This document shows, in pieces, positions 1 to 64,000 of a stretch of DNA of 64,000 nt (its first letter is position 1; the number at the start of each line of letters is the position of its first letter). The notes beneath the pieces are model-generated. The model saw only the letters and a list, made by a program, of their open reading frames with translations, searched no databases and was not told the DNA's origin. The translations under genes were made by a program, and so were the position numbers. Source of the DNA: an uncultured Geobacteraceae bacterium (GTDB taxonomy: Bacteria > Desulfobacterota > Desulfuromonadia > Geobacterales > Pseudopelobacteraceae); NCBI GenBank assembly GCA_903901875.1, contig CAIUSO010000091.1:1-64000 (forward strand), given 5' to 3'.

Positions 1-272
1 ACATTCCCGCTCAATGGCTGACCGTTGACCGTAGTGGTCTTATCTACTTTCCCGTTAAGCTTGCTTTGCGTGGCGGAGGAAAGAGTTGTAAACCTTACAA
101 CTGAGACCTTTCCATTCAACTTCAACTGAGTCTTGGAAGAGTAGTTGGTAAACCGAACAACATCCGTCTTGGTGACCATCAGGGCATTGTTCTTCATGGC
201 CTGCTGGATCAGTTGATCATCAGCAAACGATACGGCAACGGACGCCAGCATGATAAATAGTATCCATCTCAT
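1..272 (-). CDS. Tail-fibre-like protein with signal peptide (3' end beyond window)
   Basis: The ATG at 272 overlaps the stop of the upstream fibre gene (ATGA), so the two are translationally coupled. The visible 90 residues begin with a typical export signal (MRWILFIMLASVAVSFADD) and continue into repeats of the kind seen in phage fibre shafts: LKLNGKV occurs at about residue 50 and SKLNGKV about 20 residues later, followed by VNGQPLSGN. The gene runs off the left edge, so length and C-terminal domain are unknown. Fibre proteins are normally assembled in the cytoplasm, so a signal-like N-terminus is odd; it might instead be a hydrophobic anchor. Function as fibre or fibre-associated protein is inferred from repeats and position. 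Confidence 0.6.
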   Translation of the reverse strand, partial: MRWILFIMLASVAVSFADDQLIQQAMKNNALMVTKTDVVRFTNYSSKTQLKLNGKVSVVRFTTLSSATQSKLNGKVDKTTTVNGQPLSGN

Positions 273-1006
273 ATGCGGTACCAGTTTGTCCCGTTCATGA
301 CCAGGTGAATGGATTCATCCTGTACGGTCAGATCGATAGATGTCTGACGGAGAACGGTCTTTCCGCCCGTTCCGGTCACTGACACCGGATTAGCTGTTGC
401 ATCGGTTTTGATGATGATCACCTCACCACTTGCGGGGAGGTTCGCTATTACCTGCCCCACCGAAGCGTCGGCATAAGTGACCGTTGGAGCTGCACCAGCC
501 CCCGCCGTGACAGATACCGAGTAACTCGCAGTTTTAAGCGTCAGGTTACCGTTGATGTCGAACCCGACAAGAGTGTTTGCGAGAGACTGGGCGGGGAGTT
601 CAAAGTTTCCTGTCTGAGTGGAAGGTAACTTGATTGCACGCTCGGCCATCTCCGCTATCTGCTGGATCATCATCACCATTCTGTCAAAAGCATCCTCGTG
701 GATCTCGGGAAAGAATGTACCCAGGTTGCGGACCTCAGTTGATTGCAGCAGGTCTACCAAGCGCATGATAACCAGTTGTTGTCCAACTGACAGAGCTGTT
801 GACAGTGTTACCAGACCGCCACCGTAAGAGCCTGCACCGCTCAGGGTGTAGTCGGTGCCTTCTGTCAGGAGTGTGTCAGTACCATCTGCCGCCACCCGTA
901 GCACCGAAATCTCCGTGTTAATGTAGAATCGGAAATTGAAGGTGAATGGCCCGGTGCTTCCGCTGCCGTTGAATGTTGCCTTGTTGACGTTCGTTGATAC
1001 GGTCAT
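269..1006 (-). CDS. Phage tail fibre/tailspike N-terminal attachment protein (T7 gp17-like)
   Basis: 245 residues. The N-terminal half resembles the virion-binding domain of podoviral fibres: an FTFNFRFY strand, a GTDYTLSGAGSYGGG turn, then the motif LGTFFPEIHEDAFDRMVMM at about residues 95-113, which matches the conserved FFPExHEDAFD segment of T7-type fibres. The C-terminal part is beta-rich and threonine/alanine-rich (VSVTAGAGAAPTVTY). The protein likely binds the tail and carries further fibre subunits, perhaps the product of the next gene. It is the first fibre gene after the internal virion proteins, which is the usual place. Confidence in the family is good; the receptor is unknown. 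Confidence 0.8.
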   Translation of the reverse strand: MTVSTNVNKATFNGSGSTGPFTFNFRFYINTEISVLRVAADGTDTLLTEGTDYTLSGAGSYGGGLVTLSTALSVGQQLVIMRLVDLLQSTEVRNLGTFFPEIHEDAFDRMVMMIQQIAEMAERAIKLPSTQTGNFELPAQSLANTLVGFDINGNLTLKTASYSVSVTAGAGAAPTVTYADASVGQVIANLPASGEVIIIKTDATANPVSVTGTGGKTVLRQTSIDLTVQDESIHLVMNGTNWYRI

Positions 1007-1065
1007 GTCTTTGACCCCCCTTTAGTGCTTTTTACGCGAATAAAAAATATCTGTCGCGGGCGACG

Positions 1066-4000
1066 TTAATGGCTCTTTTTATGGTAGTTGAATACATCGG
1101 TAACAGGTGACCATGTGTGCTTCGGGTCGTAACTACCATCAAGGATATCGTGGAATAATTCACCGGTTACCGTTGCCTGGGCTGTAGGTAGACCGGTAAC
1201 CATGCCAACGGCCCCCGCGGCCTTCTTGCCCAAATTGGCCTCGCTCCAATCATCTTTAGTTACAGCGTTAGTCACGTCATATAAAGACTCTAACCCACTG
1301 TAGATAGGCATGGGACGAAGCGTGTAATGTTCTCCTGTAATCGCAGCCTCTGTCTTTTTGGCAAAATCTCTTATTATCGGGATCCCATCTGCAAAACCGA
1401 ACGTCAACCGTGCCAACAACCATTTAGGTATTTTCTCCGGATCATCAGGATACTTGCCTCGTATCAGATCAAACATTATTGCCTGTGGCAAATACATGAA
1501 CACTAACGTCTTCACAGCGTTCATAGTTGAATCCTTGGTCAAGCCCTTATCCTTGATCATGGTTGCCGCTTCGGAATAATGATTGTAAGCTACCAGCGAA
1601 GGCCCGATGAACTGGGTCAAACTCCTCACCCACTGATTGCTCTGCCCCTCTATTGCCGACAGGTCACCCTTCCGACCGGAAACCTGTGTTATCCTCACAA
1701 CCGAGTCCGCAAACCTACGTGACTGCTCTTCCGTATATCCACGATTCTGCCCTTCCTGATAGCCTGACAACCATCCGAGTGCCGCAGATTCACGGTAGAA
1801 AAACATCTTTGTCATCATGCCGAACTTTTTAATGTCGTTTGCCACTGAATGTCTGCCGGAGAGATCATTCAGTGCTTCTACAAAGTCGCGGTCTATTTCA
1901 TGGGAAAGGTTTTTCAGGAAAGGGCTGGTAGATTCTGCAAAGTTGACAGCATTGTTCCTGTTTCTGCCATACGCAACGACAGCGTCCCTTACGGATGATG
2001 CGGAACATTCCTTGAATACCGTAACAGCCTGAGTACCCACTTCCGATATCGCGTTCCCTATTCTCAATCCCAGTAACGAAGTAGACATATTACGGCGGAA
2101 TAGAGAGTTCAATTGCCCGACAAATCCCTCTATGTCTTCACTGAACCGGTCAGAGGTGATAGTCTGATCAATCCACCCCTTGAGGTTATTGGCATACTTT
2201 TCTCCCAGTCGGTCCTGCAACGCCTGGTTAACCTGTTCGTCGTTGAGTAGCCGTCGGGCATCCCTGGCGAACTGCCAATGTGAGATATCAAGGATGACAT
2301 CATTCAGGTGCCTGGTAACAATACCTGACCAATTGAGGTCGAGGGGTAGTGCTGCTTTCTCGTTGCGCTCCTTCATGTAGCCTTGCTTGGTATTGCTCCC
2401 TTTGTAGGTAAACAGATCGTTGATCGTTGAGGTATCTTCTTGTAACTTACCGGCCTTCGACCACCGAGCATCATACTTTAGCGGGAAGTAACCGCCTTCC
2501 AGAGTCCCATTTGCAACATCCATCGGCTGCGCTTCAATCCACTTCGGCTCGACTCCTAATCGCCTGCGAGCAAGTGCGGCAGCTTCCGGTTTCAACTTCT
2601 CGATGGTTTTCCATATAGCGTTAATAGAAGTGATATCCTTTGCTGTCAAATGGGACAATATTTCCTGAAGCTGGTCGTGATTCAACTCCAGAGACATATC
2701 TCGGCCCTCAAGTTTCAAACCATTCCGCATTAGTTTATTCATATTCGATTCATTGCCGCAGTTAAGGGCTATGGCAATGATATCGTTTTTGGCGAGGCTC
2801 GCACCAATTGACTCTATCCGGTGGGTAATAGGACGATTGAAACGGTCAGTACGACCCTCAAACCCCTTGTTCCTGACTATTTCCATGATATCCGGATACA
2901 CCATCTGCATCAGACGTATCTGATGGTCAGCTGCATCATTATAGCTGTTCATCAGCGCGTCATGCCACGGGCCAATATCTTTGTAGTTGTCCAAACGGCG
3001 AAAGATGAACTCGCGGCGTTTCAGCACCAGATCGAGCGGATAATTCGCATATTTCTCAAACAGATCCTGTGATGCTTTGGTATCTGCTTTTTTACTCTCC
3101 TTGACTGCAGAGTAAACTGACCGAGACATCTTGCCAGCCATAAGCTGACGATCCACCATCTCGCCATTGACACGAACCTTGTTCATATCACGCGCAGCAG
3201 TTTCAATCATCTTGAGTGTGTCACGTACAGAACGGAGCTCATTCATCTTTAGCTGGTCGAGCTGCTTGCCGGGGTTCTCGATAAAGCTGGTATCGATAGG
3301 GAGCGGAGTTCCGGCGCGTTCCTCAAACCCTGCCAACCAATCACGGAAGGGCTGACGTATGGTAGTATTGTCAGGCGGGACCACTCCGAACCGTTCCAGA
3401 ATCCCCTGCACCTGCCCCAGCATCTCCTGATCAGCTTTCCCAATATCTCCGAGTTTCCGCTTACTGACTATGCCGATATAGTCGCCGATCTTCTTCACTT
3501 CTGCCTTGGCTCGGGAAGCTTCAAGGAACATGAAGTGATTGAGCAGCTGGCGCGTACGTGCATCCGCAGCCAGATCATATTTACCCTCACCATTCAGCTT
3601 GAAGGCATCACGAGCTGACTGCCGTTCTGCTACCAGGTACTTATATGGGCTGATACCTTTGGCATCCTGCTCACCGATATGACGCCATGCAGTTTCACGG
3701 AATTCTGCATAAGTCGGTATTTTAGTAGCAGACTCTCTGCGTTGCTCGGCAGCAGCACGATCCGCTGCATTGATAAACGGTTTAACCTGGTTGGCTTTGG
3801 CTCTGAGTGCCTTGATTTCAGCCTCCAGTACCTTTGACCATTGCTCGTTGTGGACTGCCACCGTTGCCTCATCAACGATAGAACCGTCCAGGTGCATGGC
3901 GCCATGTTGTTCGTTCATCCGTGCCGCGGTTTCCTGAGCGACATAGCTTTTATATGATGGAGTCTCTATCATCCTCTTGATCATGGTATCAGCAGAATCG

Positions 4001-7000
4001 AAACCAAATCGTTCAGCAACTATGTCCGGATGCACCCCATCTTTACCCGTCACACCTTTGGGCAGACGCTTGACGAATTCTTCACCGTACCTGTCGACCA
4101 GGAGCGATCTGTCAATTTTCATGGGAGTAACTTCATTACCGGCAAAGTCCTTGCCTTTCTGCAACTCCTGAATAGCCTGGTATACCGGTTCTGCCTGTGC
4201 TTCCTTGGCGACCTGATCGTTGATCTTGGCTTGTTCCTCTTTCCACCACTCAAGATGTTGCCGGCGGAATTCCTTCAGAGATGCAGCACGCAGCTTTTCT
4301 CGAGCCGCTTCACCGGCCTGTTCACCAACACGCTTATATGCAGCGAACTCTTTATCACTCATGCCCATATCTGCGGCAGTAGCGAAGAGCGGCTTCTGAT
4401 CAACCTGTTCTCTGGCACGGGCAATCTCGCTGTCAGTAGCGAACATGCGCCCCATGACCTCACGAACATCATCATTGATCTTTACACCACTATCCGACAG
4501 TTTCTGAAAGATGCCATTGATCCAGGTGGACAGGCGTTCGAATGCACCGCGCAGCCCCTCGGAAGGTGCCTTGCCTTCACGGAAGAACGTGATCATGCCA
4601 TCGGCAAACTTCTCATGTTGGTCAGTGGAGAGTGTTCCATCTTCTGATTTGAGCCACTTGCTGACCGTTTCCCAGTCAGCCTTTACCTGTTCTGGTGCAT
4701 CTGGATGAGATGAGAGGCGTTGCAGATCGTCAAGAACCCAGTGACCGACCTCGTGCACAAAGGTGGTGGCATTGGCGTCCTTGAGGATACCTATTTCACG
4801 GAGAGGGGAATCAGGAGAAGTACGGAAGAAACCACGCTTGACATTTTCACCCTGGTAAAAATTGTCTCTATTGACAAGATGGCTGTTAAGTGAAATAATA
4901 TATTCAGATAAAGCTCCCGCCTGCTGTGAGATACCGGGATCATCAGGTGAGTAGGCGCGATTAGGGTTAACCCCTTTCGCGCCATCTTTGTTTTCCCACC
5001 CAGTTAGTAACCATGTTTCACGATTGCCCTCTTTAAATAAAGAAAGCACGGCAGTATGTCCTTGATATTCTATGCGGACTCTTTCTCCTTTTGTACCTTC
5101 TCCTTGCACGGCTACTACACGTCCATAAGCAATAACCGAAGGCATCATTTTGGCGACGTTTGCACCATCATCCCCCTCAAGCTTGCGTTGTTCAATTAAA
5201 TGAGATAATCCCTTGCCCTCAATAAGCCTGCCTTTGGTGTTTAATCTCCCCGGCTCTCCCCAAATAAAAGTGATATCGCCAAGCATAGGGCGTGTCATAG
5301 CTGCCGGAACATCATTATGTTGAATCAACATTTCATCTACTGCCGCAAGTCCTTTTTCTACCTCTTTAGCCAAATGTCCAGATGTTTCTTGAAACAGTTC
5401 CTTACTCTGCCCACCGTTGAGCAACTTCCTCACATCCTCGTTACTCATGGTTTTCAGATCAACACCATGTGCATCGAGTAACTGTCGCATCTGGGAAAGC
5501 CGAGTTTGTTTCTCCTGGTTGGCTGTATTCTCACTCCCAGCAGGATAGACGGGCCTGTCCTGTAATTCACCATGCACAGCTTGCTTTAGGTCATCTATGG
5601 TTGACCCTTCCGGCAAATAACCGTTTTCTATTGCCAGCCCGCGCACATTGTCCAGTGCCATACCATCAGCTCTGAGAGTGTTCTTCTGCCCTGGCAGCCT
5701 GTTACGGTCCACCTCCATATCCCGAATATCGCCCCGGTCATCAGAAATACCATGCTCACGGATAAAAGACAGAAGTGACGGAGCCGTATGAAGATCACCC
5801 TCCTTGAATGTCGGGTTACCTGATACCGACTCTGCACGTAAGGTATCAAGCATCGGGTCGGTTGCCATATCGATCTTCTGCCGGGTTGCCACATGGTCAA
5901 CTCTGTTGGTGAATGAAACCCTTCCGGAGAGATCATCATTCTGCCAGAACTGCCACGGGTCCTGCTTGAAGTCATCAGCCATACGCAACACATGAGCCGT
6001 TGCAATCTTGGCGTTGTCCTCCGCCGTTTTACGGTCGAACCGTCCGAGTCCGGCAATCTGACCATAGATATCGTTGTACACCTTGAGAGCCGGTGCAGTT
6101 TCATGGGTAGCATCTGTAGCACTCTGTTCGTCCTGTTCTTTGATGAGCCTGTCTAGTTCCGCCATTCTCCCGGCATCCAACTCGCCGCGGCTCTTTGCCT
6201 CGTCGGCAGATATTCCGTCAGGCCGCACCTTGATCTTACCTGCCAGGTCAGCAAAGTCCTTACGCTTGCCGAACTCAGTCAGGAATGTTTCCAGGGGGAT
6301 TTTCATGTCGTCGCCGAGTACCAGGGACTCATGATAACCGTCATCGGTACCGAGCACACGCCTGGCAGCTTCGTCAGGAGCTTCCTTGCCACCCTGCCAG
6401 AGTGTGTTCCATTCCTGAACAGGCATATAGACGTCCTGGACAGGGCCATCCTGTTTCGCTAGGCGCAAAAATTCCTGCATGGCAGGTTCAAATCTTTTGG
6501 TTACCTTGTTGTCGGTGACTTCGGTTCCGAGTTGTGTGACGAAGTCTCTGGCCTGTTGTGCCTCAGCACGATCAACCTTTTCCTTGGCATAGATATCATA
6601 TGCAGCATGACCGCCGAATAGTGCACCCATAACGGCATCATGAATCATGGAATCCGGATCGAGCGGATTAATTTTATCCGCAAGATCATCGTATCCACCA
6701 CGAGAAAGGATGGCGCTGTCGATGGCGCGAGAAGCAACACCGAAGCCGGTATTTAGCCCCACCCCCCGACCTATACTTCCCAGCTTGGTTTTTGCCCCAA
6801 AAGGCAGCTTGGTCATGCCATACGCACCAAGGCCGGTTGCCCATGAGGATATCCAGTTAGTACCGTCATCAACACCATCGTCAGCGTTGCTCTGGATCTT
6901 ATCCATGGTTGCCCCGCCAGTCATGGCGGCAACTCCTGTAGGCCCCATCAATAAATACGGTGCTATTTCAGCAACTGCCCTACCGACATGGCCTACCGTC

Positions 7001-7521
7001 CCGAGTCGAGGATCAACAGCAGCATCCTTGCTGTACTGATGATATTCGGACATCTGCTTAATCAACGAATCGGTCTCAGTGGTGTCACCAGACATATAAT
7101 CGAGAGCCTTCGCAATAGGCATCATACCAAGGCCTATTGCCTGCCCAATGGTGGCTCCAACAGATTGAAGAGGCTTTTTTATGAATTCTTCGATGTAGGA
7201 GAGTTCATTGATAGAATCATGTGCCAGCGCGGCATTGGACTGCTTGGATACAAATTCGGCTGTAGCAGGATTAGTGTACGGCAGTGTCTGGGCTTGCTGC
7301 TGCAACTGCTGCAATTTAACCGGAGCACCATTTCGGACTAATCCGAGCGGGATACCGCTCTGCTGAGACAACTTTTGCCATTCAGCCTCCTGATCAGTAG
7401 TAATACCGGTCTGTGCTGCTTGAGACAGGACAATTGGCAACTTGCCGGAGACATCCAATGATGTCTTTACGGGAGGAATTCGGGAAACAACATCTCCAGC
7501 TATATCATCGTATATGGACAT
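1066..7521 (-). CDS. Very large internal virion protein, polyvalent (nuclease-toxin-like and HEVGH motifs)
   Basis: 2151 residues, the largest gene of the prophage and three bases after the upstream internal virion gene. In T7-like phages this position encodes a core protein ejected into the host with the DNA. Visible parts: a glycine-rich hydrophobic region near residues 100-290; at about 745-860 a segment with GKGLSHLIEQR and ETWLLTGWE that resembles the barnase/EndoU/ColicinE5-like nuclease domains of phage MuF and polyvalent proteins; HEVGHWVLDDL at about 921, a zinc-metallopeptidase-type HExxH; long charged helices at about 1100-1500; and a C-terminal region with GGYFPLKYDARWS near 1680 resembling large polyvalent-protein-associated domains. 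Nuclease and protease activities are inferred from motifs only. Confidence 0.75.
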   Translation of the reverse strand: MSIYDDIAGDVVSRIPPVKTSLDVSGKLPIVLSQAAQTGITTDQEAEWQKLSQQSGIPLGLVRNGAPVKLQQLQQQAQTLPYTNPATAEFVSKQSNAALAHDSINELSYIEEFIKKPLQSVGATIGQAIGLGMMPIAKALDYMSGDTTETDSLIKQMSEYHQYSKDAAVDPRLGTVGHVGRAVAEIAPYLLMGPTGVAAMTGGATMDKIQSNADDGVDDGTNWISSWATGLGAYGMTKLPFGAKTKLGSIGRGVGLNTGFGVASRAIDSAILSRGGYDDLADKINPLDPDSMIHDAVMGALFGGHAAYDIYAKEKVDRAEAQQARDFVTQLGTEVTDNKVTKRFEPAMQEFLRLAKQDGPVQDVYMPVQEWNTLWQGGKEAPDEAARRVLGTDDGYHESLVLGDDMKIPLETFLTEFGKRKDFADLAGKIKVRPDGISADEAKSRGELDAGRMAELDRLIKEQDEQSATDATHETAPALKVYNDIYGQIAGLGRFDRKTAEDNAKIATAHVLRMADDFKQDPWQFWQNDDLSGRVSFTNRVDHVATRQKIDMATDPMLDTLRAESVSGNPTFKEGDLHTAPSLLSFIREHGISDDRGDIRDMEVDRNRLPGQKNTLRADGMALDNVRGLAIENGYLPEGSTIDDLKQAVHGELQDRPVYPAGSENTANQEKQTRLSQMRQLLDAHGVDLKTMSNEDVRKLLNGGQSKELFQETSGHLAKEVEKGLAAVDEMLIQHNDVPAAMTRPMLGDITFIWGEPGRLNTKGRLIEGKGLSHLIEQRKLEGDDGANVAKMMPSVIAYGRVVAVQGEGTKGERVRIEYQGHTAVLSLFKEGNRETWLLTGWENKDGAKGVNPNRAYSPDDPGISQQAGALSEYIISLNSHLVNRDNFYQGENVKRGFFRTSPDSPLREIGILKDANATTFVHEVGHWVLDDLQRLSSHPDAPEQVKADWETVSKWLKSEDGTLSTDQHEKFADGMITFFREGKAPSEGLRGAFERLSTWINGIFQKLSDSGVKINDDVREVMGRMFATDSEIARAREQVDQKPLFATAADMGMSDKEFAAYKRVGEQAGEAAREKLRAASLKEFRRQHLEWWKEEQAKINDQVAKEAQAEPVYQAIQELQKGKDFAGNEVTPMKIDRSLLVDRYGEEFVKRLPKGVTGKDGVHPDIVAERFGFDSADTMIKRMIETPSYKSYVAQETAARMNEQHGAMHLDGSIVDEATVAVHNEQWSKVLEAEIKALRAKANQVKPFINAADRAAAEQRRESATKIPTYAEFRETAWRHIGEQDAKGISPYKYLVAERQSARDAFKLNGEGKYDLAADARTRQLLNHFMFLEASRAKAEVKKIGDYIGIVSKRKLGDIGKADQEMLGQVQGILERFGVVPPDNTTIRQPFRDWLAGFEERAGTPLPIDTSFIENPGKQLDQLKMNELRSVRDTLKMIETAARDMNKVRVNGEMVDRQLMAGKMSRSVYSAVKESKKADTKASQDLFEKYANYPLDLVLKRREFIFRRLDNYKDIGPWHDALMNSYNDAADHQIRLMQMVYPDIMEIVRNKGFEGRTDRFNRPITHRIESIGASLAKNDIIAIALNCGNESNMNKLMRNGLKLEGRDMSLELNHDQLQEILSHLTAKDITSINAIWKTIEKLKPEAAALARRRLGVEPKWIEAQPMDVANGTLEGGYFPLKYDARWSKAGKLQEDTSTINDLFTYKGSNTKQGYMKERNEKAALPLDLNWSGIVTRHLNDVILDISHWQFARDARRLLNDEQVNQALQDRLGEKYANNLKGWIDQTITSDRFSEDIEGFVGQLNSLFRRNMSTSLLGLRIGNAISEVGTQAVTVFKECSASSVRDAVVAYGRNRNNAVNFAESTSPFLKNLSHEIDRDFVEALNDLSGRHSVANDIKKFGMMTKMFFYRESAALGWLSGYQEGQNRGYTEEQSRRFADSVVRITQVSGRKGDLSAIEGQSNQWVRSLTQFIGPSLVAYNHYSEAATMIKDKGLTKDSTMNAVKTLVFMYLPQAIMFDLIRGKYPDDPEKIPKWLLARLTFGFADGIPIIRDFAKKTEAAITGEHYTLRPMPIYSGLESLYDVTNAVTKDDWSEANLGKKAAGAVGMVTGLPTAQATVTGELFHDILDGSYDPKHTWSPVTDVFNYHKKSH

Positions 7522-7523
7522 TA

Positions 7524-9461
7524 TTATTTTTTCCTTTTATTGAATTGAGTCCATGCTTCTGACATTTGGGTAAGAGTAGGAGCTGCCCCGTTATTTTTAC
7601 GCTGTACCGCCTGATACAGTCCGGCATAGTCAGGATTGCGGATCAATAGTCTGGATGGATCGAGCTTGAATGCATCTAAGGTGCTTACCTCTTTTGGTGA
7701 AGCTGTAACCAGTGATTCAACCAGATTGGGTTGCTTTGCCCATTTTTGAGCCGCTACTTGAACCTGAGTCGGATTCAATGGCGCACCGTTCGCTTTTTCT
7801 TCCCTAAAAATGTACATTCCAAGATCTGCCACTGCATTATCAGTGGTCCTTGCATTATTAGGGCTGAGCGTACCTGCTATCCCGAGAAGATCCTTGACGG
7901 TTGCTTTAAGCTGATCTTGTGACCACGATACCGGATGTCCCTTTGCCAGTTCATCGTTTTGTTTCTTGAGGGCATCCAGCATGCTTGCCTGTTCGGCGCT
8001 TATCGTTCCAGTGGCTCTCAATACGGCAGAACCTGTAGACAGATAACCGCCTTTTTTCAGTTCATTGACAAAGTTTTGCTGTTGTTTGACTTGTTGTTCA
8101 GCAGCTTGTCTTTGTGCCGCTAACGTAGCAAGAGACTGTTTCCAATGGACATTGCCTTGATAAACCTGTTCGATATGATCGAGGGATAAAAGTGCTTTAC
8201 CGGAATCAAGAGTTTTCAGTACACCCAACTCCGGAATTAACGACTCAGCGTTTTTAGCATTTGGATATTTGCCACTGGAATGAAGATCAAACAGTTTGGT
8301 GTCGATAGCATTGAGGAGATTATTGGCCGTAGTGTCGTTAACATTTTTAGTGAATACATCTTGTAATGATTTCAGAGTAGCTGCGTCATATATGCCAATT
8401 TGCCCCACTTCATCTTTCTTGGCTAATGCGATCTGATCCCATGTTGGAGTTGGCTCCCCAGCATCGGCAGCATCGTTGACAAACTTGGCGATACTGTTCT
8501 TCGCATTATTAACAGTTGTGACCACCATACCGTTGTATTGCGCCTGGTTATTCAATACCTGGGCGATTATATGGTTGGCTTTGACCGGATTATCCGCATA
8601 ATCCTTATTTACATCCGCATACGTTTTTGGCAGATCGATAATTTGACCAGGCGTATAATATTTATTGGCGGAGATTGACACCTCCTGAGCCTCTGCTACC
8701 GGAGCGATGTGTTTGTAAAAGGTTGCCGCATCAGTCCCGGTAATTTTATTTAACGCAACCTGTTCGTCAAAATACTTCTTCGCAGCTATTGGTTGCTGAC
8801 TGTCCATCATCGCTTGAGCAACCGCTATATGTGCAGCACTCTCGGCATTTGCACCCTTGATTCTCGCCTCTTCACTGTCCGGATCGAGATGACTGTTTGA
8901 AGCACTCAGCCCGGTCATGGCAATGGCACGAATATTTTTGATCGAGTCGGCCACTACTTGAGGCTGACCTACAAAATTGCGTATTGTCGCCAACTGCCCA
9001 TTAATAGCGTTGGAATCAGATTCAGCGAACCACTTGTTCGATTCATCCCTGCTATGGGTCAAGACTCCGGATTCCAACTGTGTACGTTGCTGTTTAGCGA
9101 ACTCATCAAAAGAGCTTAAAACACTTGGGCTATTCAACGTTGCACGGACATCGGAAATATTCTTATCAAACTCCTCAAGAGTCTTCTGAGGTTGGTTAAT
9201 AGCTGCTTGGCCTTTTACCTGTTTAGCTTCATCAAGCAGTGTATTGACTATGGTGCTTCCGTCGCTGGTGGCATTGAGCAGTGAAGCCCGATCCACTTTC
9301 AATCGTTCATCGTGTGCAATTCCGAACATAGCACCGGAAGCATTAGTCAGCCCCTGCCCGAGCCCCGCCCCGAAAGCATCTGGAGAGAGTCCCTGCATCT
9401 GAGGGGATGAAGGTGCGATGGTTTGAACTGTTGGATCTGTATAGCGTGGGACTTGCGGCAT
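7524..9461 (-). CDS. Internal virion protein (T7 gp15-position)
   Basis: 645 residues, mostly predicted alpha helix with few cysteines. The N-terminus is proline-rich (MPQVPRYTDPTVQTI) and followed by a glycine-rich AFGAGLGQGL stretch, a common opening for podoviral core proteins. It lies between the gp14-like membrane protein and the 2151-residue protein, the place held by gp15 in T7-type gene order, and is separated from its neighbours by 2 and 11 bases. No enzymatic motif was seen. Its role as part of the ejected core, forming the periplasmic part of the DNA conduit, is inferred from order and composition, not from clear sequence identity. Confidence 0.65.
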   Translation of the reverse strand: MPQVPRYTDPTVQTIAPSSPQMQGLSPDAFGAGLGQGLTNASGAMFGIAHDERLKVDRASLLNATSDGSTIVNTLLDEAKQVKGQAAINQPQKTLEEFDKNISDVRATLNSPSVLSSFDEFAKQQRTQLESGVLTHSRDESNKWFAESDSNAINGQLATIRNFVGQPQVVADSIKNIRAIAMTGLSASNSHLDPDSEEARIKGANAESAAHIAVAQAMMDSQQPIAAKKYFDEQVALNKITGTDAATFYKHIAPVAEAQEVSISANKYYTPGQIIDLPKTYADVNKDYADNPVKANHIIAQVLNNQAQYNGMVVTTVNNAKNSIAKFVNDAADAGEPTPTWDQIALAKKDEVGQIGIYDAATLKSLQDVFTKNVNDTTANNLLNAIDTKLFDLHSSGKYPNAKNAESLIPELGVLKTLDSGKALLSLDHIEQVYQGNVHWKQSLATLAAQRQAAEQQVKQQQNFVNELKKGGYLSTGSAVLRATGTISAEQASMLDALKKQNDELAKGHPVSWSQDQLKATVKDLLGIAGTLSPNNARTTDNAVADLGMYIFREEKANGAPLNPTQVQVAAQKWAKQPNLVESLVTASPKEVSTLDAFKLDPSRLLIRNPDYAGLYQAVQRKNNGAAPTLTQMSEAWTQFNKRKK

Positions 9462-9472
9462 TACGACCCCCC

Positions 9473-9958
9473 TTACTTATATTTTGCGTTATAATATCCT
9501 TGTGCAGCACTACCAGCCCCACCTATCAGAGTCCCGGCAGCAGTAAGAGCTCCACCAGTGGCAGCGGCATTGCCCTTGTACTGTTCTATATCAGCCTGAG
9601 AGTTCAAACCGCTTGCCGTCCTCTGCGCGTTGTTGAGGATACGCAATGCATCGAGTTCTCCAGATCCCGCCGTTTCAGTGGAGAGCTCCAAGGCCGTACC
9701 TGTTGCCGTGTTGACACCAGAAGCCGCGCCTTGGGTAATCTGAGTTGACTCAAGCTGCTTGACCTTCTGCTGATGTTCGGCAGCGGAGACTGCCCCCTGC
9801 TGTTCGGCAGAGAGAGCGTTATTCCTCATCACAGTAGCGTTATAATCAGCTGCCTGTTTCTGAGACTGACCACTTGAATAAGCAGCATAAGCCCCGACGC
9901 CTGCGCTTGCCGTTGCTGCCACTGATGCTATTATTGCCAAAGTTGCCGGTTCACACAT
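9473..9958 (-). CDS. Internal virion protein, T7 gp14-like
   Basis: 161 residues. Begins MCEPATLAIIASVAATASAGVGAYAAY, a Cys-Glu/Pro opening plus a small-residue hydrophobic helix that is characteristic of gp14-type internal core proteins of podoviruses. The middle is a glutamine/alanine-rich amphipathic helix (QKQAADYNATVMRNNALSAE) and the end is another glycine/alanine-rich hydrophobic segment (TAAGTLIGGAGSAAQGYY). Such proteins leave the capsid early and form the outer-membrane part of the ejection channel. The neighbours on both sides (gp13-like and gp15-position genes) agree with this. Confidence 0.75.
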   Translation of the reverse strand: MCEPATLAIIASVAATASAGVGAYAAYSSGQSQKQAADYNATVMRNNALSAEQQGAVSAAEHQQKVKQLESTQITQGAASGVNTATGTALELSTETAGSGELDALRILNNAQRTASGLNSQADIEQYKGNAAATGGALTAAGTLIGGAGSAAQGYYNAKYK

Positions 9959-9961
9959 CGC

Positions 9962-10420
9962 TTATCTCCTCATCTCAAACCTGATAAATGGCACACTCAA
10001 CACTCCGACCGTGGTCACTTCGTGCATCTCGAAGCCGAGCCACTTTAACCACTGGATAGCTCTTACGTTGCGACAGTCTACATAATTTTCAAGAATAGGG
10101 AAAAGGGCGAGCATTCCAGCTACCACCTTCCGGCACCGTTTCAGGAATAACAGCGCATGACGATCCAGATGATCAGTGCCTACCATCCATGGCCGGCCAA
10201 CTCCACCGAGCAATCCAGCCGACGCCACACCGAACATGCAGACCGGCACATCATCAATTAATCCTGTCCATGCCTTGTCTGATATTCTCAGGCCACGTAC
10301 CATAACTTCAGCCGGTGACGAGTAGGTTGCTGCCCAAAACTCCTGACGGTCCGCATCACGGACGTGATCAGAAATTGAAATGATATGTCCCACCTGTGCG
10401 GTGACTATCTCGGCTTTCAT
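9962..10420 (-). CDS. Internal virion protein, T7 gp13-like (DUF2833, GNAT-like fold)
   Basis: 152 residues from the ATG at 10420, chosen because it overlaps the upstream stop (ATGA) with GGAAAGAG just ahead; an ATG 15 bases upstream gives 157 residues. The sequence HVRDADRQEFWA, then a central VCMFGVASAGLLGGVGRPWMVGTD, then NYVDCRNVRAIQWLKWLGF follows the pattern of DUF2833, a GNAT-like fold in which the last segment resembles the (N)xxAIrfyeklGF motif of acetyltransferases. In T7 the gp13 protein is needed for infectious particles. Whether any acetyl-CoA binding is kept cannot be told. Confidence 0.75.
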   Translation of the reverse strand: MKAEIVTAQVGHIISISDHVRDADRQEFWAATYSSPAEVMVRGLRISDKAWTGLIDDVPVCMFGVASAGLLGGVGRPWMVGTDHLDRHALLFLKRCRKVVAGMLALFPILENYVDCRNVRAIQWLKWLGFEMHEVTTVGVLSVPFIRFEMRR

Positions 10421-10857
10421 TTGAACTCTTTCCATAGGGCCAGCAACTTTACGAAGAATTCCGACCTATCCAAAACCCACAATATGAAGAACATCCATAG
10501 TAACGTTGCAGGAGATGCAAACTTGAGTTTCACTTCAGACCAGAACTTTTCCTTATTCGATTCTACCTGCTCAATGACTTCATCTTTTGCGTGTATCGTC
10601 TCGATAGTCCTGAGCCGTCCAAAGATCTCTTCAATATGAGTGTCGTGCCGGCCAAGCCTGTTTTCATGGGTACTGATAAGGACGCCTTGAGCCGCCAAGT
10701 TTTCAAGAGCGATAGCCGTCCGCCTCATATGCTCTTCTGACCGCTCCATGTGTAAGTTCACACTGTTGATATGCAGATCAAGCCGAGCAATAGACTTCCC
10801 AAAGCTGTCAATCTTTGTTGCCTGGGCACATTCTAAAGGGGTTGCATGTTGTGTCAC
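10417..10857 (-). CDS. Coiled-coil protein with C-terminal membrane segment
   Basis: 146 residues. Residues about 15-100 form a long predicted coiled coil (HINSVNLHMERSEEHMRRTAIALENLA), and one hydrophobic segment near the C-terminus (TLLWMFFILWVLDRSEFFV) would insert in the inner membrane, leaving a short basic tail. This layout is like holin-associated XhlA-type proteins and other small phage membrane proteins, but no definite family match was recognised. It overlaps the gp13-like gene by four bases and follows the nozzle gene by 16 bases, so it is made with late structural proteins. A lysis or virion-membrane role is possible but unproven. Confidence 0.6.
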   Translation of the reverse strand: MTQHATPLECAQATKIDSFGKSIARLDLHINSVNLHMERSEEHMRRTAIALENLAAQGVLISTHENRLGRHDTHIEEIFGRLRTIETIHAKDEVIEQVESNKEKFWSEVKLKFASPATLLWMFFILWVLDRSEFFVKLLALWKEFK

Positions 10858-10873
10858 TGGTATCCTCCTTTAT

Positions 10874-13561
10874 TTAACTTCCGCCTGCTGATACCTCGGG
10901 GATCACCGTCAAGATGGTAATCGGAAGGGGCCTTGCTTGCCGGACGAACATACGCCCTGCTTTGTTCCATGTTGCCTGGACTCTCATGTCCATGATGCCA
11001 GACGCAGACGTTGCCACCTGATCGTACGAGAGGCGTTCCTGCTTGTACTCAGTGAGATGATTAACGTCAGGGCCGGCCAATACTCCCATTGACTCCTCAA
11101 CGATCAGTGAGATGTGGTTGATAAGCTTCTTCTTGTCGCGGATGTCGTTTTGACTGGAAGCAATATCAAGAGTCTCGAAATCGGAGACAATCGGCAGGCC
11201 AATGTGAACAACAGCCCCTGGATAGGGGAGAGTGACTACGCCACCGGTAACGACCTGTTGCCCCAGTGCGAACCCATCGGCCAGGATATCAACCGTATTG
11301 CCTTCCAGATGATTAAGCCCGGCCATGGTATTACGAGCAAAGGCCCAATCAGTCCGTGCGGTATCTTGGTATGCTGTCGGGAGCATGCAGTTCGCTATCA
11401 CCTGCACGTGCTGAGTGTCGGTAAAGACGATGATCTTGAGGCGGTATACCTTGTCACCGTAGGTGAAGGCGATGAGATCCCCGAGGTCACCCGCTTGAAA
11501 CAGAGCAGAAGAGGAAACCAACGTCAGCGTTTCCTTCTCGTCCCAGTTGACCCCGCCTGTGATTGATATCGTTGTTGTGCCGGCATTCCGACCGTCATAA
11601 CTCAGACCGCAATCAACGAAGTAAGCATCTGCCATGGTTTCAAAGTATCGGGTATTCATCCGCTCCACATACCGCTTTGAAACTCCGTTGATGGTCCGGT
11701 TTACGAGGAAGTACACCACGTCCTCATTCCCTTCTGAGATGCAGGCCACCGACTCAAAGAGTCCATCGGTATCGTGACGATGCCACCCTGCTACCTGTTG
11801 GTCAGGCATATAGGTAAAACCGAGCAGGGCACCATCTTCACGCACAGCCCACGCGCAGGAGAACGGCACCGCCTGAAAGCACCACTCTTTGATTGTGTGC
11901 TGGTAGAAGAGGTGACTTGACATCAGAGTAAGATCCTGACCAACGAAGCTGTCAGCCTGCCAGGAGTAGCCGAGAGAACGTACTTGTGAGCCCTTTTCCT
12001 GAATATAGAGGGCCACATTGTTGATGACGATAGGAGGGACGTGTGAACAGCCACTTGCACCCTGCTTTTTGCAGATGGTTTTTCCCGGTGCGAGGACACC
12101 ATCAGTGCCTCCAGACACACGAAATGGGCCGTCGGAAGTGAGCAGGATCAAGTCGGTGAGCTCGACGAAATGACGTATCTCATTTGCCTTGCGGGAGTTG
12201 AGAGTCACAGAGAGTGCGTCATCGTCCAGAAGAGGGACGCTGGTGCCAAAGTCCGTGAAGCCTGCTGAACGACTCATCCAGAATGATTGTGGCTTTGTTG
12301 GAGAACCAGCGAAGCATTGACGCTGTTGGATGTAGGCCACCGACCCAGGATACGCAGGGACAATGCCCCACGACTCGAAAGCCCATTTATACGTGGGTTG
12401 TGCCGTGAGCGTCTTTGCCGCAACGCCACCACCCCCATAACTCCCACTGCCATACACTCCGGACAGTTCAAAGTTGTTCACATCGTCAGCGATGATCTGG
12501 GCGGTACCATTGATGCCTGACATACCCACGATACCCGATATGGTCACAGAATCACCGGTACTGAAACCGTGGGCCGGACATACGATCTTGGCATTGACCG
12601 GCAATGAATAGGTACCGGTGCCCGTTCCATCATCCACCGGAGGATAGCCAGCCGTTGCGCCAGTAATGGTTCTCGACATGGTTCCGGTAACGGTTGAATC
12701 CGGAAGCCTGGAGAGTACTGTACCGGTGGCAATCTTGCTCGACGTGACACCGGTAATAAGGATAATTCCGCTCCCTGAATGCAGGTATGACCATTTAACG
12801 CCGGGGTCTCCGTCTGACTCGCTCCCCTCCATGCAAGTTGGCCGGACGGTTCCGGTCGTTCCCGAGTTCAGAGCTTGATAGTAGCTTGAACCACCCCGTC
12901 TGATATCGTTGACCATTATTGCCTTTTGTACTTCCCACTTGAGCACTCGGTCATCGGGGGCAGCTTCGAGATACATCATCATACCAACGTGACCGGCAAG
13001 AAACAGATCGTTGACAGAGGTAATTGTCACGGAGCCGGTCATCGCGCTGACACTCAAGGTCATGCTGGTGTCGATATTGATATCCTGGAAAGGGCCGTTG
13101 ACATTGTTGAACGCCGATAACGTCCATGCTGTGTGAGACGTACGAGAAAGCTGTTGTGGTGGATAGAGTGGGTGGCAGATCGTCATTACATCGGCAGATT
13201 GCGTGAACTTCAACAGCGGAAGATCGTTCTCCCCCCAGATGGTTGCAACCTGCACCGGTACGGAGCCGTTCATCACCACGCCACCGTTCATGATGACCTG
13301 CATGGTGTAATGGCCGAATACCAGAATATAAGCCTGAGTCGTGGAGAACTCGAACGGGATCAGTCGCGCCTTTCTGGTTGAATCAAGTATCTCCGTGATG
13401 AACTGAGTACCTGGGCGGTTGGTCACCCCACCGAAGGGACGCACGATGAAGTTGCGGCACGTTTTGAGGCCGGTGTAGTAGGAGGCGAAATCAACCCGAC
13501 CATACAGAGACGGTGCCAGTTCTCCCGAGGTGAAACTTGCCTGTACGATTCCAGAGCCCAT
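10874..13561 (-). CDS. Tail tubular protein B / nozzle (T7 gp12-position)
   Basis: 895 residues, beta-rich. The N-terminus (FTSGELAPSLYGRVDFASYYTGLKTCRNFIVRPFGGVTNRPGT, residues 10-52) is the conserved opening of the podoviral nozzle family: GELxPxlygR, then C.N....P.Gg...RpG. The product forms the end of the short tail. It starts one base after the stop of the adaptor gene and precedes the internal virion genes, the same order as gp11-gp12 in T7. No enzymatic domain was seen. Confidence 0.8.
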   Translation of the reverse strand: MGSGIVQASFTSGELAPSLYGRVDFASYYTGLKTCRNFIVRPFGGVTNRPGTQFITEILDSTRKARLIPFEFSTTQAYILVFGHYTMQVIMNGGVVMNGSVPVQVATIWGENDLPLLKFTQSADVMTICHPLYPPQQLSRTSHTAWTLSAFNNVNGPFQDINIDTSMTLSVSAMTGSVTITSVNDLFLAGHVGMMMYLEAAPDDRVLKWEVQKAIMVNDIRRGGSSYYQALNSGTTGTVRPTCMEGSESDGDPGVKWSYLHSGSGIILITGVTSSKIATGTVLSRLPDSTVTGTMSRTITGATAGYPPVDDGTGTGTYSLPVNAKIVCPAHGFSTGDSVTISGIVGMSGINGTAQIIADDVNNFELSGVYGSGSYGGGGVAAKTLTAQPTYKWAFESWGIVPAYPGSVAYIQQRQCFAGSPTKPQSFWMSRSAGFTDFGTSVPLLDDDALSVTLNSRKANEIRHFVELTDLILLTSDGPFRVSGGTDGVLAPGKTICKKQGASGCSHVPPIVINNVALYIQEKGSQVRSLGYSWQADSFVGQDLTLMSSHLFYQHTIKEWCFQAVPFSCAWAVREDGALLGFTYMPDQQVAGWHRHDTDGLFESVACISEGNEDVVYFLVNRTINGVSKRYVERMNTRYFETMADAYFVDCGLSYDGRNAGTTTISITGGVNWDEKETLTLVSSSALFQAGDLGDLIAFTYGDKVYRLKIIVFTDTQHVQVIANCMLPTAYQDTARTDWAFARNTMAGLNHLEGNTVDILADGFALGQQVVTGGVVTLPYPGAVVHIGLPIVSDFETLDIASSQNDIRDKKKLINHISLIVEESMGVLAGPDVNHLTEYKQERLSYDQVATSASGIMDMRVQATWNKAGRMFVRQARPLPITILTVIPEVSAGGS

Positions 13562-14203
13562 TTATTGCCTCGCCAGTATCAATTCAGATGTTGGTTCGAC
13601 TGCCGGCCGTGACTCATTCATCATCGATGCCCCAGCTCTAAGCAACGCCGATGTATATGCATTGGCAGCAGACTGGGCCATGTTCGGAGCAGCGGAGAGA
13701 GGAGCGGCAATATCAGACGCCAACGCCCACCCCAGGGTGTCGAAGGCCAGTGAAGAAAAGAGCATAAGATTCGTAATCTGTGCCGTGTACACCAGCGATA
13801 CCGGTGACAGGTTGCACACGATAGCCAGACCACCGGAAGCTTCATCTTCAACCACCTCATAGGGTATTTGTGGATCGTTGGTATAGTTGATGTCACCGGG
13901 ATAGAGGTATTGCGTCGGGTATCCGGTGATGTCTGCGGAGAATACTGATCTCACTTTCAGGCAGTCATTCGGGTACCTAAATCGGTATGACCAGCCACGG
14001 GGAGGCGAGCCGATGTCTTGCAGGTCAGCTGTGCGCTTGGCAAAGTTCCATGGCATATCTGCGAGCACACGATCCCGCGCGTTCTCGTAGAACACCCGGC
14101 ATACTCTCGCCTCATTACTCTGCTCGTCCAGTGTTGCTATGAACTGAGAGATTCCCAGACGGCCCAGCGACGTGTTGCAAAGTTCCACTACTGACTTGCC
14201 CAT
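13562..14203 (-). CDS. Tail tubular protein A / head-tail adaptor (T7 gp11-like)
   Basis: 213 residues. Begins SVVELCNTSLGRLGI and continues with SNEARVCRVFYENARDRVLADMPWNFAKR (about 28-56) and WSYRFRYPNDCLKVRSV, the signature of gp11/adaptor proteins: a helical start, then lxxhpWnfa and YPxDclr motifs. The C-terminus (LGWALASDIAAPLSAAPNMAQ) is also typical. It docks under the portal and connects it to the nozzle encoded immediately downstream. Confidence in the family is high. Confidence 0.85.
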   Translation of the reverse strand: MGKSVVELCNTSLGRLGISQFIATLDEQSNEARVCRVFYENARDRVLADMPWNFAKRTADLQDIGSPPRGWSYRFRYPNDCLKVRSVFSADITGYPTQYLYPGDINYTNDPQIPYEVVEDEASGGLAIVCNLSPVSLVYTAQITNLMLFSSLAFDTLGWALASDIAAPLSAAPNMAQSAANAYTSALLRAGASMMNESRPAVEPTSELILARQ

Positions 14204-14222
14204 TGATCACCTCGGAGAAGTA

Positions 14223-14244
14223 GGGGGAGAGCGGACCCTCCCCC
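14223..14244 (-). other. GC-rich hairpin between capsid accessory gene and adaptor gene
   Basis: Seven-base perfect stem (GGGGGAG at 14223-14229, CTCCCCC at 14238-14244) with an 8-base loop in the 47-bp gap between two late genes. No U-run follows on either strand, so it is more likely an RNA processing or stability element, or a weak pause, than a classical terminator. Confidence 0.35.
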
Positions 14245-14250
14245 TTGTTG

Positions 14251-14529
14251 TTACGCTTCGACTTTAATCTGTTGTGGTTCTTTGCTGTCTTCCTGTGCCC
14301 CTGAAAGAGTGTCAGCAGCGGGGTCAGGTTCAACAGCAACCGGAGCAGCGACGACGGCCTTCTTCACTCCCAACCGTGCCAGGGCAGCTTTCGCTCCCTT
14401 GTCAAGTGGTGTCCATGTGCGGGAAGGATCGACAGAATCGTCGAGGGTAATTTCCTGCGGGTTAGTAGGATCAGCAGGGAAGAACTGATTACCCACAAGA
14501 GCGTTTGCTTTGATCAGGTATCTAGCCAT
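14251..14529 (-). CDS. Small phage structural-region protein, unknown function
   Basis: 92 residues. The N-terminal part (ARYLIKANALVGNQFFPADPTNPQEITLDD) looks folded and is followed by WTPLDKGAKAALARLG and an alanine/proline/valine-rich acidic tail (VVAAPVAVEPDPAADT). Similar small proteins with a low-complexity tail often lie between capsid and adaptor genes in podoviruses, but the family was not recognised. Its start is preceded by GGGAGGGACC, a strong ribosome site, and it lies 17 bases after the cement protein gene. Confidence 0.65.
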   Translation of the reverse strand: MARYLIKANALVGNQFFPADPTNPQEITLDDSVDPSRTWTPLDKGAKAALARLGVKKAVVAAPVAVEPDPAADTLSGAQEDSKEPQQIKVEA

Positions 14530-14546
14530 GAGTAGGTCCCTCCCCC

Positions 14547-14957
14547 TTAGTACATTGGATTCTGGGTATTTTTCACCAGATACGCAGTGAAGTTACCGGC
14601 AGTGGTATTGCTGGTTAGCGGCGTGTACTGAAAACCGATGTACCGCTTTGACGTCGGGGGAACGATGAGCTTCATGAGCTCGGTCCCGCCTGCCGGAGTT
14701 GCGGCAGTGGTGATTGATGCCAGAATATCGGGCGACGAAAGGTTAGTGTTGGCGGACTGGATCAGGTCGATCTTGACGCCACCAGAACCGCCCACAACGG
14801 TCGTGTCGCACTGGACATAAGCGTAAACCGGTTCGCCGGTTCCCAAATCGGCATTGGCCGAGCCGTTGTCATAGGTGTTAGTGGAAGGAATCGCGGTTCC
14901 GAAGTTTCCGCTGATTGCCTGAGAAGCAGAAAGCTGAGTTTGCATATCGAGGTACAT
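14547..14957 (-). CDS. Capsid cement/decoration protein, Bbp16-like
   Basis: 136 residues, beta-rich and rich in Thr, Ser and Gly. The text YLDMQTQLSASQAI, a central VYAYVQCDTTV strand, and KRYIGFQYTPLTSNTTAGNFTAYLV agree with the Bbp16 family of cement proteins first described in Bordetella phage BPP-1, which clamp the outside of the capsid lattice. It directly follows the major capsid gene, as in that phage, and has an AAGGAGG ribosome site at about 14970, suitable for a protein needed in amounts equal to capsid protein. Confidence 0.75.
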   Translation of the reverse strand: MYLDMQTQLSASQAISGNFGTAIPSTNTYDNGSANADLGTGEPVYAYVQCDTTVVGGSGGVKIDLIQSANTNLSSPDILASITTAATPAGGTELMKLIVPPTSKRYIGFQYTPLTSNTTAGNFTAYLVKNTQNPMY

Positions 14958-14979
14958 GGTTGATCCTCCTTGAAGGAAT

Positions 14980-14999
14980 AGCGGGACCGGAGCCCCGCT
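14980..14999 (-). other. Hairpin between capsid and cement genes
   Basis: Six-base stem AGCGGG (14980-14985) and CCCGCT (14994-14999) with an 8-base loop, in the 54-bp gap after the major capsid gene and just upstream of the cement gene ribosome site. No U-run follows, so it is more likely an mRNA structure protecting or tuning these abundant messages than a terminator. Confidence 0.35.
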
Positions 15000-15011
15000 C
15001 GTTAGGGTTAA

Positions 15012-16025
15012 TTACGAAATGACGGACTCGGTGATCGTAATAGCATCAACGATCTTGATCGGGATACCGAGGAACACGGGAATACGAACGCCGCCCTTGC
15101 CTGGCTGATCTGCGCCGGAGCCGTCGATCCACTCCAGGAAGTTGGCCTGCTTGTTCATCAGTTGCTTGTTGAGCATGGAGAACGTCTGACGGTTCATGTA
15201 GAAAACCGGCTTGCAGTCCTGCAACGAGTACATTGCAGCAACCATGTCGAACAGCTGAGTGATCAGGAAGCCGTCAGTTGCGGTCCAGGCCGAAGTGTCG
15301 ATGTTGCAGCCGCGCACGACATAACGGTAATCGCGTACGCAGAGGCCGATTTTCCACTGCCAGCGGGTAACATAAGCCAGGAACTGCTTGTTGTTGGAGT
15401 CTGGAACAAGCTGACGCCCGAGGTCTTCCTGAGACAGACCGGCTTTCGATCCTTTTGGGAAGATGCCGAATACCTTGTCAGGAGCCCAACCGATCAACCA
15501 GACGGAAGTCTGATCGTTACCGGAAGAAGAGCCGCCCCATTTGACGATCTGACCGGAAGCGATGTTGTTGGTAGTGGTGGCGAGACGGGCAGAGAGTCCC
15601 TGGAACCGCTCGGGGTTTGCTGCAACGGAGTGATAGAACAGACCGTTTGCTACTTCGATGTTGAGTCCCTGGGCGAAGGCCAGATCTTCAGACTGCCGGA
15701 ATGCTGCCTCGTTTCCGTTCAGGGCCGCGAGATCCACGTCTATCTTGCTGTGTGCTTCGAGGATACCGCACGTCTCATCGACCTGATCGGTGACGGACTT
15801 GCTGGAATCAAGACCCTGATTGAGCTTTCTCCAGGTTACGGAAGGAAGGGCCATACGCGCGGTAAATCGATGACCAGTTGGCAGGTTGCCTTCCTGAAAC
15901 ACCATATCCTGGAGGATCGGGTTTGCTTTGGAGAGGACTTCTGCAACGGTTGCGATGCTGCCGTTAGGGTCGAGCCGCTTGGCAAAATCGACCAGGGTGG
16001 GGAACGTTGCTCCAATAGTACTCAT
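15012..16025 (-). CDS. Major capsid protein, BPP-1-like (HK97 fold)
   Basis: 337 residues. Recognisable segments are TFPTLVDFAKRLDPNGSIATVAEVLSK at the N-terminus, NPILQDMVFQEGNLPTGHRFTARM, a central VWLIGWAPDKVFGIFPKG, and the C-terminal FYMNRQTFSMLNKQ with GIPIKIVDAI. This is the pattern of capsid proteins of the BPP-1 type, which adopt the HK97 fold with rearranged topology. It sits between the scaffold gene and the cement gene. Its ribosome site (AAAGGAGCAAC) is strong. Confidence in role is high; the topology statement is established knowledge for the family and not visible here. Confidence 0.85.
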   Translation of the reverse strand: MSTIGATFPTLVDFAKRLDPNGSIATVAEVLSKANPILQDMVFQEGNLPTGHRFTARMALPSVTWRKLNQGLDSSKSVTDQVDETCGILEAHSKIDVDLAALNGNEAAFRQSEDLAFAQGLNIEVANGLFYHSVAANPERFQGLSARLATTTNNIASGQIVKWGGSSSGNDQTSVWLIGWAPDKVFGIFPKGSKAGLSQEDLGRQLVPDSNNKQFLAYVTRWQWKIGLCVRDYRYVVRGCNIDTSAWTATDGFLITQLFDMVAAMYSLQDCKPVFYMNRQTFSMLNKQLMNKQANFLEWIDGSGADQPGKGGVRIPVFLGIPIKIVDAITITESVIS

Positions 16026-16061
16026 GTGTGTTGCTCCTTTCGTTTCGCTACGGAAACGGGT

Positions 16062-16754
16062 TTATTTGAACATCGTGGGATACATTGCTTTTTGTACGTC
16101 CAGCTCGGTCTTCTCACCGGACGGTGCAGACGAATTACTCTTGATAAACTTGTCCTCTGACATACTCTGACCGACTCGAACCATGAGCCGGATAAATTCG
16201 GGATGGTTGCCCAGCCCTGAATCTACGACATACTTTCCGAGCTCGGGAGTCGCGAACGTATTGAGTGCCCGTTGTGCCAGGGCAATGTTCGCGTCGAACT
16301 TGTCCCCGCCGAACTCCTTGTCACTCTTTGACGCGTCCTTCCATGCGCTGAGAGTGTTACTCCACTGTTCCTGTTGTTGTGCAGCACTGTTGGGCAGGAT
16401 CTCTTTCGCGTACCAGTCGAGAAGAGCCTGGGCCTTATCCTGAGTTAGATTCAACTCTCGTGCTTTGGTGCTGAACGTGTCCATGATTGCCGGGTCAAGC
16501 TTTGTGTTCTCCGGAGTCTTGAACTCCTCGTACTTCTCCGGTGCCCCCTTGGCATCGAGTTCAGCCTTTGCTGCCGCTGCTTCTTCTGCTGCCTTTTCTT
16601 CCGGTGTTAGTGCTGCGACCCGTGCCGCTTCAGCTGCTGCCGTTGCTTCTGCCTCTGCTCCTGGGGCAACTTCTCCCGCTCCAAGGATGGTCTCCCCTGC
16701 TACTGGTGCTCCCCCTGCTTCACCTTCCGCTCCTGCGGTCACTTGTTCACTCAT
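16062..16754 (-). CDS. Probable capsid scaffolding protein
   Basis: 230 residues. The first 80 residues are strongly biased to Ala, Glu, Gly and Pro (AGEVAPGAEAEATAAAEAA), followed by helices (DTFSTKARELNLTQDKAQALLDWYAKEI; WSNTLSAWKDASKSDKEFGGDKF) and a conserved FIRLMVRVGQSMSEDK segment. An acidic, helical, low-complexity protein encoded just before the major capsid protein is characteristic of scaffolds. It overlaps the Bbp19-like gene by eight bases. No protease motif was found, so scaffold exit probably does not depend on self-cleavage. Confidence 0.75.
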   Translation of the reverse strand: MSEQVTAGAEGEAGGAPVAGETILGAGEVAPGAEAEATAAAEAARVAALTPEEKAAEEAAAAKAELDAKGAPEKYEEFKTPENTKLDPAIMDTFSTKARELNLTQDKAQALLDWYAKEILPNSAAQQQEQWSNTLSAWKDASKSDKEFGGDKFDANIALAQRALNTFATPELGKYVVDSGLGNHPEFIRLMVRVGQSMSEDKFIKSNSSAPSGEKTELDVQKAMYPTMFK

Positions 16755-17061
16755 TGTTCATCTCCCCTTGTTCTTTCAGTAATCTTAAATTGATTTTTTC
16801 CTGCCTCTCGTGTGCTTCCAAGATCATGATTTGAAACTTCTTCGGCACTGCATCCATAATGTCCGCGTAGATGTCAAAGCCGATGCTCCGCTTGCCTTCC
16901 GAGTACGATATCTGGGCCGGATCAATGAAGTTTGCCGGCCGGGCCAGACAACCGCTGCTCGCAAGAATACGGTGGGCAATACGGCGTCCATGGGGTGTGT
17001 CCATCAGGTCGCTGATATCCTTCAATCGCTTGCGGTATTCCTCTTCTGCAACTTGCATCAA
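16747..17061 (-). CDS. Bbp19-like small phage protein
   Basis: 104 residues. The order of motifs is DTPHGRRIAHRILASSGCL at about 22-40 and SYSEGKRSIGFDIYADIMDAVP at about 51-72, which matches the Bbp19-like phage domain (t.hGRRf...lL..., then f.eG.Rs.G..i...). The domain is common next to portal and scaffold genes, though its molecular job is not established. The gene overlaps the portal gene by four bases and the scaffold gene by eight. Confidence 0.75.
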   Translation of the reverse strand: MMQVAEEEYRKRLKDISDLMDTPHGRRIAHRILASSGCLARPANFIDPAQISYSEGKRSIGFDIYADIMDAVPKKFQIMILEAHERQEKINLRLLKEQGEMNNE

Positions 17062-18731
17062 GCACCCCCAAGAAGACGCTGGAGAGCAGTAGTGTTTCCA
17101 ATGGGGGTTTCACTCAGTGTCTTTGCCGCCGTTGCCCCTTGAGCTATTGCGGGCATCGCCTGTTGCATCTGCTGAGCTTGCTGTGCTTTTGCGGCCGCCG
17201 CCCTTGACGCCTGCACCTGATCCTCTGCCACGATGATGGTCGGTGGAATGCCCTGCATACTGGCAAAGGCGTCAATCGCTTCGTCAAAATCCACCTTGTC
17301 GAGTACTGACGGTCCCTTGAGCTGTGCCAGATTGCCGACGAAGCCGAAGAACTGCTGCATATTGGCAACGCCGATCAACTTCTGGGCTTGCGCCATGATG
17401 GAGATATACTCGACTTTGAGGTTCTGACCTTCCAGCTCCTGGGGAGGTTTAGGGATAAGTCCCTTGCGCATCATGATTGCAAAGGTACGATCAATGGCCG
17501 GATCGAGCAGTTCACAGTTCAGACGTTCGAGAACCGGCCCGAGGATGAGTAACTTCTCCTGGTGACGTTCTTCAACTTCACGGGCCGTCATGCTCGGGTC
17601 GTCAGAAGAAGCGAACATCTGCATCAAGTCTTCAAAGAAGCAGTGACGGATCCGCGCCTCAACCTTGGCAATCTCCTGCATCAGTTCATCGATACGCGGA
17701 TTGATTTCATAGGCGGCACGGAAACCGGCGTGGGACTGTGCGGCAAGGCCGTCAATATACGTGACATCTCCCGCCAGAATGGATGTGCGTTCAGTACGAA
17801 GGGAAGCATCGGCCAACATTGGAGGGCGTACCAGCTTATCAATTGCCTCAGCCTTCCGTCGCTCCATCAACTGTAGTTGTTTGATGTCCCCGAGGGCGTC
17901 CATCCCTGGTGAATATCCGTACACGTCGTTGTTGTCGAAGACATCCCAGCGCGGGGCCATCACAGGGAATTCGTCATAACCGCTTTCACGGAGCAACTTC
18001 TCGTTTGCCTTGCCACTCTCCCAGTAGACAGACCGGAAGGGTTTGTTCTTTGAGTCCAGCTTGCAGCAATCGCGGTCAAGGTTCTTCTCCACCAGATAGA
18101 TAACTTCAATCTGCTGCTCCAGCTTGCCACTCTTGCAGGACTGCTGCACCTGGTCAGAACAGTTATCCATGCCAAACATGGAAACCAGTTGACGCACGGT
18201 CATGCTGAATTCTTGCAGAAAGGTATCAGCACGGCCGGTCTCATCGAGTGCGATGCAGAAGGAACCCACCGGAAACGACTCACAGCGGATCACCGTATCA
18301 TCGTCCTCAGTGATTGCCATGGCTGCCGTGCCGTAACCACCCAGGGAACCATAGACGGGTGGGAGAGTGTTGTAAAAGTTTGATCGAGCGAAGACCACCC
18401 TCATCTTGCTTTCAACCTCGAACAGCCACTGCTTGACCGCTGCCGATTCCATCAGTGCAGCGTCAGGGGTCGTCAGACGGAACCACGGACGTGCAGGAGA
18501 GGTGACACCTGCCATCATGCCGTTCTTGAGCGTACGGTGTGCGGTGGTGCCGGTAGAGTTAATGATCTTGTCGTTTGCCTTCTGCCCCTGATTCTTGTCG
18601 ATAGTCAGGAACTTTGACGTACGTGGGGCAAGATAATCACCCAGCTCACGCCAATGGGCGATGAAGGTGTTACGCTCCTGTTTTAGTTCGGACCTCCGTC
18701 TCTCCAGGCATGTGCCGACTGATTCGTTCAT
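17058..18731 (-). CDS. Portal protein (podoviral head-to-tail connector)
   Basis: 557 residues from the ATG at 18731. This start was chosen because GGGGCAATGAG lies just upstream and a small gene ends at 18733; an in-frame start 42 bases earlier would overlap it. N-terminal features are ERRRSELKQERNTFIAHWRELGDYLAPRTSKFL and LKNGMMAGVTSPARPWFRL, typical of the head-tail connector family, with SLGGYGTAAM at about 135. The C-terminus is a Gln/Ala-rich helix (AKAQQAQQMQQAMPAIAQG). The dodecameric portal is the DNA gate and terminase docking site. Position after the large terminase supports the call. Confidence 0.85.
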   Translation of the reverse strand: MNESVGTCLERRRSELKQERNTFIAHWRELGDYLAPRTSKFLTIDKNQGQKANDKIINSTGTTAHRTLKNGMMAGVTSPARPWFRLTTPDAALMESAAVKQWLFEVESKMRVVFARSNFYNTLPPVYGSLGGYGTAAMAITEDDDTVIRCESFPVGSFCIALDETGRADTFLQEFSMTVRQLVSMFGMDNCSDQVQQSCKSGKLEQQIEVIYLVEKNLDRDCCKLDSKNKPFRSVYWESGKANEKLLRESGYDEFPVMAPRWDVFDNNDVYGYSPGMDALGDIKQLQLMERRKAEAIDKLVRPPMLADASLRTERTSILAGDVTYIDGLAAQSHAGFRAAYEINPRIDELMQEIAKVEARIRHCFFEDLMQMFASSDDPSMTAREVEERHQEKLLILGPVLERLNCELLDPAIDRTFAIMMRKGLIPKPPQELEGQNLKVEYISIMAQAQKLIGVANMQQFFGFVGNLAQLKGPSVLDKVDFDEAIDAFASMQGIPPTIIVAEDQVQASRAAAAKAQQAQQMQQAMPAIAQGATAAKTLSETPIGNTTALQRLLGGA

Positions 18732-18732
18732 C

Positions 18733-18927
18733 TCATTGCCCCAATAATGTTTTTGTCTGTAATGGTGCTGCACCTGTGACGCCCTGGGGACCGGTCAAGA
18801 TGGTGTTGCTTGCCGAAGTTCTGCGTCTCATACGCTCGGCGTCCCGTGCCGCTGTTACGCCGGGGTCCTGTTGTTCAGGCGGTGGAATCGGTGCTGCTGG
18901 TGCTGAAGGAGCGGAACTACCACACAT
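18733..18927 (-). CDS. Small proline-rich phage protein between terminase and portal
   Basis: 64 residues: a cysteine at position 2, then an Ala/Pro-rich stretch (SSAPSAPAAPIPPPEQQDP), a basic helix (DAERMRRRT) and the segment ASNTILTGPQG. The same layout, ending in a STILTGp-like motif, recurs as a short protein beside portal genes of podoviruses and siphoviruses. It is packed one base from the portal start and 11 bases after the terminase gene, with GGAGGAT as ribosome site. Function is unknown; a virion or portal-associated role is plausible. Confidence 0.65.
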   Translation of the reverse strand: MCGSSAPSAPAAPIPPPEQQDPGVTAARDAERMRRRTSASNTILTGPQGVTGAAPLQTKTLLGQ

Positions 18928-18938
18928 AATTTATCCTC

Positions 18939-20516
18939 CTACTTGAATGGGTCATAATCTGAAACATGGTTCGATGATGAAAGCCGCTGTATCTCTTTTG
19001 CCCCTTCTGCAAAGGGGTCATACGAACTCACATGATTACCTTTACTGTGCCTGAACCCTGTGGGCGATACGGGAAAGGCGAAGGAGAGAGCCAGAGCATC
19101 ACCACGGTTCGGAGAGCCGAGGGAACGACGCTTCATATCTTCCTTGCTCTCTAGCACTATCTTTCCGTCAAGCCTGACATCGTACTCAGGGCCGATAAGG
19201 TCATCAGCAAGCATCTGGTCGTTCTCAGGGATTGATCCACCTTCGGCCAGCCACTTCTTGGTTGCTCCCCAGATCTCACCACGCTTGTTGAGATAGGCCG
19301 GATCGTTGGAAGCTCCGCCAAAGCTCACCAGCTGCCAACGTCTACCCCATGAAGCCCCCACAGACTTGACACCAGTGCCATACCCAAAGTCTATGAACAC
19401 CGCATCAGCCTTGTGCTCGTCTTCCAGTTGCGCCAGCTTCTGGGCCAACCACACGTCGTCCTCAATTTGGTAACCGGTCCAGAGGACAACGAAGTGAAGG
19501 CCACGGCGCATGCCAATAACGTACTCGTCACCACCAGACCAGGCAGGGTCGAGAGTGATGATGACTGCAGCATGGGCAACGTCACGCTCGGTGACGGTTC
19601 GCCTCCGCGCAGCATCGACCAGGTCGGTAGGGATAAACTGTTTTGAGGATGACGAAGGGAATATCCCTCGCACCCTCACCTTCACAAAATCTGAATCAAT
19701 GCCATAATCGTCAATCCACTGCTGGATGAGTTTCTTGTTGGTGATCTTGACGGATCGGCTGTCAATCTGCCTGACTCCCCACCGGTGCCGGAGCTTCCCG
19801 AAACACTGGTGGAACTTGCCGCTGTTTCTGGTAGGGTTCCCGAAAACGAACATCATCGGTTCACCGTCGGTCAAACCACCTTCGGCAACCTCGAAGATAG
19901 GGTCCGGTACCGCTGAGCCTTCGTCAAAGATGTAGAATGGTGTCGAGTTAGCGGCATGCAGACCGGCAAAAGCCTCGCTGTTTTCCTCTCGGCACGTCTG
20001 GGCGTCACAACGCCATGACTCGGGATAATCCTTGTGGACCATCTTCATCGAGCCCTTTCCGGTTGACACCTGAAACCAATGGCCGGTGATGCATCGCTTT
20101 GTCCATGTTGCCACTTGGGCCCACGTCTTCGTCTCAAGCTGAGGCGCAGTATTCGCCGTGATAATGCCACGGGCAAAAGGTCGGGTGGACATGATCCAGT
20201 TGGTGAGCCAGGCAACCATTGCCGACTTGCCTATGCCGTGGCCTGATGATATCGCCTCGCGGATCGGCTCCACTGAATGCTGGCCGTCGAAACCGCGCTC
20301 CCTGACTTTCTTGCCCAGCTCGTCAAGGAACTGGCAGGCCCAGAGGTCAGGCCCATACTTGCACTTGAAACCGGAAGCATACGGCTCTTCCAGTTCCACC
20401 ATCGAAAGGGCCGGGTCGGTGTCCCACTCGTAAGCGTAAATGACAAAGCCCAAGGGATCGTCGTAGAAACGACCCATGTGCTCCATCAGCATTTGTTCGC
20501 TATTTAATTCCGGCAC
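18939..20516 (-). CDS. terL: Terminase large subunit
   Basis: 525 residues. ATPase motifs: Walker A GHGIGKSA at about 92-99, Walker B FYIFDEG with Asp198-Glu199. Nuclease domain acidic motifs: IITLDPAWSGGDE, then AVFIDFGYGTG, then RGDALALSFAF near the C-terminus. The protein cuts concatemeric DNA and pumps it into the prohead through the portal. It overlaps the small subunit gene by 17 bases. The type (cos or headful) cannot be assigned confidently from sequence alone. Confidence 0.9.
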   Translation of the reverse strand: MPELNSEQMLMEHMGRFYDDPLGFVIYAYEWDTDPALSMVELEEPYASGFKCKYGPDLWACQFLDELGKKVRERGFDGQHSVEPIREAISSGHGIGKSAMVAWLTNWIMSTRPFARGIITANTAPQLETKTWAQVATWTKRCITGHWFQVSTGKGSMKMVHKDYPESWRCDAQTCREENSEAFAGLHAANSTPFYIFDEGSAVPDPIFEVAEGGLTDGEPMMFVFGNPTRNSGKFHQCFGKLRHRWGVRQIDSRSVKITNKKLIQQWIDDYGIDSDFVKVRVRGIFPSSSSKQFIPTDLVDAARRRTVTERDVAHAAVIITLDPAWSGGDEYVIGMRRGLHFVVLWTGYQIEDDVWLAQKLAQLEDEHKADAVFIDFGYGTGVKSVGASWGRRWQLVSFGGASNDPAYLNKRGEIWGATKKWLAEGGSIPENDQMLADDLIGPEYDVRLDGKIVLESKEDMKRRSLGSPNRGDALALSFAFPVSPTGFRHSKGNHVSSYDPFAEGAKEIQRLSSSNHVSDYDPFK

Positions 20517-20880
20517 GAGCGGCAGCCCCCATGATTTTGGTACAGTCGATTACGCCAGCAACTTCGATCTTGTCGGTGAACATTTTGAGGTGACGCCCGA
20601 GCAACTCATTTGCCTTGAGAGCTTCGTTTAGTTTTCCCGCTTGCATAGCCCTTGTCCTGATATCGATAATGGACTGGAGGACATTATCCGCGCTCAGATT
20701 TAATTTTTTAGAACGTTCTGAAACTGCTTTTTCGATTGCAGCAGCAACGTTATTTTTCGTTATCAACTGCCGTCCGATATTTGCGTCTTTGTACCCAGCT
20801 CTCCCCGCTGCCGCAGTAGCGTTCAGATCAATGAGATACTCCTCAACGAACTTCTGCTGTTTTGAGGTGAGCTTGCTCAT
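20500..20880 (-). CDS. terS: Terminase small subunit
   Basis: 126 residues. N-terminal HTH of the usual kind: LTSKQQKFVEEYLIDLNATAAAGRAGYKDANIG (residues 4-36), matching the LtxkQ..Fv.eYl.d.NatqAaiRAGYs signature. The middle (KLNLSADNVLQSI) and the helical rest form the oligomerisation region. It recognises the packaging site and guides TerL. The start at 20880 follows AAAGG with an 8-base gap, and the preceding micro-ORF stop (TGA) lies two bases before the ATG. Confidence 0.88.
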   Translation of the reverse strand: MSKLTSKQQKFVEEYLIDLNATAAAGRAGYKDANIGRQLITKNNVAAAIEKAVSERSKKLNLSADNVLQSIIDIRTRAMQAGKLNEALKANELLGRHLKMFTDKIEVAGVIDCTKIMGAAARAGIK

Positions 20881-20881
20881 A

Positions 20882-20914
20882 TCAGCAGCCTTTACCGCCT
20901 TTTTTCTTTGCCAT
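20882..20914 (-). CDS. 10-residue micro-ORF ahead of terS
   Basis: Minus-strand ATG at 20914 encodes MAKKKGGKGC and stops at 20882, two bases before the terS ATG. A strong ribosome site (AAAGGGGGAAGCC) precedes it, so ribosomes would very likely initiate here and could pass to terS by coupling. It is basic with a final cysteine. Whether the peptide itself matters or only its translation is unknown. Confidence 0.45.
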   Translation of the reverse strand: MAKKKGGKGC

Positions 20915-20929
20915 GGCTTCCCCCTTTAA

Positions 20930-20969
20930 AAAGTCAAAAGGGCCCGAAGCGTAAAACGCCGGGCCCTTC
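20930..20969 (-). terminator. Intrinsic terminator between early/middle and late genes
   Basis: Inverted repeat AAGGGCCCG (20938-20946) and CGGGCCCTT (20960-20968) with a 13-base loop that contains a further GCG...CGC pairing. On the minus strand the second arm is followed by TTTTGACTTTTT, a U-rich tail. It would stop leftward transcripts from the replication region 50 bases before terS, so late genes need either a promoter in that gap or antitermination. Confidence 0.7.
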
Positions 20970-20996
20970 AGTGATATGTGGAGCTTTCTTTTTCAT
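20934..20996 (-). CDS. 20-residue leader ORF spanning a terminator hairpin
   Basis: Minus-strand ATG at 20996, preceded by GAGGGAACT, encodes MKKKAPHITEGP followed by eight residues and a TGA at 20934. The two arms of the strong GGGCCC hairpin lie inside codons 10-20. A short reading frame that reaches through an intrinsic terminator is the arrangement of an attenuation leader, so translation could affect termination before the late operon. This is an inference; the frame may be chance. Confidence 0.35.
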   Translation of the reverse strand: MKKKAPHITEGPGVLRFGPF

Positions 20997-21084
20997 AGTT
21001 CCCTCGCGACTGCGAGCACTTGGCTGTTATCAATAATCCAGAATTACAACAACAATATCGTCCCTGTCAAAGGGCGAACGTTTT

Positions 21085-21351
21085 TCACCCTGGGATTCTC
21101 CCCACAATCGCCAGGCTATCCGCGAAAGACTTCTCTTTGACTTCCTGCTTTTCCCTGAACACGCGATCCACTTCAATGAACACCAGCAGATTGATCAGGG
21201 TATCTTTGTCAAAGTACTTCGCTTCAATCCCAGCGAATGCAGGGACGATGTTAGCCTGATCCGCCACTGAGCGGAGGTAGTCAGCCGCTTCCTTCACCAT
21301 ATCTTCCGTCAATCCTTCCGGTAAAACTTCCTCTAAAACTTCCTCGTTCAT
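21085..21351 (-). CDS. Small acidic phage protein, unknown
   Basis: 88 residues from the ATG at 21351, selected because AAAGGGGGTC precedes it and its ATG overlaps the upstream stop (ATGA). The protein is acidic and helical (NEEVLEEVLPEGLTEDMVKEAADYLRSVADQ), with a basic stretch FREKQEVKEKSFADSL near the end. No family was recognised. It is the last gene before the terminator and micro-ORFs that lead to the packaging genes, so it may be expressed with the replication genes. Confidence 0.6.
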   Translation of the reverse strand: MNEEVLEEVLPEGLTEDMVKEAADYLRSVADQANIVPAFAGIEAKYFDKDTLINLLVFIEVDRVFREKQEVKEKSFADSLAIVGRIPG

Positions 21352-21563
21352 ACTGACCCCCTTTTGTGTTTTAACGCTAATCTGTTGCTCCCGCCCAAAA
21401 CCTCCGAAATGTTGTACCAGGGGAAATACCCGCAGCCTGGACACTTCTCTGCTACCTGGCCTTCCTCGAAGCAATCCGTATCCTCATCCAAAGCATCGAA
21501 GCTATCGTTACACCCGCAGCGTACCATCCTCTTTCCGTGCGGTGTTTTGCTGTACCTTGTCAT
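21348..21563 (-). CDS. Small zinc-ribbon-like phage protein
   Basis: 71 residues from ATG at 21563 (MTRYSKTPHGKRMVRCGCND); a TTG nine bases upstream is possible but sits only three bases from the AGGAGG ribosome site. Four or five cysteines in pairs, RCGCND, DCFEEGQ and EKCPGCGYFP, suggest one metal site of the rubredoxin-like or zinc-ribbon kind. It is the first gene downstream (leftward) of the repeat-rich candidate origin. Partner and function are unknown. Confidence 0.6.
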   Translation of the reverse strand: MTRYSKTPHGKRMVRCGCNDSFDALDEDTDCFEEGQVAEKCPGCGYFPWYNISEVLGGSNRLALKHKRGSV

Positions 21564-21580
21564 TGGTGTCAAATCCTCCT

Positions 21581-21892
21581 CATTACAAATGTAATGCTTA
21601 TAAATCAGTATGTTGCAAGGCTTTTTAGGCTAAAATGGTCGGTTTGTAATGCGATGTAATGAAAATGTAATGCTCTAAGTTATTGATTACAAATAACAAA
21701 CCCTCTATAAATAACAATACATTACAGTAATATATAATATATACACTATACGCGCGTGCGTGTACGTGTACGTGTACGCACATGTATGCGTGTGTGGGGT
21801 TATTTTTCTGATTGTAATGTAATTTCGTAAGGTGTTCGATATAGTTAGACATTTTGTCTTTTTTCCTGTAATGGAATCGTAATGTTGTAATG
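21581..21892. repeat. TGTAATG repeat array, candidate phage replication origin
   Basis: Nine exact copies of TGTAATG or its complement lie in 312 bases: forward at 21590, 21645, 21655, 21666, 21813, 21867 and 21886, reverse (CATTACA) at 21581 and 21720. The first two form a near-palindrome with arms of 7 bases. Those at 21645, 21655 and 21666 are spaced by 10 and 11 bases, that is one DNA turn. Near copies are TGTAATT (21818) and CGTAATG (about 21879). The block from 21,573 to 21,914 has no convincing gene, is AT-rich and lies next to the primase-helicase operon, all of which suit an iteron-type origin. Confidence 0.6.
21747..21796. repeat. 50-bp perfectly alternating purine-pyrimidine tract
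   Basis: Every base from 21747 to 21796 alternates pyrimidine and purine without a break, mostly CG, TG/CA and TA steps, including three copies of CGTGTA in tandem (about 21759-21777). It lies in the middle of the TGTAATG array, flanked on the left by TATATAATATATA. Such tracts can adopt left-handed Z-DNA and unwind easily under negative supercoiling. No reading frame of substance needs this sequence. Confidence 0.85.
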
Positions 21893-21914
21893 AAATCAGC
21901 TCGTGCGCGGCTTT

Positions 21915-22214
21915 TTATTGTTGGCTGCACAGATCGTGCACAACTTGTGCACGAGTCGATTCGTACCCTCTATTTTTGTTTTTCTGGATCATTCTTGTGA
22001 TCACTTCGAGCGGATGCAGTCCATATTCACGCTCAATAATCCATAATAACGTCATGGCGGCCTGCATCACGTCGGCTGCTTCCTCTGCCACTCTACTGAT
22101 ATTTGGCTCATGATAATATGCCTGATATAGTTCTTCCAGCTCTCCAGAGATGTATTTTATTTGCTCATATTTACCGTTAGTATCAGCGTATTTGAGGCGC
22201 GGTAATAGTATCAT
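21915..22214 (-). CDS. MazG-like nucleotide pyrophosphohydrolase family protein
   Basis: 99 residues, all helical. Motifs ISGELEELYQAYYHEP (residues about 24-39) and RVAEEAADVMQAAMTLLW (about 43-60) give the ExxExxE-type and EExxD metal-binding pattern of the MazG/all-alpha NTP pyrophosphatase superfamily, with KNKNRGY near the C-terminus as in other phage MazG-like proteins. It would hydrolyse (d)NTPs or alarmone-like nucleotides. It overlaps the primase-helicase gene by four bases (ATGA), placing it in the replication operon, and its 3' end contains a long palindrome. Confidence 0.7.
   Translation of the reverse strand: MILLPRLKYADTNGKYEQIKYISGELEELYQAYYHEPNISRVAEEAADVMQAAMTLLWIIEREYGLHPLEVITRMIQKNKNRGYESTRAQVVHDLCSQQ
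21934..21954. promoter_or_regulatory. 21-bp palindrome at the 3' end of the MazG-like gene
   Basis: TCGTGCACAA-C-TTGTGCACGA is a perfect inverted repeat with 10-base arms around one central base. It lies within the last codons of the MazG-like gene, next to the repeat-rich candidate origin. Coding sequence need not form such symmetry. It could be a protein binding site or a transcript hairpin; no U-run follows, so simple termination is unlikely. Confidence 0.5.
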
Positions 22215-24850
22215 GCTCCCTCCGTAACATATGATAACGGCAGCATCTTAGTACGCACCGCTCCGCCTGAAAACCATGTCGGTTTATCCGAAGTTACTGC
22301 GCCAGGCAAGCGACCGATGATCTGCGCCCAGTTCGCTGGCCACGTTGTGCGCTCCATGATTTTCTTAAGCTCTCCGTGCTGATTTGCAATACAGAAGCCG
22401 CCCTGTACAACCCTGAAACCATGATTTTTGAGTGCTGTTTGAGCCGGACTATTTTCATCAATAAACATCGTTGCCGAAACTGTGCGAATCAACTCCGCAA
22501 TACTGACATTATCTCCTGACGGCATGCGTACCAGGTGTTCAAGCATTGCCGCTAAGCAGCGCAGCTCGTCGGTCTGTTCCTGCGTTATTTTATGCTCAGT
22601 CCAATCAATCGACTGCACAAACCTCATAGCATCATCCTTGTTTATCACTCCTGTTGATCGGAGGGCCCAATCACCCGCAAGCATGGCCCCTATCTGGTCG
22701 CCAGCGCGTTTATTCTCCATAACTAACCCCACAGCATCAGAAAAAATAAGAGCATTCTGTACAATTACCGGGATATTTTTAACCATTCGGGCACGAAGTG
22801 CAGAGCAAAAATCATCCGTTATGGTATCTTTCCAGAGTGGAATAATTACTTCCTGAAAATGCTTGCCACCATCGTTCTTGTTTCTGAGTGTCAGTACCGA
22901 TATTCGGGACTGATCCGCCTGTTGCGTCTGAGATATGCCAATTGATGCGAAACAGAACATAGAACGAATCCTGAATGCCTGGGCCCGTCCGCCCATAGTA
23001 CCCTTGTAAATACTGCCGCCAGATTCGCTGGACGCCTGCCGTGCAAGTTCTAATATCTGCTGCATGCGTTGATGCGCCTTCTGGTCTTCCCCCTCAGCCT
23101 CGTCAAAAATAACCGGCCTGGCATCGGCACCTAGTGCCTGCCTGATCCCCGCCTCTGACGTTGCACCCTGGACTATGAGCGCACCAGGACCGGAAACCGG
23201 TCTAACGATATTGTCAATAATCCATGACTTGCCACATCCAGCCCCGCCCGTGATTTGAATATGTGGTCTCCAGGAAAGAGCTCCACATATAGCAGACAGA
23301 GCGCACCACCCGGCAAGCAGCTTTCCGCTTATATCGCCACGCTGCCATGACAATGCGTCACAGAGTTTTTCCAACTTAATAGCCTCTCTATTCGGAAGGG
23401 TGTCTTTCCCGATATCGAACTTCATTTTAATTGATCGCTCATAGATGAATTCTGAGTCCAGTTTCTCAATTTTGACCGGGGATCCATTAACGATCAATTC
23501 ATTGCCAACGTGGACAACGGATCTATCTGCGTCGAACCATGCACCGCGCCCCCTGATTTTATTTGAATCGTACACACCGATCGACTGATTGATTTGAATC
23601 ATTGCGTTGGCCGCTTTATCAACATCCATTCCGCCGTTTTTACCACCGTTGAAATCAGAAGCTTCCCAACGTTGCAGCGGAGCCAACTCCATCAAGTGAG
23701 ACCTGGTATGTTCCGGAGCACGCAATACCTTTACTTGCCGTGTACCATGTGGCAGATAGAAATAATCGCCATGATTGTACCCGAGTAATTTAAATGGTAG
23801 GGAATGGAATGGGTTCGGGGCTTTGTCGCAGTCGTACGGATCTATAAAATCTTCAGGGCAAGGTTCGTAGTCAGGATTGTATTCTTCCATCGGAGGTGGA
23901 AACAGACAGACTCTAACTGCATCCAGGTTAACCAGGTTGTACAAATCGTTAAAATCTGTCGGGTGTGACGATGTATCAACGAATCTTGGAAATCGGACCG
24001 CTGCTGTGATAGAACAGGCAGCTTCTTCAGCCTTGACCCTCCCAGTATTAATCCGCTTCCCGCCGTTCAATTCGCACGGAACCTCATGATAAACAATTGA
24101 GCCATCTTCTTTCGTTTCTTTTGCCCAGCGGTCATCATCACCAGCAATAATATAATTCCAGTCAGGGCGCTTTGCCCTTGCAGCCTCAGCAACGGCCTTC
24201 AAGTTTCCTGCCACGAACGCAATTAATACAGCATGACCGGTTGCCTGGTGGATCGATGCACCCGTTGCATAACCTTCAGTGATAATCAACGTGTTATCGA
24301 CCGGCTTACCGATCATATGGACAGCTCCGGAAATATCAACTCCGGTCTTGAAAACCTTCGTCCCATCAGGCTTGATAAACTGCAAGCCGCGCAACTCATT
24401 TTTAAGAGATTTAATCGGCACCAGGAGCGCGTCACCCATCAGACGGAGGCCAAAGGCCTTGACCTGCTTACGTTGCAGATATAGGTGATCATCTGTAGCC
24501 GGTGCAGCTGCAGACCATATTGTTTTACATTTTTCAACGCACTCTTCCGCGGCCTGCTTGCGGTCTTCAGCCTGTCTGCGCCGAAGGTCTTCTTGCCGCT
24601 TGCGATATTCTTTCTTTTCTTCGTCGGTCAGTTCTTTGGTGTCGCGGCTACACCACTTGATTGCCCCGTTACTGTTGCCTACCCATCGACCAAATGCGCC
24701 AGACTGTAAGCCGTTATCGGCGGGATAGAGGATATACCAGTTCTTTTTGTTCTGCGGTTTGTCGGACGGCCCGGCGTACCGGTGCAGCTTGCCATCGTCT
24801 AGTAATGTATCGGGTGCGTCCAACCCCGCCTCACGCATAGCATTTATCAT
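22211..24850 (-). CDS. TOPRIM primase - helicase (DUF927-like) replication protein
   Basis: 879 residues. The N-terminal part has a charged linker (about 75-105) and a TOPRIM domain: LIITEGYATGASI with Glu192, IIAGDDD with Asp238-240, then HPTDFNDLY near 305. The C-terminal half holds an AAA-type helicase: Walker A GGAGCGKSW at about 538, Walker B PVIFDEAEGED at about 583. This is the layout of phage and plasmid primase-helicases (DUF927 type) that prime and unwind at the origin. No zinc-binding primase finger is evident at the N-terminus. The gene is flanked by the VRR-NUC gene and the MazG-like gene, next to the candidate origin. Confidence 0.85.
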   Translation of the reverse strand: MINAMREAGLDAPDTLLDDGKLHRYAGPSDKPQNKKNWYILYPADNGLQSGAFGRWVGNSNGAIKWCSRDTKELTDEEKKEYRKRQEDLRRRQAEDRKQAAEECVEKCKTIWSAAAPATDDHLYLQRKQVKAFGLRLMGDALLVPIKSLKNELRGLQFIKPDGTKVFKTGVDISGAVHMIGKPVDNTLIITEGYATGASIHQATGHAVLIAFVAGNLKAVAEAARAKRPDWNYIIAGDDDRWAKETKEDGSIVYHEVPCELNGGKRINTGRVKAEEAACSITAAVRFPRFVDTSSHPTDFNDLYNLVNLDAVRVCLFPPPMEEYNPDYEPCPEDFIDPYDCDKAPNPFHSLPFKLLGYNHGDYFYLPHGTRQVKVLRAPEHTRSHLMELAPLQRWEASDFNGGKNGGMDVDKAANAMIQINQSIGVYDSNKIRGRGAWFDADRSVVHVGNELIVNGSPVKIEKLDSEFIYERSIKMKFDIGKDTLPNREAIKLEKLCDALSWQRGDISGKLLAGWCALSAICGALSWRPHIQITGGAGCGKSWIIDNIVRPVSGPGALIVQGATSEAGIRQALGADARPVIFDEAEGEDQKAHQRMQQILELARQASSESGGSIYKGTMGGRAQAFRIRSMFCFASIGISQTQQADQSRISVLTLRNKNDGGKHFQEVIIPLWKDTITDDFCSALRARMVKNIPVIVQNALIFSDAVGLVMENKRAGDQIGAMLAGDWALRSTGVINKDDAMRFVQSIDWTEHKITQEQTDELRCLAAMLEHLVRMPSGDNVSIAELIRTVSATMFIDENSPAQTALKNHGFRVVQGGFCIANQHGELKKIMERTTWPANWAQIIGRLPGAVTSDKPTWFSGGAVRTKMLPLSYVTEGA

Positions 24851-24878
24851 TGCACCCTCGGAATTTTTTTAGGAATAA

Positions 24879-25265
24879 TTACAACAGCGGATTACAAACA
24901 CCCAGAGCTTCATCAACTGACCGGACCACTCCGGCCAGGCCTCCGGCACGGCGAACGGCATTTATGAAATTAATCTGCTCCATGGTGGGTTTGCCCGAGG
25001 GGGTCTTTACCTCCAAGGCGAGAAATAACGCGACGGGCTTGCCTACCATGTCCGGAGTGACCGTTATTGAACGCCACCCCACAAGGTCAGAGGATCCGAC
25101 GCACAAACCGAACTGCACCCGCCGCCCGTTGACGATATGGTACTGGCCACCCTCCTGCTTGACTACCTGGCCCAGGACGCCGTTGCCGGTGTTGTTCCGG
25201 AATACAGTGGCGCCGGTCTGACTGGCTGCGAGCATAATCTGTTTTTGAATGTTGTTTTCGGTCAT
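24879..25265 (-). CDS. VRR-NUC domain nuclease
   Basis: 128 residues from the ATG at 25265, which overlaps the helicase stop (ATGA). The sequence has FRNNTGNGVLGQV, then SSDLVGWRSI with the first acidic residue, then ALFLALEVKTPSGKPTMEQINFINAVRRAGG, containing the E-x-K catalytic pair (EVK) and the QxxF helix. That is the VRR-NUC form of the PD-(D/E)XK nuclease fold, often encoded beside SF2 helicases in phages and possibly acting on branched DNA. The ending VVRSVDEAL is typical. Confidence 0.85.
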   Translation of the reverse strand: MTENNIQKQIMLAASQTGATVFRNNTGNGVLGQVVKQEGGQYHIVNGRRVQFGLCVGSSDLVGWRSITVTPDMVGKPVALFLALEVKTPSGKPTMEQINFINAVRRAGGLAGVVRSVDEALGVCNPLL

Positions 25266-26698
25266 GACGCATATGCCAGCGACGGAGAGCCGCCGCGCTG
25301 CTGTCGTGCCCGGTACCGATGATATGCCCAGCCCGGCGCATACCCGCGACGCTCTGCCAGTGCTTGGAAATCCTGCAATGTGCGGCACTGCCCCTCTTCC
25401 CTGCGCTGGAACATTTTCTTGCGGTCTGCTTCAATCTCGGCCAACCGCTTTGCGTCCAGCTCCTGCAGCTCACCCTCAGCCTGCTCTATCTCCCGGGCGG
25501 TAACCTCATACACATAACCACAGAATGGACAGCGCGGCGCGGGAACGTGCACGGCGTAACACTGTTCACACTGCTTGACTTTAATATTTTGCTCGTCGTT
25601 TTTCTTCTTGGTGCTCTTGTTATCGCCATCCAGCGTCCATTCCCTATCCTCGTCCGGCATACCGTGCCGCATGACGTTGCCGACATGGTCCAGGATGATG
25701 GCGTATTTTTTGCCGGAATACATCCGGAGCGACCGCCCTACCTGCTGGAGATACAGACCCATCGATGCGGTAGGCCTCAGAAGGATCGCCGCACCTACGA
25801 TCGGGATGTCAGTGCCCTCGCTGATAATGTCGCAGCTGGTGAGAACATGCAGACCACCATTCCCCAGGGCGCTGATACGGGCCTTGCGGTCGTTGTCGTG
25901 CATGGTACCGTCGATACTTGCCGCCTGAAAACCGGCTGCCCGAAACTGTTCGGCTACGTGCTCGGCATGGGCCACCGACGAACAAAACGCGATCGCCGGG
26001 ATCCCGTTGGCCAACTTCTGGTAATGCTTCACCGCGCAGCCGGTAATGACTGGTTTATCGAGTGCCGCGGCCGATTCAGCCGTTACGAATTCTCCGTATT
26101 TTTTGCGGAGGTTCGACAGATCCGCTCCGATCGGCGGGGCGTAGATTTTCGGCTCTGCCAGAAAACCCTGCTTGATCAGTGCGGAAACAGTAGGGCCATT
26201 CACCATTGAATCAAAGAACCCGCCGGAGGATCGACCGAGACCTTTCCCGTCAAGCCGTACAGGAGTGGCAGTCACTCCCAGGATGTTGGCTTGCGAGAAA
26301 TGAGCGAAAATCTTTGCCCAGGACGCGGCACCGGCATGATGACACTCATCGGAGATGATCAGCTGTGGAGTGTGAATCTTAGTCAGCCGCTTCACAAGCG
26401 TCTGCACGCTGGCCACCTGGACGTTATCCCATGTGGGTGTGTAACCTGGTGCGATGATGCCGTGCTCGACACCGATCTCCTGCAATGAAGCAGAAGTCTG
26501 TCTGATGAGCTCCTGCCGGTGTACCAGGATAAGGACGCGGTTACCTCTCTTGCTGGCACCCTCGGTGATGTAGGAAAACACGACGGTCTTGCCGCCGCCT
26601 GTGGGGAGTTGGTAAAGGACGTTGCGGTCACCCCTCCGGAATCGCTCCCGGAGGGCTTGAACGCCAGTTTGTTGATAGTCGCGAAGTTCAAATTTCAC
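25262..26698 (-). CDS. SF2 DEAD/DEAH-box helicase with C-terminal zinc finger
   Basis: 478 residues. Motif Q-like LRDYQQTGVQAL, motif I LPTGGGKT (31-38), motif II DECHH (117-121), motif III GVTATPVR, motif VI QQVGRSLRM: a complete SF2 set like that of RadD/YejH-type helicases. A CEQCYAVHVPAPRCPFCG segment near residue 385 is a zinc finger with four cysteines. It forms a tight overlapping unit with the VRR-NUC gene downstream and the SMC-like ATPase upstream, pointing to joint action in recombination-dependent replication. Confidence 0.85.
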   Translation of the reverse strand: MKFELRDYQQTGVQALRERFRRGDRNVLYQLPTGGGKTVVFSYITEGASKRGNRVLILVHRQELIRQTSASLQEIGVEHGIIAPGYTPTWDNVQVASVQTLVKRLTKIHTPQLIISDECHHAGAASWAKIFAHFSQANILGVTATPVRLDGKGLGRSSGGFFDSMVNGPTVSALIKQGFLAEPKIYAPPIGADLSNLRKKYGEFVTAESAAALDKPVITGCAVKHYQKLANGIPAIAFCSSVAHAEHVAEQFRAAGFQAASIDGTMHDNDRKARISALGNGGLHVLTSCDIISEGTDIPIVGAAILLRPTASMGLYLQQVGRSLRMYSGKKYAIILDHVGNVMRHGMPDEDREWTLDGDNKSTKKKNDEQNIKVKQCEQCYAVHVPAPRCPFCGYVYEVTAREIEQAEGELQELDAKRLAEIEADRKKMFQRREEGQCRTLQDFQALAERRGYAPGWAYHRYRARQQRGGSPSLAYAS

Positions 26699-28443
26699 GC
26701 TATTGCCTCCGCCACAGCATCACCATTCAGCCAGTATGAAACACCCTGACCGGCCTTGGCCAGATTCGGCACCAGTGATTTATCATCTATTGTCATCGCC
26801 ACCATTGCAGGGAGCCCCGCCGCCTTGACGGCCTTGAATAATCCGTTGCGGCCGCCCTTGTCCAGGATGTCAGCTGCATCGATGATAATGGCCTGTGACT
26901 TATCGATTAGGGCCATACCCATCTGCAGGATGGTACGCACCCGGAACTTGGCCGACTCAGACAACAGCAAGTAAATCGTCCCGCCATATGTAGGCATGAA
27001 ATCAGATTCCAGTGTTACGGCGCGCCAGCCGGCTGCCTTGGAGAGAGGTGCCAGTGACTCGTTGAATTTTTTCAGCGATTTCACCAGCACGTCACCACGG
27101 ATACCTTCCGGTGCGATCTTGGCCAACAACTCAGCATTCTTCCCGATAGCGACATGCAACCGGTCGGCTTCATATTTTGCCTTGAACGCTTTCAGCCTGG
27201 TTTCTGCCTGAGACAGGGTAGTGCGGCAATCATCCACTGATATTGGCGATGCAGCCGACACCGGTTTCTCAAGCTCTTTTGCTGCGGCCTCCGATTCTTT
27301 GACCAGGCGTTTGCACTCGGTAATCTTTTGCAGGCGGGAAGCCTCGGCATCGTTGATCTGGCCCTTGATTCTGGCCGCAGCCTCCATGTGTTTGTTGATG
27401 GCTTTTTGTGCGCTATCGATCTTTGCTTGCAGCTCGTCAATTGCGGTTTTTCTGCTGCTTATTTCATCTGCCGACAACACCCCGGCAATATGCAGAGCCC
27501 CCCCCCTGACCTGTAATACCGTACCGCAATCGGGGCAGGGCATCCCGGCCGCTTGATTCGCAGACGGAAGGGCGGTCATTTGTGCATTCATCTCTTCCCG
27601 AGTTTTAGCGATTTCGGCAATAAACCCGTTGCACTCATTCAGTTGGTTGTTGAGCGCAGGACCCACCGTGTCAGCCTCAGCGGCAAGAGCATCAATTTTT
27701 CTACCGGGCAACAGTGCTGCCAGTTCCTCAAGGCCGGCGCGCTTGGAGTCGTCAACGGCATCAGCGGCAATGGCAGCTTCCAGCGCGTCCCGTGCATCGG
27801 TGACGACAGCGGCAAGTTTATCCTCGCTCTGGCCCATCAATTCATCCGAGTAGCCTCCCGGGATCCAGCTCTCGCCTTTCTTGCTACCGTAACGATCAGC
27901 AGTAACGTTTTCCCACTGGCCTTTGAGGCGTGCGCCTTTATCCTTGATCTGAGCGCACGCACCGTCCCATCCTGCTGTTTCGATGAGTTGCCAGAGTTGT
28001 TCAAGGTGCTTGACCGGCAATTTCAGACTGGCCAGTTGTGCATCCAGATCGGCGCGAGTCGGGACGGCTTTGAGGTATTCGGTCAACACCTTTACCCGCT
28101 CTTTGTCGTCCAGGTTGACGATGCTCTGCAGGCCTGTAGCAAAGTGAGAAGCAAACGGGGCTTGACCTTCGGTCTTAACTTTGGCAGAAGGCCAGGTGAT
28201 GTTAGTGGATCCGTTCGGGCCAACCAGATCGACGCTGCCGTTAGCGGTACCGGCGCGGACCAGCAGACCGGCCTCGGTTTTCTTTACGCCCTTGATCGGT
28301 ACCGGCTCTCCGGTAAGTGCGGATGCCACGGCCTGTGATGCGGAAGTCTTGCCAGCCTCATTAGGGCCAGCCAGTAGACAGATGCGGGAGAGGTCGAGGC
28401 TGGCCGAAGCCAGCCCTCTATAGTTTTGTATAGATACGTTCAT
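26695..28443 (-). CDS. SMC/Rad50-like AAA ATPase
   Basis: 582 residues. Walker A LAGPNEAGKTS at about 25-35 right after the opening beta strand, as in RecF/Rad50 proteins; long helical arms with a CPDCGTVLQV turn at about 303, resembling half of a Rad50 zinc hook; a second ATPase lobe with KSQAIIIDAADILD near 519. The Walker B acid pair is DA, not DE, so the usual catalytic Glu is missing, which is seen in some phage relatives. It likely handles DNA ends with the neighbouring nucleases. Four-base overlap with the helicase gene; three bases after the Cys-rich gene. Confidence 0.75.
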   Translation of the reverse strand: MNVSIQNYRGLASASLDLSRICLLAGPNEAGKTSASQAVASALTGEPVPIKGVKKTEAGLLVRAGTANGSVDLVGPNGSTNITWPSAKVKTEGQAPFASHFATGLQSIVNLDDKERVKVLTEYLKAVPTRADLDAQLASLKLPVKHLEQLWQLIETAGWDGACAQIKDKGARLKGQWENVTADRYGSKKGESWIPGGYSDELMGQSEDKLAAVVTDARDALEAAIAADAVDDSKRAGLEELAALLPGRKIDALAAEADTVGPALNNQLNECNGFIAEIAKTREEMNAQMTALPSANQAAGMPCPDCGTVLQVRGGALHIAGVLSADEISSRKTAIDELQAKIDSAQKAINKHMEAAARIKGQINDAEASRLQKITECKRLVKESEAAAKELEKPVSAASPISVDDCRTTLSQAETRLKAFKAKYEADRLHVAIGKNAELLAKIAPEGIRGDVLVKSLKKFNESLAPLSKAAGWRAVTLESDFMPTYGGTIYLLLSESAKFRVRTILQMGMALIDKSQAIIIDAADILDKGGRNGLFKAVKAAGLPAMVAMTIDDKSLVPNLAKAGQGVSYWLNGDAVAEAIA

Positions 28444-28446
28444 GGT

Positions 28447-29691
28447 TTAATCCTCCAATGCGTATGGGTGGGTTGTCATGAGGGTGTCCCATGCGGTTGT
28501 GCACTCTTCAGGGGTGCTGAACTTCTTCCAGGTTCGCCAGCCGGAACCGTATTTGATGCGGAGATCTTCTTTGCGGTAGAACTCAAAGCCCTTGTCACGA
28601 AGAGCGGAGATGCACTTGTGGCTTGGTACCGCGGCTATAATATTCCCGGAAATATAGATCATTCCATCAGTGATCATCGTTTCAAGGTCACGTTCTGCTG
28701 CTGAGAATGTCTCACGAGCTAGCAAGTGCAGCCATCCGGCTCTTGGATCAACGGCAGTTACACTCAACTGTTTTTCATAACGATCATATTTAACAAGCTG
28801 GAAACCTGCGGCGAGAATCTTGGCTTCATTGCGTTTGTATCCCCATCCCATGAGCTCGTTGAAAGTGAGCTGGATAGTTGTGGGGGATGGCAGCCTGCTG
28901 GGTTCACCTATGAAACAGATTCCGGCCTCTTCATTCGCGGGGGTGAAGCAGATGCCCTTGTGCTGGCACTCTGTCCAAATCTTACAGATTGAATCACGTC
29001 GCTGATTCTCGGTCTCTTCGATCAAACACAACTGCTGTACGTTACAAATTTCTGTGCAGGTTGTGCAGCACATAGCGCACCGTGTCGATTCGTGACAACG
29101 AACACACTCAGCAGGAATTTCCTTGCTAACTGCCTCTTCACACTCTTCAACATATTCAAGCTCATTGCACCCATTCGGGCAGCAGACGTCATACTTGAGG
29201 CAGTTATCATTTGCGCAGATCATGGCGGCTGGTTCGTCGACATCATCTATGTCCAGCTTGTGCTCAATCTGAAGGATTTCGCCTTCAATAACGTTGTCCC
29301 GCTCTTCACGCCGGTCTTGTGCTTCATCTCTCCGGTCCTTCTCACCATCAAAATCAAACTTTTTCTGCTTTTCGTCGTCCGACATTTTGCGCTGGTCAAT
29401 GGTTACGCCAGTGTCTGTTCTGACTGTGTAGACCATGCCTTTTGAGTAGTCGAAATCAAGATCACATTCAACCTGTCGATCTTCCTTCTTGGTGATAATC
29501 TTGCGGGCCAGTGCTCGCCCATCGGCAACGCACTTATTCAGCTTGGCGGCAAAATTCGACATGACCTCTTTTTTCTCGGCCTCGATCTCGGACTGATCGC
29601 CGGTGATCCGGGCCAGTTCCTGGCTGTAGGTGGATATCTCGTCCTGGGTCAGATCACAGGAGAGGTTTTTCCAAAGTGTATGTTTTGACAT
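28447..29691 (-). CDS. Cysteine-rich early phage protein, modular
   Basis: 414 residues in three parts. Residues 1-120 (LTQDEISTYSQELARITGDQSEIEAEKKEVMSNF as text, with RQVECDLDFDYSKGMVYTV) resemble a small helical protein often found alone in phage early regions. Residues about 159-257 contain 18 cysteines, many as CC, CxxC and CxxxxC (DVCCPNGC, CAMCCTTCTEIC), enough for several zinc or iron-sulphur sites. The last 140 residues look like a separate folded domain (GWGYKRNEAKILAAGFQLVKYDRYEKQ). The stop/start overlaps the RecT-like gene (TAATG). The whole protein was not recognised as a known family; a role in recombination or host takeover is a guess from location. Confidence 0.6.
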   Translation of the reverse strand: MSKHTLWKNLSCDLTQDEISTYSQELARITGDQSEIEAEKKEVMSNFAAKLNKCVADGRALARKIITKKEDRQVECDLDFDYSKGMVYTVRTDTGVTIDQRKMSDDEKQKKFDFDGEKDRRDEAQDRREERDNVIEGEILQIEHKLDIDDVDEPAAMICANDNCLKYDVCCPNGCNELEYVEECEEAVSKEIPAECVRCHESTRCAMCCTTCTEICNVQQLCLIEETENQRRDSICKIWTECQHKGICFTPANEEAGICFIGEPSRLPSPTTIQLTFNELMGWGYKRNEAKILAAGFQLVKYDRYEKQLSVTAVDPRAGWLHLLARETFSAAERDLETMITDGMIYISGNIIAAVPSHKCISALRDKGFEFYRKEDLRIKYGSGWRTWKKFSTPEECTTAWDTLMTTHPYALED

Positions 29692-30677
29692 TAGAATAGG
29701 TCTCCCATCGGTTCGGATTCAGCCGGTTCGTTGGATGCGGCAGCCGGGTGAGGCGGTTCTTCAGGAATGCCTCCTGGAGGATCCGGGAAATCGTCTTCGT
29801 TTGAATCCAGAATATGCGCCGGTGGTCCGTCATCTTGCTGAGCTGCCTGCTTGTCGGCCTCTATCTGGGCCCTGGTGCGGCGGTTGCGTGTCTGTTTCTG
29901 TTCTGCTGTCTCGACGGTCGGCTGTTTGATAACCTCGCCAGTCTGTTCGTCAACGATTTCGACAGTGGGGGCGACCAAGGTGGGCGATTTTTCAGAGGCG
30001 GGGTCGGAGTCTATTACCACTGTCTTTGGGGTTTCAGCAGGTTCCACTAGAGCAGGGGCTTCTTTCCGATCCGGAGTGATATTTATAGGTTTGATATCTT
30101 CCAGCTCTTCGCGGGTCTGCATCCCCATAGTGATATTCGGGCAATAGACCTTTGCAAAATAAGAAGCTGCGCGGTACATAAACATGATTGACGGCATGGT
30201 TTTCCATTTGGATCCTTGCTTACTCAGCCAGCCTTCACCCTCTACCATCTGATAAGTGATCCAGGGACCAAGGCAAACCTTACCGGTTTTCTTAATCGTG
30301 GCGAAACAGCGCACTTTATAATTTTTGGCATAAGGATCATCACCAAAGATTTCGTATTCCAGCGGATCAGCAAAAATGCCGGAGTCATTCACCAAGGCGA
30401 CAATCAGCTTGGCCTCCATGGACGGCTTCCCTTGGATGATCACCAACGATTGCAACATGGCAAACGGACTGATACCCATGCGGTCGGCCATTTCAATAGC
30501 GATAAAGCAGTTTTCGGGCTTGCCTTTGTACGCGGCTGGCACAAGATCTGACGAGCTGAACAACTTAGATGCTCTCCATATCTGGTCAAATGCGGCGGGG
30601 TTATAGAGGGCTGGTTTACCATTATCGATCTTGGCAACGGCGGTGGTGGTTTCTTGTACAACGATTTCGTTACTCAT
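29691..30677 (-). CDS. RecT-like single-strand annealing protein
   Basis: 328 residues from the ATG at 30677, which sits 8 bases after GGAGG (the TTG 15 bases upstream overlaps that site). Residues about 25-200 carry the pattern of RecT-superfamily annealing proteins: SSDLVPAAYKGKPENCFIAIEMADRMGISPFAMLQSL as text in order, GKPSMEAKLIVALVN, GSKWKTMPSIMFMYRAASYFAKVYCPNITMGMQTREE in order. A Pro/Glu/Ala-rich disordered tail follows and ends EPMGDLF, similar to the acidic tip of SSB proteins. It pairs with the RecB-like nuclease encoded upstream. Confidence 0.75.
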   Translation of the reverse strand: MSNEIVVQETTTAVAKIDNGKPALYNPAAFDQIWRASKLFSSSDLVPAAYKGKPENCFIAIEMADRMGISPFAMLQSLVIIQGKPSMEAKLIVALVNDSGIFADPLEYEIFGDDPYAKNYKVRCFATIKKTGKVCLGPWITYQMVEGEGWLSKQGSKWKTMPSIMFMYRAASYFAKVYCPNITMGMQTREELEDIKPINITPDRKEAPALVEPAETPKTVVIDSDPASEKSPTLVAPTVEIVDEQTGEVIKQPTVETAEQKQTRNRRTRAQIEADKQAAQQDDGPPAHILDSNEDDFPDPPGGIPEEPPHPAAASNEPAESEPMGDLF

Positions 30678-30696
30678 TATCGTGTCCTCCAAAAGT

Positions 30697-31209
30697 TTAA
30701 ATTTGTACTGCCTTCAGCGTGAACAACAGCTTTTCGACAGGGTCGGTGATGTTGGACAGATGCTCAGAAAAAGCGGTCAACTCTGCTTCTTGCTTCTGTT
30801 TGAACACGTAAATTAAGTTGACAATATGAATTTCAGCATCAGAAATCTTGGTTTCAGTGGCAGGGATAGGCGGCGTTTTTACAGGTTTCATCACTTCAGC
30901 CAGTTTGTCTGAATCAGTTGGAGTGCTACGGATTACCGGCACCGCTACTGAATTCTTTTTGGAAATATTCTCAGGGTGATGGCGGTAACATTTACCAGAC
31001 TTCCAGTTGATGTTTAAGCAATCGGGCTCATTACATTTCTTTTTCATTTTTACAGGCTCCTTTGACAAGCCGGGACATCCACCACAGGAAATAATCCGGC
31101 CTGATTTTTTATTAATGTTGCATTGTTGCTCGGTAATTACAGCGTGTAACCGTTCACAGCGGAACCGCTTCTGGTTGGCCAAGAACTCTTCAATATCAGT
31201 CATTGTCAT
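30697..31209 (-). CDS. Cysteine-containing early phage protein, unknown
   Basis: 170 residues. The first half has several cysteine pairs: RCERLHAVITEQQC, SCGGCPGL, KKCNEPDCLN, KCYRHHP, which could make two small metal sites. The second half is a threonine/proline linker followed by a helix (IHIVNLIYVFKQKQEAELTAFSEHLSNI). No known family was recognised. It lies between the RecB-like nuclease (four-base ATGA overlap) and the RecT-like gene (19 bases), so it is expected to work with the recombination pair. Confidence 0.6.
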   Translation of the reverse strand: MTMTDIEEFLANQKRFRCERLHAVITEQQCNINKKSGRIISCGGCPGLSKEPVKMKKKCNEPDCLNINWKSGKCYRHHPENISKKNSVAVPVIRSTPTDSDKLAEVMKPVKTPPIPATETKISDAEIHIVNLIYVFKQKQEAELTAFSEHLSNITDPVEKLLFTLKAVQI

Positions 31210-32021
31210 TTCCCCGTCAGTTCACAGAATGAAGTACCCCAAGCCGGACAGTACTTGTCTGAACACATGAGCGACATGAGATTCACCTGAAACGCACGCT
31301 CCAGGTCACTGGTCGAATCAAAAACGGTCATATCGGCCTTGATCCGGCGGATGATCCCCATGGCATTGCGCTCGCATGCCGCCACCGGATACTCGGTAAT
31401 GATTGGTGGCTTCTGGTCTTTGGTCTTTGGTGTGCGAGGGATGTAGTCCATACCGAGCCCTGCCGGTTCGCATATTTTATTACTGCGCACCAGGAGGGAA
31501 TACCCCCCGAGCTGGCCATGATAGGGACGCACCAGGGCGCCGGTTTTCTTGTCGCGGATGAACCTCAGAGTATCAATCAGGTCAGGGTGTCCGGTCAGTT
31601 CCCACCCATCGCCGCAGTTTGCTCTTAGGCCATGCTCGCCGCCGATTTCCACGGCCGGTTCGCCGTTGATGGTCAGCGGCATGCGGGGCACGTACGCCAG
31701 TGTCATCTTCCTGATCTGCTGATGCGCCACGTTGAGGTTAGGAGTCGTTTCATCCCAGATGCAGCCGGTGGCGATTTCATCGTTGAATCCGGAAACCGCC
31801 ATATCAATAGCTGAATTCACGTTGGCAGGTTCCCCACGCCATAACGCCCGGTCCATCTCAGCGGTCGAGGCATGCACCGCAGTCCCGGCAGCCGCCCCCA
31901 CTGAAGGGGGAAGCTCACGGAACGTATAGCCGAGTTTTTGAAACTTACGCCGGTACTGCTTTGCCACGGCGCGGCGCGGGCAGTCGGGATATGAAGGAAG
32001 CATGGAGGCCCGGATGTTCAC
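31206..32021 (-). CDS. PD-(D/E)XK nuclease, RecB/Cas4-like with putative Fe-S cysteines
   Basis: 271 residues. Nuclease motifs in order: a first Cys in SYPDCPRRA (Cys14), GTAVHASTAEMD, GHPDLIDTLRFIRDKKTG at about 143-158 with the D and DxKT signature (motif II and III), QLGGYSLLV (QxxxY) at about 170. At the C-terminus MCSDKYCPAWGTSFC supplies three more cysteines; with Cys14 this makes the four needed for the 4Fe-4S site of Cas4/AddB-type nucleases. Together with the RecT-like protein it forms a Red/RecET-like exonuclease-annealase pair. Confidence 0.8.
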   Translation of the reverse strand: MNIRASMLPSYPDCPRRAVAKQYRRKFQKLGYTFRELPPSVGAAAGTAVHASTAEMDRALWRGEPANVNSAIDMAVSGFNDEIATGCIWDETTPNLNVAHQQIRKMTLAYVPRMPLTINGEPAVEIGGEHGLRANCGDGWELTGHPDLIDTLRFIRDKKTGALVRPYHGQLGGYSLLVRSNKICEPAGLGMDYIPRTPKTKDQKPPIITEYPVAACERNAMGIIRRIKADMTVFDSTSDLERAFQVNLMSLMCSDKYCPAWGTSFCELTGK

Positions 32022-32023
32022 GG

Positions 32024-32371
32024 CTATTCCCCGTCTTCTTCAAAAGTGTCAATATCAACGTACCTAAGGGCATCTCCGTCAGATTCAACGGCTTTCAGGC
32101 AGATAGGCTCGGTCTGTTCCTTGACGTACCTAAGGGCATATCCGTCAGATTCAACGGCTTTCAGGCAGATAGGCTCGGTCTGTTCCTTGACGTACTGAAG
32201 GGCATCTCCGTTTCTTTCAACGGCTTTCAGGCAGATAGGCTCGGTCTGTTCCTTGACGTACCTCAGGGCATCTCCGTCAGATTCAACGGCTTTCAGGGCT
32301 GCATTACCGGTGAGGGTGAGTGTTGCGGAAACAGTGATTCCAAACTTTGCTAGAAATTCTGATTTTTTCAT
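32024..32371 (-). CDS. 22-residue tandem-repeat protein (DUF4116-like)
   Basis: 115 residues from ATG at 32371, which has AAGGAG eight bases upstream. After a hydrophobic N-terminus (KSEFLAKFGITVSATLTLTG) come near-identical repeats of LKAVESDGDALRYVKEQTEP plus IC, four starts in total, then an acidic end (IDTFEEDGE). The repeat resembles DUF4116 units (AVxxdGxALxyV) found in many phage, protist and bacterial proteins. An alternative ATG at 32479 with GGAGGAG upstream would add 36 residues. The function is unknown; helical repeat scaffolds usually bind other proteins. Confidence 0.65.
   Translation of the reverse strand: MKKSEFLAKFGITVSATLTLTGNAALKAVESDGDALRYVKEQTEPICLKAVERNGDALQYVKEQTEPICLKAVESDGYALRYVKEQTEPICLKAVESDGDALRYVDIDTFEEDGE
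32059..32298. repeat. 66-bp direct repeats, 3 full copies plus a partial
   Basis: Units start at 32059, 32125, 32191 and 32257 (the last about 42 bases long). Copies differ at only a few positions, for example CTAAGG/CTGAAGG and TCAGATTC/TTTCTTTC. The period is exactly 22 codons so copy number can change without breaking the frame. The high identity suggests recent expansion. Confidence 0.9.
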
Positions 32372-32468
32372 GATACTTTCTCCTTGTGGTTTAATTGTTT
32401 CGGATTCGCCGCTTTGCAGAGCGGCGTTTCTATTAAGTGCTTCCGTAAAACTGCGTCCCATTAGGCAG

Positions 32469-32678
32469 TTAGTTGTCATCGTCAATCTCTCCTCCGCACT
32501 TCCGGCATATCCACGCGTCAACCGGCCCCACTACTATTCTCACCATCATCTCACCACATTCACATTCTGGCGGCTCATAACAGTGGGCGCGTTCTGTGCC
32601 CTGCATGCCGGGCCGAGCACAATCTCCCGCTGTCGAAGGGTTTCCGCTCTTTTCATACGGACAATTAGAAAAGCACAT
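32469..32678 (-). CDS. Small zinc-finger-like phage protein
   Basis: 69 residues. Cysteines: CFSNCPYEK and GDCARPG near the start, then HCYEPPECECGEMM and WICRKCGGEIDDDN; the last two pairs look like one zinc ribbon. Start at 32678 lies two bases before the stop of the upstream membrane-protein gene. No family name can be given; short ribbon proteins of this kind are common in phage early operons and may bind nucleic acid or host enzymes. Confidence 0.55.
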   Translation of the reverse strand: MCFSNCPYEKSGNPSTAGDCARPGMQGTERAHCYEPPECECGEMMVRIVVGPVDAWICRKCGGEIDDDN

Positions 32679-32680
32679 AC

Positions 32681-32923
32681 CTAATACATCCCAGCAATAG
32701 CGTATTCGGACCCTGCGTGACGTAGACCCGGTGACGGCGGGTCATTGATGTCGCACCGCTCGATGAGGGCCAGCATCAACATTCCGAGCACGAAGCCAGA
32801 GACGAAGGCGATGGAAGAAACAAACCATCCCCAATTTGCCGCACAGTTGGTGCAGTAGTCCGGTTCAGTGGCCGGGGCAAACGCTTCCAGCCGTTCCGCT
32901 GGTGTCATAAAATCTTGAATCAT
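32681..32923 (-). CDS. Small single-span membrane protein, phage early region
   Basis: 80 residues with one clear transmembrane helix (WFVSSIAFVSGFVLGMLMLALI, about residues 33-54, given here as its first and last parts) preceded by a DYCTNCAANWGW segment with two cysteines. The start overlaps the upstream excisionase-like gene by four bases (ATGA). Function is unknown; superinfection exclusion or host membrane interference are possible but nothing in the sequence decides. Confidence 0.5.
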   Translation of the reverse strand: MIQDFMTPAERLEAFAPATEPDYCTNCAANWGWFVSSIAFVSGFVLGMLMLALIERCDINDPPSPGLRHAGSEYAIAGMY

Positions 32924-33123
32924 GCCTCTTCTCCTTCTTGTCTGGATTCTATCCAGCTAATAATGTCATTCCGACGCCAGCGGGTCATACTTCCGAGCTT
33001 TATCGGTGGCGGCAGCCTGCCATCTCTGAAGCATTTCCACACCTGGTCTTTGCAGACGTCCAGCAGTGATGCGACAGATTTGTCCGACAGATAGAGCTTT
33101 TCGTTAAAGTTCTCAGGTGCCAT
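32920..33123 (-). CDS. AlpA/excisionase-like HTH protein
   Basis: 67 residues from the ATG at 33123 (GGAGG nine bases upstream). The sequence KLYLSDKSVASLLDVCKDQVWKCFRDGRLPPPIKLGSMTRWRRNDIISWI in order is the AlpA-type winged helix: SvaxllgvsxxTVwxxxrxGrlPxPikLG...RWrxxDI.xWi. Such proteins act as excisionases or as transcription activators of early phage genes. It is followed by the membrane-protein gene and preceded by a second HTH gene. Confidence 0.8.
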   Translation of the reverse strand: MAPENFNEKLYLSDKSVASLLDVCKDQVWKCFRDGRLPPPIKLGSMTRWRRNDIISWIESRQEGEEA

Positions 33124-33140
33124 AACTATATTCCTCCGTT

Positions 33141-33308
33141 TTAAGCTGCCTTCTCCATCTCCTTGAACTGATCCGCATACAACCGCCACGACCCACCGAC
33201 CTTGAAGCCCTTGAACTTCCCCTCACGGATATTTCTGATAACCGCCGTTCTTGACATTCGGTAACGCTCCTGCACTTCCGTCGTAGTTAAAAACTCTGTA
33301 TCTCCCAC
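33141..33308 (-). CDS. Short helix-turn-helix (excisionase/HTH_17-type) protein with GTG start
   Basis: 55 residues: starts GTG at 33308, seven bases after GGGGG, and encodes VGDTEFLTTTEVQERYRMSR, then TAVIRNIREGKFKGFKVGGSW, then RLYADQFKEMEKAA. The pattern lTtxEvxxryrvSrxtV.r.ireGklkgfKvGgsWRfy is the excisionase-family HTH. It is the second such protein in tandem with the AlpA-like gene 17 bases downstream; one may direct excision and the other regulation. Confidence 0.75.
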   Translation of the reverse strand: MGDTEFLTTTEVQERYRMSRTAVIRNIREGKFKGFKVGGSWRLYADQFKEMEKAA

Positions 33309-33344
33309 TGTCTCACCCCCTTTCTATTTCGTGCTGTTGTTTTT

Positions 33345-33593
33345 TTATGCCGTCCGCCAGCAGCGACAAGCAGCCTTAGATATCGTGAACTTTACTCCCT
33401 CGTGCCTTGAGCTATATAAGTGGGCACATCCCCGCAGAGTGATTTCTTTCCCCGGTACAAATGCGAAGCTGTCCCCCACCTTCATTTCTTTAAACGGGTA
33501 CCTGAATAATGTAGTGGGCAACGGGATTCCGCTTTCTACAACGTGAAGCTTCACATCTGTTTTTCTCGGTTTCTTTGCGATTGCTAGTGCCAT
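33345..33593 (-). CDS. Small early phage protein, first gene of leftward operon
   Basis: 82 residues; ATG at 33593 with AAGGGGG nine bases before. The central PLPTTLFRYPFKEMKVGDSFAFVPGKEIT (in order) matches a short phage/plasmid family in which a YPf..M..GDSFfv motif is followed by a helix and small basic C-terminus (HEGVKFTISKAACRCWRT). It is the first product of the promoter opposite the repressor, so it might be a Cro-like or antirepressor factor, but the sequence has no HTH. Confidence 0.65.
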   Translation of the reverse strand: MALAIAKKPRKTDVKLHVVESGIPLPTTLFRYPFKEMKVGDSFAFVPGKEITLRGCAHLYSSRHEGVKFTISKAACRCWRTA

Positions 33594-33671
33594 GTCTGTT
33601 TTCCCCCTTTTATTTTTTGTGTGCTTTCTGGTTTTTCTGGTACAATTCTTTCAATCGGTGCTTATGGATTG

Positions 33672-33701
33672 GTTATAATTCTTCTGAGAAGAAAATGTCA
33701 A
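33672..33701 (-). promoter_or_regulatory. Early leftward promoter (PR/PL-like)
   Basis: On the minus strand TTGACA (33696-33701) and TATAAC (33672-33677) are separated by 18 bases. It faces the early operon starting at 33593. On the plus strand TATAAT at 33674-33679 could serve the repressor, so the two promoters are back-to-back and overlapping. Confidence 0.6.
33679..33693. promoter_or_regulatory. Repressor operator candidate
   Basis: TTCTTCT-G-AGAAGAA is a perfect 15-base inverted repeat located between the -35 and -10 boxes of the leftward early promoter and just downstream of the repressor -10 box. Binding there by the adjacent XRE protein would block early transcription and its own promoter. 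No second copy was noticed nearby. Confidence 0.55.
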
Positions 33702-33714
33702 GGAGAAATTCGTC

Positions 33715-34269
33715 ATGGAAGAAAATAAAATAGGTAATATGCTATTCAGTGCTCGGAAGATGCGTAAAATGACTTTGAAACAGGTTGCTGAAAAGCTAAG
33801 AATATCAACAGGTCATGTACAAAAAATAGAAAAGGGAGAGAGGATTGCAAGCGATTTACTGGCTTTCGCCATAGAAGAATTTGCTTCGCGAGGTATTGAA
33901 CAGGACACTCCCGCAGATATCGTTTCCGTCATCAAACAACCTATCGACCCAACAAATGTTGAAATAATTGGCGTCCTGGATAGGATCAATAAACTTCCAA
34001 AGGCCCACCAGAGGGCCGTTAAGGACGCAATTGAGTTGCTGGTTGATTCTCCGATATCGGAAGCTTATGAAGTGCTGGCAAAGTTGACGAAAGAAAAAGA
34101 GGTTATATTCGATGAAGAGGAAATTTCGGGAGGTGCTTCTCGTCCACGCAAGCGTTATTATACCGCCACTGGTAGCACTGCCATGAACTACCGGGAGCCA
34201 CGTACTCCGATAGGGATCAACAAAAAGAGGCATACGAGACATAGTATTACCCGCAAATTTCCCCTATGA
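33715..34269 (+). CDS. Phage repressor, XRE-family HTH
   Basis: 184 residues, the only phage gene on the plus strand besides none other seen. N-terminal HTH: NMLFSARKMRKMTLKQVAEKLRISTGHVQKIEKGER in order (residues 8-43) is a canonical Cro/CI-type domain. The remainder is helical (VLDRINKLPKAHQRAVKDAIELL), with a basic, disordered C-terminus; there is no LexA-like Ser/Lys peptidase, so induction by RecA-driven cleavage is unlikely. An AAGGAG site precedes the ATG. Divergent from the early operon with an operator between them. Confidence 0.8.
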   Translation: MEENKIGNMLFSARKMRKMTLKQVAEKLRISTGHVQKIEKGERIASDLLAFAIEEFASRGIEQDTPADIVSVIKQPIDPTNVEIIGVLDRINKLPKAHQRAVKDAIELLVDSPISEAYEVLAKLTKEKEVIFDEEEISGGASRPRKRYYTATGSTAMNYREPRTPIGINKKRHTRHSITRKFPL

Positions 34270-34324
34270 GAGGTGAATTCGGTTCGTGCTGGGGGGGGGA
34301 TGAGAGTGAGGGGATATGTAAAGG

Positions 34325-34843
34325 CTAAATGATACTTGAAAAACGTGTGTCAGTATCTATGTCATCTTTTGATGATGGATCAATTTCAATGGCTTTCAAC
34401 AGGTACTGCTTACATAGATTTTTGTCTTCAAGCTGGAGGTAAGCAAAGGCAAGGTCAAAATATCCGGCTTTGTCCTCAGGGTGGTACTGAATGGCTTTTT
34501 GAAAGGCATCAGTTGCTTTCAGCAAATCACCGCTTTCAATGAAAGCATAACCTAGAGAATTGAAACCATTGTACACGGAAGGGTCGATTGATACAGCCTG
34601 GGTAATAAGTGTGATTCTGGAAGAGGGATCTTTGATTCCGTATGAAGCGATAATCTTGTGGGCCGCTTGTTGATGTTTGTAATGCTCTGCTGCAAGTTCG
34701 CTTCTGAAGAGATGGAAATCTTTTTTAAGCTGTCGCAGCGAGAATACCTCATATGCCGCAAACATGACAAAAAGAACCCCAATGATGGCAACAATAATAT
34801 TGAGTGCTGTCAAGGCATCAGTTGTAGACATTGAAATTACCAT
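34325..34843 (-). CDS. Membrane-anchored TPR protein (possible lysogenic moron)
   Basis: 172 residues; an N-terminal membrane helix (ALNIIVAIIGVLFVMFAAYEV, about 11-31 in parts), a coiled linker, then two to three TPR units: NGFNSLGYAFIESGDLLKATDAFQKAIQYHPED and AGYFDLAFAYLQLEDKNLCKQYLLKAIEIDP in order. It is minus strand, behind the repressor, at the extreme right of the prophage, where genes expressed in lysogens often lie. An ATG at 34831 is an alternative start; neither has a strong ribosome site. A role in immunity or host interaction is speculative. Confidence 0.65.
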   Translation of the reverse strand: MVISMSTTDALTALNIIVAIIGVLFVMFAAYEVFSLRQLKKDFHLFRSELAAEHYKHQQAAHKIIASYGIKDPSSRITLITQAVSIDPSVYNGFNSLGYAFIESGDLLKATDAFQKAIQYHPEDKAGYFDLAFAYLQLEDKNLCKQYLLKAIEIDPSSKDDIDTDTRFSSII

Positions 34844-35012
34844 ATAATTTGCTATAGACGAAACCGTGCAAATGTCAAGAAAATATGAACTAGGAGCAGT
34901 GATAAATTAACCGGAATAGAACCGCCGAAACCACGCTTTTGACAGTGTTGTTGGCGTTTAAAACAAAATAACATTTCAAATATTTAAATAATAGTTGGTA
35001 GTTGCGTTAACA
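34844..35012. other. Non-coding right end of prophage
   Basis: About 170 bases between the TPR gene and the tRNA-Cys fragment. AT-rich, with no reading frame of note and no recognisable terminator or promoter beyond generic AT stretches. It probably holds phage-side attachment arm sites, but no repeat that would prove this was seen. Confidence 0.4.
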
Positions 35013-35036
35013 GTTCGAATCCGACACGCGCCTCCA
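35013..35036 (+). tRNA. 3' fragment of a tRNA-Cys gene; candidate attR
   Basis: These 24 bases read GTTCGAATCC (T-loop and stem), GAC, then ACGCGCCTCCA: the 3' acceptor strand, discriminator U and encoded CCA of bacterial tRNA-Cys, identical over the last 11 bases to the E. coli tRNA-Cys end as I know it. No 5' half lies upstream; the preceding bases do not pair. It is therefore a partial gene. A prophage that integrates in the 3' end of tRNA-Cys leaves exactly this at its far junction, with phage DNA left and host DNA right. Confidence 0.7.
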
Positions 35037-35145
35037 TAAACCAAAATCACACCTGCTAAAACCACTCTAATGCTCCTGATATTCACGGGCTTTTTGTTTT
35101 TTATCCCCTCGCCCGTTAACCCGCCGTACAATATTTCGTAATCAA

Positions 35146-35191
35146 TTGACAGATGACGCCATTCGGTACTATGGTTACCCGCAGGTAACCA
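35146..35191 (+). promoter_or_regulatory. Promoter with overlapping perfect dyad operator
   Basis: TTGACA at 35146-35151, 18 bases, TATGGT at 35170-35175. The dyad TGGTTACC-CGCA-GGTAACCA at 35172-35191 has perfect 8-base arms and covers the -10 and start region. This precedes the HDOD gene pair by 21 bases, so that pair is likely under a repressor or activator that binds GGTTACC half-sites. Confidence 0.65.
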
Positions 35192-35212
35192 CTCACTAAG
35201 GTCAACGCTATC

Positions 35213-35551
35213 ATGCAAAAAATTGAATTAGCTCAGGCGACGGTCGGTATGTTTCTGGGGCGTGACGTCTTTCGCGGAGACGTACCGACCGGCTTACCGC
35301 TCTGCGGTAAGGGGGCGGAGTTGACCGATTCGCTGCTCTCACGCTTTAAAGACATGGGGGTCACCTCGCTCTATGTGGAGGGTAATCCCGCCTGGAACGG
35401 CGGGGGGAAGTCCTCCCGTGAGCTTGTGCAGGAGTTGGACCACCGCTTCAGCAAAACCATTGATGAACCGCTCAACGCCATGCTGTACGCCATCTACCGG
35501 GCACACCTTATTAAAGCGACCGGAGGTGACGGCAGTGAGCGCACAGAGTAA
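35213..35551 (+). CDS. Small protein resembling the N-terminal domain of HD-GYP proteins
   Basis: 112 residues. IELAQATVGMFLGRDVFRGDVPTGLPLCGKGAELTDSLLSRFKDMGVTSLYVEG in order follows the pattern l..GM.Lardv....G.pLl.kG..Ltd..i.rl...Gi..lyV found ahead of HD-GYP domains. The rest is helical. Its end overlaps the HDOD gene by 17 bases, so this looks like the split-off sensory part of one signalling unit. First gene of the operator-controlled promoter at 35146. Confidence 0.7.
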   Translation: MQKIELAQATVGMFLGRDVFRGDVPTGLPLCGKGAELTDSLLSRFKDMGVTSLYVEGNPAWNGGGKSSRELVQELDHRFSKTIDEPLNAMLYAIYRAHLIKATGGDGSERTE

Positions 35552-36380
35552 TCGTCTGAAGCAAATCATCATGGATACAAAGACCTTGCCCACTCTCCCC
35601 TCTGTTATCCAGAGGCTGAATTCGCTTTCCGAAAACGACAAATCATCTATTCAGGAAATGGCACGGATCGTTTCTTCCGACCAAGTCCTTTCCGCCCGTA
35701 TACTCCGCTTGGCAAACTCCCCTTCCTATGGGTTCTACCGGGTCTCAACCATCGCTAACGCCATGATTCTGCTGGGGGTAAATGTGGTCAAGGGACTGGC
35801 CCTCTCCTCTTCCATGTTTTCCCACATAAAGGCAGAGAGCATCGGTCTATGGGAACATTCCCTCGGGGTCGGCGTTGCGGCCAACCTGCTGGCCCGCAAA
35901 CTGAACCTGCCCGAATGCGAGGAGATTGCAACGGCCGGTCTCCTGCACGATATCGGCAAGGTTATCGTCTCTCTCAAATGCCCGGAGGCGGAACAGGAGA
36001 TACTGGAACTGGTCCGGAGCCGCAGCTTGTATATTATGGAAGGGGAGCGGTCCATCATTGACACTGATCACGCAGAGGTTGGCGGTTGGCTGGCCCACTA
36101 CTGGTACCTGCCCGAAAAGCTGAGCGAGCCCATCACCTGCCACCACGACGTTGCCAAGTCGGAACAACATCGGGTAAAAACCGCCGTCGTCCACATCGCC
36201 GACGTGATCATCAAGGCGAGCGGTTTTGGCAGCGGTGGTGATGAGTTTGTCCCCCCTGTGCAGGAACTGGCCTGGTCCACTCTCAATCTGAATGAATCTG
36301 TTCTGGAGGAACTGATTAATGAAGTTGAGAACAAACTGGTTGAGGTAAAAAATTTCTGCAACGAGATGACGGAGAGCTGA
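35535..36380 (+). CDS. HDOD domain signalling protein
   Basis: 281 residues from a GTG at 35535 (GGAGG eight bases upstream, inside the previous gene). The first half is typical HDOD: LPTLPSVIQRLNSL, then MARIVSSDQVLSARILRLANSPSYGF and TIANAMILLGVNVVKGLALSSSMF. A degenerate HD motif is present: GLLHDIGKVIVSLKCPEAE at about 137, and CHHDVAKS later. HDOD proteins connect to c-di-GMP and two-component systems as protein-binding outputs. It is not expected to be a phosphodiesterase, although the HD residues are largely kept. Confidence 0.8.
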   Translation: MSAQSNRLKQIIMDTKTLPTLPSVIQRLNSLSENDKSSIQEMARIVSSDQVLSARILRLANSPSYGFYRVSTIANAMILLGVNVVKGLALSSSMFSHIKAESIGLWEHSLGVGVAANLLARKLNLPECEEIATAGLLHDIGKVIVSLKCPEAEQEILELVRSRSLYIMEGERSIIDTDHAEVGGWLAHYWYLPEKLSEPITCHHDVAKSEQHRVKTAVVHIADVIIKASGFGSGGDEFVPPVQELAWSTLNLNESVLEELINEVENKLVEVKNFCNEMTES

Positions 36381-36487
36381 TCGACCAACATCCTCCCCGC
36401 CATGGGTGTAATAGTTGTCATAGCGGTTGATACCCATCATCTGCTGTGATATAAATTCTGGTAACTTCAATTTTCCGGTGACCACAT

Positions 36488-37312
36488 ATGATTATGATAG
36501 ATCGACTGATTGAGCAGGCCCTCCTCGAAGATATCCATACCGGTGACATCACGACCAGCGCAGTTGTGCCCGGCAGCCGGCCCGCATCGGCTCGACTCAT
36601 TGCCAAAGAAGGCATGGTGGTGTCCGGCCTTGCCATCGCAGCACGGGTTTTCAGCAAACTGGACCCGTCAGCCGGCTTTACCGAATTGGTTCAAGATGGT
36701 GTCCGGGTGGAGAAAGGAACCGTCCTGGCCACGGTACAGGGCGAAGCGTCCCATCTTCTCATGGGAGAACGGGTGGCCCTCAACCTGCTCCAGCGGATGT
36801 GCGGCATTTCAACACTGACGGCCAGCTTTGTCGAGGCGGTTTCCGGCACGGGCACCCGCATTGTCGACACCCGCAAAACCACTCCGGGACTCCGCCAGCT
36901 TGAAAAATATGCCGTGCGGGTCGGTGGTGGCATCAACCACCGTACCGGCCTCTACGACGGTGTCTTGATCAAAGAAAACCACATCGCTGCTGCCGGGGGA
37001 ATTACCGAAGCCATTCGGCGGGCCCGTGCCTATATTCCCCATACCCTGAAAATCGAGATTGAAACCGAGTCACTTGACCAGGTGGATGAAGCACTTGCTG
37101 CCGGTGCGGACATTATCATGCTTGACAATATGGGGCTTGACGAGATGAGAACAGCCGTCACAACCATCGGCGGTCGTGCCCTGGTTGAGGCGTCGGGAGG
37201 GGTAAATCTTGAGCGGGTCCGGGCCATAGCAGAAACCGGTGTGGATATAATTTCAGTGGGTGCCTTGACCCACTCTCCCCGGGCCATGGATATTTCCATG
37301 TTGCTGGATTAA
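36488..37312 (+). CDS. nadC: Quinolinate phosphoribosyltransferase (nicotinate-nucleotide pyrophosphorylase)
   Basis: 274 residues. Converts quinolinate and PRPP to nicotinate mononucleotide in NAD synthesis. Signature residues are visible: LLEDIHTGDITT near the N-terminus, RKTTPGLRQLEKYAVRVGGGINHRTGLYDGVLIKENHI in order (about 137-175), and KIEIETESLDQ, DIIMLDNMG and EASGGVNLERV in the barrel. Next genes are birA and coaX, giving a cofactor biosynthesis cluster (NAD, biotin, CoA). Confidence 0.93.
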   Translation: MIMIDRLIEQALLEDIHTGDITTSAVVPGSRPASARLIAKEGMVVSGLAIAARVFSKLDPSAGFTELVQDGVRVEKGTVLATVQGEASHLLMGERVALNLLQRMCGISTLTASFVEAVSGTGTRIVDTRKTTPGLRQLEKYAVRVGGGINHRTGLYDGVLIKENHIAAAGGITEAIRRARAYIPHTLKIEIETESLDQVDEALAAGADIIMLDNMGLDEMRTAVTTIGGRALVEASGGVNLERVRAIAETGVDIISVGALTHSPRAMDISMLLD

Positions 37313-37350
37313 TTTCAATAAAAACCCTCTCTTTTTCGAGGTAACCCTAG

Positions 37351-38328
37351 ATGCATCAAAGAGCCGGCAAAATTGTGCATCTCTTCCGTCAGGAAAACGG
37401 ATTTATCTCCGGTGAACATCTCAGCAGAGAGCTGGGCGTTTCCCGGGCAGCTGTCTGGAAACATATATCCGCATTGAGAAAGAGCGGCTACTCCATTGAA
37501 GCGATCCCTTCCCGGGGGTATCGCCTGCTTGCTGCACCCGATGTTATGGATTCCCACGGCATAGGGGCCGGCCTGGCTGGCTGCCTCATGGGGAAACGGC
37601 TGGAAATACGAGAACAAACCACTTCGACCAACGCGGATGCTTTTCGGCTGGCCGAGGAGGGGGCGGCCGAAGGGACTGTCGTCATTGCCGACTCCCAGAG
37701 CGGGGGAAAAGGGCGCCGTGGTCGCATCTGGAGCTCCCCTCCCCAGGTGAATCTTTACTGTTCCGTCATCCTCAGGCCCTCCATCATGCCCCAGGGTGCA
37801 CCACAGTTAACGTTCCTCTCGGCGGTTGCTGTGGCGCGAGCCATTGAATTAACGACACCGCTGGTGCCGGAAATCAAGTGGCCCAATGATCTGCTGATTT
37901 CAGGGAAAAAGGTTGCTGGCCTGCTCAACGAAATGAGCGCGGAGACCGATGGTGTCAATTTTGTCATTCTCGGTATCGGCGTTAATATCAACATGACCGG
38001 GGACCAGTTTCCCGCGGATTTGTCCTACCCGGCAACATCGCTTATGCTGGAATCGGGACTGCCGGTTAATCGCTCCCATTTTGCCGGGGTCATGCTCCAT
38101 GAGCTGGACCGGCTGTATGACGAATTCCGCAGGCGGGGATTTGGTCCGATTCGCGAAGAGTGGCAGCGGCGCTGCAATGCAAACGGTCACCGGCTGCAGG
38201 TAACCGACTCCGGCACCGAGCCCATAAGCGGAATTTTTGCCGGCATTGATGGCGATGGTGCATTGCTTCTTGACACCGGACATACCAAACTTCACCGGGT
38301 TACCTGTGGAGATGTGAGGATACTATAG
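37351..38328 (+). CDS. birA: Biotin-[acetyl-CoA-carboxylase] ligase / biotin repressor
   Basis: 325 residues. An N-terminal winged helix ([40 protein letters not shown] in order, about 22-62) shows it also has the repressor part. Catalytic domain: TTSTNADAF, the biotin loop [13 protein letters not shown] (GRGRRGR type), [17 protein letters not shown], and the C-terminal SH3-like end ([18 protein letters not shown]). It biotinylates acetyl-CoA carboxylase and related carboxylases. Its stop at 38328 is one base before the coaX start. Confidence 0.92.
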
Positions 38329-38329
38329 A

Positions 38330-39094
38330 ATGCTACTGGTAATTGACGTTGGCAACAGCAACATTGTGTTGGGGGTTTACGACGGGGCAAGCCTGCTGCG
38401 GAGCTGGCGGCTGTCCACCGACAAATCCCGCACCTCCGATGAGTACGGGGTACTGCTTCACAGCCTGTTTGACCAGGCCGGACTGGCATTTTCAGCCATC
38501 AAGGCGTCCATCATCTCCTCGGTAGTCCCCCCTCTGACCGGAATCATGGAAGCCATTTCCCACGATTTTTTCAAACTGACGCCGTTCATCGTGGGCCCCG
38601 GCATAAAGACCGGCATGCCGATCCATTACGACAACCCCCGGGAGGTCGGTGCGGACCGCATTGTCAATGCGGTGGCCGGTTTTGAAAAACATAAATGCCC
38701 CCTGGTGATCGTTGACTTCGGCACGGCAACCACCTTTGACTACGTTAACGGCAAGGGGGAATACTGCGGCGGGGCCATCGCCCCCGGGCTGGCAATTTCC
38801 ATTGAAGCGCTGTTCCAACGGGCCAGTAAATTGCCCCGGATCGACATCGCCAAGCCCCCCCACGTCATCGCCAAGAACACCGTCAACTCCATGCAGTCCG
38901 GCATTTATTTCGGCTATGTGGGGCTGGTTGATGGCATCGTTGAGCGGATAGGTGCTGAATCCCACGAGGAATTCCGGGTGATTGCCACCGGAGGTCTGGC
39001 ATCCCTCATTGCTCCTGACTCAAAGACCATTGATGAAGTGGACGAAAATCTGACCCTCGACGGGTTACGTATTCTCTACGAACGAAATCGCTGA
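38330..39094 (+). CDS. coaX: Type III pantothenate kinase
   Basis: 254 residues. ASKHA-fold motifs: [18 protein letters not shown] (phosphate 1), [29 protein letters not shown] (phosphate 2), [16 protein letters not shown] and ATGGLASLI. Catalyses the first step of CoA synthesis, from pantothenate, without feedback by CoA. Tightly spaced after birA (1 base between coding regions), so probably co-transcribed. Confidence 0.94.
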
Positions 39095-39170
39095 CCGGTC
39101 TTTTTTGCCGGAGTTTAAGCAGGAAATTGCAGTACCATGAAATTCATTTTGCACACAAGGAGGCAGTTCT

Positions 39171-41270
39171 ATGGGACAGTTTGAAACCAGCAAGATCCGC
39201 AACTTGGGTATCATCGCACATGGTGGTGCCGGCAAGACGTCGCTTTCAGAGGCAATTCTGTTTGATACCGGCATGGTCGATCGCCTCGGCCGGGTGGATG
39301 ACGGCACCTCCACCATGGATTTTGAACCTGAGGAGATCAAACGCAAGATTTCCATCACATCGGCCCTTGACCATTGTGAATGGAAGGGACATTCCATCCA
39401 TATTGTCGACACACCCGGATACGGCAACTTCATTGCCGACACCCGTGCCTGTATGCGAACGCTGGACTGCGCCGTCATCATTCTCTCGGCCATTTCCGGG
39501 GTCAAGGCACAGACCGAAGAGATCTGGAGTTGGGCCAACGAATTTGAAATTCCCCGTATCGCCATTGTCAACAAATTGGACCGGGAACGGGCCAGCTTCC
39601 TGCGGGCCATCGACGATATGGAAAAAATGCTCGGCGCCCGGGGCATAGCCATCCAGCTGCCGATCGGCCTGGAAGCGGATTTTGAAGGGATTATCGACCT
39701 TGTTACCATGAAGGCGTTCTTCTACAGTAAGGACGGTTCGGGAAAATATACGGAGGGGGCCATTCCGGCGGACTACCTCGACGAGGCCACCCGCCACCGG
39801 GAGCGCATGGTTGAAACCGTGGCCGAGGCCTATGACGAACTCACGGAAAAGTACCTGGAAAACGGCGAACTCTCCCGTGAAGATATTATCGACGGCCTGC
39901 GGGTCGGCACCATGCGTAACACCTTTACCGCCGTACTCTGCGGATCCGCAACCGCCAACATCGGTGTGCCCCACCTGCTGGATGCCGTCTGTGCCTACCT
40001 CCCCTCCCCTCTGGACCGGACCAAGGCGGTCGGTATCAACCCCAAAACCGAAGAGGTTATCGAGCGGGTTCCCGATGAAAAGGAACCATTTTCGGCACTG
40101 GTTTTCAAAACAACCTCCGATCCCTATACCGGTAAAATCACCATCTTCAGGATCTATTCCGGCGTGCTTAACTCGGACTCGGTCATCTTTAACTCCACCA
40201 AGGGGGTTGAAGAGAGAATCGGCCAGATTTACGAACTGGAGGGGAAAAAGCAGCATCCGATCAAGCAGGCGGTGGCCGGCGATATCGTTGCCGTAGCAAA
40301 ATTAAAAGAAACCGTTACCGGTGACACCCTCTGTGATCCGGCACGTCAGATTGTCTATGAACCGGCCAGGCAACTGCTTCCGGTCATCTCCTACGCCATT
40401 GAGCCGAAAACAAAGGCCGACGAAGACAAAATCCACAATGCGCTCCACCGCATGATTGAAGAAGAGCCGACCCTTGAATCCCACCGGGACACCCAGACCA
40501 AGGAGTTTATCATTTCCGGCATGGGGCAGGTCCATCTGGAAGTCATTGTCGAAAAAATGAAACGAAAATTCGGCGTCGAGGTGCTACTGAAAACGCCCAA
40601 GGTACCCTACTTCGAAACGATTCGCGGCACCGCAAAAGTTCAGGGGAAATACAAGAAGCAATCAGGCGGACGTGGCCAGTATGGCGACTGCTGGATTGAA
40701 ATGTGCCCCACCGGGCGGGGCGAAGGGTACATCTTCGAGGACAAGGTTGTGGGAGGGGTCATTCCCCGCCAGTACATACCGGCCGTTGACAAGGGAATTC
40801 AGGATGCCTGTCTTGACGGGTTCCTTGCCGGCTATCCGGTCGTTGATTTCAAGGTATCCCTCTATGATGGTTCGTTCCATACGGTGGACTCGTCGGAAAT
40901 GGCCTTCAAGGTAGCTGGCTCCATGGCGTTCAAAAAGGCCATGGAACTCTGCAAGCCGGTACTGCTTGAGCCGATTGTAAATATGAAAATCACCGTACCC
41001 GATGAAAATATGGGGGATGTGATTGGCGATCTCAACTCACGGCGCGGTAAGGTTGTGGGGGTCGAACCAAAGGCCAATTCCCAGATTATCAGGGCCGTGG
41101 TACCGATGTCCGAGGTTCTGGCCTATTCAAATGATCTGAAATCAATGACCAGCGACCGGGGTCTGTTCAGCGTGGAGTTTTCACATTATGAAGAGGTGCC
41201 GTCCCATCTTTCACAGAAGATCATTACCGAATGCCTGGCGGAAAAGAAGGAAGTTCACAACCACCATTAA
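39171..41270 (+). CDS. fusA: Elongation factor G paralogue (EF-G2 type)
   Basis: 699 residues, all EF-G domains present. GTPase motifs: AHGGAGKTS (16-24) in place of AHIDAGKT, DTPGYGNF (80-87) with Tyr84 where the catalytic His of DTPGH is expected, and NKLD (134-137). Domain IV/V segments such as YKKQSGGRGQYGDCWIEM and NSRRGKVVGVE are kept. The Gly-Gly in motif 1 and the Tyr replacement are known from EF-G2 paralogues, for which weak or absent ribosome-dependent GTPase has been reported in mycobacteria. It is thus probably a specialised paralogue and not the main translocase. Preceded by AAGGAGG. Confidence 0.85.
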   Translation: MGQFETSKIRNLGIIAHGGAGKTSLSEAILFDTGMVDRLGRVDDGTSTMDFEPEEIKRKISITSALDHCEWKGHSIHIVDTPGYGNFIADTRACMRTLDCAVIILSAISGVKAQTEEIWSWANEFEIPRIAIVNKLDRERASFLRAIDDMEKMLGARGIAIQLPIGLEADFEGIIDLVTMKAFFYSKDGSGKYTEGAIPADYLDEATRHRERMVETVAEAYDELTEKYLENGELSREDIIDGLRVGTMRNTFTAVLCGSATANIGVPHLLDAVCAYLPSPLDRTKAVGINPKTEEVIERVPDEKEPFSALVFKTTSDPYTGKITIFRIYSGVLNSDSVIFNSTKGVEERIGQIYELEGKKQHPIKQAVAGDIVAVAKLKETVTGDTLCDPARQIVYEPARQLLPVISYAIEPKTKADEDKIHNALHRMIEEEPTLESHRDTQTKEFIISGMGQVHLEVIVEKMKRKFGVEVLLKTPKVPYFETIRGTAKVQGKYKKQSGGRGQYGDCWIEMCPTGRGEGYIFEDKVVGGVIPRQYIPAVDKGIQDACLDGFLAGYPVVDFKVSLYDGSFHTVDSSEMAFKVAGSMAFKKAMELCKPVLLEPIVNMKITVPDENMGDVIGDLNSRRGKVVGVEPKANSQIIRAVVPMSEVLAYSNDLKSMTSDRGLFSVEFSHYEEVPSHLSQKIITECLAEKKEVHNHH

Positions 41271-41284
41271 CATCGAGGGAACGT

Positions 41285-42358
41285 ATGAATTTTAAATTGG
41301 GTAAAGATTCGAGTATCACGGAACCGCAGGGTGCGCCCGCCGGAAAGAAGAGCCAAACGATCAAGCTTGCTCTTCTTCTCCTGCTGGTCGGCGGTTTTGC
41401 GTACCTCTATTTTTTTACCGGTTTGTTAAAGCCCGAAGAAGTGCCCATAACTGCCGTCGCTCCTCCTCCCACTCAGCAGATAGTGCGCAGGCCGCTCCCT
41501 CCCCGCAACAGTGGCCCCGAAAAGCCGGAGACCAAGCCTGCTGCGGGTGGAGGAGCGAAAGCGGTAACGGTGGCAGCAGCACCATCTCCCGTTGCCGTAG
41601 CTCCGGTTAAACCAACCCCCGTTGCCATAGCTCCGGCAAAACCGGCACCCGTTGTTGCATCACCTGCTAAACCGGCACCCATTGTTGCAGCACCTGCTAA
41701 GCCGGCACCCGTTGTTGCAACACCGGCTCCACCGGTAAAAGCGGCCCCCCGACAACCACCTGTCACGCTGAAAGGTGAGTCGGTCAAGATCGAACCGGCT
41801 TCAAATATTCTCCGCAAGAAACCTCTGACGCCCGTGGTTCCGGCAAAGAAAATGGTTAAAAAACATGCACCGGCGCCACCGACTCGGGAGCGGAGCCCCC
41901 AAGCGACCCAATGGTCCCTCGTTGCCGAGAATTATGTTTTGGAAGAAAAATTGGCCGACGATCTGGGCTTACTCCGCAAAGCCGGACTTACGCCAGCCAT
42001 TAAACCGGCACCCCACAAGATCGCTCCCATGAACCGGTTGCGGGTGGCTGAATGCACCACCCGTGCCGAGTCCCAGTCCGCATTACAACGACTGAAACGG
42101 ATAACATCCGATGCCTTCGTCATTGAACAGGGGGGCAAATTTGTGGTCTATGCCGGTTCATATCTCCAGACAGAGGCGGCACATGTGGAGAGGGATCGTC
42201 TGAAGCTTGCCGGAGTGACCACAACCGTCACCCGTGTTGACATTGCCATTCCGACGCAAAACATGATCATTGGCCCCTTTGCCAAGAGCCAGGATGCGGA
42301 TAAGGCCCTTGAAACCGTGAAGAAATTGGGAATTAAAGTGATAAAGGTTCAGAAATAG
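41285..42358 (+). CDS. SPOR-domain membrane protein with Pro/Ala repeats
   Basis: 357 residues from the ATG at 41285 (GAGGGAACGT upstream). A cytoplasmic tail, one membrane helix (LALLLLLVGGFAYLYFFTG, about 28-46), a long periplasmic Pro/Ala/Val linker with a 10-residue repeat (APAKPAPVVA-like, about residues 103-155), then a SPOR-like domain: NRLRVAECTTRAESQSALQRL and FVVYAGSYLQTEAAHVERDRL and IIGPFAKSQDADKAL. SPOR domains bind denuded glycan strands at septa, so a role in cell division or envelope is likely. Begins 14 bases after the EF-G gene. Confidence 0.8.
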   Translation: MNFKLGKDSSITEPQGAPAGKKSQTIKLALLLLLVGGFAYLYFFTGLLKPEEVPITAVAPPPTQQIVRRPLPPRNSGPEKPETKPAAGGGAKAVTVAAAPSPVAVAPVKPTPVAIAPAKPAPVVASPAKPAPIVAAPAKPAPVVATPAPPVKAAPRQPPVTLKGESVKIEPASNILRKKPLTPVVPAKKMVKKHAPAPPTRERSPQATQWSLVAENYVLEEKLADDLGLLRKAGLTPAIKPAPHKIAPMNRLRVAECTTRAESQSALQRLKRITSDAFVIEQGGKFVVYAGSYLQTEAAHVERDRLKLAGVTTTVTRVDIAIPTQNMIIGPFAKSQDADKALETVKKLGIKVIKVQK

Positions 42359-42363
42359 CCACA

Positions 42364-43188
42364 ATGGCTGAAAAGGTTACGGTAATCATCTCCCCGGTCG
42401 TGGCAGCCTATGTCAGACCGGGGACCACTGCCGAGCAGAAACGGGCCGCCTGTACCGGCACTGTTTCCCTCTCCGCAGCGGATCGACTGATTCTGCTCCT
42501 CTGTCTGGTAAAAGATTCTGAACCGGCCATTCGCGAAATCGCCCTCTCCTCTCTCAAGGAAATACCGAAAGATATCATTACGGAGTATCTGGCCAGAGAC
42601 GATTCGAACCCTCTGGTTATCAAGGCCCTCTCCCATTTCTGCTCCAACTTCCCCCTGCCGCCCCCCCCTCAGGATACGGTGGAATCTGTCATCGAAACCG
42701 ACCTCATTGACGACCCCGACGAACTTGATTCGCAGCAGGAAGAGGATGATGGTGCGGTCGATGAAGAGGGAGAAGCCTTTAAGAGTAAATACAAAATGGT
42801 CCAGACCATGGGGATTGCAGAAAAGATCAAGATGGCACTATCGGGTGACAAGGAGTGGCGGTCAATTCTCATTAAAGACGCCAATAAACTCATTTCGGGT
42901 AGTGTCATCAAAAATCCGCGCATCACCGAGGCAGAGGTGATAACCATTGCCAAAGGTGGCATCCAGAATGATGAAATCATGCGTCTGATCTGTGCAAACA
43001 AAGAATGGGTCAAGATTTACAAGATACGAAAAGCACTCATCGAAAACAGCAGAACCCCGGTTCAGAACGCCCTCAAGTATCTGGCAACCATGGGGGATAA
43101 AGATCTTGCTTCCTACGCCAAAAGTAAAAATATTCCCACGGTTATTGCCACCATGGCGAAGCGGCTTCTGCTCAACAAGAAAAGATAG
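42364..43188 (+). CDS. Conserved helical protein, unknown function (HEAT-like)
   Basis: 274 residues, soluble. N-terminal helices (AIREIALSSLKEIPKDIITEYLARD in order) look like HEAT-type repeats; an acidic linker follows (DLIDDPDELDSQQEEDDG, about 111-130); the C-terminal half has MGIAEKIKMALSGDKEWRSILIKDANKLISGSVIKNPRITEAEV in order and further repeats (NEEIMRLICANKEWVKIYKIRKALIENSRTP-like). The same kind of protein occurs in many deltaproteobacteria, but no function is known to me. Six bases after the SPOR gene and 15 before the GTPase gene, so the three are likely one operon. Confidence 0.6.
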   Translation: MAEKVTVIISPVVAAYVRPGTTAEQKRAACTGTVSLSAADRLILLLCLVKDSEPAIREIALSSLKEIPKDIITEYLARDDSNPLVIKALSHFCSNFPLPPPPQDTVESVIETDLIDDPDELDSQQEEDDGAVDEEGEAFKSKYKMVQTMGIAEKIKMALSGDKEWRSILIKDANKLISGSVIKNPRITEAEVITIAKGGIQNDEIMRLICANKEWVKIYKIRKALIENSRTPVQNALKYLATMGDKDLASYAKSKNIPTVIATMAKRLLLNKKR

Positions 43189-43202
43189 TTTCCGGAGACG
43201 GT

Positions 43203-44042
43203 ATGGCACTGGTTAATCATGCTAAAAAAGAAATCAATGCGAAAATTGTCTACTATGGTCCTCCGCACAGTGGTAAGGGTACCATACTGAATTACATCTA
43301 CACACGGATCAAACCATCGTTGCGGGGTGAGTTACGGGCCACTCCTGCCGGTTCCGACAATCTGCTTTTCTTTGACTTCAGTCCGTTTGAAGCTCCGCTC
43401 CCCAATGGGTATCATTTCCGGCTCCACATCTATACACTGACCGGATTGGTAACAAACCCGGCCACCTGGAAGATGATTCTCAAGGGGAGTGATGGTATCA
43501 TCATAGTGGCCGATCCGGCCCCGGAACGTATCCCTGAGGCCCGTGACTCTGTCTTGCGGCTTCGTGACTTTCTGGCGGCTTACGGCAAGGGGCTCCACGA
43601 AACACCGGCCATTCTCCAGCTTAACAGTGTCCACACCGGCACTCTGGCTACCACCGGGAGTGACCATCTGGTAGAACTTGACCTCCCGTCACTGCCGGTC
43701 AGCCACACCTCTGCCGCCAGCGGTGAAGGTGTGGTTGCCGCACTGACAACCCTGTCCCGCACCATCATTGAAAAGGCCACGACGGCAGAACCGGGACCAG
43801 TTGCCCCACATAACGCCGTAGTTCCCTCCCCAGAACAAATGATGGTAGCCGATGACCTTCCTCACCACCTCTTTTCTCCGGTTCCCCCTTCTACCGCACG
43901 TGAGGAGTTACCGCCTCTTGTTGTCCAGTCCCAGGATATCGTCTGTTCCGGGAGGGAAATTCGCATTCCTCTGGAGATCGGCCGGGGAAGTGATCTCCGC
44001 AGAGTGGTTGTTTCTGTTACCGTTGAGCTGGATCAGCAGTAA
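43203..44042 (+). CDS. MglA-like small GTPase with C-terminal extension
   Basis: 279 residues. Residues 1-190 match the MglA/Ras-like family: start NHAKKEINAKIVYYGPPHSGKGT with P-loop (19-27), the FFDFSP element, LHIYTLTGLVTNPATWKMILKGSDGIIIVADPAP in order. The base-recognition motif NKxD is degenerate (QLNSVHTG), so guanine specificity is uncertain. The C-terminal 85 residues are Pro-rich with a beta tail (EIRIPLEIGRGSDLRRVVVSVTVEL). MglA GTPases set cell polarity and motility; the fusion and the unknown partner upstream make this member unusual. Confidence 0.7.
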   Translation: MALVNHAKKEINAKIVYYGPPHSGKGTILNYIYTRIKPSLRGELRATPAGSDNLLFFDFSPFEAPLPNGYHFRLHIYTLTGLVTNPATWKMILKGSDGIIIVADPAPERIPEARDSVLRLRDFLAAYGKGLHETPAILQLNSVHTGTLATTGSDHLVELDLPSLPVSHTSAASGEGVVAALTTLSRTIIEKATTAEPGPVAPHNAVVPSPEQMMVADDLPHHLFSPVPPSTAREELPPLVVQSQDIVCSGREIRIPLEIGRGSDLRRVVVSVTVELDQQ

Positions 44043-44105
44043 AAGGCTCAGAGAAGTCTGCCGGATCCCAGACCGTCAATTATTGGGCCATCTGCCATGA
44101 TCGGC

Positions 44106-44134
44106 TTGTATACGGGCCCATATCATGCTATAGA
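44106..44134 (+). promoter_or_regulatory. Promoter candidate for the kinase-like/BON gene
   Basis: TTGTAT (44106-44111), 17-base spacer, TATAGA (44129-44134), followed by a GGAGGGTG ribosome site ahead of the ATG at 44170. A sigma-70 type match; an independent unit from the GTPase gene is suggested by the 127-base gap. Confidence 0.5.
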
Positions 44135-44169
44135 TGGGCGGTAAGATTCTCTCAAATGGAGGGTGAGTA

Positions 44170-45000
44170 ATGGCAATTATAACCGTGTCCCGCGAAATGG
44201 GCACCGGAGCATATCAGATAGCTTCTGAGGTGGCCCAGAGACTCAAGTACACCCTTATCGACGGACCGCGCATCAAGTCCCTCGCGGTAAAATATGGCCT
44301 CACTCCGGAGATGCTGGAGCTTGTCGATGAAAAGCCCCCCTCTTACGTTACCGCAGAAGATCGGAAACGGGCAGCGGCCCTTAACTCAATCGAGCTGATC
44401 ATTTTGGAACTTGCCCGCAAGGGAAATGTGGTCATCTACGGCAGGGGGGGACAGGATCTGCTGAAGGATTGCAGGAATATTCTCCGCCTCCGGTTTATTG
44501 CCGATTTTGAAGAGCGGGTTGAGCGTTTTGCCGAACGGGAGTGGATTGATCCCGACATGGCCCGTTCCCTCATTCGCCGGAGCGATCACCAGCGTGGCGG
44601 CTTCATTCACTTCTACTTTGACCGTGACTGGCGAGAATCTAACAACTACGACCTTGTTTTCAACACCTCCCGCCTGTCGGAAGCAACCATAGTCGAATGT
44701 ATTATTGCAACCACCCGTGAACCATCCTTCAAGGAATCTGATAAATCGGGAGCAGCTATCATTGACAGTGTCATCTTGTCAAAGAAAATTGAAACCGCCC
44801 TCCTGAACTCCCCCGTCCTGGAAGATTATCGCCCCTTTACCATTGAAATCGATAAAGGTGCAGTGTCCATCAGCGGGTATATCATCACCGAAGCGCAAAA
44901 AAATGCCGCCATCACAATTGTCAAATCGGTCAAGGGAGTTACCTCCGTTGAAGATAATATACAGGTAGTGGACTACAAGTCCTACAAGGAACATTTTTAA
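44170..45000 (+). CDS. Cytidylate-kinase-like protein fused to a BON domain
   Basis: 276 residues. The first 190 match the cytidylate-kinase-like (AAK6) family: AIITVSREMGTGAYQIASEVAQRLKYTLIDGPRI in order, VVIYGRGGQDLLKDCRNILRLRFIADFEERVERFAERE in order, and NNYDLVFNTSRLSEATIVECI. The G-x-G-x-x nucleotide loop (EMGTGAYQIA) lacks the classical GKS. The last 70 residues (RPFTIEIDKGAVSISGYIITEAQKNAAITIVKSVKGVTSVEDNIQVV in order) are a BON domain, which usually binds membranes or lipids. The combination suggests a regulatory kinase-like protein, not a CMP kinase. Confidence 0.75.
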   Translation: MAIITVSREMGTGAYQIASEVAQRLKYTLIDGPRIKSLAVKYGLTPEMLELVDEKPPSYVTAEDRKRAAALNSIELIILELARKGNVVIYGRGGQDLLKDCRNILRLRFIADFEERVERFAEREWIDPDMARSLIRRSDHQRGGFIHFYFDRDWRESNNYDLVFNTSRLSEATIVECIIATTREPSFKESDKSGAAIIDSVILSKKIETALLNSPVLEDYRPFTIEIDKGAVSISGYIITEAQKNAAITIVKSVKGVTSVEDNIQVVDYKSYKEHF

Positions 45001-45875
45001 GAGGCGGGTACGCTACTCCGTATACGTGTTATCCGTTCAGAGAGGGGGGCGAGAAGGGAACTGTCAAACTGCATCCCATCCCGCCCCCTTCCTATTTCCA
45101 GTCCTTCTTCAATACCATGATAATCGGAGCCGGCGGTCATAAGCAGACCATTCGCCAATGCCAAGCGTCGCAAGAACTCTATCTCCTGGGGCCACCCCAT
45201 ATTGTTAAACACCTCTATACCGTCAAGCCCCACCTGCTGAAGATCTGAAATAATGATCGCCAGCAGGTTCAAATCCTTGGTAATGCTGGTGGGATGGGCA
45301 AGCACGGCAACTCCCCCGATCCGGTGAATTTCGGCAATGGCTTCGTGTATCAGCCAGTAGCTTTTCGGGACGTTACACGGAATCAGGTAGCGGCGAAACG
45401 CATCCTCCACATTGTCAACATAGCCACGCTCCAGCAGAGCCCTGGCAATATGTGGACGTCCCATGACTCCCTGGGCAAAGGAGATCACCCGATTCCGCTC
45501 TATCGGAGTTCGTCCCTCGGCAAGAAGAGCATCGTTCACCTTTTCAAGGATCTGATCATTTCGCCCCTCCCGACGATGGCTGAATCCGTCAAGGTTCCGC
45601 AAAAACAGTGTATCAGAGTGGTCAATGCCATATCCCAGCAGATGCACGTCACGCCATTCGTTGAACTGAACTGAAAGTTCGACGGCCGGAATGACGTCAA
45701 TCCCCACAGCCACACCGGCAGCGGTTGCCCCGCTAATCCCGGAAACCGAGTCATGGTCAGCCAGTGCAACCACCTGGACATCATTATCTTTGGCCAAGGC
45801 TATAAGCTCTGAAGGGGAGTATGCACCATCTGAAAAATTTGAATGTATGTGCAGATCAATTTTCATAGAATGCAT
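44997..45875 (-). CDS. PHP-domain phosphoesterase (RNase AM/3',5'-nucleoside bisphosphate phosphatase-like)
   Basis: 292 residues from the ATG at 45875 (AGGT eight bases upstream); MKIDLH at 45866 is the alternative. Metal motifs: DLHIHSNFSDGAYSP, ALADHDSVSG, VIPAVELSV, then GRPHIARALLERG, GGVAVLAHPTSI and GSDYHG: all typical of the YciV/TrpH-type PHP family acting on nucleotides or 5'-RNA ends. The stop shares the bases TTAA with the convergent BON gene (four-base tail-to-tail overlap). Divergent from nth. Confidence 0.8.
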   Translation of the reverse strand: MHSMKIDLHIHSNFSDGAYSPSELIALAKDNDVQVVALADHDSVSGISGATAAGVAVGIDVIPAVELSVQFNEWRDVHLLGYGIDHSDTLFLRNLDGFSHRREGRNDQILEKVNDALLAEGRTPIERNRVISFAQGVMGRPHIARALLERGYVDNVEDAFRRYLIPCNVPKSYWLIHEAIAEIHRIGGVAVLAHPTSITKDLNLLAIIISDLQQVGLDGIEVFNNMGWPQEIEFLRRLALANGLLMTAGSDYHGIEEGLEIGRGRDGMQFDSSLLAPLSERITRIRSSVPAS

Positions 45876-45925
45876 ACTACGTGACCTGACAGAAAAGTAA
45901 AGGTACAAAAAGTAAAAAGGTACTA

Positions 45926-45954
45926 TTGCAGATGGCAACAGCATAGGCTAGAAT
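45926..45954 (+). promoter_or_regulatory. Promoter for nth, possibly leaderless
   Basis: TTGCAG (45926-45931), 17-base spacer, TAGAAT (45949-45954). The usual start would fall about seven bases on, at or next to the A of the ATG at 45961, so the message may be leaderless. There is no ribosome site between -10 and ATG. Confidence 0.5.
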
Positions 45955-45960
45955 CCGGCC

Positions 45961-46617
45961 ATGAAATCTATCAATATTCACACCTGCATCATGGCACTGC
46001 GTCAGGAATACACCCACTGGCAGACTCCGGCGGTCACCATCGTTGCCCAATGCAACGGCAGCCCGTACAAGGTGCTTGTCTCCTGTATCATATCGCTGAG
46101 GACCAAGGATGAAGTTACCGCCGCCGCATCGGCCCGGATCTTTGCCGTGGCCTCGACACCGGAGCTCATGACCCAGATTTCCCCGGAAGAAATTGCCCGG
46201 CTCATTTATCCGGCCGGATTTTATCACACCAAGGCGGCACAGATCTCCCTCCTGTCCCATCAATTGATGGACCAGTACGGAGGAACGGTACCCGACACAA
46301 TAGACACCCTGCTCCGTTTTAAAGGGGTAGGACGAAAAACGGCCAATCTGGTGATGACCCTTGGATTTGGAAAACCGGGCATTTGCGTCGATACCCATGT
46401 TCATAGAATATGCAACCGACTCGGCTATGTCTCGACAAAAAATCCGGACGAGACCGAAAAAATGCTGCGGCTTCAGCTCCCACCGGAATACTGGATTGAA
46501 ATAAACGATCTGCTGGTGGCATTCGGCCAGAACCACTGCCATCCGGTTTCACCGCGCTGCTCTACCTGTAAAGTCGCCGATATCTGCAACCGGATCGGCG
46601 TCACCGTATCGCGATAA
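45961..46617 (+). CDS. nth: Endonuclease III (DNA glycosylase/AP lyase)
   Basis: 218 residues. Removes oxidised pyrimidines and cleaves AP sites. HhH motif LLRFKGVGRKTANLVM with catalytic Lys126, VDTHVHRI with catalytic Asp144, and the iron-sulphur loop CHPVSPRCSTCKVADIC (C-x7-C-x2-C-x5-C) near the C-terminus, as in E. coli Nth. Another start at 45991 (MALRQEY) would trim 10 residues and leave room for a leader. Divergent from the PHP gene. Confidence 0.92.
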   Translation: MKSINIHTCIMALRQEYTHWQTPAVTIVAQCNGSPYKVLVSCIISLRTKDEVTAAASARIFAVASTPELMTQISPEEIARLIYPAGFYHTKAAQISLLSHQLMDQYGGTVPDTIDTLLRFKGVGRKTANLVMTLGFGKPGICVDTHVHRICNRLGYVSTKNPDETEKMLRLQLPPEYWIEINDLLVAFGQNHCHPVSPRCSTCKVADICNRIGVTVSR

Positions 46618-46730
46618 TCCATTATCCTGATAAAAAGCGCAGTCCACTGTATTTGATTATTGCATGACAACAAAAACTCATATAAATTGGAACATTATTA
46701 TATTATATACCCACCTGTAGGAGGTATCGC

Positions 46731-47597
46731 ATGTTACAGAAAATAGGTTTTATCGGATTGGGAACTGTCGGGCGCCATATGGCCGCCAATCTGGCCAAGG
46801 GAAACTACGAATTGACGGTTTTTGATACGGAGCGCGCGGTTGTAGAGGAAGTTGCCGCTGCCGGGGCCCATGCCGCCGGGTCGGCCTATGAGGCTGCCAA
46901 GGGGCGTGATCTGGTCATCGCCATACTTCCGGAAGGTGACGAACTGGGGCCGCTCTTTTTCGGTGAAGAAGGGATCCTGGCCGGCATCGAAAGTGGTGCC
47001 ATCCTTGCGGATATGGGCTCCCACTCACTGGAAACGACCATGAAACTGAATGAAGAGTGTGCCCGGAAAAACGTTCAGTTCCTCGATGCGCCGGTGTGGG
47101 GGAGTAAGGACCATGCCGTCAACGGGCTCATGACCATCATAACCGCCGGGGACCCGGCATTAGCCGGTAAATGTCGGGAACCGTTCTCATTTTTCGGGCT
47201 TAACACTATCCACGTGGGACAGATCGGCGACGCAACCAAGATGAAGTTCATCGTCAACCTGGTACAGGCAGAACTGGTGCAGGTTCTGGCTGAGGGCCTG
47301 GTCTTTGGTGAGAAAATGGGCTTCAATGCAGACAAGATCCTTGAAGTGCTGGATACCCGAGGCGTGGCATCTCCCCTCTTCCACCAGAAGGGTCGGGCCA
47401 TGGCACGGGGCGATTTCTCGCGCAGTCTGGCCCTTAAATATGTCAACGACCAGTTGCATATGGTCATGAATGCCGCCCGACTGGTTGGTCTAACCCTGCC
47501 TGCCGCCGAATCGGCAAGCAAGGTCTACCAGGCTGGCGTCGATGCCGGTCTGGGGGAAGAAGATTTTTCTGCCGTCATCAAGGTGCTGCGCAAGTAA
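46731..47597 (+). CDS. Beta-hydroxyacid dehydrogenase (3-hydroxyisobutyrate dehydrogenase/succinic semialdehyde reductase family)
   Basis: 288 residues. Rossmann start KIGFIGLGTVGRHMAANLAKGNYELTVFD; substrate loop FLDAPVWGSKDHAVNGLMTIITAGD (DAPVxGs..a..G.l); catalytic lysine in GDATKMKFIVNL. The family reduces short aldehyde acids such as succinic semialdehyde or glyoxylate with NAD(P)H; Geobacter members of this group have been characterised as such. AGGAGG precedes the ATG. Followed by a terminator. The exact substrate is not settled by sequence. Confidence 0.8.
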   Translation: MLQKIGFIGLGTVGRHMAANLAKGNYELTVFDTERAVVEEVAAAGAHAAGSAYEAAKGRDLVIAILPEGDELGPLFFGEEGILAGIESGAILADMGSHSLETTMKLNEECARKNVQFLDAPVWGSKDHAVNGLMTIITAGDPALAGKCREPFSFFGLNTIHVGQIGDATKMKFIVNLVQAELVQVLAEGLVFGEKMGFNADKILEVLDTRGVASPLFHQKGRAMARGDFSRSLALKYVNDQLHMVMNAARLVGLTLPAAESASKVYQAGVDAGLGEEDFSAVIKVLRK

Positions 47598-47620
47598 TTG
47601 ACTCCGTTGAGATTACTCCC

Positions 47621-47657
47621 AATCGGGCGTCCAGTGCATCGGGCGCCTGATTTTTTT
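47621..47657 (+). terminator. Intrinsic terminator after the dehydrogenase gene
   Basis: Stem AATCGGGCG (47621-47629) and CGCCTGATT (47644-47652) with one G-T pair and a 14-base loop; the 3' arm runs into TTTTTTT (47651-47657). It separates the dehydrogenase from ruvC. Confidence 0.75.
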
Positions 47658-47674
47658 GGTTCCAGGAGCAGACC

Positions 47675-48211
47675 ATGATTGTTCTCGGCATCGACCCCGG
47701 ATCACGCATCACCGGGTATGGCATTGTCAAAATGTCCGGCAATCGTCTGATTCATGTTGACAACGGTGCCATATTCACCGACTCTGCAACTGATTTCGCC
47801 GGGCGACTCAAAACAATTTTTGACGGACTTCTCGAAATTATTGCCGAGTTTGGTCCCGATCAGGTTGCCATTGAGAATATCTTTTTTTCCACCAATGCCC
47901 AGAGTGCCCTCAAACTGGGACAGGCGCGGGGTGCGGCCATCGTGGCAGCGGTCCACAGCGGCCTGCCGGTTTCCGAATACAGTGCTCTCCAGGTCAAACA
48001 GGCGGTGGTTGGACAGGGACGGGCAGAAAAGGGGCAGGTTCAGAAAATGCTCAAGGTGCTGCTGGGCTTGCCGGAAGTACCTCAAGCCGATGCCGCCGAT
48101 GCCCTGGCAGTGGCGATCTGTCATATTAATTCACACGGACTCAGGCATATATCTGCCTACCGGGGCACCGATAACCGTAAAAAATCATCCTGGAGGGATA
48201 TAAAACCATGA
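47675..48211 (+). CDS. ruvC: Crossover junction endodeoxyribonuclease RuvC
   Basis: 178 residues. Acidic catalytic residues: [12 protein letters not shown] (Asp6/7), [23 protein letters not shown] with Glu about 67, and [14 protein letters not shown] near 140. Resolves Holliday junctions. Its end overlaps the ruvA start (ATGA at 48208), so it is expressed as ruvCA; ruvB does not follow in this window. Confidence 0.95.
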
Positions 48212-48807
48212 TCGCCCTGCTTACCGGCCTGATTGCCCAGAAGAGTCCCGACCACATCGTACTGGACGTTGGGGGGGTCGGCTACCGGGTTCATATCCCC
48301 TTTTCCACCTACTATGAACTTCCCGAAGCGGGGGGAAGCACGTCCCTCCACATTCACACGTCGGTGCGCGAAGATGCCATCTTGCTCTATGGCTTTCGCA
48401 CCCTGCTGGAAAAGTCGTTTTTTCAATTATTGATTGGGGTATCCGGTGTGGGACCAAAGCTTGCAAGGGACATTCTTTCCAATATCCAGCCGGGCCACTT
48501 GGCTCAGGCCCTGGCCCAGGGTGACATTCACAAGCTGTCAACCATCCCGGGCATCGGCAAAAAAACGGCGGAGCGATTGGTCCTTGAACTGAAAGACAAG
48601 GTGGCGAAACTTGATATCGGCACCTTGCCAACCACTGAGCGACGTGACATCCCGGATGACCATGTAACGGAAGATGTCATATCGGCACTGCTCAACCTGG
48701 GATACAAGGAACCGGTTGTTCGAAAAGCCGTGGCAAACCTGGATGCAGGAAGCGGGGTTGGGGTAGAAGAGCTTCTGAAACGTGCTTTGAAAATGCTTAT
48801 GAGGTAA
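48208..48807 (+). CDS. ruvA: Holliday junction branch migration protein RuvA
   Basis: 199 residues. N-terminal OB fold ([30 protein letters not shown] in order), two HhH motifs ([14 protein letters not shown] and [22 protein letters not shown] in order), C-terminal domain III for RuvB contact ([19 protein letters not shown]). Immediately followed by the GAF/HD-GYP gene at a distance of two bases, an unusual neighbour in place of ruvB. Confidence 0.95.
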
Positions 48808-48809
48808 CC

Positions 48810-49919
48810 ATGACTACCACTTTTTCCGTCAGCTCCAATGAGAAAAGGAAACTGCATCTGCTTATGGAAGTGGCAGCACTTATTAACTCGTCACTTAACC
48901 TGGGAGAGATCAAACGACTTGCCGTGGAAACCGCCACCAGTTGTGTTGAAGCCGATGCCGCCAGCCTGTTACTGCTGGACTTTGAAACCCGCGAATTATA
49001 TTTTGAGGCAACGACCGGCGAAAAAGGCAATCAGCTCAGAGAGATTCGGCTGAAACCGGGTCAGGGAATCGCCGGATGGGTCGCCCTGAGGGGTGGCGCT
49101 CTCATCATTGATGATGCCGGGAAGGACAAGCGTTTTAACGCTGACGTTGATCGGGCAACCGGATACACGACACGGAACATACTGGCAGTACCGGTTGCCA
49201 GTAAAGAGCGTATGGTAGGCGTACTCCAGGCCGTCAACAAAAAGGTTGGTGATTTTTCCACCGATGACCTGGACATACTTGAAACACTGGCACATCAAGT
49301 TGGAACCGCCATCGAAAATGCCCTTCTCTATCAGGAACAGCGTGAGACCTTTTTAGGAATCACCATGGCATTTGCCGAGGCCCTTGAAAAACGAGATACC
49401 TACACGGGAGGTCACACCAGAAGAGTGTGTGAATACAGTCTGGCGATTGCACGTCATCTCAGTCTCCCTGAAGAAATGCTCGAAGAGATCCGGCTATCGG
49501 CCATTCTTCACGATATTGGTAAAATTGGCGTGCCCGACCGGGTACTTCAGAAACCGGGCAAACTTGAGCCTGAAGAGTTTGCCGAAATGAATCTTCATCC
49601 GGTGATCGGTTCGGAAATTCTTGAGCATGTCAAGTCATTGCGCCCCATGCTCGGCGGGGTCCGCAATCACCATGAGAAATTTGACGGTACCGGCTATCCG
49701 GATAAAAAGAAAGCGGAGGAAATTCCTCTCACGGGCCGGATTATCGCTGTGGCAGATTCCTTTGATGCCATGACTTCCACCCGTCCTTATCGCACGGCTC
49801 TGAGCCACGAGACAGCATTACAGGAACTGGTGACCTGCAGTGGCAGGCAATTCGACCCGGCAGTGGTGGAGGCTTTCCTGGACGTATACAAGACAGGGGC
49901 CCTCTCCTGTTGTTCCTGA
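48810..49919 (+). CDS. GAF - HD-GYP protein, probable c-di-GMP phosphodiesterase
   Basis: 369 residues. GAF domain at about 15-170 (AALINSSLNLGEIKRLAVETATSCVEADAASLLLLD in order; GQGIAGWVALRGG). HD-GYP domain at about 190-360: TYTGGHTRRVCEYSLAIA, LSAILHDIGKIGVPDRVLQKPGKL, ILEHVKSL, NHHEKFDGTGYPD, VADSFDAMTSTRPYR, all metal-site residues present. It would hydrolyse c-di-GMP in response to a ligand at the GAF domain. It starts two bases after ruvA, so it may share that transcript. Confidence 0.88.
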   Translation: MTTTFSVSSNEKRKLHLLMEVAALINSSLNLGEIKRLAVETATSCVEADAASLLLLDFETRELYFEATTGEKGNQLREIRLKPGQGIAGWVALRGGALIIDDAGKDKRFNADVDRATGYTTRNILAVPVASKERMVGVLQAVNKKVGDFSTDDLDILETLAHQVGTAIENALLYQEQRETFLGITMAFAEALEKRDTYTGGHTRRVCEYSLAIARHLSLPEEMLEEIRLSAILHDIGKIGVPDRVLQKPGKLEPEEFAEMNLHPVIGSEILEHVKSLRPMLGGVRNHHEKFDGTGYPDKKKAEEIPLTGRIIAVADSFDAMTSTRPYRTALSHETALQELVTCSGRQFDPAVVEAFLDVYKTGALSCCS

Positions 49920-50016
49920 ATGGTCATTTCAGGCCGCCCGCAGGTGCTTTTTTGTTCACCCTGTTACTACTATTAAGACTGCATACGGCAGTAAAAAACA
50001 CTCTGGAGGAAACACC

Positions 50017-50418
50017 ATGTACAACAACTCACGATTATCGCTTGCTTTTCTTTTTGTCTGCCTGATGGGGGCATCAATCCCCGCCCACGCTGAGAGTGTT
50101 GAGGAAACAATACAATGGGCAGGACAGGGCGACGAAATGGCCCAGTTGAAATTGGGACAGATGTACAACAAGGGTGTAGGCGTCACCAAAAACAAAGCCG
50201 AATCGGTTAAATGGATCAAAAAATCAGCCGAACAGGGAAATTCAGATGCCCAGGCGCTGCTTGGCATTAGATATTTAAATGGGGACGGAGTAGCTGAAGA
50301 CAAAACAGAGGCGATAAAATGGTTTCAGAAAGCAGCTGACCAGGGAAACGAAACGGCTCTTCAAACCCTCACGGTACTGGGGGTAAAAAACAGTACTCCT
50401 GAGAAGAAGAGCAACTGA
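50017..50418 (+). CDS. Exported Sel1-repeat protein
   Basis: 133 residues from the ATG at 50017 with GGAGG upstream. Signal peptide LSLAFLFVCLMGASIPAHA, cut after AHA. Two complete Sel1 repeats follow: AQLKLGQMYNKGVGVTKNKAESVKWIKKSAEQGNSDAQALLGIRYLNGDGVAEDKTEAIKWFQKAADQGN in order. Sel1 helical repeats bind other proteins in the periplasm. Neighbour of the FlgO-like lipoprotein gene. Confidence 0.8.
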   Translation: MYNNSRLSLAFLFVCLMGASIPAHAESVEETIQWAGQGDEMAQLKLGQMYNKGVGVTKNKAESVKWIKKSAEQGNSDAQALLGIRYLNGDGVAEDKTEAIKWFQKAADQGNETALQTLTVLGVKNSTPEKKSN

Positions 50419-50573
50419 AACTGCGAAGTTAACGGATATTTATTGAAGAACATCTTCAGAAACAGTTATTATTGTCGATAGTATAGTTACAGCTTTTGTT
50501 TCTGGGATGCCTGCGAACGGGCAGTGCATTAACAGGGCAACTGAATTTAATCCGACAGACTGAAGGAATCCAT

Positions 50574-51278
50574 ATGCAGCCATTATTTAAAGCCCTTGTT
50601 ATCGTAACGTCACTGCTGGCCATTTCTGGCTGCACTACCCTTTCAAATCTGTTCAGCGGTAAAAAAAGCCCCAGTCCCGACCAGGTGGTGTCTCCAGCTA
50701 ACAATAACGAGCAACATAGCAACACTATTGACACACTGAATACCAATCAGCGATATGTAGCCAATGAGCCTCCCATAACACTCGACAACAACTCAACAGT
50801 GGGTCGCTTTAATGCCAGAATGGCATTCCTTGCCGATCAACTGGAACGGAATGCTGATCGTAAAAGTCTGGCAAATACGGTTATCATATCGAGCTTCACC
50901 GATTTAAACAAAATAACCCAGACGACAGGATTCGGACGCCTCGTCGCCGAAAGCCTCATGCATGAATTACAAGTGAGAAAATGGCAGGTTTATGAAATAC
51001 GACTTGCAAACAACATTCTCATTAATGAAAGTGGTGAGTTTTCCTTAAGCCGTGACATTACAAAACTGAAGGAAATGTATAAAATCGGAGGAATCGTAGC
51101 GGGCACCTATTCAATCGTTGACGGTAACGTTGTTGTCAATGCCCGGGCAATGGATATCAATACCGGAATAGTCTTTTCATCGGCCCAGACCGTAATGCCG
51201 TCACACTGGTTTACCGAGATTATGCTCACCGATGATGAACACTTGATGAAGCCCATGAAAATAATGGGTTCCCCGTAA
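50574..51278 (+). CDS. FlgO-domain lipoprotein
   Basis: 234 residues from the ATG at 50574. Lipobox LLAISGC after a short hydrophobic signal, so Cys24 is probably acylated. The domain FNARMAFLADQLERNADRKSLANTVIISSFTDLNKITQTTGFGRLVAESLMHELQVRKWQVYEIRL in order belongs to the FlgO family (outer membrane protein first tied to flagellar stability in Vibrio). The family is broad, and no flagellar structural genes are seen here, so a flagellar role is not certain. Confidence 0.8.
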   Translation: MQPLFKALVIVTSLLAISGCTTLSNLFSGKKSPSPDQVVSPANNNEQHSNTIDTLNTNQRYVANEPPITLDNNSTVGRFNARMAFLADQLERNADRKSLANTVIISSFTDLNKITQTTGFGRLVAESLMHELQVRKWQVYEIRLANNILINESGEFSLSRDITKLKEMYKIGGIVAGTYSIVDGNVVVNARAMDINTGIVFSSAQTVMPSHWFTEIMLTDDEHLMKPMKIMGSP

Positions 51279-51283
51279 GTCGG

Positions 51284-51682
51284 CTACAGCATCATAAGCG
51301 TAGTTGTGCCGTGGGCCACCGGTTTTCCCTCCTCATTGACAATTTTTACCGTGAGGGATGCCGTCTTTCTCCCGAGATGTACAATATCCGAACGTGCGAT
51401 CAGACGTTCTCCCACGGCGGCCGGCCTGACATAGTTCACCGTAAGGTTAACAGTCGTACACATCACCCCCGAGGGGAGCAGTGGCCGGGGAAAGAATGAA
51501 ACGGTATCAATGAGGGTTGCAATTAATCCACCGTGGGCACCACCATAATAATTCTGGTGAATCTCACTTACCAGCACCTCCATAATGGCAAATGAGTCGC
51601 CGATCTCCTGAAGACGAATATTGAGAGTCTTAAGAAGAGACATATTATTGCATGATTCAATTGTCGCCGGATCAATGTTCAT
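51284..51682 (-). CDS. PaaI-like hotdog thioesterase
   Basis: 132 residues from the ATG at 51682 (AGGA seven bases upstream); it overlaps the preceding PLD gene by 11 bases. Hotdog motif HQNYYGGAHGGLIATLIDTVSFF, with the HGG loop, VNLTVNYVRPAAVGERLIARSDIVHLGRKTASLTVKIVNEEGKPVAHGTTTLM in order. Probably an acyl-CoA or aryl-CoA thioesterase; substrate unknown. Convergent with the FlgO-like gene, five bases apart. Confidence 0.82.
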   Translation of the reverse strand: MNIDPATIESCNNMSLLKTLNIRLQEIGDSFAIMEVLVSEIHQNYYGGAHGGLIATLIDTVSFFPRPLLPSGVMCTTVNLTVNYVRPAAVGERLIARSDIVHLGRKTASLTVKIVNEEGKPVAHGTTTLMML

Positions 51683-52226
51683 ACGCTGTCCTGTAATATG
51701 GTTCAGAATGTGCTTTATGCTCATCAAAATTATTCAGATATTTATCGACAAGTCCCCTGTTACCCTTGATAACAAGTAAGTTCTCGGCATTTTTTTCTTC
51801 AGCCGCTTTGGTAAAGTTAAAGCTTCCGGTGACCAGAACACGCTGGTCTATGATGATCACTTTGTTGTGTGCAATGGCGTGCCTGTCATCGATAAAGGTA
51901 GGAATACCGGCGTGGGTCACAAAATCAGCTGCGGTGTATTTTTCTCGCCGTTGGGACTTGTCCAGAACGATCTCAATCCTGACCCCTCTTTTCAATGCAG
52001 AGATCAATGCATTGGCAATGGGAGCACTGGTGAAAGAATACGCCTGGACCCTGATTTCACTTTTGGAAGCCTCTATTTCCCTGATAACCGCCTCAGATGC
52101 ACCGCCCCTCGGTGAAAAATAGACCGCAGTTGTTCCGATGGACCTGATCTCCTCAGCCGAAACCATGGTGACAACGATACAGCAGACAAAAAGTATGGCG
52201 AGGCTCCATTGTTTCATACTATCCAT
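51672..52226 (-). CDS. Exported phospholipase D-like nuclease (Nuc family)
   Basis: 184 residues. Signal peptide WSLAILFVCCIVVTMVSAEE; one HKD motif HNKVIIIDQRVLVTGSFNFTKAAEEKNAEN (in order, about 118-147), preceded by VRIEIVLDKSQRREKY. This matches the small bacterial Nuc/EndA-type PLD endonucleases that act as dimers in the periplasm or outside. It might degrade DNA for nutrients or protect against incoming DNA. An internal ATG at 52217 is also a possible start. Confidence 0.82.
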   Translation of the reverse strand: MDSMKQWSLAILFVCCIVVTMVSAEEIRSIGTTAVYFSPRGGASEAVIREIEASKSEIRVQAYSFTSAPIANALISALKRGVRIEIVLDKSQRREKYTAADFVTHAGIPTFIDDRHAIAHNKVIIIDQRVLVTGSFNFTKAAEEKNAENLLVIKGNRGLVDKYLNNFDEHKAHSEPYYRTAYEH

Positions 52227-52523
52227 TATTCAGTCAGGCCACGGTTGAACGCTTGCTCTTCTCTCGATATATTTTCTCACCCCCTTATATTAGAGTTTTT
52301 AATATATGTAAATTACTTAAATGTATTTTATAATTACAGTGTCACAAATGGGTCAAGGATTAAAAAATTTGTCCGAGCTTTAGCGTAATAAATGATGTAG
52401 AATGGTTCCGGTAAGCTGACTTCGGAGAATTAAATACATGCAAAGCCAGCCCGTGACAGAAGAACTCCTCGCATATTCAATCTCTACGGGCAATAGCGGG
52501 TGTCTGAACAGCCCCCCCCTTTT
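52227..52523. other. Intergenic region, divergent/promoter DNA with a possible 35-codon ORF
   Basis: AT-rich, without hairpins of note in the first 200 bases. On the plus strand an ATG at 52438 after GGAGA encodes MQSQPVTEELLAYSISTGNS and 15 more residues, ending at 52545; the end overlaps the minus-strand membrane gene and a run of eight C. Too short to judge as real. Confidence 0.3.
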
Positions 52524-52910
52524 TCAACGGCCGAAAAGTCGTTGAAACTCTTGTAACATCTCAAATCCCTGTTTGTATGCTATCGGGGTTACTTGATAGT
52601 ACCGGCTTCCCTGCCTGAATTGATAGGATGCGATGCAGTTATTACGGTACTCAATGATGTGTAAATCAATCGGGGTAAGGAGAATTTTGTGACCAAAGGT
52701 ACTGATTATAATGCCATTCGAAACAATTTCAACAATCTGATTCCGTGCCACCGGCAGTAAATGATACACCGATATGCTGAGCGACAAAAGCGCAATGTAA
52801 AGATACGCAGGCTTATGGGCCTGGCTATACCGATACAAGGCAAACAGGAATAAAAAGCAGAAAACAACACCAAACGCACCAATGACTTTTCGAGGTGGAT
52901 AGAAAATCAT
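52524..52910 (-). CDS. Small membrane protein with PH-like domain, unknown
   Basis: 128 residues. Two membrane helices near the N-terminus (VIGAFGVVFCFLFLFALY and AYLYIALLSLSISVYHLL) followed by a beta-rich cytoplasmic part (IVEIVSNGIIISTFGHKILLTPIDLHIIEYRNNCI in order), a layout similar to bacterial PH-domain membrane proteins. No definite family. It follows a small exported protein gene by eight bases. Confidence 0.55.
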   Translation of the reverse strand: MIFYPPRKVIGAFGVVFCFLFLFALYRYSQAHKPAYLYIALLSLSISVYHLLPVARNQIVEIVSNGIIISTFGHKILLTPIDLHIIEYRNNCIASYQFRQGSRYYQVTPIAYKQGFEMLQEFQRLFGR

Positions 52911-52918
52911 TACGGACG

Positions 52919-53176
52919 TTATTTTCCGGTTATCGTGGCGAGCATCAACTCTTTAGCCTTTTCATCCTCTTTTTGTGTAACGTCCGGCACGGTGACTATC
53001 CTCTGTTTCTGACCACCTCTTGTATCCGTCAACACCGCCGCAAGGTCTGCTTCAGATACATCCTGAGGTTTTGGTTCCGATTTTGGCTGCAGCTTTTTTT
53101 TTGCTGCATAGGCAACGCTGCTGAAAAGTACGGCTGCCACAGTGACCGTAAAGATAGTTGTGATTCGTTTATTCAT
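52919..53176 (-). CDS. Small exported protein, unknown
   Basis: 85 residues. Clear signal peptide (ITTIFTVTVAAVLFSSVAYAA) and a short mature part that is lysine-rich then mixed (KKKLQPKSEPKPQDVSEADLAA). No family recognised. It probably shares its transcript with the membrane protein downstream. Confidence 0.5.
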   Translation of the reverse strand: MNKRITTIFTVTVAAVLFSSVAYAAKKKLQPKSEPKPQDVSEADLAAVLTDTRGGQKQRIVTVPDVTQKEDEKAKELMLATITGK

Positions 53177-53514
53177 TTTGCCTCACCCCATGTAACTTCT
53201 GATTTCCTTAGCCGAATGTATAGCTCAACTGAACGGTCATGAATCAATCCTGACGCTCCTTGTATTCTAGCTCAATAGCCGACAACTGACAAGGGCATTA
53301 GTATAACTTTATCAGACGCAGTAAAACATTTTGGGACCCACACAACGTACGTACTCCTACAATTCAGCACCCTGTTCTGACAGATAATTCTTGCTGTACT
53401 TATTACCGGCGATTGTATACACTATTAAATTAACGTTATAAATTACGCTTATTTCTGATATTGCACTACGTAATTGTAACTTGTACAGTTCTGAAGAAAG
53501 GGAAGGTTTGTCTC
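53177..53514. other. Intergenic region, two divergent genes
   Basis: 338 bases between a minus-strand exported protein and a plus-strand response regulator. AT-rich, so it should carry both promoters. I saw no clear riboswitch, tRNA or terminator; in particular no GEMM (c-di-GMP) riboswitch signature. Confidence 0.5.
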
Positions 53515-54855
53515 ATGGCTGAGGTTGATCAGAGTGAAAAGGTTTGTGTGCTGCTCGTGGATGACGAAGTCAACATTCTGAATTCGTTAAAACGTCTGTT
53601 GTTACATGATAAACAGTTGAAAATTGTAACCGCAACGTCGGGAGAAGAAGGACTGAAGCAACTTGACGAACTTACCAATGTGGGATTAATCGTAACCGAC
53701 CAGAGAATGCCGGGTATGAACGGAGCAGTTTTTCTCGAAAAAGCGATTGATAAGGCACCGGATGCTACCCGTATTATTATGACCGGCTATGCAGATACAT
53801 CTGCGGCAATTGACGCGATTAACAAAGGAAAGGCGTGGAGGTACCTCTCCAAGCCATGGGATGATACAGAGTTATTAAACAGCGTCCGCGAAGGCGTTGA
53901 CCGTTATAAAATAATACAAGAAAACAAGCTACTGAATGCATTAGTCCATAAGCAGAAAGAAGAGCTTGAAGAATGGAACAACAATTTGAAAAGCAGGGTG
54001 CTCCAGCAGACCACTGCGTTCAGAAAAAAAAGTGAAGAGCTGCAGGCTGCCCTGGAACGTGTACGCGAGAGCGATTCCAGCGTCCAGGGTTTTATTCAGT
54101 CGTTATGTACTCTTGTTGACCTCCGCGGTACGCGTGCCTACAAACATGCACACAATGTTGCACAACTTGCGGAGAGTGCGGCAAAAGAGATGGGGTTGGA
54201 CGAAACAACGACAGAAACTATCAGGGTCGCGGCACTGTTGCATGACATTGGAGAAATAGGCATTTCGGAACGGCTGCTTATGACCGCACCGGAAGTCATG
54301 AAATTTGATGAGTTCAGGGAGTATAGCCAGCATCCGGTGCGTGCCCAATTGCTGTTGGATACTATAGATGAACTCCGGTCAGTTTCAGAGCTCATTCGTC
54401 ATCACCATGAAAATATGGATGGCACCGGCTATCCCGACAAACTCTCGGGAGAGGATATTCCCCTTGGTTCCCGGATCATTGCTTTTGCAGACCAGATTGA
54501 CAAGACGGCCATGATGTGTGTGGGTGATATCGCTGAGCAGGCACTGACAAGGGTAAGTGGTATGGTTGGTAATGGCCTCGATCCGGCCCTTCATAAAGTG
54601 TTTAAAAAGGTGGTCCGCTATTGTTACCATATGACGCCTGTTGCAGAAGGCCCCAAAACCGTGGAGAAAAAACTGGGACCCGATGGGCTTCGCCCCGGCA
54701 TGGTACTTGCCAGAAACCTGTATAATTCTGCCGGGCGTGCGGTTTTCAGTAGAGGCATGCTCCTTGATCCAGTCATAATTGCTTCCGTGAGGGGACACTT
54801 CGGGCTTGACCCCTCCGACTCGTCCATTTATGTGTTGGTAGAGGATACAAAATGA
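53515..54855 (+). CDS. Response regulator with HD-GYP output (RpfG-like)
   Basis: 446 residues from the ATG at 53515. REC domain about 8-125: VLLVDDEVNIL, phosphoacceptor Asp in LIVTDQRMPGMNG, Lys in YLSKPWDD. A coiled coil (about 150-195) leads to an HD-GYP domain: LLHDIGEIGISERLLM, HHHENMDGTGYPDKLSGEDIPLGSRIIAFADQIDK in order. The end (GLRPGMVLARNLYNSAGRAVFSRGMLL) repeats the GMxLAR motif seen alone in the small protein at 35213. Note LLHDIGE where many have LLHDIGK. Probable c-di-GMP phosphodiesterase under kinase control. Confidence 0.88.
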   Translation: MAEVDQSEKVCVLLVDDEVNILNSLKRLLLHDKQLKIVTATSGEEGLKQLDELTNVGLIVTDQRMPGMNGAVFLEKAIDKAPDATRIIMTGYADTSAAIDAINKGKAWRYLSKPWDDTELLNSVREGVDRYKIIQENKLLNALVHKQKEELEEWNNNLKSRVLQQTTAFRKKSEELQAALERVRESDSSVQGFIQSLCTLVDLRGTRAYKHAHNVAQLAESAAKEMGLDETTTETIRVAALLHDIGEIGISERLLMTAPEVMKFDEFREYSQHPVRAQLLLDTIDELRSVSELIRHHHENMDGTGYPDKLSGEDIPLGSRIIAFADQIDKTAMMCVGDIAEQALTRVSGMVGNGLDPALHKVFKKVVRYCYHMTPVAEGPKTVEKKLGPDGLRPGMVLARNLYNSAGRAVFSRGMLLDPVIIASVRGHFGLDPSDSSIYVLVEDTK

Positions 54856-54921
54856 AGTAGGGCGAGTACCAGTGGGCCGTGGGTGATTTAACTGAAGTGG
54901 TTCGAGGCGGGATTATTAAAA

Positions 54922-54953
54922 AAAGGGCATGGAGACTCTTCCCCATGCCCTTT
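54922..54953. terminator. Bidirectional intrinsic terminator
   Basis: Stem AAAGGGCATGG (54922-54932) and CCATGCCCTTT (54943-54953), perfect 11-base arms and a 10-base loop, with A-run on the left and T-run on the right. It lies between convergent genes (response regulator and FlaG-like protein), so it can end both. Confidence 0.85.
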
Positions 54954-54978
54954 CGATTACGGCCCCACCCAACCGTGG

Positions 54979-55338
54979 CTAACCTTTTACATCTGCTGCA
55001 TTAGCCTCTGTTTTTGTCATCAACTCCTGGGTTTTCTGCACCATTTCCGAAGGGGTTTGGTAGATAACATTGTTGCTGCTGTCAACATATTTTGTAAGCA
55101 CCTTACCATTAGAATCATAGGATTCAACCATATGACTCATCCCCCGTGCCGTTTTTTGAACAGCACCATTTGCCGGCACGAGCAGCTTTCCATCAGTAAC
55201 CTTTAGCGGAGGTACCTGATTTTTGGCAGAATCAACTGCCGTTGCTGCATACGCTACCGATTGTTTTACAGAAGCGGCATGTGCAACTGTTGTTGGCTTG
55301 AACGAAGCTGAACCATCTGCAATCGAATTCACGCTCAT
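54979..55338 (-). CDS. FlaG-like protein
   Basis: 119 residues. Low-complexity N-terminal half; the C-terminal part KVLTKYVDSSNNVIYQTPSEMVQKTQELM resembles the FlaG domain (v.v.diD...gevIrqIPpee...l). FlaG proteins affect flagellar filament length or cap function. No flagellin gene is in this window. Paired with the next small gene. Confidence 0.6.
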   Translation of the reverse strand: MSVNSIADGSASFKPTTVAHAASVKQSVAYAATAVDSAKNQVPPLKVTDGKLLVPANGAVQKTARGMSHMVESYDSNGKVLTKYVDSSNNVIYQTPSEMVQKTQELMTKTEANAADVKG

Positions 55339-55370
55339 GACTGACTCCCACTTTTTTCACCTATCAAAGA

Positions 55371-55592
55371 TTATGCCTTGCCTCTTATTTTTTCCGATGA
55401 CTTTTCGGCTCCACTTTCTGCTGATTCCTGGGCCTGGGTATCGCCATCTTTGGCTAACTGCTGGGCCTGTTTCGACAGAGACACCGTATCTGCCTGGGGT
55501 GCCTGCTGCGGAGCCTTTGCAGGCTGAGACTGTGGAGCGGGTGGAGTGTACGTGGCTGCCACATTACTTGATGAAATTCCTGAAACTGACAT
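55371..55592 (-). CDS. Small Ser/Gln/Ala-rich protein with DTVSLS motif
   Basis: 73 residues from the ATG at 55592 (GGAGGG seven bases upstream). MSVSGISSSNVAATY, then a Pro/Gln/Ala linker and ADTVSLSKQAQQL. The DTVxLS motif with a following helix occurs in short proteins encoded near flagellar or FlaG-like genes of deltaproteobacteria. Disordered by composition. Probably co-transcribed with the FlaG-like gene 32 bases downstream. Confidence 0.55.
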   Translation of the reverse strand: MSVSGISSSNVAATYTPPAPQSQPAKAPQQAPQADTVSLSKQAQQLAKDGDTQAQESAESGAEKSSEKIRGKA

Positions 55593-55757
55593 AGAGATAC
55601 CCTCCATTGGTGTAATTACCGTTACCTCTCATATCGGTATCTTCTGAAAAACATAAAGGATTATTATTGTCTTATTATAATTTCTTGGCTCTCAGATGTT
55701 TCCACACGAATCGTTCCGCATCAGTTGAGTTTTTGCACAATCCCCTGGCAACTTCTG

Positions 55758-55946
55758 TCAAATTAATTCACTCACTTTGCAATTGGAGATGATCGTAGCT
55801 CGCTTCCATCGGGGTACAGAATATGCGGAAAAACACGCCGGTCTGGCATCAAAGAGGAGCCAACCGTATCGTACACCGAGGGGAGGAGATGTGGGCACGG
55901 TTAAGGGGGGAAATACCAGCAGCAGTTTCTTTGTTTGAGCAGTCAT
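55758..55946 (-). pseudogene. Remnant of a B12-binding radical SAM gene (N-terminus only)
   Basis: 62 residues; begins MTAQTKKLLLVFPPLTVPTSPPLGV, the opening beta strand and SPPLG motif of B12-binding radical SAM enzymes. After that the similarity stops, and the rest has no recognisable sense. The full gene would need more than 400 residues. A GGAGG lies 11 bases before the ATG. The neighbouring 55,608-55,757 holds nothing else notable. Read as a truncated leftover. Confidence 0.4.
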
Positions 55947-55970
55947 ATCCCCCCCCGGCCTCCACAGCTG

Positions 55971-57461
55971 TTACGACTTGTTCCCCAACGCAAGCTCGAT
56001 ACGTTCACAGAGGGTCTTCAGAACCTTGATTCGGGCATAATATTTATCGTTAGCCTCAACCAGGGTCCAGGGGGCAATCTCGGTACTGGTCCGATCAATC
56101 ATATCACAGACTACCCCCTCATATTCGTTCCACTTTTCACGGTTACGCCAGTCATCATCGGTGATCTTGTAGCGTTTGAAACCAACTGACTCCCGATCTT
56201 TGAATCGTTTCAGCTGCTCTTCCTTGGTTATTGAAAGCCAAAATTTCACCACGACGGTTTTGTTCCGAACCATCTGCTCTTCGAAATCATTAATTTCGCC
56301 ATAGGCCCGCATCCAGTCCTTCCGTTCACAATACCCCTCAACCCGCTCCACCAATACCCTCCCGTACCAGGTACGATCAAAGATGGCAAAGCGGCTCTTG
56401 CGGGGAATATTGCGCCAGAAACGCCACAAATAAGGTTGGGCCCGTTCCTCTTCAGTGGGGGCAGCAACCGGAATAACCCGATACTGGCGAGCATCAAGTG
56501 CCTGAATAATACGCCGGATACTCCCCCCCTTACCGGCGGCATCATTCCCTTCAAATGCTATCACCACCGAAAGTTTTCTGAATCCGGGATTCCGCGTCAA
56601 AAGGTTCAGCTTCCCCTGATATTTTTCCAGTTCCCGTTCATACTCGGACTTCTTCAGCGTACGGGACATGTCAAGGGTATTAAGAATCAGCAGATCATCA
56701 ATGGCCGGTAACATTGGTGGAATGGGTTCTTCATGTTTCGGCGGTTCGGGAGCATCAAGACGTGCCCGTATTGAACCAAGGATTGCCTGACCGATGGTCA
56801 GGTAGCGGTAGAAGGGATCCGTTCCCTCCACTATTGTCCAGGGGGACTCAGCAGTACTGGTGGAGCGGAGCATCCGTTCAGAGACTTTGCGAAATTTGTC
56901 GTAGCGGCGATAATGCTCCCAGTCGGTGTCCGTAACCCGCCAGCGGGTATTCGGATCCTTTTCCAGGAGTTTCAGCCGTTTTTTTTGTTCATCTTTGGAG
57001 AGATGCAGCCAGAACTTAAGGACCAGTGCCCCTTCGTCACAGAGCATTTTTTCAAAGCGGATAATCCGTTCCAGCCGTTGATCAAGCTCGGCATTTTCGA
57101 TGACACCAGACACATTTTCCAGTAATGGTGCCGAATACCAGGTGCCGATAAAAACACCGATTTTCCCTCGCGGGGGAAGTACCCGCCAGTACCGCCACAT
57201 GGGGGGACGTTCCAGTTCTTCGTCGGTCAGATCACGGACCGCATGGGTTTCGATGTGGCGCGGGTCCATCCACTCATTCAGGAGGTTTACCGTTTCCCCC
57301 TTTCCGGCACAGTCCACACCGGCAATGAGTATAATGACGGAGAATTTCTTTGACTGGCACAGGTCCAACTGGGCTTCCAACAGCCCTTCCCGCAGGAGAG
57401 GAATATCTTTTTTCCAGACATCTTTACCCACTTTGTGACCCAATTCGGCGGATTCAAACAT
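55971..57461 (-). CDS. pap: Polyphosphate:AMP phosphotransferase (two PPK2 domains)
   Basis: 496 residues with two tandem PPK2 domains. Walker A-like loops: GVDCAGKGETVNLL near 48 and GNDAAGKGGSIRRI near 310. Lid motifs: ERPPMWRYWRVLPPRGKIGVFIGTWY and AQPYLWRFWRNIPRKSRFAIFDRTWYGRVLVERVEG in order. Two-domain PPK2 proteins phosphorylate AMP to ADP with polyP, so this links polyphosphate to nucleotide energy. Usual length for the family is about 500 residues. Confidence 0.9.
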   Translation of the reverse strand: MFESAELGHKVGKDVWKKDIPLLREGLLEAQLDLCQSKKFSVIILIAGVDCAGKGETVNLLNEWMDPRHIETHAVRDLTDEELERPPMWRYWRVLPPRGKIGVFIGTWYSAPLLENVSGVIENAELDQRLERIIRFEKMLCDEGALVLKFWLHLSKDEQKKRLKLLEKDPNTRWRVTDTDWEHYRRYDKFRKVSERMLRSTSTAESPWTIVEGTDPFYRYLTIGQAILGSIRARLDAPEPPKHEEPIPPMLPAIDDLLILNTLDMSRTLKKSEYERELEKYQGKLNLLTRNPGFRKLSVVIAFEGNDAAGKGGSIRRIIQALDARQYRVIPVAAPTEEERAQPYLWRFWRNIPRKSRFAIFDRTWYGRVLVERVEGYCERKDWMRAYGEINDFEEQMVRNKTVVVKFWLSITKEEQLKRFKDRESVGFKRYKITDDDWRNREKWNEYEGVVCDMIDRTSTEIAPWTLVEANDKYYARIKVLKTLCERIELALGNKS

Positions 57462-57512
57462 GTTACCCTCCCGATGTGTCTCCCATTCACCACTTCCCCG
57501 ACGGAGGGAGCA

Positions 57513-58322
57513 TTATTTTCCGGCAAGTTCTCGGGACCTGTTGCAGGCGGCATCTACCGCATTCATGGTCACTCCGCGAAAACAGCCGTTTTCAAGTGCA
57601 TGAAGTCCAGCAATTGTGGTCCCCCCCGGTGACGTCACCTTTTCCTTCAGCAGAGCCGGATGTTCACCGGTTTCAACAAGCATCCGCGCTGCTCCAAATA
57701 CGGTCTGGCATGCCAACTGGGCGGCAACATCCCGGGGCAGACCATTTTTGACACCGGCATCGGCAAGCGCCTCAATGAAGGAAAACACATAGGCCGGGCC
57801 GCTTCCCGACAATCCGGTGACCGCATCCATGAGCTTTTCCTCTACCGCGACAGCCGTACCAACCAGGGCAAAAATCTGACGAGCTATATCAAGATCATTG
57901 GCCGTCGCTTTGCGACCGGCACTGACGGCGGTTGCACCGCTGCCGATCAAGGCCGGAGTGTTGGGCATGGCCCGGACAACCCGGCATCCGGGAACCAGGT
58001 TTGCCTCGATTTTGGCACTCGGAATACCGGCCATAATTGAAATAATCAGCTTTTGAGCCGTGATTACCGGCTCGATCAAATCAAGCACCCCTTCGGCCTG
58101 CTGGGGCTTGACCGCCAGTATGACAACTTCGCCCCACTGGGCCGCTTCGGCGGCGTCGGTCACGACCCGCACGTTGGGAAACTTGGCCGTCAGTTCGTCT
58201 CTCCGCCGGGGGGTGATTTCTGCGACCGTAATGCCTACCCCCACATCCTCACGCAACAGACCGCGCATGATAGCCTCGGCCATATTACCGCCACCGATAA
58301 AGCTGATTTTCCGAATATTCAT
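57513..58322 (-). CDS. proC: Pyrroline-5-carboxylate reductase
   Basis: 269 residues. Rossmann GxGxMA: ISFIGGGNMAEAIMRGLL; AVKPQQAEGVL; RAMPNTPALIGSGATAV; and the C-terminal GLSGSGPAYVFSFIEALADAGVKNGLPRDVA and TSPGGTTIAGL (in order), the signature of ProC. Last step of proline synthesis. Two-gene distance of 51 bases to the phosphotransferase gene. Confidence 0.95.
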   Translation of the reverse strand: MNIRKISFIGGGNMAEAIMRGLLREDVGVGITVAEITPRRRDELTAKFPNVRVVTDAAEAAQWGEVVILAVKPQQAEGVLDLIEPVITAQKLIISIMAGIPSAKIEANLVPGCRVVRAMPNTPALIGSGATAVSAGRKATANDLDIARQIFALVGTAVAVEEKLMDAVTGLSGSGPAYVFSFIEALADAGVKNGLPRDVAAQLACQTVFGAARMLVETGEHPALLKEKVTSPGGTTIAGLHALENGCFRGVTMNAVDAACNRSRELAGK

Positions 58323-58367
58323 CGTCCCATTCCTCCTTGAGTATAGACATAAAATAGATAGTATTAG

Positions 58368-58751
58368 TTATGAAACCACACTGCTTCTGGCAACCAGGGC
58401 AACTCCAACACAGATCAGGCTGATGCCGGCCCAGCGCATACCACTTACCTGTTCTCCCAGATACCACTGGGCCAGAAAGGCAACGACCAGGTAACTGAGA
58501 GCCTGCAGCGGCAGGGCCACGGAAAGGTCTTCCCATGACAACACCGCCAGCCAAAGACCGAAATAGACCGCCTGGAGTGCGGTTCCCGCCACCAGTCGCC
58601 AATTGCTTACCGCCCGACAAACCGTGGCACACAACTGGCCTGGTTTCATTGTCGAAACATCTCCAACGACTTTCATTCCCTGGGTCAGCAGGATATCACC
58701 AACCGCCCCGGCCATGAGTGCCACCAGCATGACAACCACCGTTTTCAGCAT
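58368..58751 (-). CDS. EamA/SMR-like small transporter, hopanoid cluster
   Basis: 127 residues, four membrane helices: TVVVMLVALMAGAVGDILLTQG, then GTALQAVYFGLWLAVLSW, then SVALPLQALSYLVVAFLAQWYLGE, then RWAGISLICVGVALVA. Resembles EmrE/ArnE-type half-transporters, with GE..s..rwaGi motif. Adjacent to hpnK with a 7-base overlap, it may move a lipid or sugar intermediate across the membrane. Confidence 0.7.
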   Translation of the reverse strand: MLKTVVVMLVALMAGAVGDILLTQGMKVVGDVSTMKPGQLCATVCRAVSNWRLVAGTALQAVYFGLWLAVLSWEDLSVALPLQALSYLVVAFLAQWYLGEQVSGMRWAGISLICVGVALVARSSVVS

Positions 58752-59605
58752 TTCACCTCTCCACGGTAATTCTGCACCTGCATTCCCCGTTCTGCCAACC
58801 GTTCTCTGATACGGGGACTGAGGAGAGCGGCCAACTCATCCCCATGACGATAATCCGGCATCAGGCGACTGAGCTCTGCATCGGGAAGCATTCCGGGGTG
58901 AAAATAGAGCTCTGTCACACCATCCTGCAATCCATCGAGAATTTTCAGTAGATACGACTCGGTCATCCTCCCCGAATTCAGCACCCCTTTTACCTCTCCG
59001 GCATAGCCAATGCCATCCTGATTCAGACCGGCAGAGACATGGTCCGATAAAAAACCGAAGATCAGTCGTTCGAGCATCTTACCCCCCTTCCGCTCCGGAT
59101 CGCAACGGAGATTATGGCCCAAACGTTCACGGGAGAGACGAAATGTTTTGATTCCGTAGCGTGGCATCAGTTCCTGGAGAATTCGAAACACCGTTGGGTG
59201 GAGATGGATGTTGAGATGTCCATCAATATGGGTCAGATCGATCCCCGCAGTACGCACCCGGAGTATCTGCGCCTCGATCTCCCGTTTCAGCTGACAGTAG
59301 AGTCCACGATCCATAAAATAGCGGAAACCGCTCCTCACCGGGTTCGGTGAAAAGTCTCCGGCGTCATTCACCAGCTCGGGAATTTCCTTCGGCGGCAGCA
59401 CCCCCCTCCCCTGCACCAGCGTCAGATGCAAGCCGATCTGCAGTGCCGGATTGCGCCGACCGATTGCAACCGCCTCGTCAAAAGCGGCTCCCCCGGCCAT
59501 GAGAGATGCGCCGGTGAGAATTCCGTCACGCCAGGCCTTTTCAACCGCCCGGTTGACACCGGGGGACAATCCGAAATCGTCAGCGGTAATAATCAGCCGT
59601 TTCAT
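58745..59605 (-). CDS. hpnK: Hopanoid biosynthesis-associated deacetylase HpnK
   Basis: 286 residues. YdjC-like glycoside/amide deacetylase: LIITADDFGLSPGVNRAV with the D-D metal pair, GLHLTLVQGRGV, THIDGHLNIHLHPTVF, YFHPG. In the hopanoid side-chain pathway HpnK deacetylates the N-acetylglucosaminyl-hopanoid made by HpnI. It overlaps the start of hpnJ's end by four bases (ATGA) and so forms one unit. Confidence 0.88.
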   Translation of the reverse strand: MKRLIITADDFGLSPGVNRAVEKAWRDGILTGASLMAGGAAFDEAVAIGRRNPALQIGLHLTLVQGRGVLPPKEIPELVNDAGDFSPNPVRSGFRYFMDRGLYCQLKREIEAQILRVRTAGIDLTHIDGHLNIHLHPTVFRILQELMPRYGIKTFRLSRERLGHNLRCDPERKGGKMLERLIFGFLSDHVSAGLNQDGIGYAGEVKGVLNSGRMTESYLLKILDGLQDGVTELYFHPGMLPDAELSRLMPDYRHGDELAALLSPRIRERLAERGMQVQNYRGEVKC

Positions 59606-61023
59606 GGTCCGGTTTCTCTCCGCTTCCGCATATGGGCCAGATACTGTTTCCCCTCTTTCAGGAGTTTGCGCCGTTCATCACCGTTAACCAGCATCCGGCC
59701 AATACTGCGGGCAATATACGAGGGGCGGAAATAAAATTTACGATAGAACTCATCAACTGAATTAAAAATTTCAGCGGAGGATAGATTCGGATAACTGACA
59801 ACACACTTCTGATGACCACGGGAATCAATAAAATCAGTGGTCGTCATCCAGCCGTTTTCCCGGCAGAGCGCGTAGAATTCAGTTCCCGGATAGGGAGAGG
59901 CGAGGGAGGCCTGAATTGAGTCAAGGTCAAGCCGCTTGGCAAATTCAATGGTCTGAGCGATGGTCTCCACCGTCTCCCCCGGCAGCCCCATGATGAAGGC
60001 ACCATGGATCGAAAGTCCCAGTTTTTTGCACTCCCTGACGAACTGAATCGCCTGGGCCACCGTCACCCCTTTTTTAACATTTTTCAAAATCTGGTCATTG
60101 CCGCTTTCAAAACCGACCACCACATGACGTAAGCCGGCATCCCTGAGCAGCTTCAAGGTGGCAGCGTCGGTATTGGCACGGGCGTTAATGGTCCAGGAGA
60201 TGCCAAGGGGCTTGATCAACCGGGCTATTTCACCGGCATGGCTCCGGTTGGCGGTAAAGGTATCATCGTAAAAGGAGAGTTCCCGCATCTCCGGTATATT
60301 GTCCACGATCCACCGCACTTCCTCAAAAACATTTTGTGGTGAACGGACCCGCATGGTCCGGCCGGAAATGGTCTGGGGCCAGAGGCAATAGCTGCAATGG
60401 GAAGGGCAGCCACGGCTGGAATAAAGGGAAACATAGGGATTTTTAAAGTGGGGAATAACATATTCTGTAATGGGCAGATCCCGCTTATAGATCGGCGCAA
60501 CAAATGGCAGCTCATCGAGATTGCTGATCGGGAGGCGATCAGGAGTATGAATAATCTGCCCCTCCCTGATGAAGCTGATCCCGTCAACCCGGTGCCAGGA
60601 ACGTCCTTCGCACAGTTCTTTCACAGAGTAATCAAACTCTCCCCGGCAGACGATATCAATTGCCCCCCCGCCGGACCGGAGCGATTCCTCCGCCAACACG
60701 GACACATGGGGACCGGTCAGCACCGTCACCATATCCGGCTTCTGTTCCTTGAAACGACGGGCCGTTTCAATATCAAGAAGGAGCGTCGGTGTGGAGGTGT
60801 ACATCACCACCATATCGAAATCACGGGCAATAGCGAGGCAATGCACTAAATCGAATTTCTGCACCGGAGCATCAACCACCCGGCTTCCCTGGATCAGACC
60901 CGCGGGATAACAGAGCCAGGTCGGGTACCAGAAGGAGGTCACTTCACGGGAAGCCTGGTAACGTGCCCCGGCTCCGCCATCGAAATCCTCAAATGTGGGT
61001 GGATTCAAAAAAAGCGGTTTCAT
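59602..61023 (-). CDS. hpnJ: Hopanoid biosynthesis radical SAM protein HpnJ
   Basis: 473 residues from ATG at 61023 (AAGGAG upstream). B12-binding N-terminal part (PLFLNPPTFEDFDGGAGARYQ; DMVVMYTSTPTLL; MVTVLTGPHVS), radical SAM cluster SSRGCPSHCSYCLWP (C-x3-C-x2-C, near 207) and downstream elements FYDDTFT and GFESGNDQILKNVKKGV. Needed for the cyclitol ether head group of bacteriohopanepolyols. With hpnK it suggests the host makes decorated hopanoids. Confidence 0.88.
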   Translation of the reverse strand: MKPLFLNPPTFEDFDGGAGARYQASREVTSFWYPTWLCYPAGLIQGSRVVDAPVQKFDLVHCLAIARDFDMVVMYTSTPTLLLDIETARRFKEQKPDMVTVLTGPHVSVLAEESLRSGGGAIDIVCRGEFDYSVKELCEGRSWHRVDGISFIREGQIIHTPDRLPISNLDELPFVAPIYKRDLPITEYVIPHFKNPYVSLYSSRGCPSHCSYCLWPQTISGRTMRVRSPQNVFEEVRWIVDNIPEMRELSFYDDTFTANRSHAGEIARLIKPLGISWTINARANTDAATLKLLRDAGLRHVVVGFESGNDQILKNVKKGVTVAQAIQFVRECKKLGLSIHGAFIMGLPGETVETIAQTIEFAKRLDLDSIQASLASPYPGTEFYALCRENGWMTTTDFIDSRGHQKCVVSYPNLSSAEIFNSVDEFYRKFYFRPSYIARSIGRMLVNGDERRKLLKEGKQYLAHMRKRRETGP

Positions 61024-61206
61024 TACAACTCCTTGCCACACATACCCTGGAAACGAATAGCAGGTATCCCGTTAAAAAGTCAATAATTAACCGGCATCCG
61101 GGAGAGTAAATGCAAGAAACCCCTTTTCCTTATTCTCTCTCTTATGGTAGGAAGGAAGAACCTTATATTTCACACACTACTCAGAACAGCAAAGGAGAAA
61201 GCACGG

Positions 61207-61581
61207 ATGAGCAACCAGAAACCGGGAATCAAATTCAAGTACGTATTTAATTATGCCTATAACCCCACCTACGTCAACGGGGCCCAGGGAGGTTTCTCTC
61301 CCCGGGGGGAAATGGTGATCAATTTTTATCTTGAGCGCCAGCCACTGCCGAACAGCATTGCCTATGAAATCACCCCCGATGGGGCCATCGGCCGTGAAAC
61401 CGCCGCCGAACCGACCGATCTTGCCAGCAGCATGGTTCGATATATCGATACCGGTGTTGTCATGAGTTATGAAAACGCCCGTGAATTTCATGCCTGGATG
61501 GGAGAGAAACTGCGTGAGGTTGAAGAGATGCAGAGAGCCCGTGCCGAGTTTGAAGAGTCCCGTGGGGCAGGAACTGCGTAG
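61207..61581 (+). CDS. Small protein resembling DUF3467
   Basis: 124 residues from ATG at 61207 (AAAGGAGA upstream). FKYVFNYAYNPTYVNGAQGGFSPRGEMVINFYLERQPLP in order resembles the DUF3467 pattern (yaN.v.v..sp.e..ldF...), which begins with a beta strand carrying a conserved Asn. C-terminal helix with the EKLREVEEMQRARAEFEES segment. Function of the family is unknown. Confidence 0.6.
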   Translation: MSNQKPGIKFKYVFNYAYNPTYVNGAQGGFSPRGEMVINFYLERQPLPNSIAYEITPDGAIGRETAAEPTDLASSMVRYIDTGVVMSYENAREFHAWMGEKLREVEEMQRARAEFEESRGAGTA

Positions 61582-61611
61582 ATAACAAGCTTTCGTAATC
61601 CCCCCTCTTCT

Positions 61612-61735
61612 CTGTTGCAATCAAAATGACATTTAAAATCCTGACGTAGGGGCGTATGGCCATACGCCCTTATGCCATACGCCCCGATAGGACGACCATT
61701 GGTTTGCCAAATAGGTGTCGGCTTGATTGCAACAG
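61612..61735. mobile_element. MITE-like element, 124 bp, 13-bp terminal inverted repeats
   Basis: Ends are CTGTTGCAATCAA (61612-61624) and its exact complement TTGATTGCAACAG (61723-61735). Inside, 61650-61669 is a perfect 20-base palindrome (GGGCGTATGG plus CCATACGCCC), and CCATACGCCCC at 61675-61685 repeats its right arm, so the RNA or single strand can fold in alternative ways. No gene is inside. Located between a convergent pair of genes. Confidence 0.65.
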
Positions 61736-61739
61736 GGAA

Positions 61740-62594
61740 TTAGTTCCCCTTGGTTCCCAAGGGAGGTGACTGATCAGAGACCATCTTGTCCATCAATACC
61801 CAGTTCCGCTTGTACCCGAGGGGCGTGCCCCCATCTCTTCTGATCACATCGGTGACCTGCTTATCAATCCGCTCCTGGTCAGCCTTAAGAATTTGTATAA
61901 AGCGAAATCCGCACCGGACCCCTTCGGTATCCTGCTTTTCCCACACTGTTTCAGCCAAGGCACAAATTGGTCCCCCATGCTCTTCCAGGCCGATGAAAAA
62001 CATGGAAAGGGGAGTCGGCTTCTTCTCAGGTTTGCACAACAGCCCGGCACCACCGGCACTCAGGTCTATCTCCGTTTTCACCAGGGTAAGCCCCGGCAGG
62101 ACGGTGCTCTGTTTCTGGTAGTCAATGACCCGCTGCCACTCCCGGCGAAAATGGTCAAGGGGCAGGCTTCTGCACAGATGAAATATCGGTACCGTCAAAA
62201 GGGCACGGGAGTCCATACGGCGTTGAAACAGTTCCAAGGTGCCATGCATACGGAACCTGAACACATTCTCCGCGGAAACATCAATCAGATCGGCCAGCAC
62301 CTGAATACCGCTCCCCAGGGCCTCACTGGTCAGCTTATAGGTAACCACTCCCCCCTGCCCCACCTTAACTCCGTGACCACCATGCACCATCAGCAACTCC
62401 AGTTCGTCCTGACCACTGGCCGTAACAGTACCGCTCAGTGACTCATACACATCCCTGTTCCGCTCCTCAGACATATTGACCAGATAGACTCTCTGTCGCA
62501 AGGCAAAGTAACGACAGTAGTCGCTGATGCGAGAATGATTTGACATATATTGAAACTGTACCTCGTCTTCGTTAATAGAGAACAAACACCGCAC
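61740..62594 (-). CDS. PilZ-domain protein (YcgR-like)
   Basis: 284 residues from a GTG at 62594 (ATG at 62546 is an alternative). C-terminal PilZ domain: QRRMDSRALLTVPIFH with RxxxR (Arg126, Arg130) and TEIDLSAGGAG with D/NxSxxG (Asp177, Ser179, Gly182). The N-terminal 110 residues are the beta-barrel companion domain common in flagellar brake proteins (YVNMS-like, LTGTVTASGQD). Binds c-di-GMP and would pass it to motility or envelope targets. Its start is 72 bases after the kinase stop. Confidence 0.8.
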   Translation of the reverse strand: MRCLFSINEDEVQFQYMSNHSRISDYCRYFALRQRVYLVNMSEERNRDVYESLSGTVTASGQDELELLMVHGGHGVKVGQGGVVTYKLTSEALGSGIQVLADLIDVSAENVFRFRMHGTLELFQRRMDSRALLTVPIFHLCRSLPLDHFRREWQRVIDYQKQSTVLPGLTLVKTEIDLSAGGAGLLCKPEKKPTPLSMFFIGLEEHGGPICALAETVWEKQDTEGVRCGFRFIQILKADQERIDKQVTDVIRRDGGTPLGYKRNWVLMDKMVSDQSPPLGTKGN

Positions 62595-62666
62595 GCCATT
62601 CCTGCACCTCCGGTCAACCGGCCAACGGTGCCGACGGTGCCGACGGGAAATGGCCGTGTGGCGATT

Positions 62667-64000
62667 CTATGACTTCCCGTCAAGAATATCACGAATTTTC
62701 TGCAAAAGCACCCCCGGCAGGACCGGTTTTGCGACAAAAGGGACTCCGTAGTCAATACCAATCTTACCGCTGATAATGTCATGGGTGTAGCCACTGACAA
62801 AGCACCCTTTGATTCCGGGGCGCAGAGTACTGACGCTGTCCCACACCTGTTTTCCACTCATTTTCGGCATAATTGCATCAAGGAGCACCATATCGATATC
62901 CTCTCCCTTCCGGGAAAACAGTTCAACCGCCTCGGCACCGTCAAAAGCCTGAAGAACCGTATATCCGTTCTGTTCAAGAAAACTGGTGGTCAACTCCATC
63001 AGTGACACATCGTCCTCCGCCAGCAAAATGGTTTCACTGCCCCGGGGGGCATCCACTCCCCGTTCCGCACCATACACCGTTCCGGGAGCTCCCGGGTCAC
63101 TCAACGGCAGGTAGATGAAGAAGGTGGTCCCCTTTGCCGGTTCACTGACACAGCGAATAAATCCGTTGTGCTGAGCTATAATCCCATGGATCATTGAAAG
63201 ACCGAGGCCGGTTCCTCTCCCCTCCTCCTTTGTGGTAAAGAAGGGTTCAAAAATCCGGTCAATCGTTTCCTTTTCCATGCCCATACCGCTATCAGTAACC
63301 TGAATCACAGCATGATACCCAGGCTGCCCATAGCCAAACGGTGCCATGAAGCGGCCATCCAGATTTTTAGAAGAAACTGTAATACGCAGCGTCCCCCCTG
63401 ATGGCATGGCATCCCGCGCATTGGTGGCCAGATTCATGAGAACCTGCTGAATTTGGAGACGATCAACCGTCACAAATAATGGTGACGCGGGAAAAGCGGT
63501 CACAAGTTCGATATCTTCACCGATAACCCTCCGAAGAAAATTACAATTATCGGTAATCAGCCACTCGATATCGGTACGTTCCAGATTGAAGCTCTGTTTT
63601 CTGCTAAAGGCCAGCAACCCCCTGGTAAGTTCTGCCGCCCGTGTGGTAGCCTGCAAGATATGGGAAACGTGTTCATGGGACTTTCCATCGGGTAACTCCC
63701 GCATGAGCATATCTCCGTACCCCATAATCACGGAGAGCAGATTATTAAAATCATGGGCCACACCACCGGCAAGAAGGCCGATGGCCTCCATTTTATGGGC
63801 CTGCAGCAATTGATCCTGGAGGTGGGAGTGTTCTTCAACAACTCTGGTTTTTTCGGCAATTTCCGTTTCAAGAGAAATAGTCTGTTCCTCAAGACTGGCC
63901 TGGACCATTTCCCTCTCTTCAATTTCCTCTTCCAGCTCAATGGTTTTTTCCTGCAATGCATCCTGAATCTTCTGTCGTTCTCCTATCTCATGCTCCAGTT
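62667..64000 (-). CDS. Hybrid sensor histidine kinase (5' end beyond window)
   Basis: At least 444 residues visible and open to the right edge; the frame continues without a stop past 63956, so the true start lies outside. A coiled coil ([19 protein letters not shown]) leads to DHp [17 protein letters not shown] (H-box), N-box [29 protein letters not shown]2 box, then a receiver domain: [28 protein letters not shown] with acceptor Asp, PFVAKPV Lys. A receiver-ended kinase of the type common in Geobacter, with input domains to the right. Confidence 0.85.

Follow-up and report, generated by a model that had tools for sequence, protein, structure and literature searches.

Origins of the lambda O type combine iterons with an AT-rich element, the lambda iterons lying inside the O gene itself, and P4 has a second site, crr, in addition to ori. 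Iteron origins close to initiator genes are already known from SaPI, SCCmec and P4. According to PMC7581432, the C-terminal domain of SaPI Rep recognises iterons downstream of its own gene, and the C-terminal domain of Cch2, the partners of which are a separate primase-polymerase and three iterons, binds direct repeats (AAGTG iterons) located between cch2 and the next gene. P4 alpha, described in part in PMC4234260, unites a Toprim primase, a helicase and a winged-helix origin-binding domain in one chain, with iterated sites. According to PMC4234260, ORF904 of pRN1 is a fused primase-helicase, with a stem-loop origin lacking iterons just downstream of its gene.

The window, i.e. the whole stretch of DNA analysed here (64,000 nucleotides from an uncultured Geobacteraceae bacterium), contains a non-coding block with repeated copies of the word TGTAATG. 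This block is quite likely to be the iteron replication origin of a tailed prophage, with the adjacent gene encoding its initiator. The features of the block and its surroundings are as follows.

21573..21914, no strand: iteron array and candidate origin of replication, flanked by the MazG-like gene and a 74-aa ORF
21581..21672, plus strand: first iteron cluster, TGTAATG at 21581 (minus strand), 21590, 21645, 21655 and 21666
21720..21726, minus strand: lone TGTAATG in inverted orientation, bordering the AT-rich core
21727..21746, no strand: AT-rich core, candidate unwinding element judged from its sequence
21747..21796, no strand: perfect 50-bp alternating purine-pyrimidine tract, Z-DNA-prone
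21813..21892, plus strand: second iteron cluster, TGTAATG at 21813, 21867 and 21886, and a copy with one mismatch, CGTAATG, at 21878-21884
21915..22214, minus strand: MazG-like nucleotide pyrophosphohydrolase (PF03819), between the primase and the array
22211..24850, minus strand: primase-helicase, 879 aa, proposed initiator
24879..25388, minus strand: VRR-NUC nuclease, replication module
25262..26698, minus strand: SF2-type DNA helicase, replication module
29691..30692, minus strand: RecT-like annealing protein (PHROG 561; Pfam RecT below its cut-off), replication/recombination module
20500..20880, minus strand: terminase small subunit, the first identified late gene past the array
18939..20516, minus strand: terminase large subunit (TerL)

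The locus shares with SaPI Rep/ori (7pds, 7ola) an initiator helicase fold and short iterons near the helicase gene, but differs in the fusion of the helicase to a DnaG-type Toprim primase, in its word, TGTAATG, and in the presence of mazG between the gene and the array. The SCCmec Cch structure 5dgk aligns to the C-terminal half of the window protein, whereas the window system, with 9-11 words and a fused primase, differs from that of Cch2. The three-part chain may also resemble P4 alpha in layout, to judge from descriptions of the latter; unlike P4 with crr, the window has no second TGTAATG cluster. As in lambda-type origins, iterons are combined with an AT-rich element, and no O-like initiator was named among the 22 window proteins scanned. 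The likeness to pRN1 ORF904 lies in a fused primase-helicase with an origin near its gene, but the large stem-loop of the pRN1-type origin has no counterpart, as the block folds no better than shuffled sequences (z -0.74; 22 of 100 shuffles folded at least as well). The additions to these known systems are the fusion of a DnaG-type primase to a Cch-like helicase, the fast-changing GTNNC words and the maintained alternating tract. No published description of such arrays was found in the open-licence literature, a scope outside which most subscription journals fall.

The initial annotation had counted nine exact copies of TGTAATG, on both strands, in about 310 bases, and this count holds: seven copies on the plus strand and two on the minus strand lie within 312 bases (21581-21892). 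The spacings between successive array words are 9, 55, 10, 11, 54, 93, 54 and 19 bases, the consecutive values of 10 and 11 corresponding to the phasing of three copies already reported. There are 21 copies in the whole window, whereas shuffles contain 6.7 on average (21 or more in none of 100 shuffles), and the 12 copies outside the array are dispersed over the window; with the rate of these 12 as the background, the Poisson probability of nine copies in about 320 bp is about 3e-17. No other 7-mer in the window is as clustered as TGTAATG, none of the others exceeding five copies in 350 bp. The array was given a score of -10.6 in a coding-masked word scan, and a score of -9 was reached by none of 50 block shuffles of the non-coding DNA of the window. 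In the genome from which the window comes, the paired form TGTAATGNNNTGTAATG is found exactly at the array only and with one mismatch at one more place, and the triple TGTAATG form does not occur elsewhere. The scattering of repeats over the prophage or host that had been named as evidence against an origin was not observed. Four other Geobacterales genomes with the triple pattern hold merely 3-4 TGTAATG each, in other repeats, and a DNA similarity search with the array region returned no match in INPHARED phages or E. coli genomes.

The block is AT-rich, as originally described (66% AT, versus 49% in the window). An overlapping 101-aa ORF was considered as a coding explanation and rejected, despite a frame 71% identical in L002, one of two close relatives compared here. 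Substitutions between the window and L002 are spread evenly over the codon positions of this long frame (18/17/13), and in the other relative, L001 (IMG/VR), stops occur across the block in all three frames of the long-ORF strand. On account of these two observations, we consider the block to be non-coding, as first proposed. The locus thus has a clustered short word in non-coding DNA, an adjacent AT-rich element and, 0.3 kb away, a candidate and presumably cognate initiator gene, as in an iteron origin. Cumulative GC skew, which had been suggested as a check, displayed no switch at the array and lent the origin no support.

L001 and L002 have arrays of the identical word, with 11 and 10 copies, respectively, and the L002 primase is 96% identical to that of the window; absence of the array beside the same primase-helicase, an objection anticipated in the initial annotation, was therefore not encountered in these close relatives. 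Conservation was assessed by defining word columns in one phage and comparing them between the other two, in three leave-one-out comparisons. Word columns were identical in 57/62, 72/75 and 61/68 cases (0.90-0.96), versus 171/250, 183/228 and 166/247 (0.67-0.80) for the columns outside words (Fisher p values of 9e-5, 8e-4 and 1e-4). The short words and the dinucleotide-like tract might suggest a functionless expansion of the sequence by slippage, but the word columns are better conserved than the spacers, the words lie on both strands at non-tandem spacings, and other words recur in relatives, making such an expansion scarcely credible.

The named genes flanking the array are all on the minus strand. 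The upstream side comprises the RecT-like gene, an SbcC-like ATPase, the SF2 helicase, the VRR-NUC nuclease, the primase-helicase and the MazG-like gene, the last two being among the neighbours named in the initial annotation, with mazG between the primase-helicase gene and the array. The downstream side comprises the 74-aa ORF, which has no family match, and then the small and large terminase genes, with head and tail genes further to the left. Seven replication-side ORFs have partners in L001 (61-87% identity) and eight in L002 (85-98%), the gene at 28447-29691 having no partner in either relative. TerL is 25% identical in L001 and has no partner in L002, and the small terminase has no ORF match in L001 and is 51% identical over 77 aa in L002. 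The replication ORFs are conserved and the terminases are unlike, and the array is therefore maintained with the replication module. A packaging site (pac or cos) for the small terminase would also be expected to consist of a core flanked by repeats, immediately preceding the terminase genes. The array does have this upstream position in both the window and L002, the small terminases of which are related, and it is located upstream of the TerL homologue in L001. However, L001 keeps the array despite its divergent TerL and the lack of a small-terminase match, and the TerL of L002 is without a partner; the site is not conserved together with its terminase, one of the two comparisons (L001) being clear, and a role in packaging is distinctly unlikely.

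The array might also be a late-operon control region, located between the early and late modules and offering multiple operators to a phage activator or repressor. It sits at the boundary between the replication and late modules and, in L001, mazG and the array are kept apart by an IS200/IS605 element (12958-14614) comprising a Y1 transposase and a TnpB-type gene; the array need not, therefore, join the replication genes. Nevertheless, a scan for sigma-70-like promoters identified none on the minus strand between 21300 and 22300; the only hit within the block was on the plus strand, and shuffled sequences yielded as many hits. In other phages, analogous arrays are found upstream of the primase gene (Acjo_20) or directly downstream from it, and we consider late control to be unlikely. 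Partition proteins bind iterated words in plasmid-phages, and a partition or other structural site (centromere-like, or for nucleoid binding) could have a similar appearance, but no partition protein was found among the 22 window proteins scanned and the linkage of the array is to the primase-helicase, rendering this function highly improbable.

We return here to the origin and its proposed initiator. An AlphaFold2 model of the primase-helicase (58-row alignment, pLDDT of 89) suggests a Toprim primase (residues 97-317), an AAA+ MCM/Cch-like helicase (approximately 342-758) and a C-terminal winged-helix-like part (approximately 760-822). Residues 97..317 of the model match the T7 primase 1nui (Z 17.3, rmsd 3.1, 180 aligned), DnaG also being matched, residues 342..878 match SCCmec Cch 5dgk (Z 14.1, rmsd 8.6, 434 aligned), and residues 344..764 match SaPI5 Rep 7ola (Z 13.2, rmsd 7.6). 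Among the best 50 structural matches, 5dgk alone extends to residue 878, and MCM chains score similarly over the helicase (approximately 471-758). The first-ranked Foldseek match was PriRep1 with dsDNA, and viral primase-helicases of the NrS-1 and D5 types were also among the best rows, at comparable E-values, so the SaPI/Cch class is not singled out by fold alone. The modelled protein nonetheless appears to have the MCM-like AAA+ helicase fold and C-terminal DNA-binding domain of the SaPI Rep/Cch class, a resemblance to known iteron-binding initiators that goes beyond the initial annotation. The predicted C-terminal elements (helix 761-770, strand 781-783, helices 784-792 and 802-809, strands 812-815 and 818-822) follow an order that we take to be that of a winged helix, as judged from predicted secondary structure only. 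PDB sequence searches with the protein retrieved no initiator among the matches. Residues 736-794 weakly match AcrF10, an anti-CRISPR family (E 2e-4, short of the curated threshold; PDB E 1.6), a match found in two of the 58 family members, which could hint at common origin or be due to chance. Contig C38 (9677-10534) of the same genome (G000) encodes a second Toprim primase, 44% identical over residues 3-314, perhaps belonging to another mobile element.

The initiator-bound origin initially proposed is supported by the clustering and conservation of the words, the linkage of the array to the replication module and its recurrence beside relatives of the gene, from which we infer origin activity, and we lean towards binding of the array by the primase-helicase. 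In the proposed mechanism, the winged-helix-like C-terminal parts of several primase-helicase subunits would bind the TGTAATG words flanking the AT-rich core, helicase rings would assemble on both sides of the core, the core would melt, and the fused DnaG/T7-type primase part would lay the first primers on both strands. The alternating purine-pyrimidine tract beside the core would probably aid strand opening.

Relatives of the primase-helicase with 27-46% identity carry arrays of other words. We analysed 15 distinct named phages from the best 20 matches (two duplicates, PY223, PBb002 and Dolphis were left out), PBb001 and PHB04 being read whole and the other 13 in part. Non-coding arrays with a log10E of -3.8 or better were found in 11 of the 15, so that the search for the repeat in homologous phages advocated in the initial annotation yielded other but similar words in these more distant phages:

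fHe-Yen8-01: ACTGGAAC, overlapping two very short annotated ORFs
Jeremy: GGTTAC
KLER1-1: GCTTACA, starting at the primase stop
MQ-4: GTAACA
ST4: GCTACC
PBb001: CGTAAC, 11 or 30 kb from the primase, depending on topology
Acjo_20: GTTACA, just upstream of the primase gene
phi1422: GGTAACA and CGGTAACA, starting at the primase stop
phiT5282EW: CTGTCACA
ZRG1: CGTTAG
Touem01: GGTAAC

The remaining arrays are further from the primase, at distances of 1.6 to about 12 kb, which weigh against the proposed reading. The Touem01 array was scored on a 2-kb intergenic piece chosen from where its relatives have arrays, and that of PBb001 was found in the second stretch read, another word cluster elsewhere in this phage scoring -3.8. 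No array was detected at the threshold in four of the 15 phages: S-H1 (with the coding mask), PHB04, Mecenats66 and Mwe-JY13. The S-H1 array (CGTTAG/AACGGT) starts at the primase stop and passed the threshold only without the coding mask. GATACC/GGTATC repeats are visible in PHB04, with a weak score, Mecenats66 has six scattered GTAAC (not significant) and Mwe-JY13 has no clear array (not significant). The arrays of S-H1 and phi1422 abut the primase, the annotated terminase being about 1.8 and 7.5 kb beyond, respectively, which again argues against packaging. G074, the primase-helicase of which is 44% identical to that of the window, has a GTTACA array (seven copies, log10E -3.9) about 3 kb from the primase, beyond genes of the opposite strand. 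Four phages were matched over the Toprim half only. M29 and Mano have no array; in Haddon, one cluster, scoring -4.2, is distant from the primase, and another, with a borderline score (-3.0), lies downstream of the primase at about 0.4 kb. The fourth, Alteromonas phage XX1924 (L340, 16044-16256), has a strong array of 12 GGTTCA directly downstream of a TOPRIM primase matching that of the window over residues 3-308 only.

A profile of 18 primase-helicases identified at least 574 relatives in IMG/VR, from which 80 loci (79 new) were kept. In a masked exact-word scan, in which a contig passes (log10E below -3) if it carries some clustered word, 40 of the 79 viral contigs passed and 31 scored below -5; after clustering at 80% identity, 32 of 62 clusters scored below -3 and 25 below -5, no array being detected at the threshold in the other 30. 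Shuffles of the same contigs passed in 1 of 395 cases. Among control contigs, 15 of 165 scored below -3 and 10 below -5, with some words alike, giving densities of about 32 arrays per Mb in test contigs versus about 10 per Mb in controls. The controls exclude contigs of less than 4,000 bases (165 of 182 were used) and hits within 400 bp of a CATTACA cluster; they were fetched by CATTACA patterns and are therefore not a random sample, and their mean size is about 9 kb, versus 16 kb for test contigs. Strong clusters of similar appearance in control contigs L137 (4724-4973, TGTCACA) and L118 (5613-5855, GTAACACA) are perhaps further origins of this kind.

The array starts no more than 400 bp downstream of the primase stop in 18 of the 32 array-bearing clusters, a further argument against packaging. 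Without clustering, this is the case for 24 of 40, the 700 bp downstream accounting for about 20% of the non-coding bases (p 2.5e-8, counting duplicates). Iterons directly downstream are a trait of the SaPI Rep/Cch class, and those 18 clusters have it, whereas mazG intervenes in the window. This frequent position and the difference in word between primase lineages were not part of the initial annotation. The most enriched 5-mer is of the GTNNC form in 28 of 50 arrays, and GTAAC in 20, the values for GTNNC being 2.8% by chance and 1 of 11 in controls; GTAAT, the 5-mer of the window itself, departs only slightly from this form. For this count, nine redundant rows and arrays of less than 100 bp were dropped (leaving 11 of 15 controls), Mecenats66 and Mwe-JY13 were not included, and the 15 arrays not from the contigs, including the sub-threshold S-H1 and PHB04, have coordinates set by hand from earlier scans. 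Word similarity was not correlated with primase similarity for the N-terminal, helicase or C-terminal parts (Mantel p 0.26-0.80; partial C-terminal p 0.13) in 46 arrays obtained after similar drops with a minimum length of 150. Co-evolution of the words with the proposed binding part is therefore unsupported, either because the words drift fast or because the measure of similarity is too crude.

It is possible, and we propose it tentatively, that a phage-wide family of fused DnaG-primase/Cch-like initiators, to which these 574 or more relatives would belong, carries its own iteron origins, with words changing rapidly around a GTNNC frame, joined here to a maintained Z-DNA-prone tract. If this is true, the code by which a winged-helix initiator recognises its DNA might be deciphered from these naturally occurring pairs of protein and word. 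The array described here provides a specific origin, open to testing, for a phage primase-helicase class with a wide distribution. As the word differs by lineage and the position and layout often recur, each phage constitutes a separate test of the choice of origin.

TGTAATG arrays are also found in unlike phages. A scan for the triple pattern matched at least 120 contigs, and the unlike phages, having been picked by the word itself, are given as examples and not as counts. In L111, the array lies where the gene for another primase-helicase ends; in L227, it is located a short distance upstream of a fused primase-polymerase; in L226, it is found between a terminase and an ATPase gene, with other ORFs between. 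These arrays beside other primase types or terminases count against the link to the primase-helicase. An unrelated high-GC viral contig, L054, contains eight TGTAATG and near copies (3364-3694), upstream of a 239-aa ORF with no family match and a TerL gene, an arrangement that favours packaging.

The 50-bp alternating tract stands out in the window, in which the second-longest alternating purine-pyrimidine run is 14 bp. L002 has a run of 50 bp differing in sequence from that of the window, and L001 a run of 26 bp. Between the window and L002, the tract displays 13 transitions and no transversions, versus 24 and 15 over the remainder of the array; the corresponding values for L001 are 19 and 2, versus 38 and 43. 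This pattern reflects either selection on the alternation or mutation of the tract through dinucleotide slippage. Shorter alternating runs are present in PHB04 (19 bp), L054 and L111 (18 bp) and S-H1 (14 bp), and runs of at least 14 bp are absent from 10 of the 17 stretches tested; the tract is therefore not a feature of the family. Elsewhere in the window (32058-32297), a 66-bp tandem repeat with 3.6 copies lies within an ORF with DUF4116 repeats.
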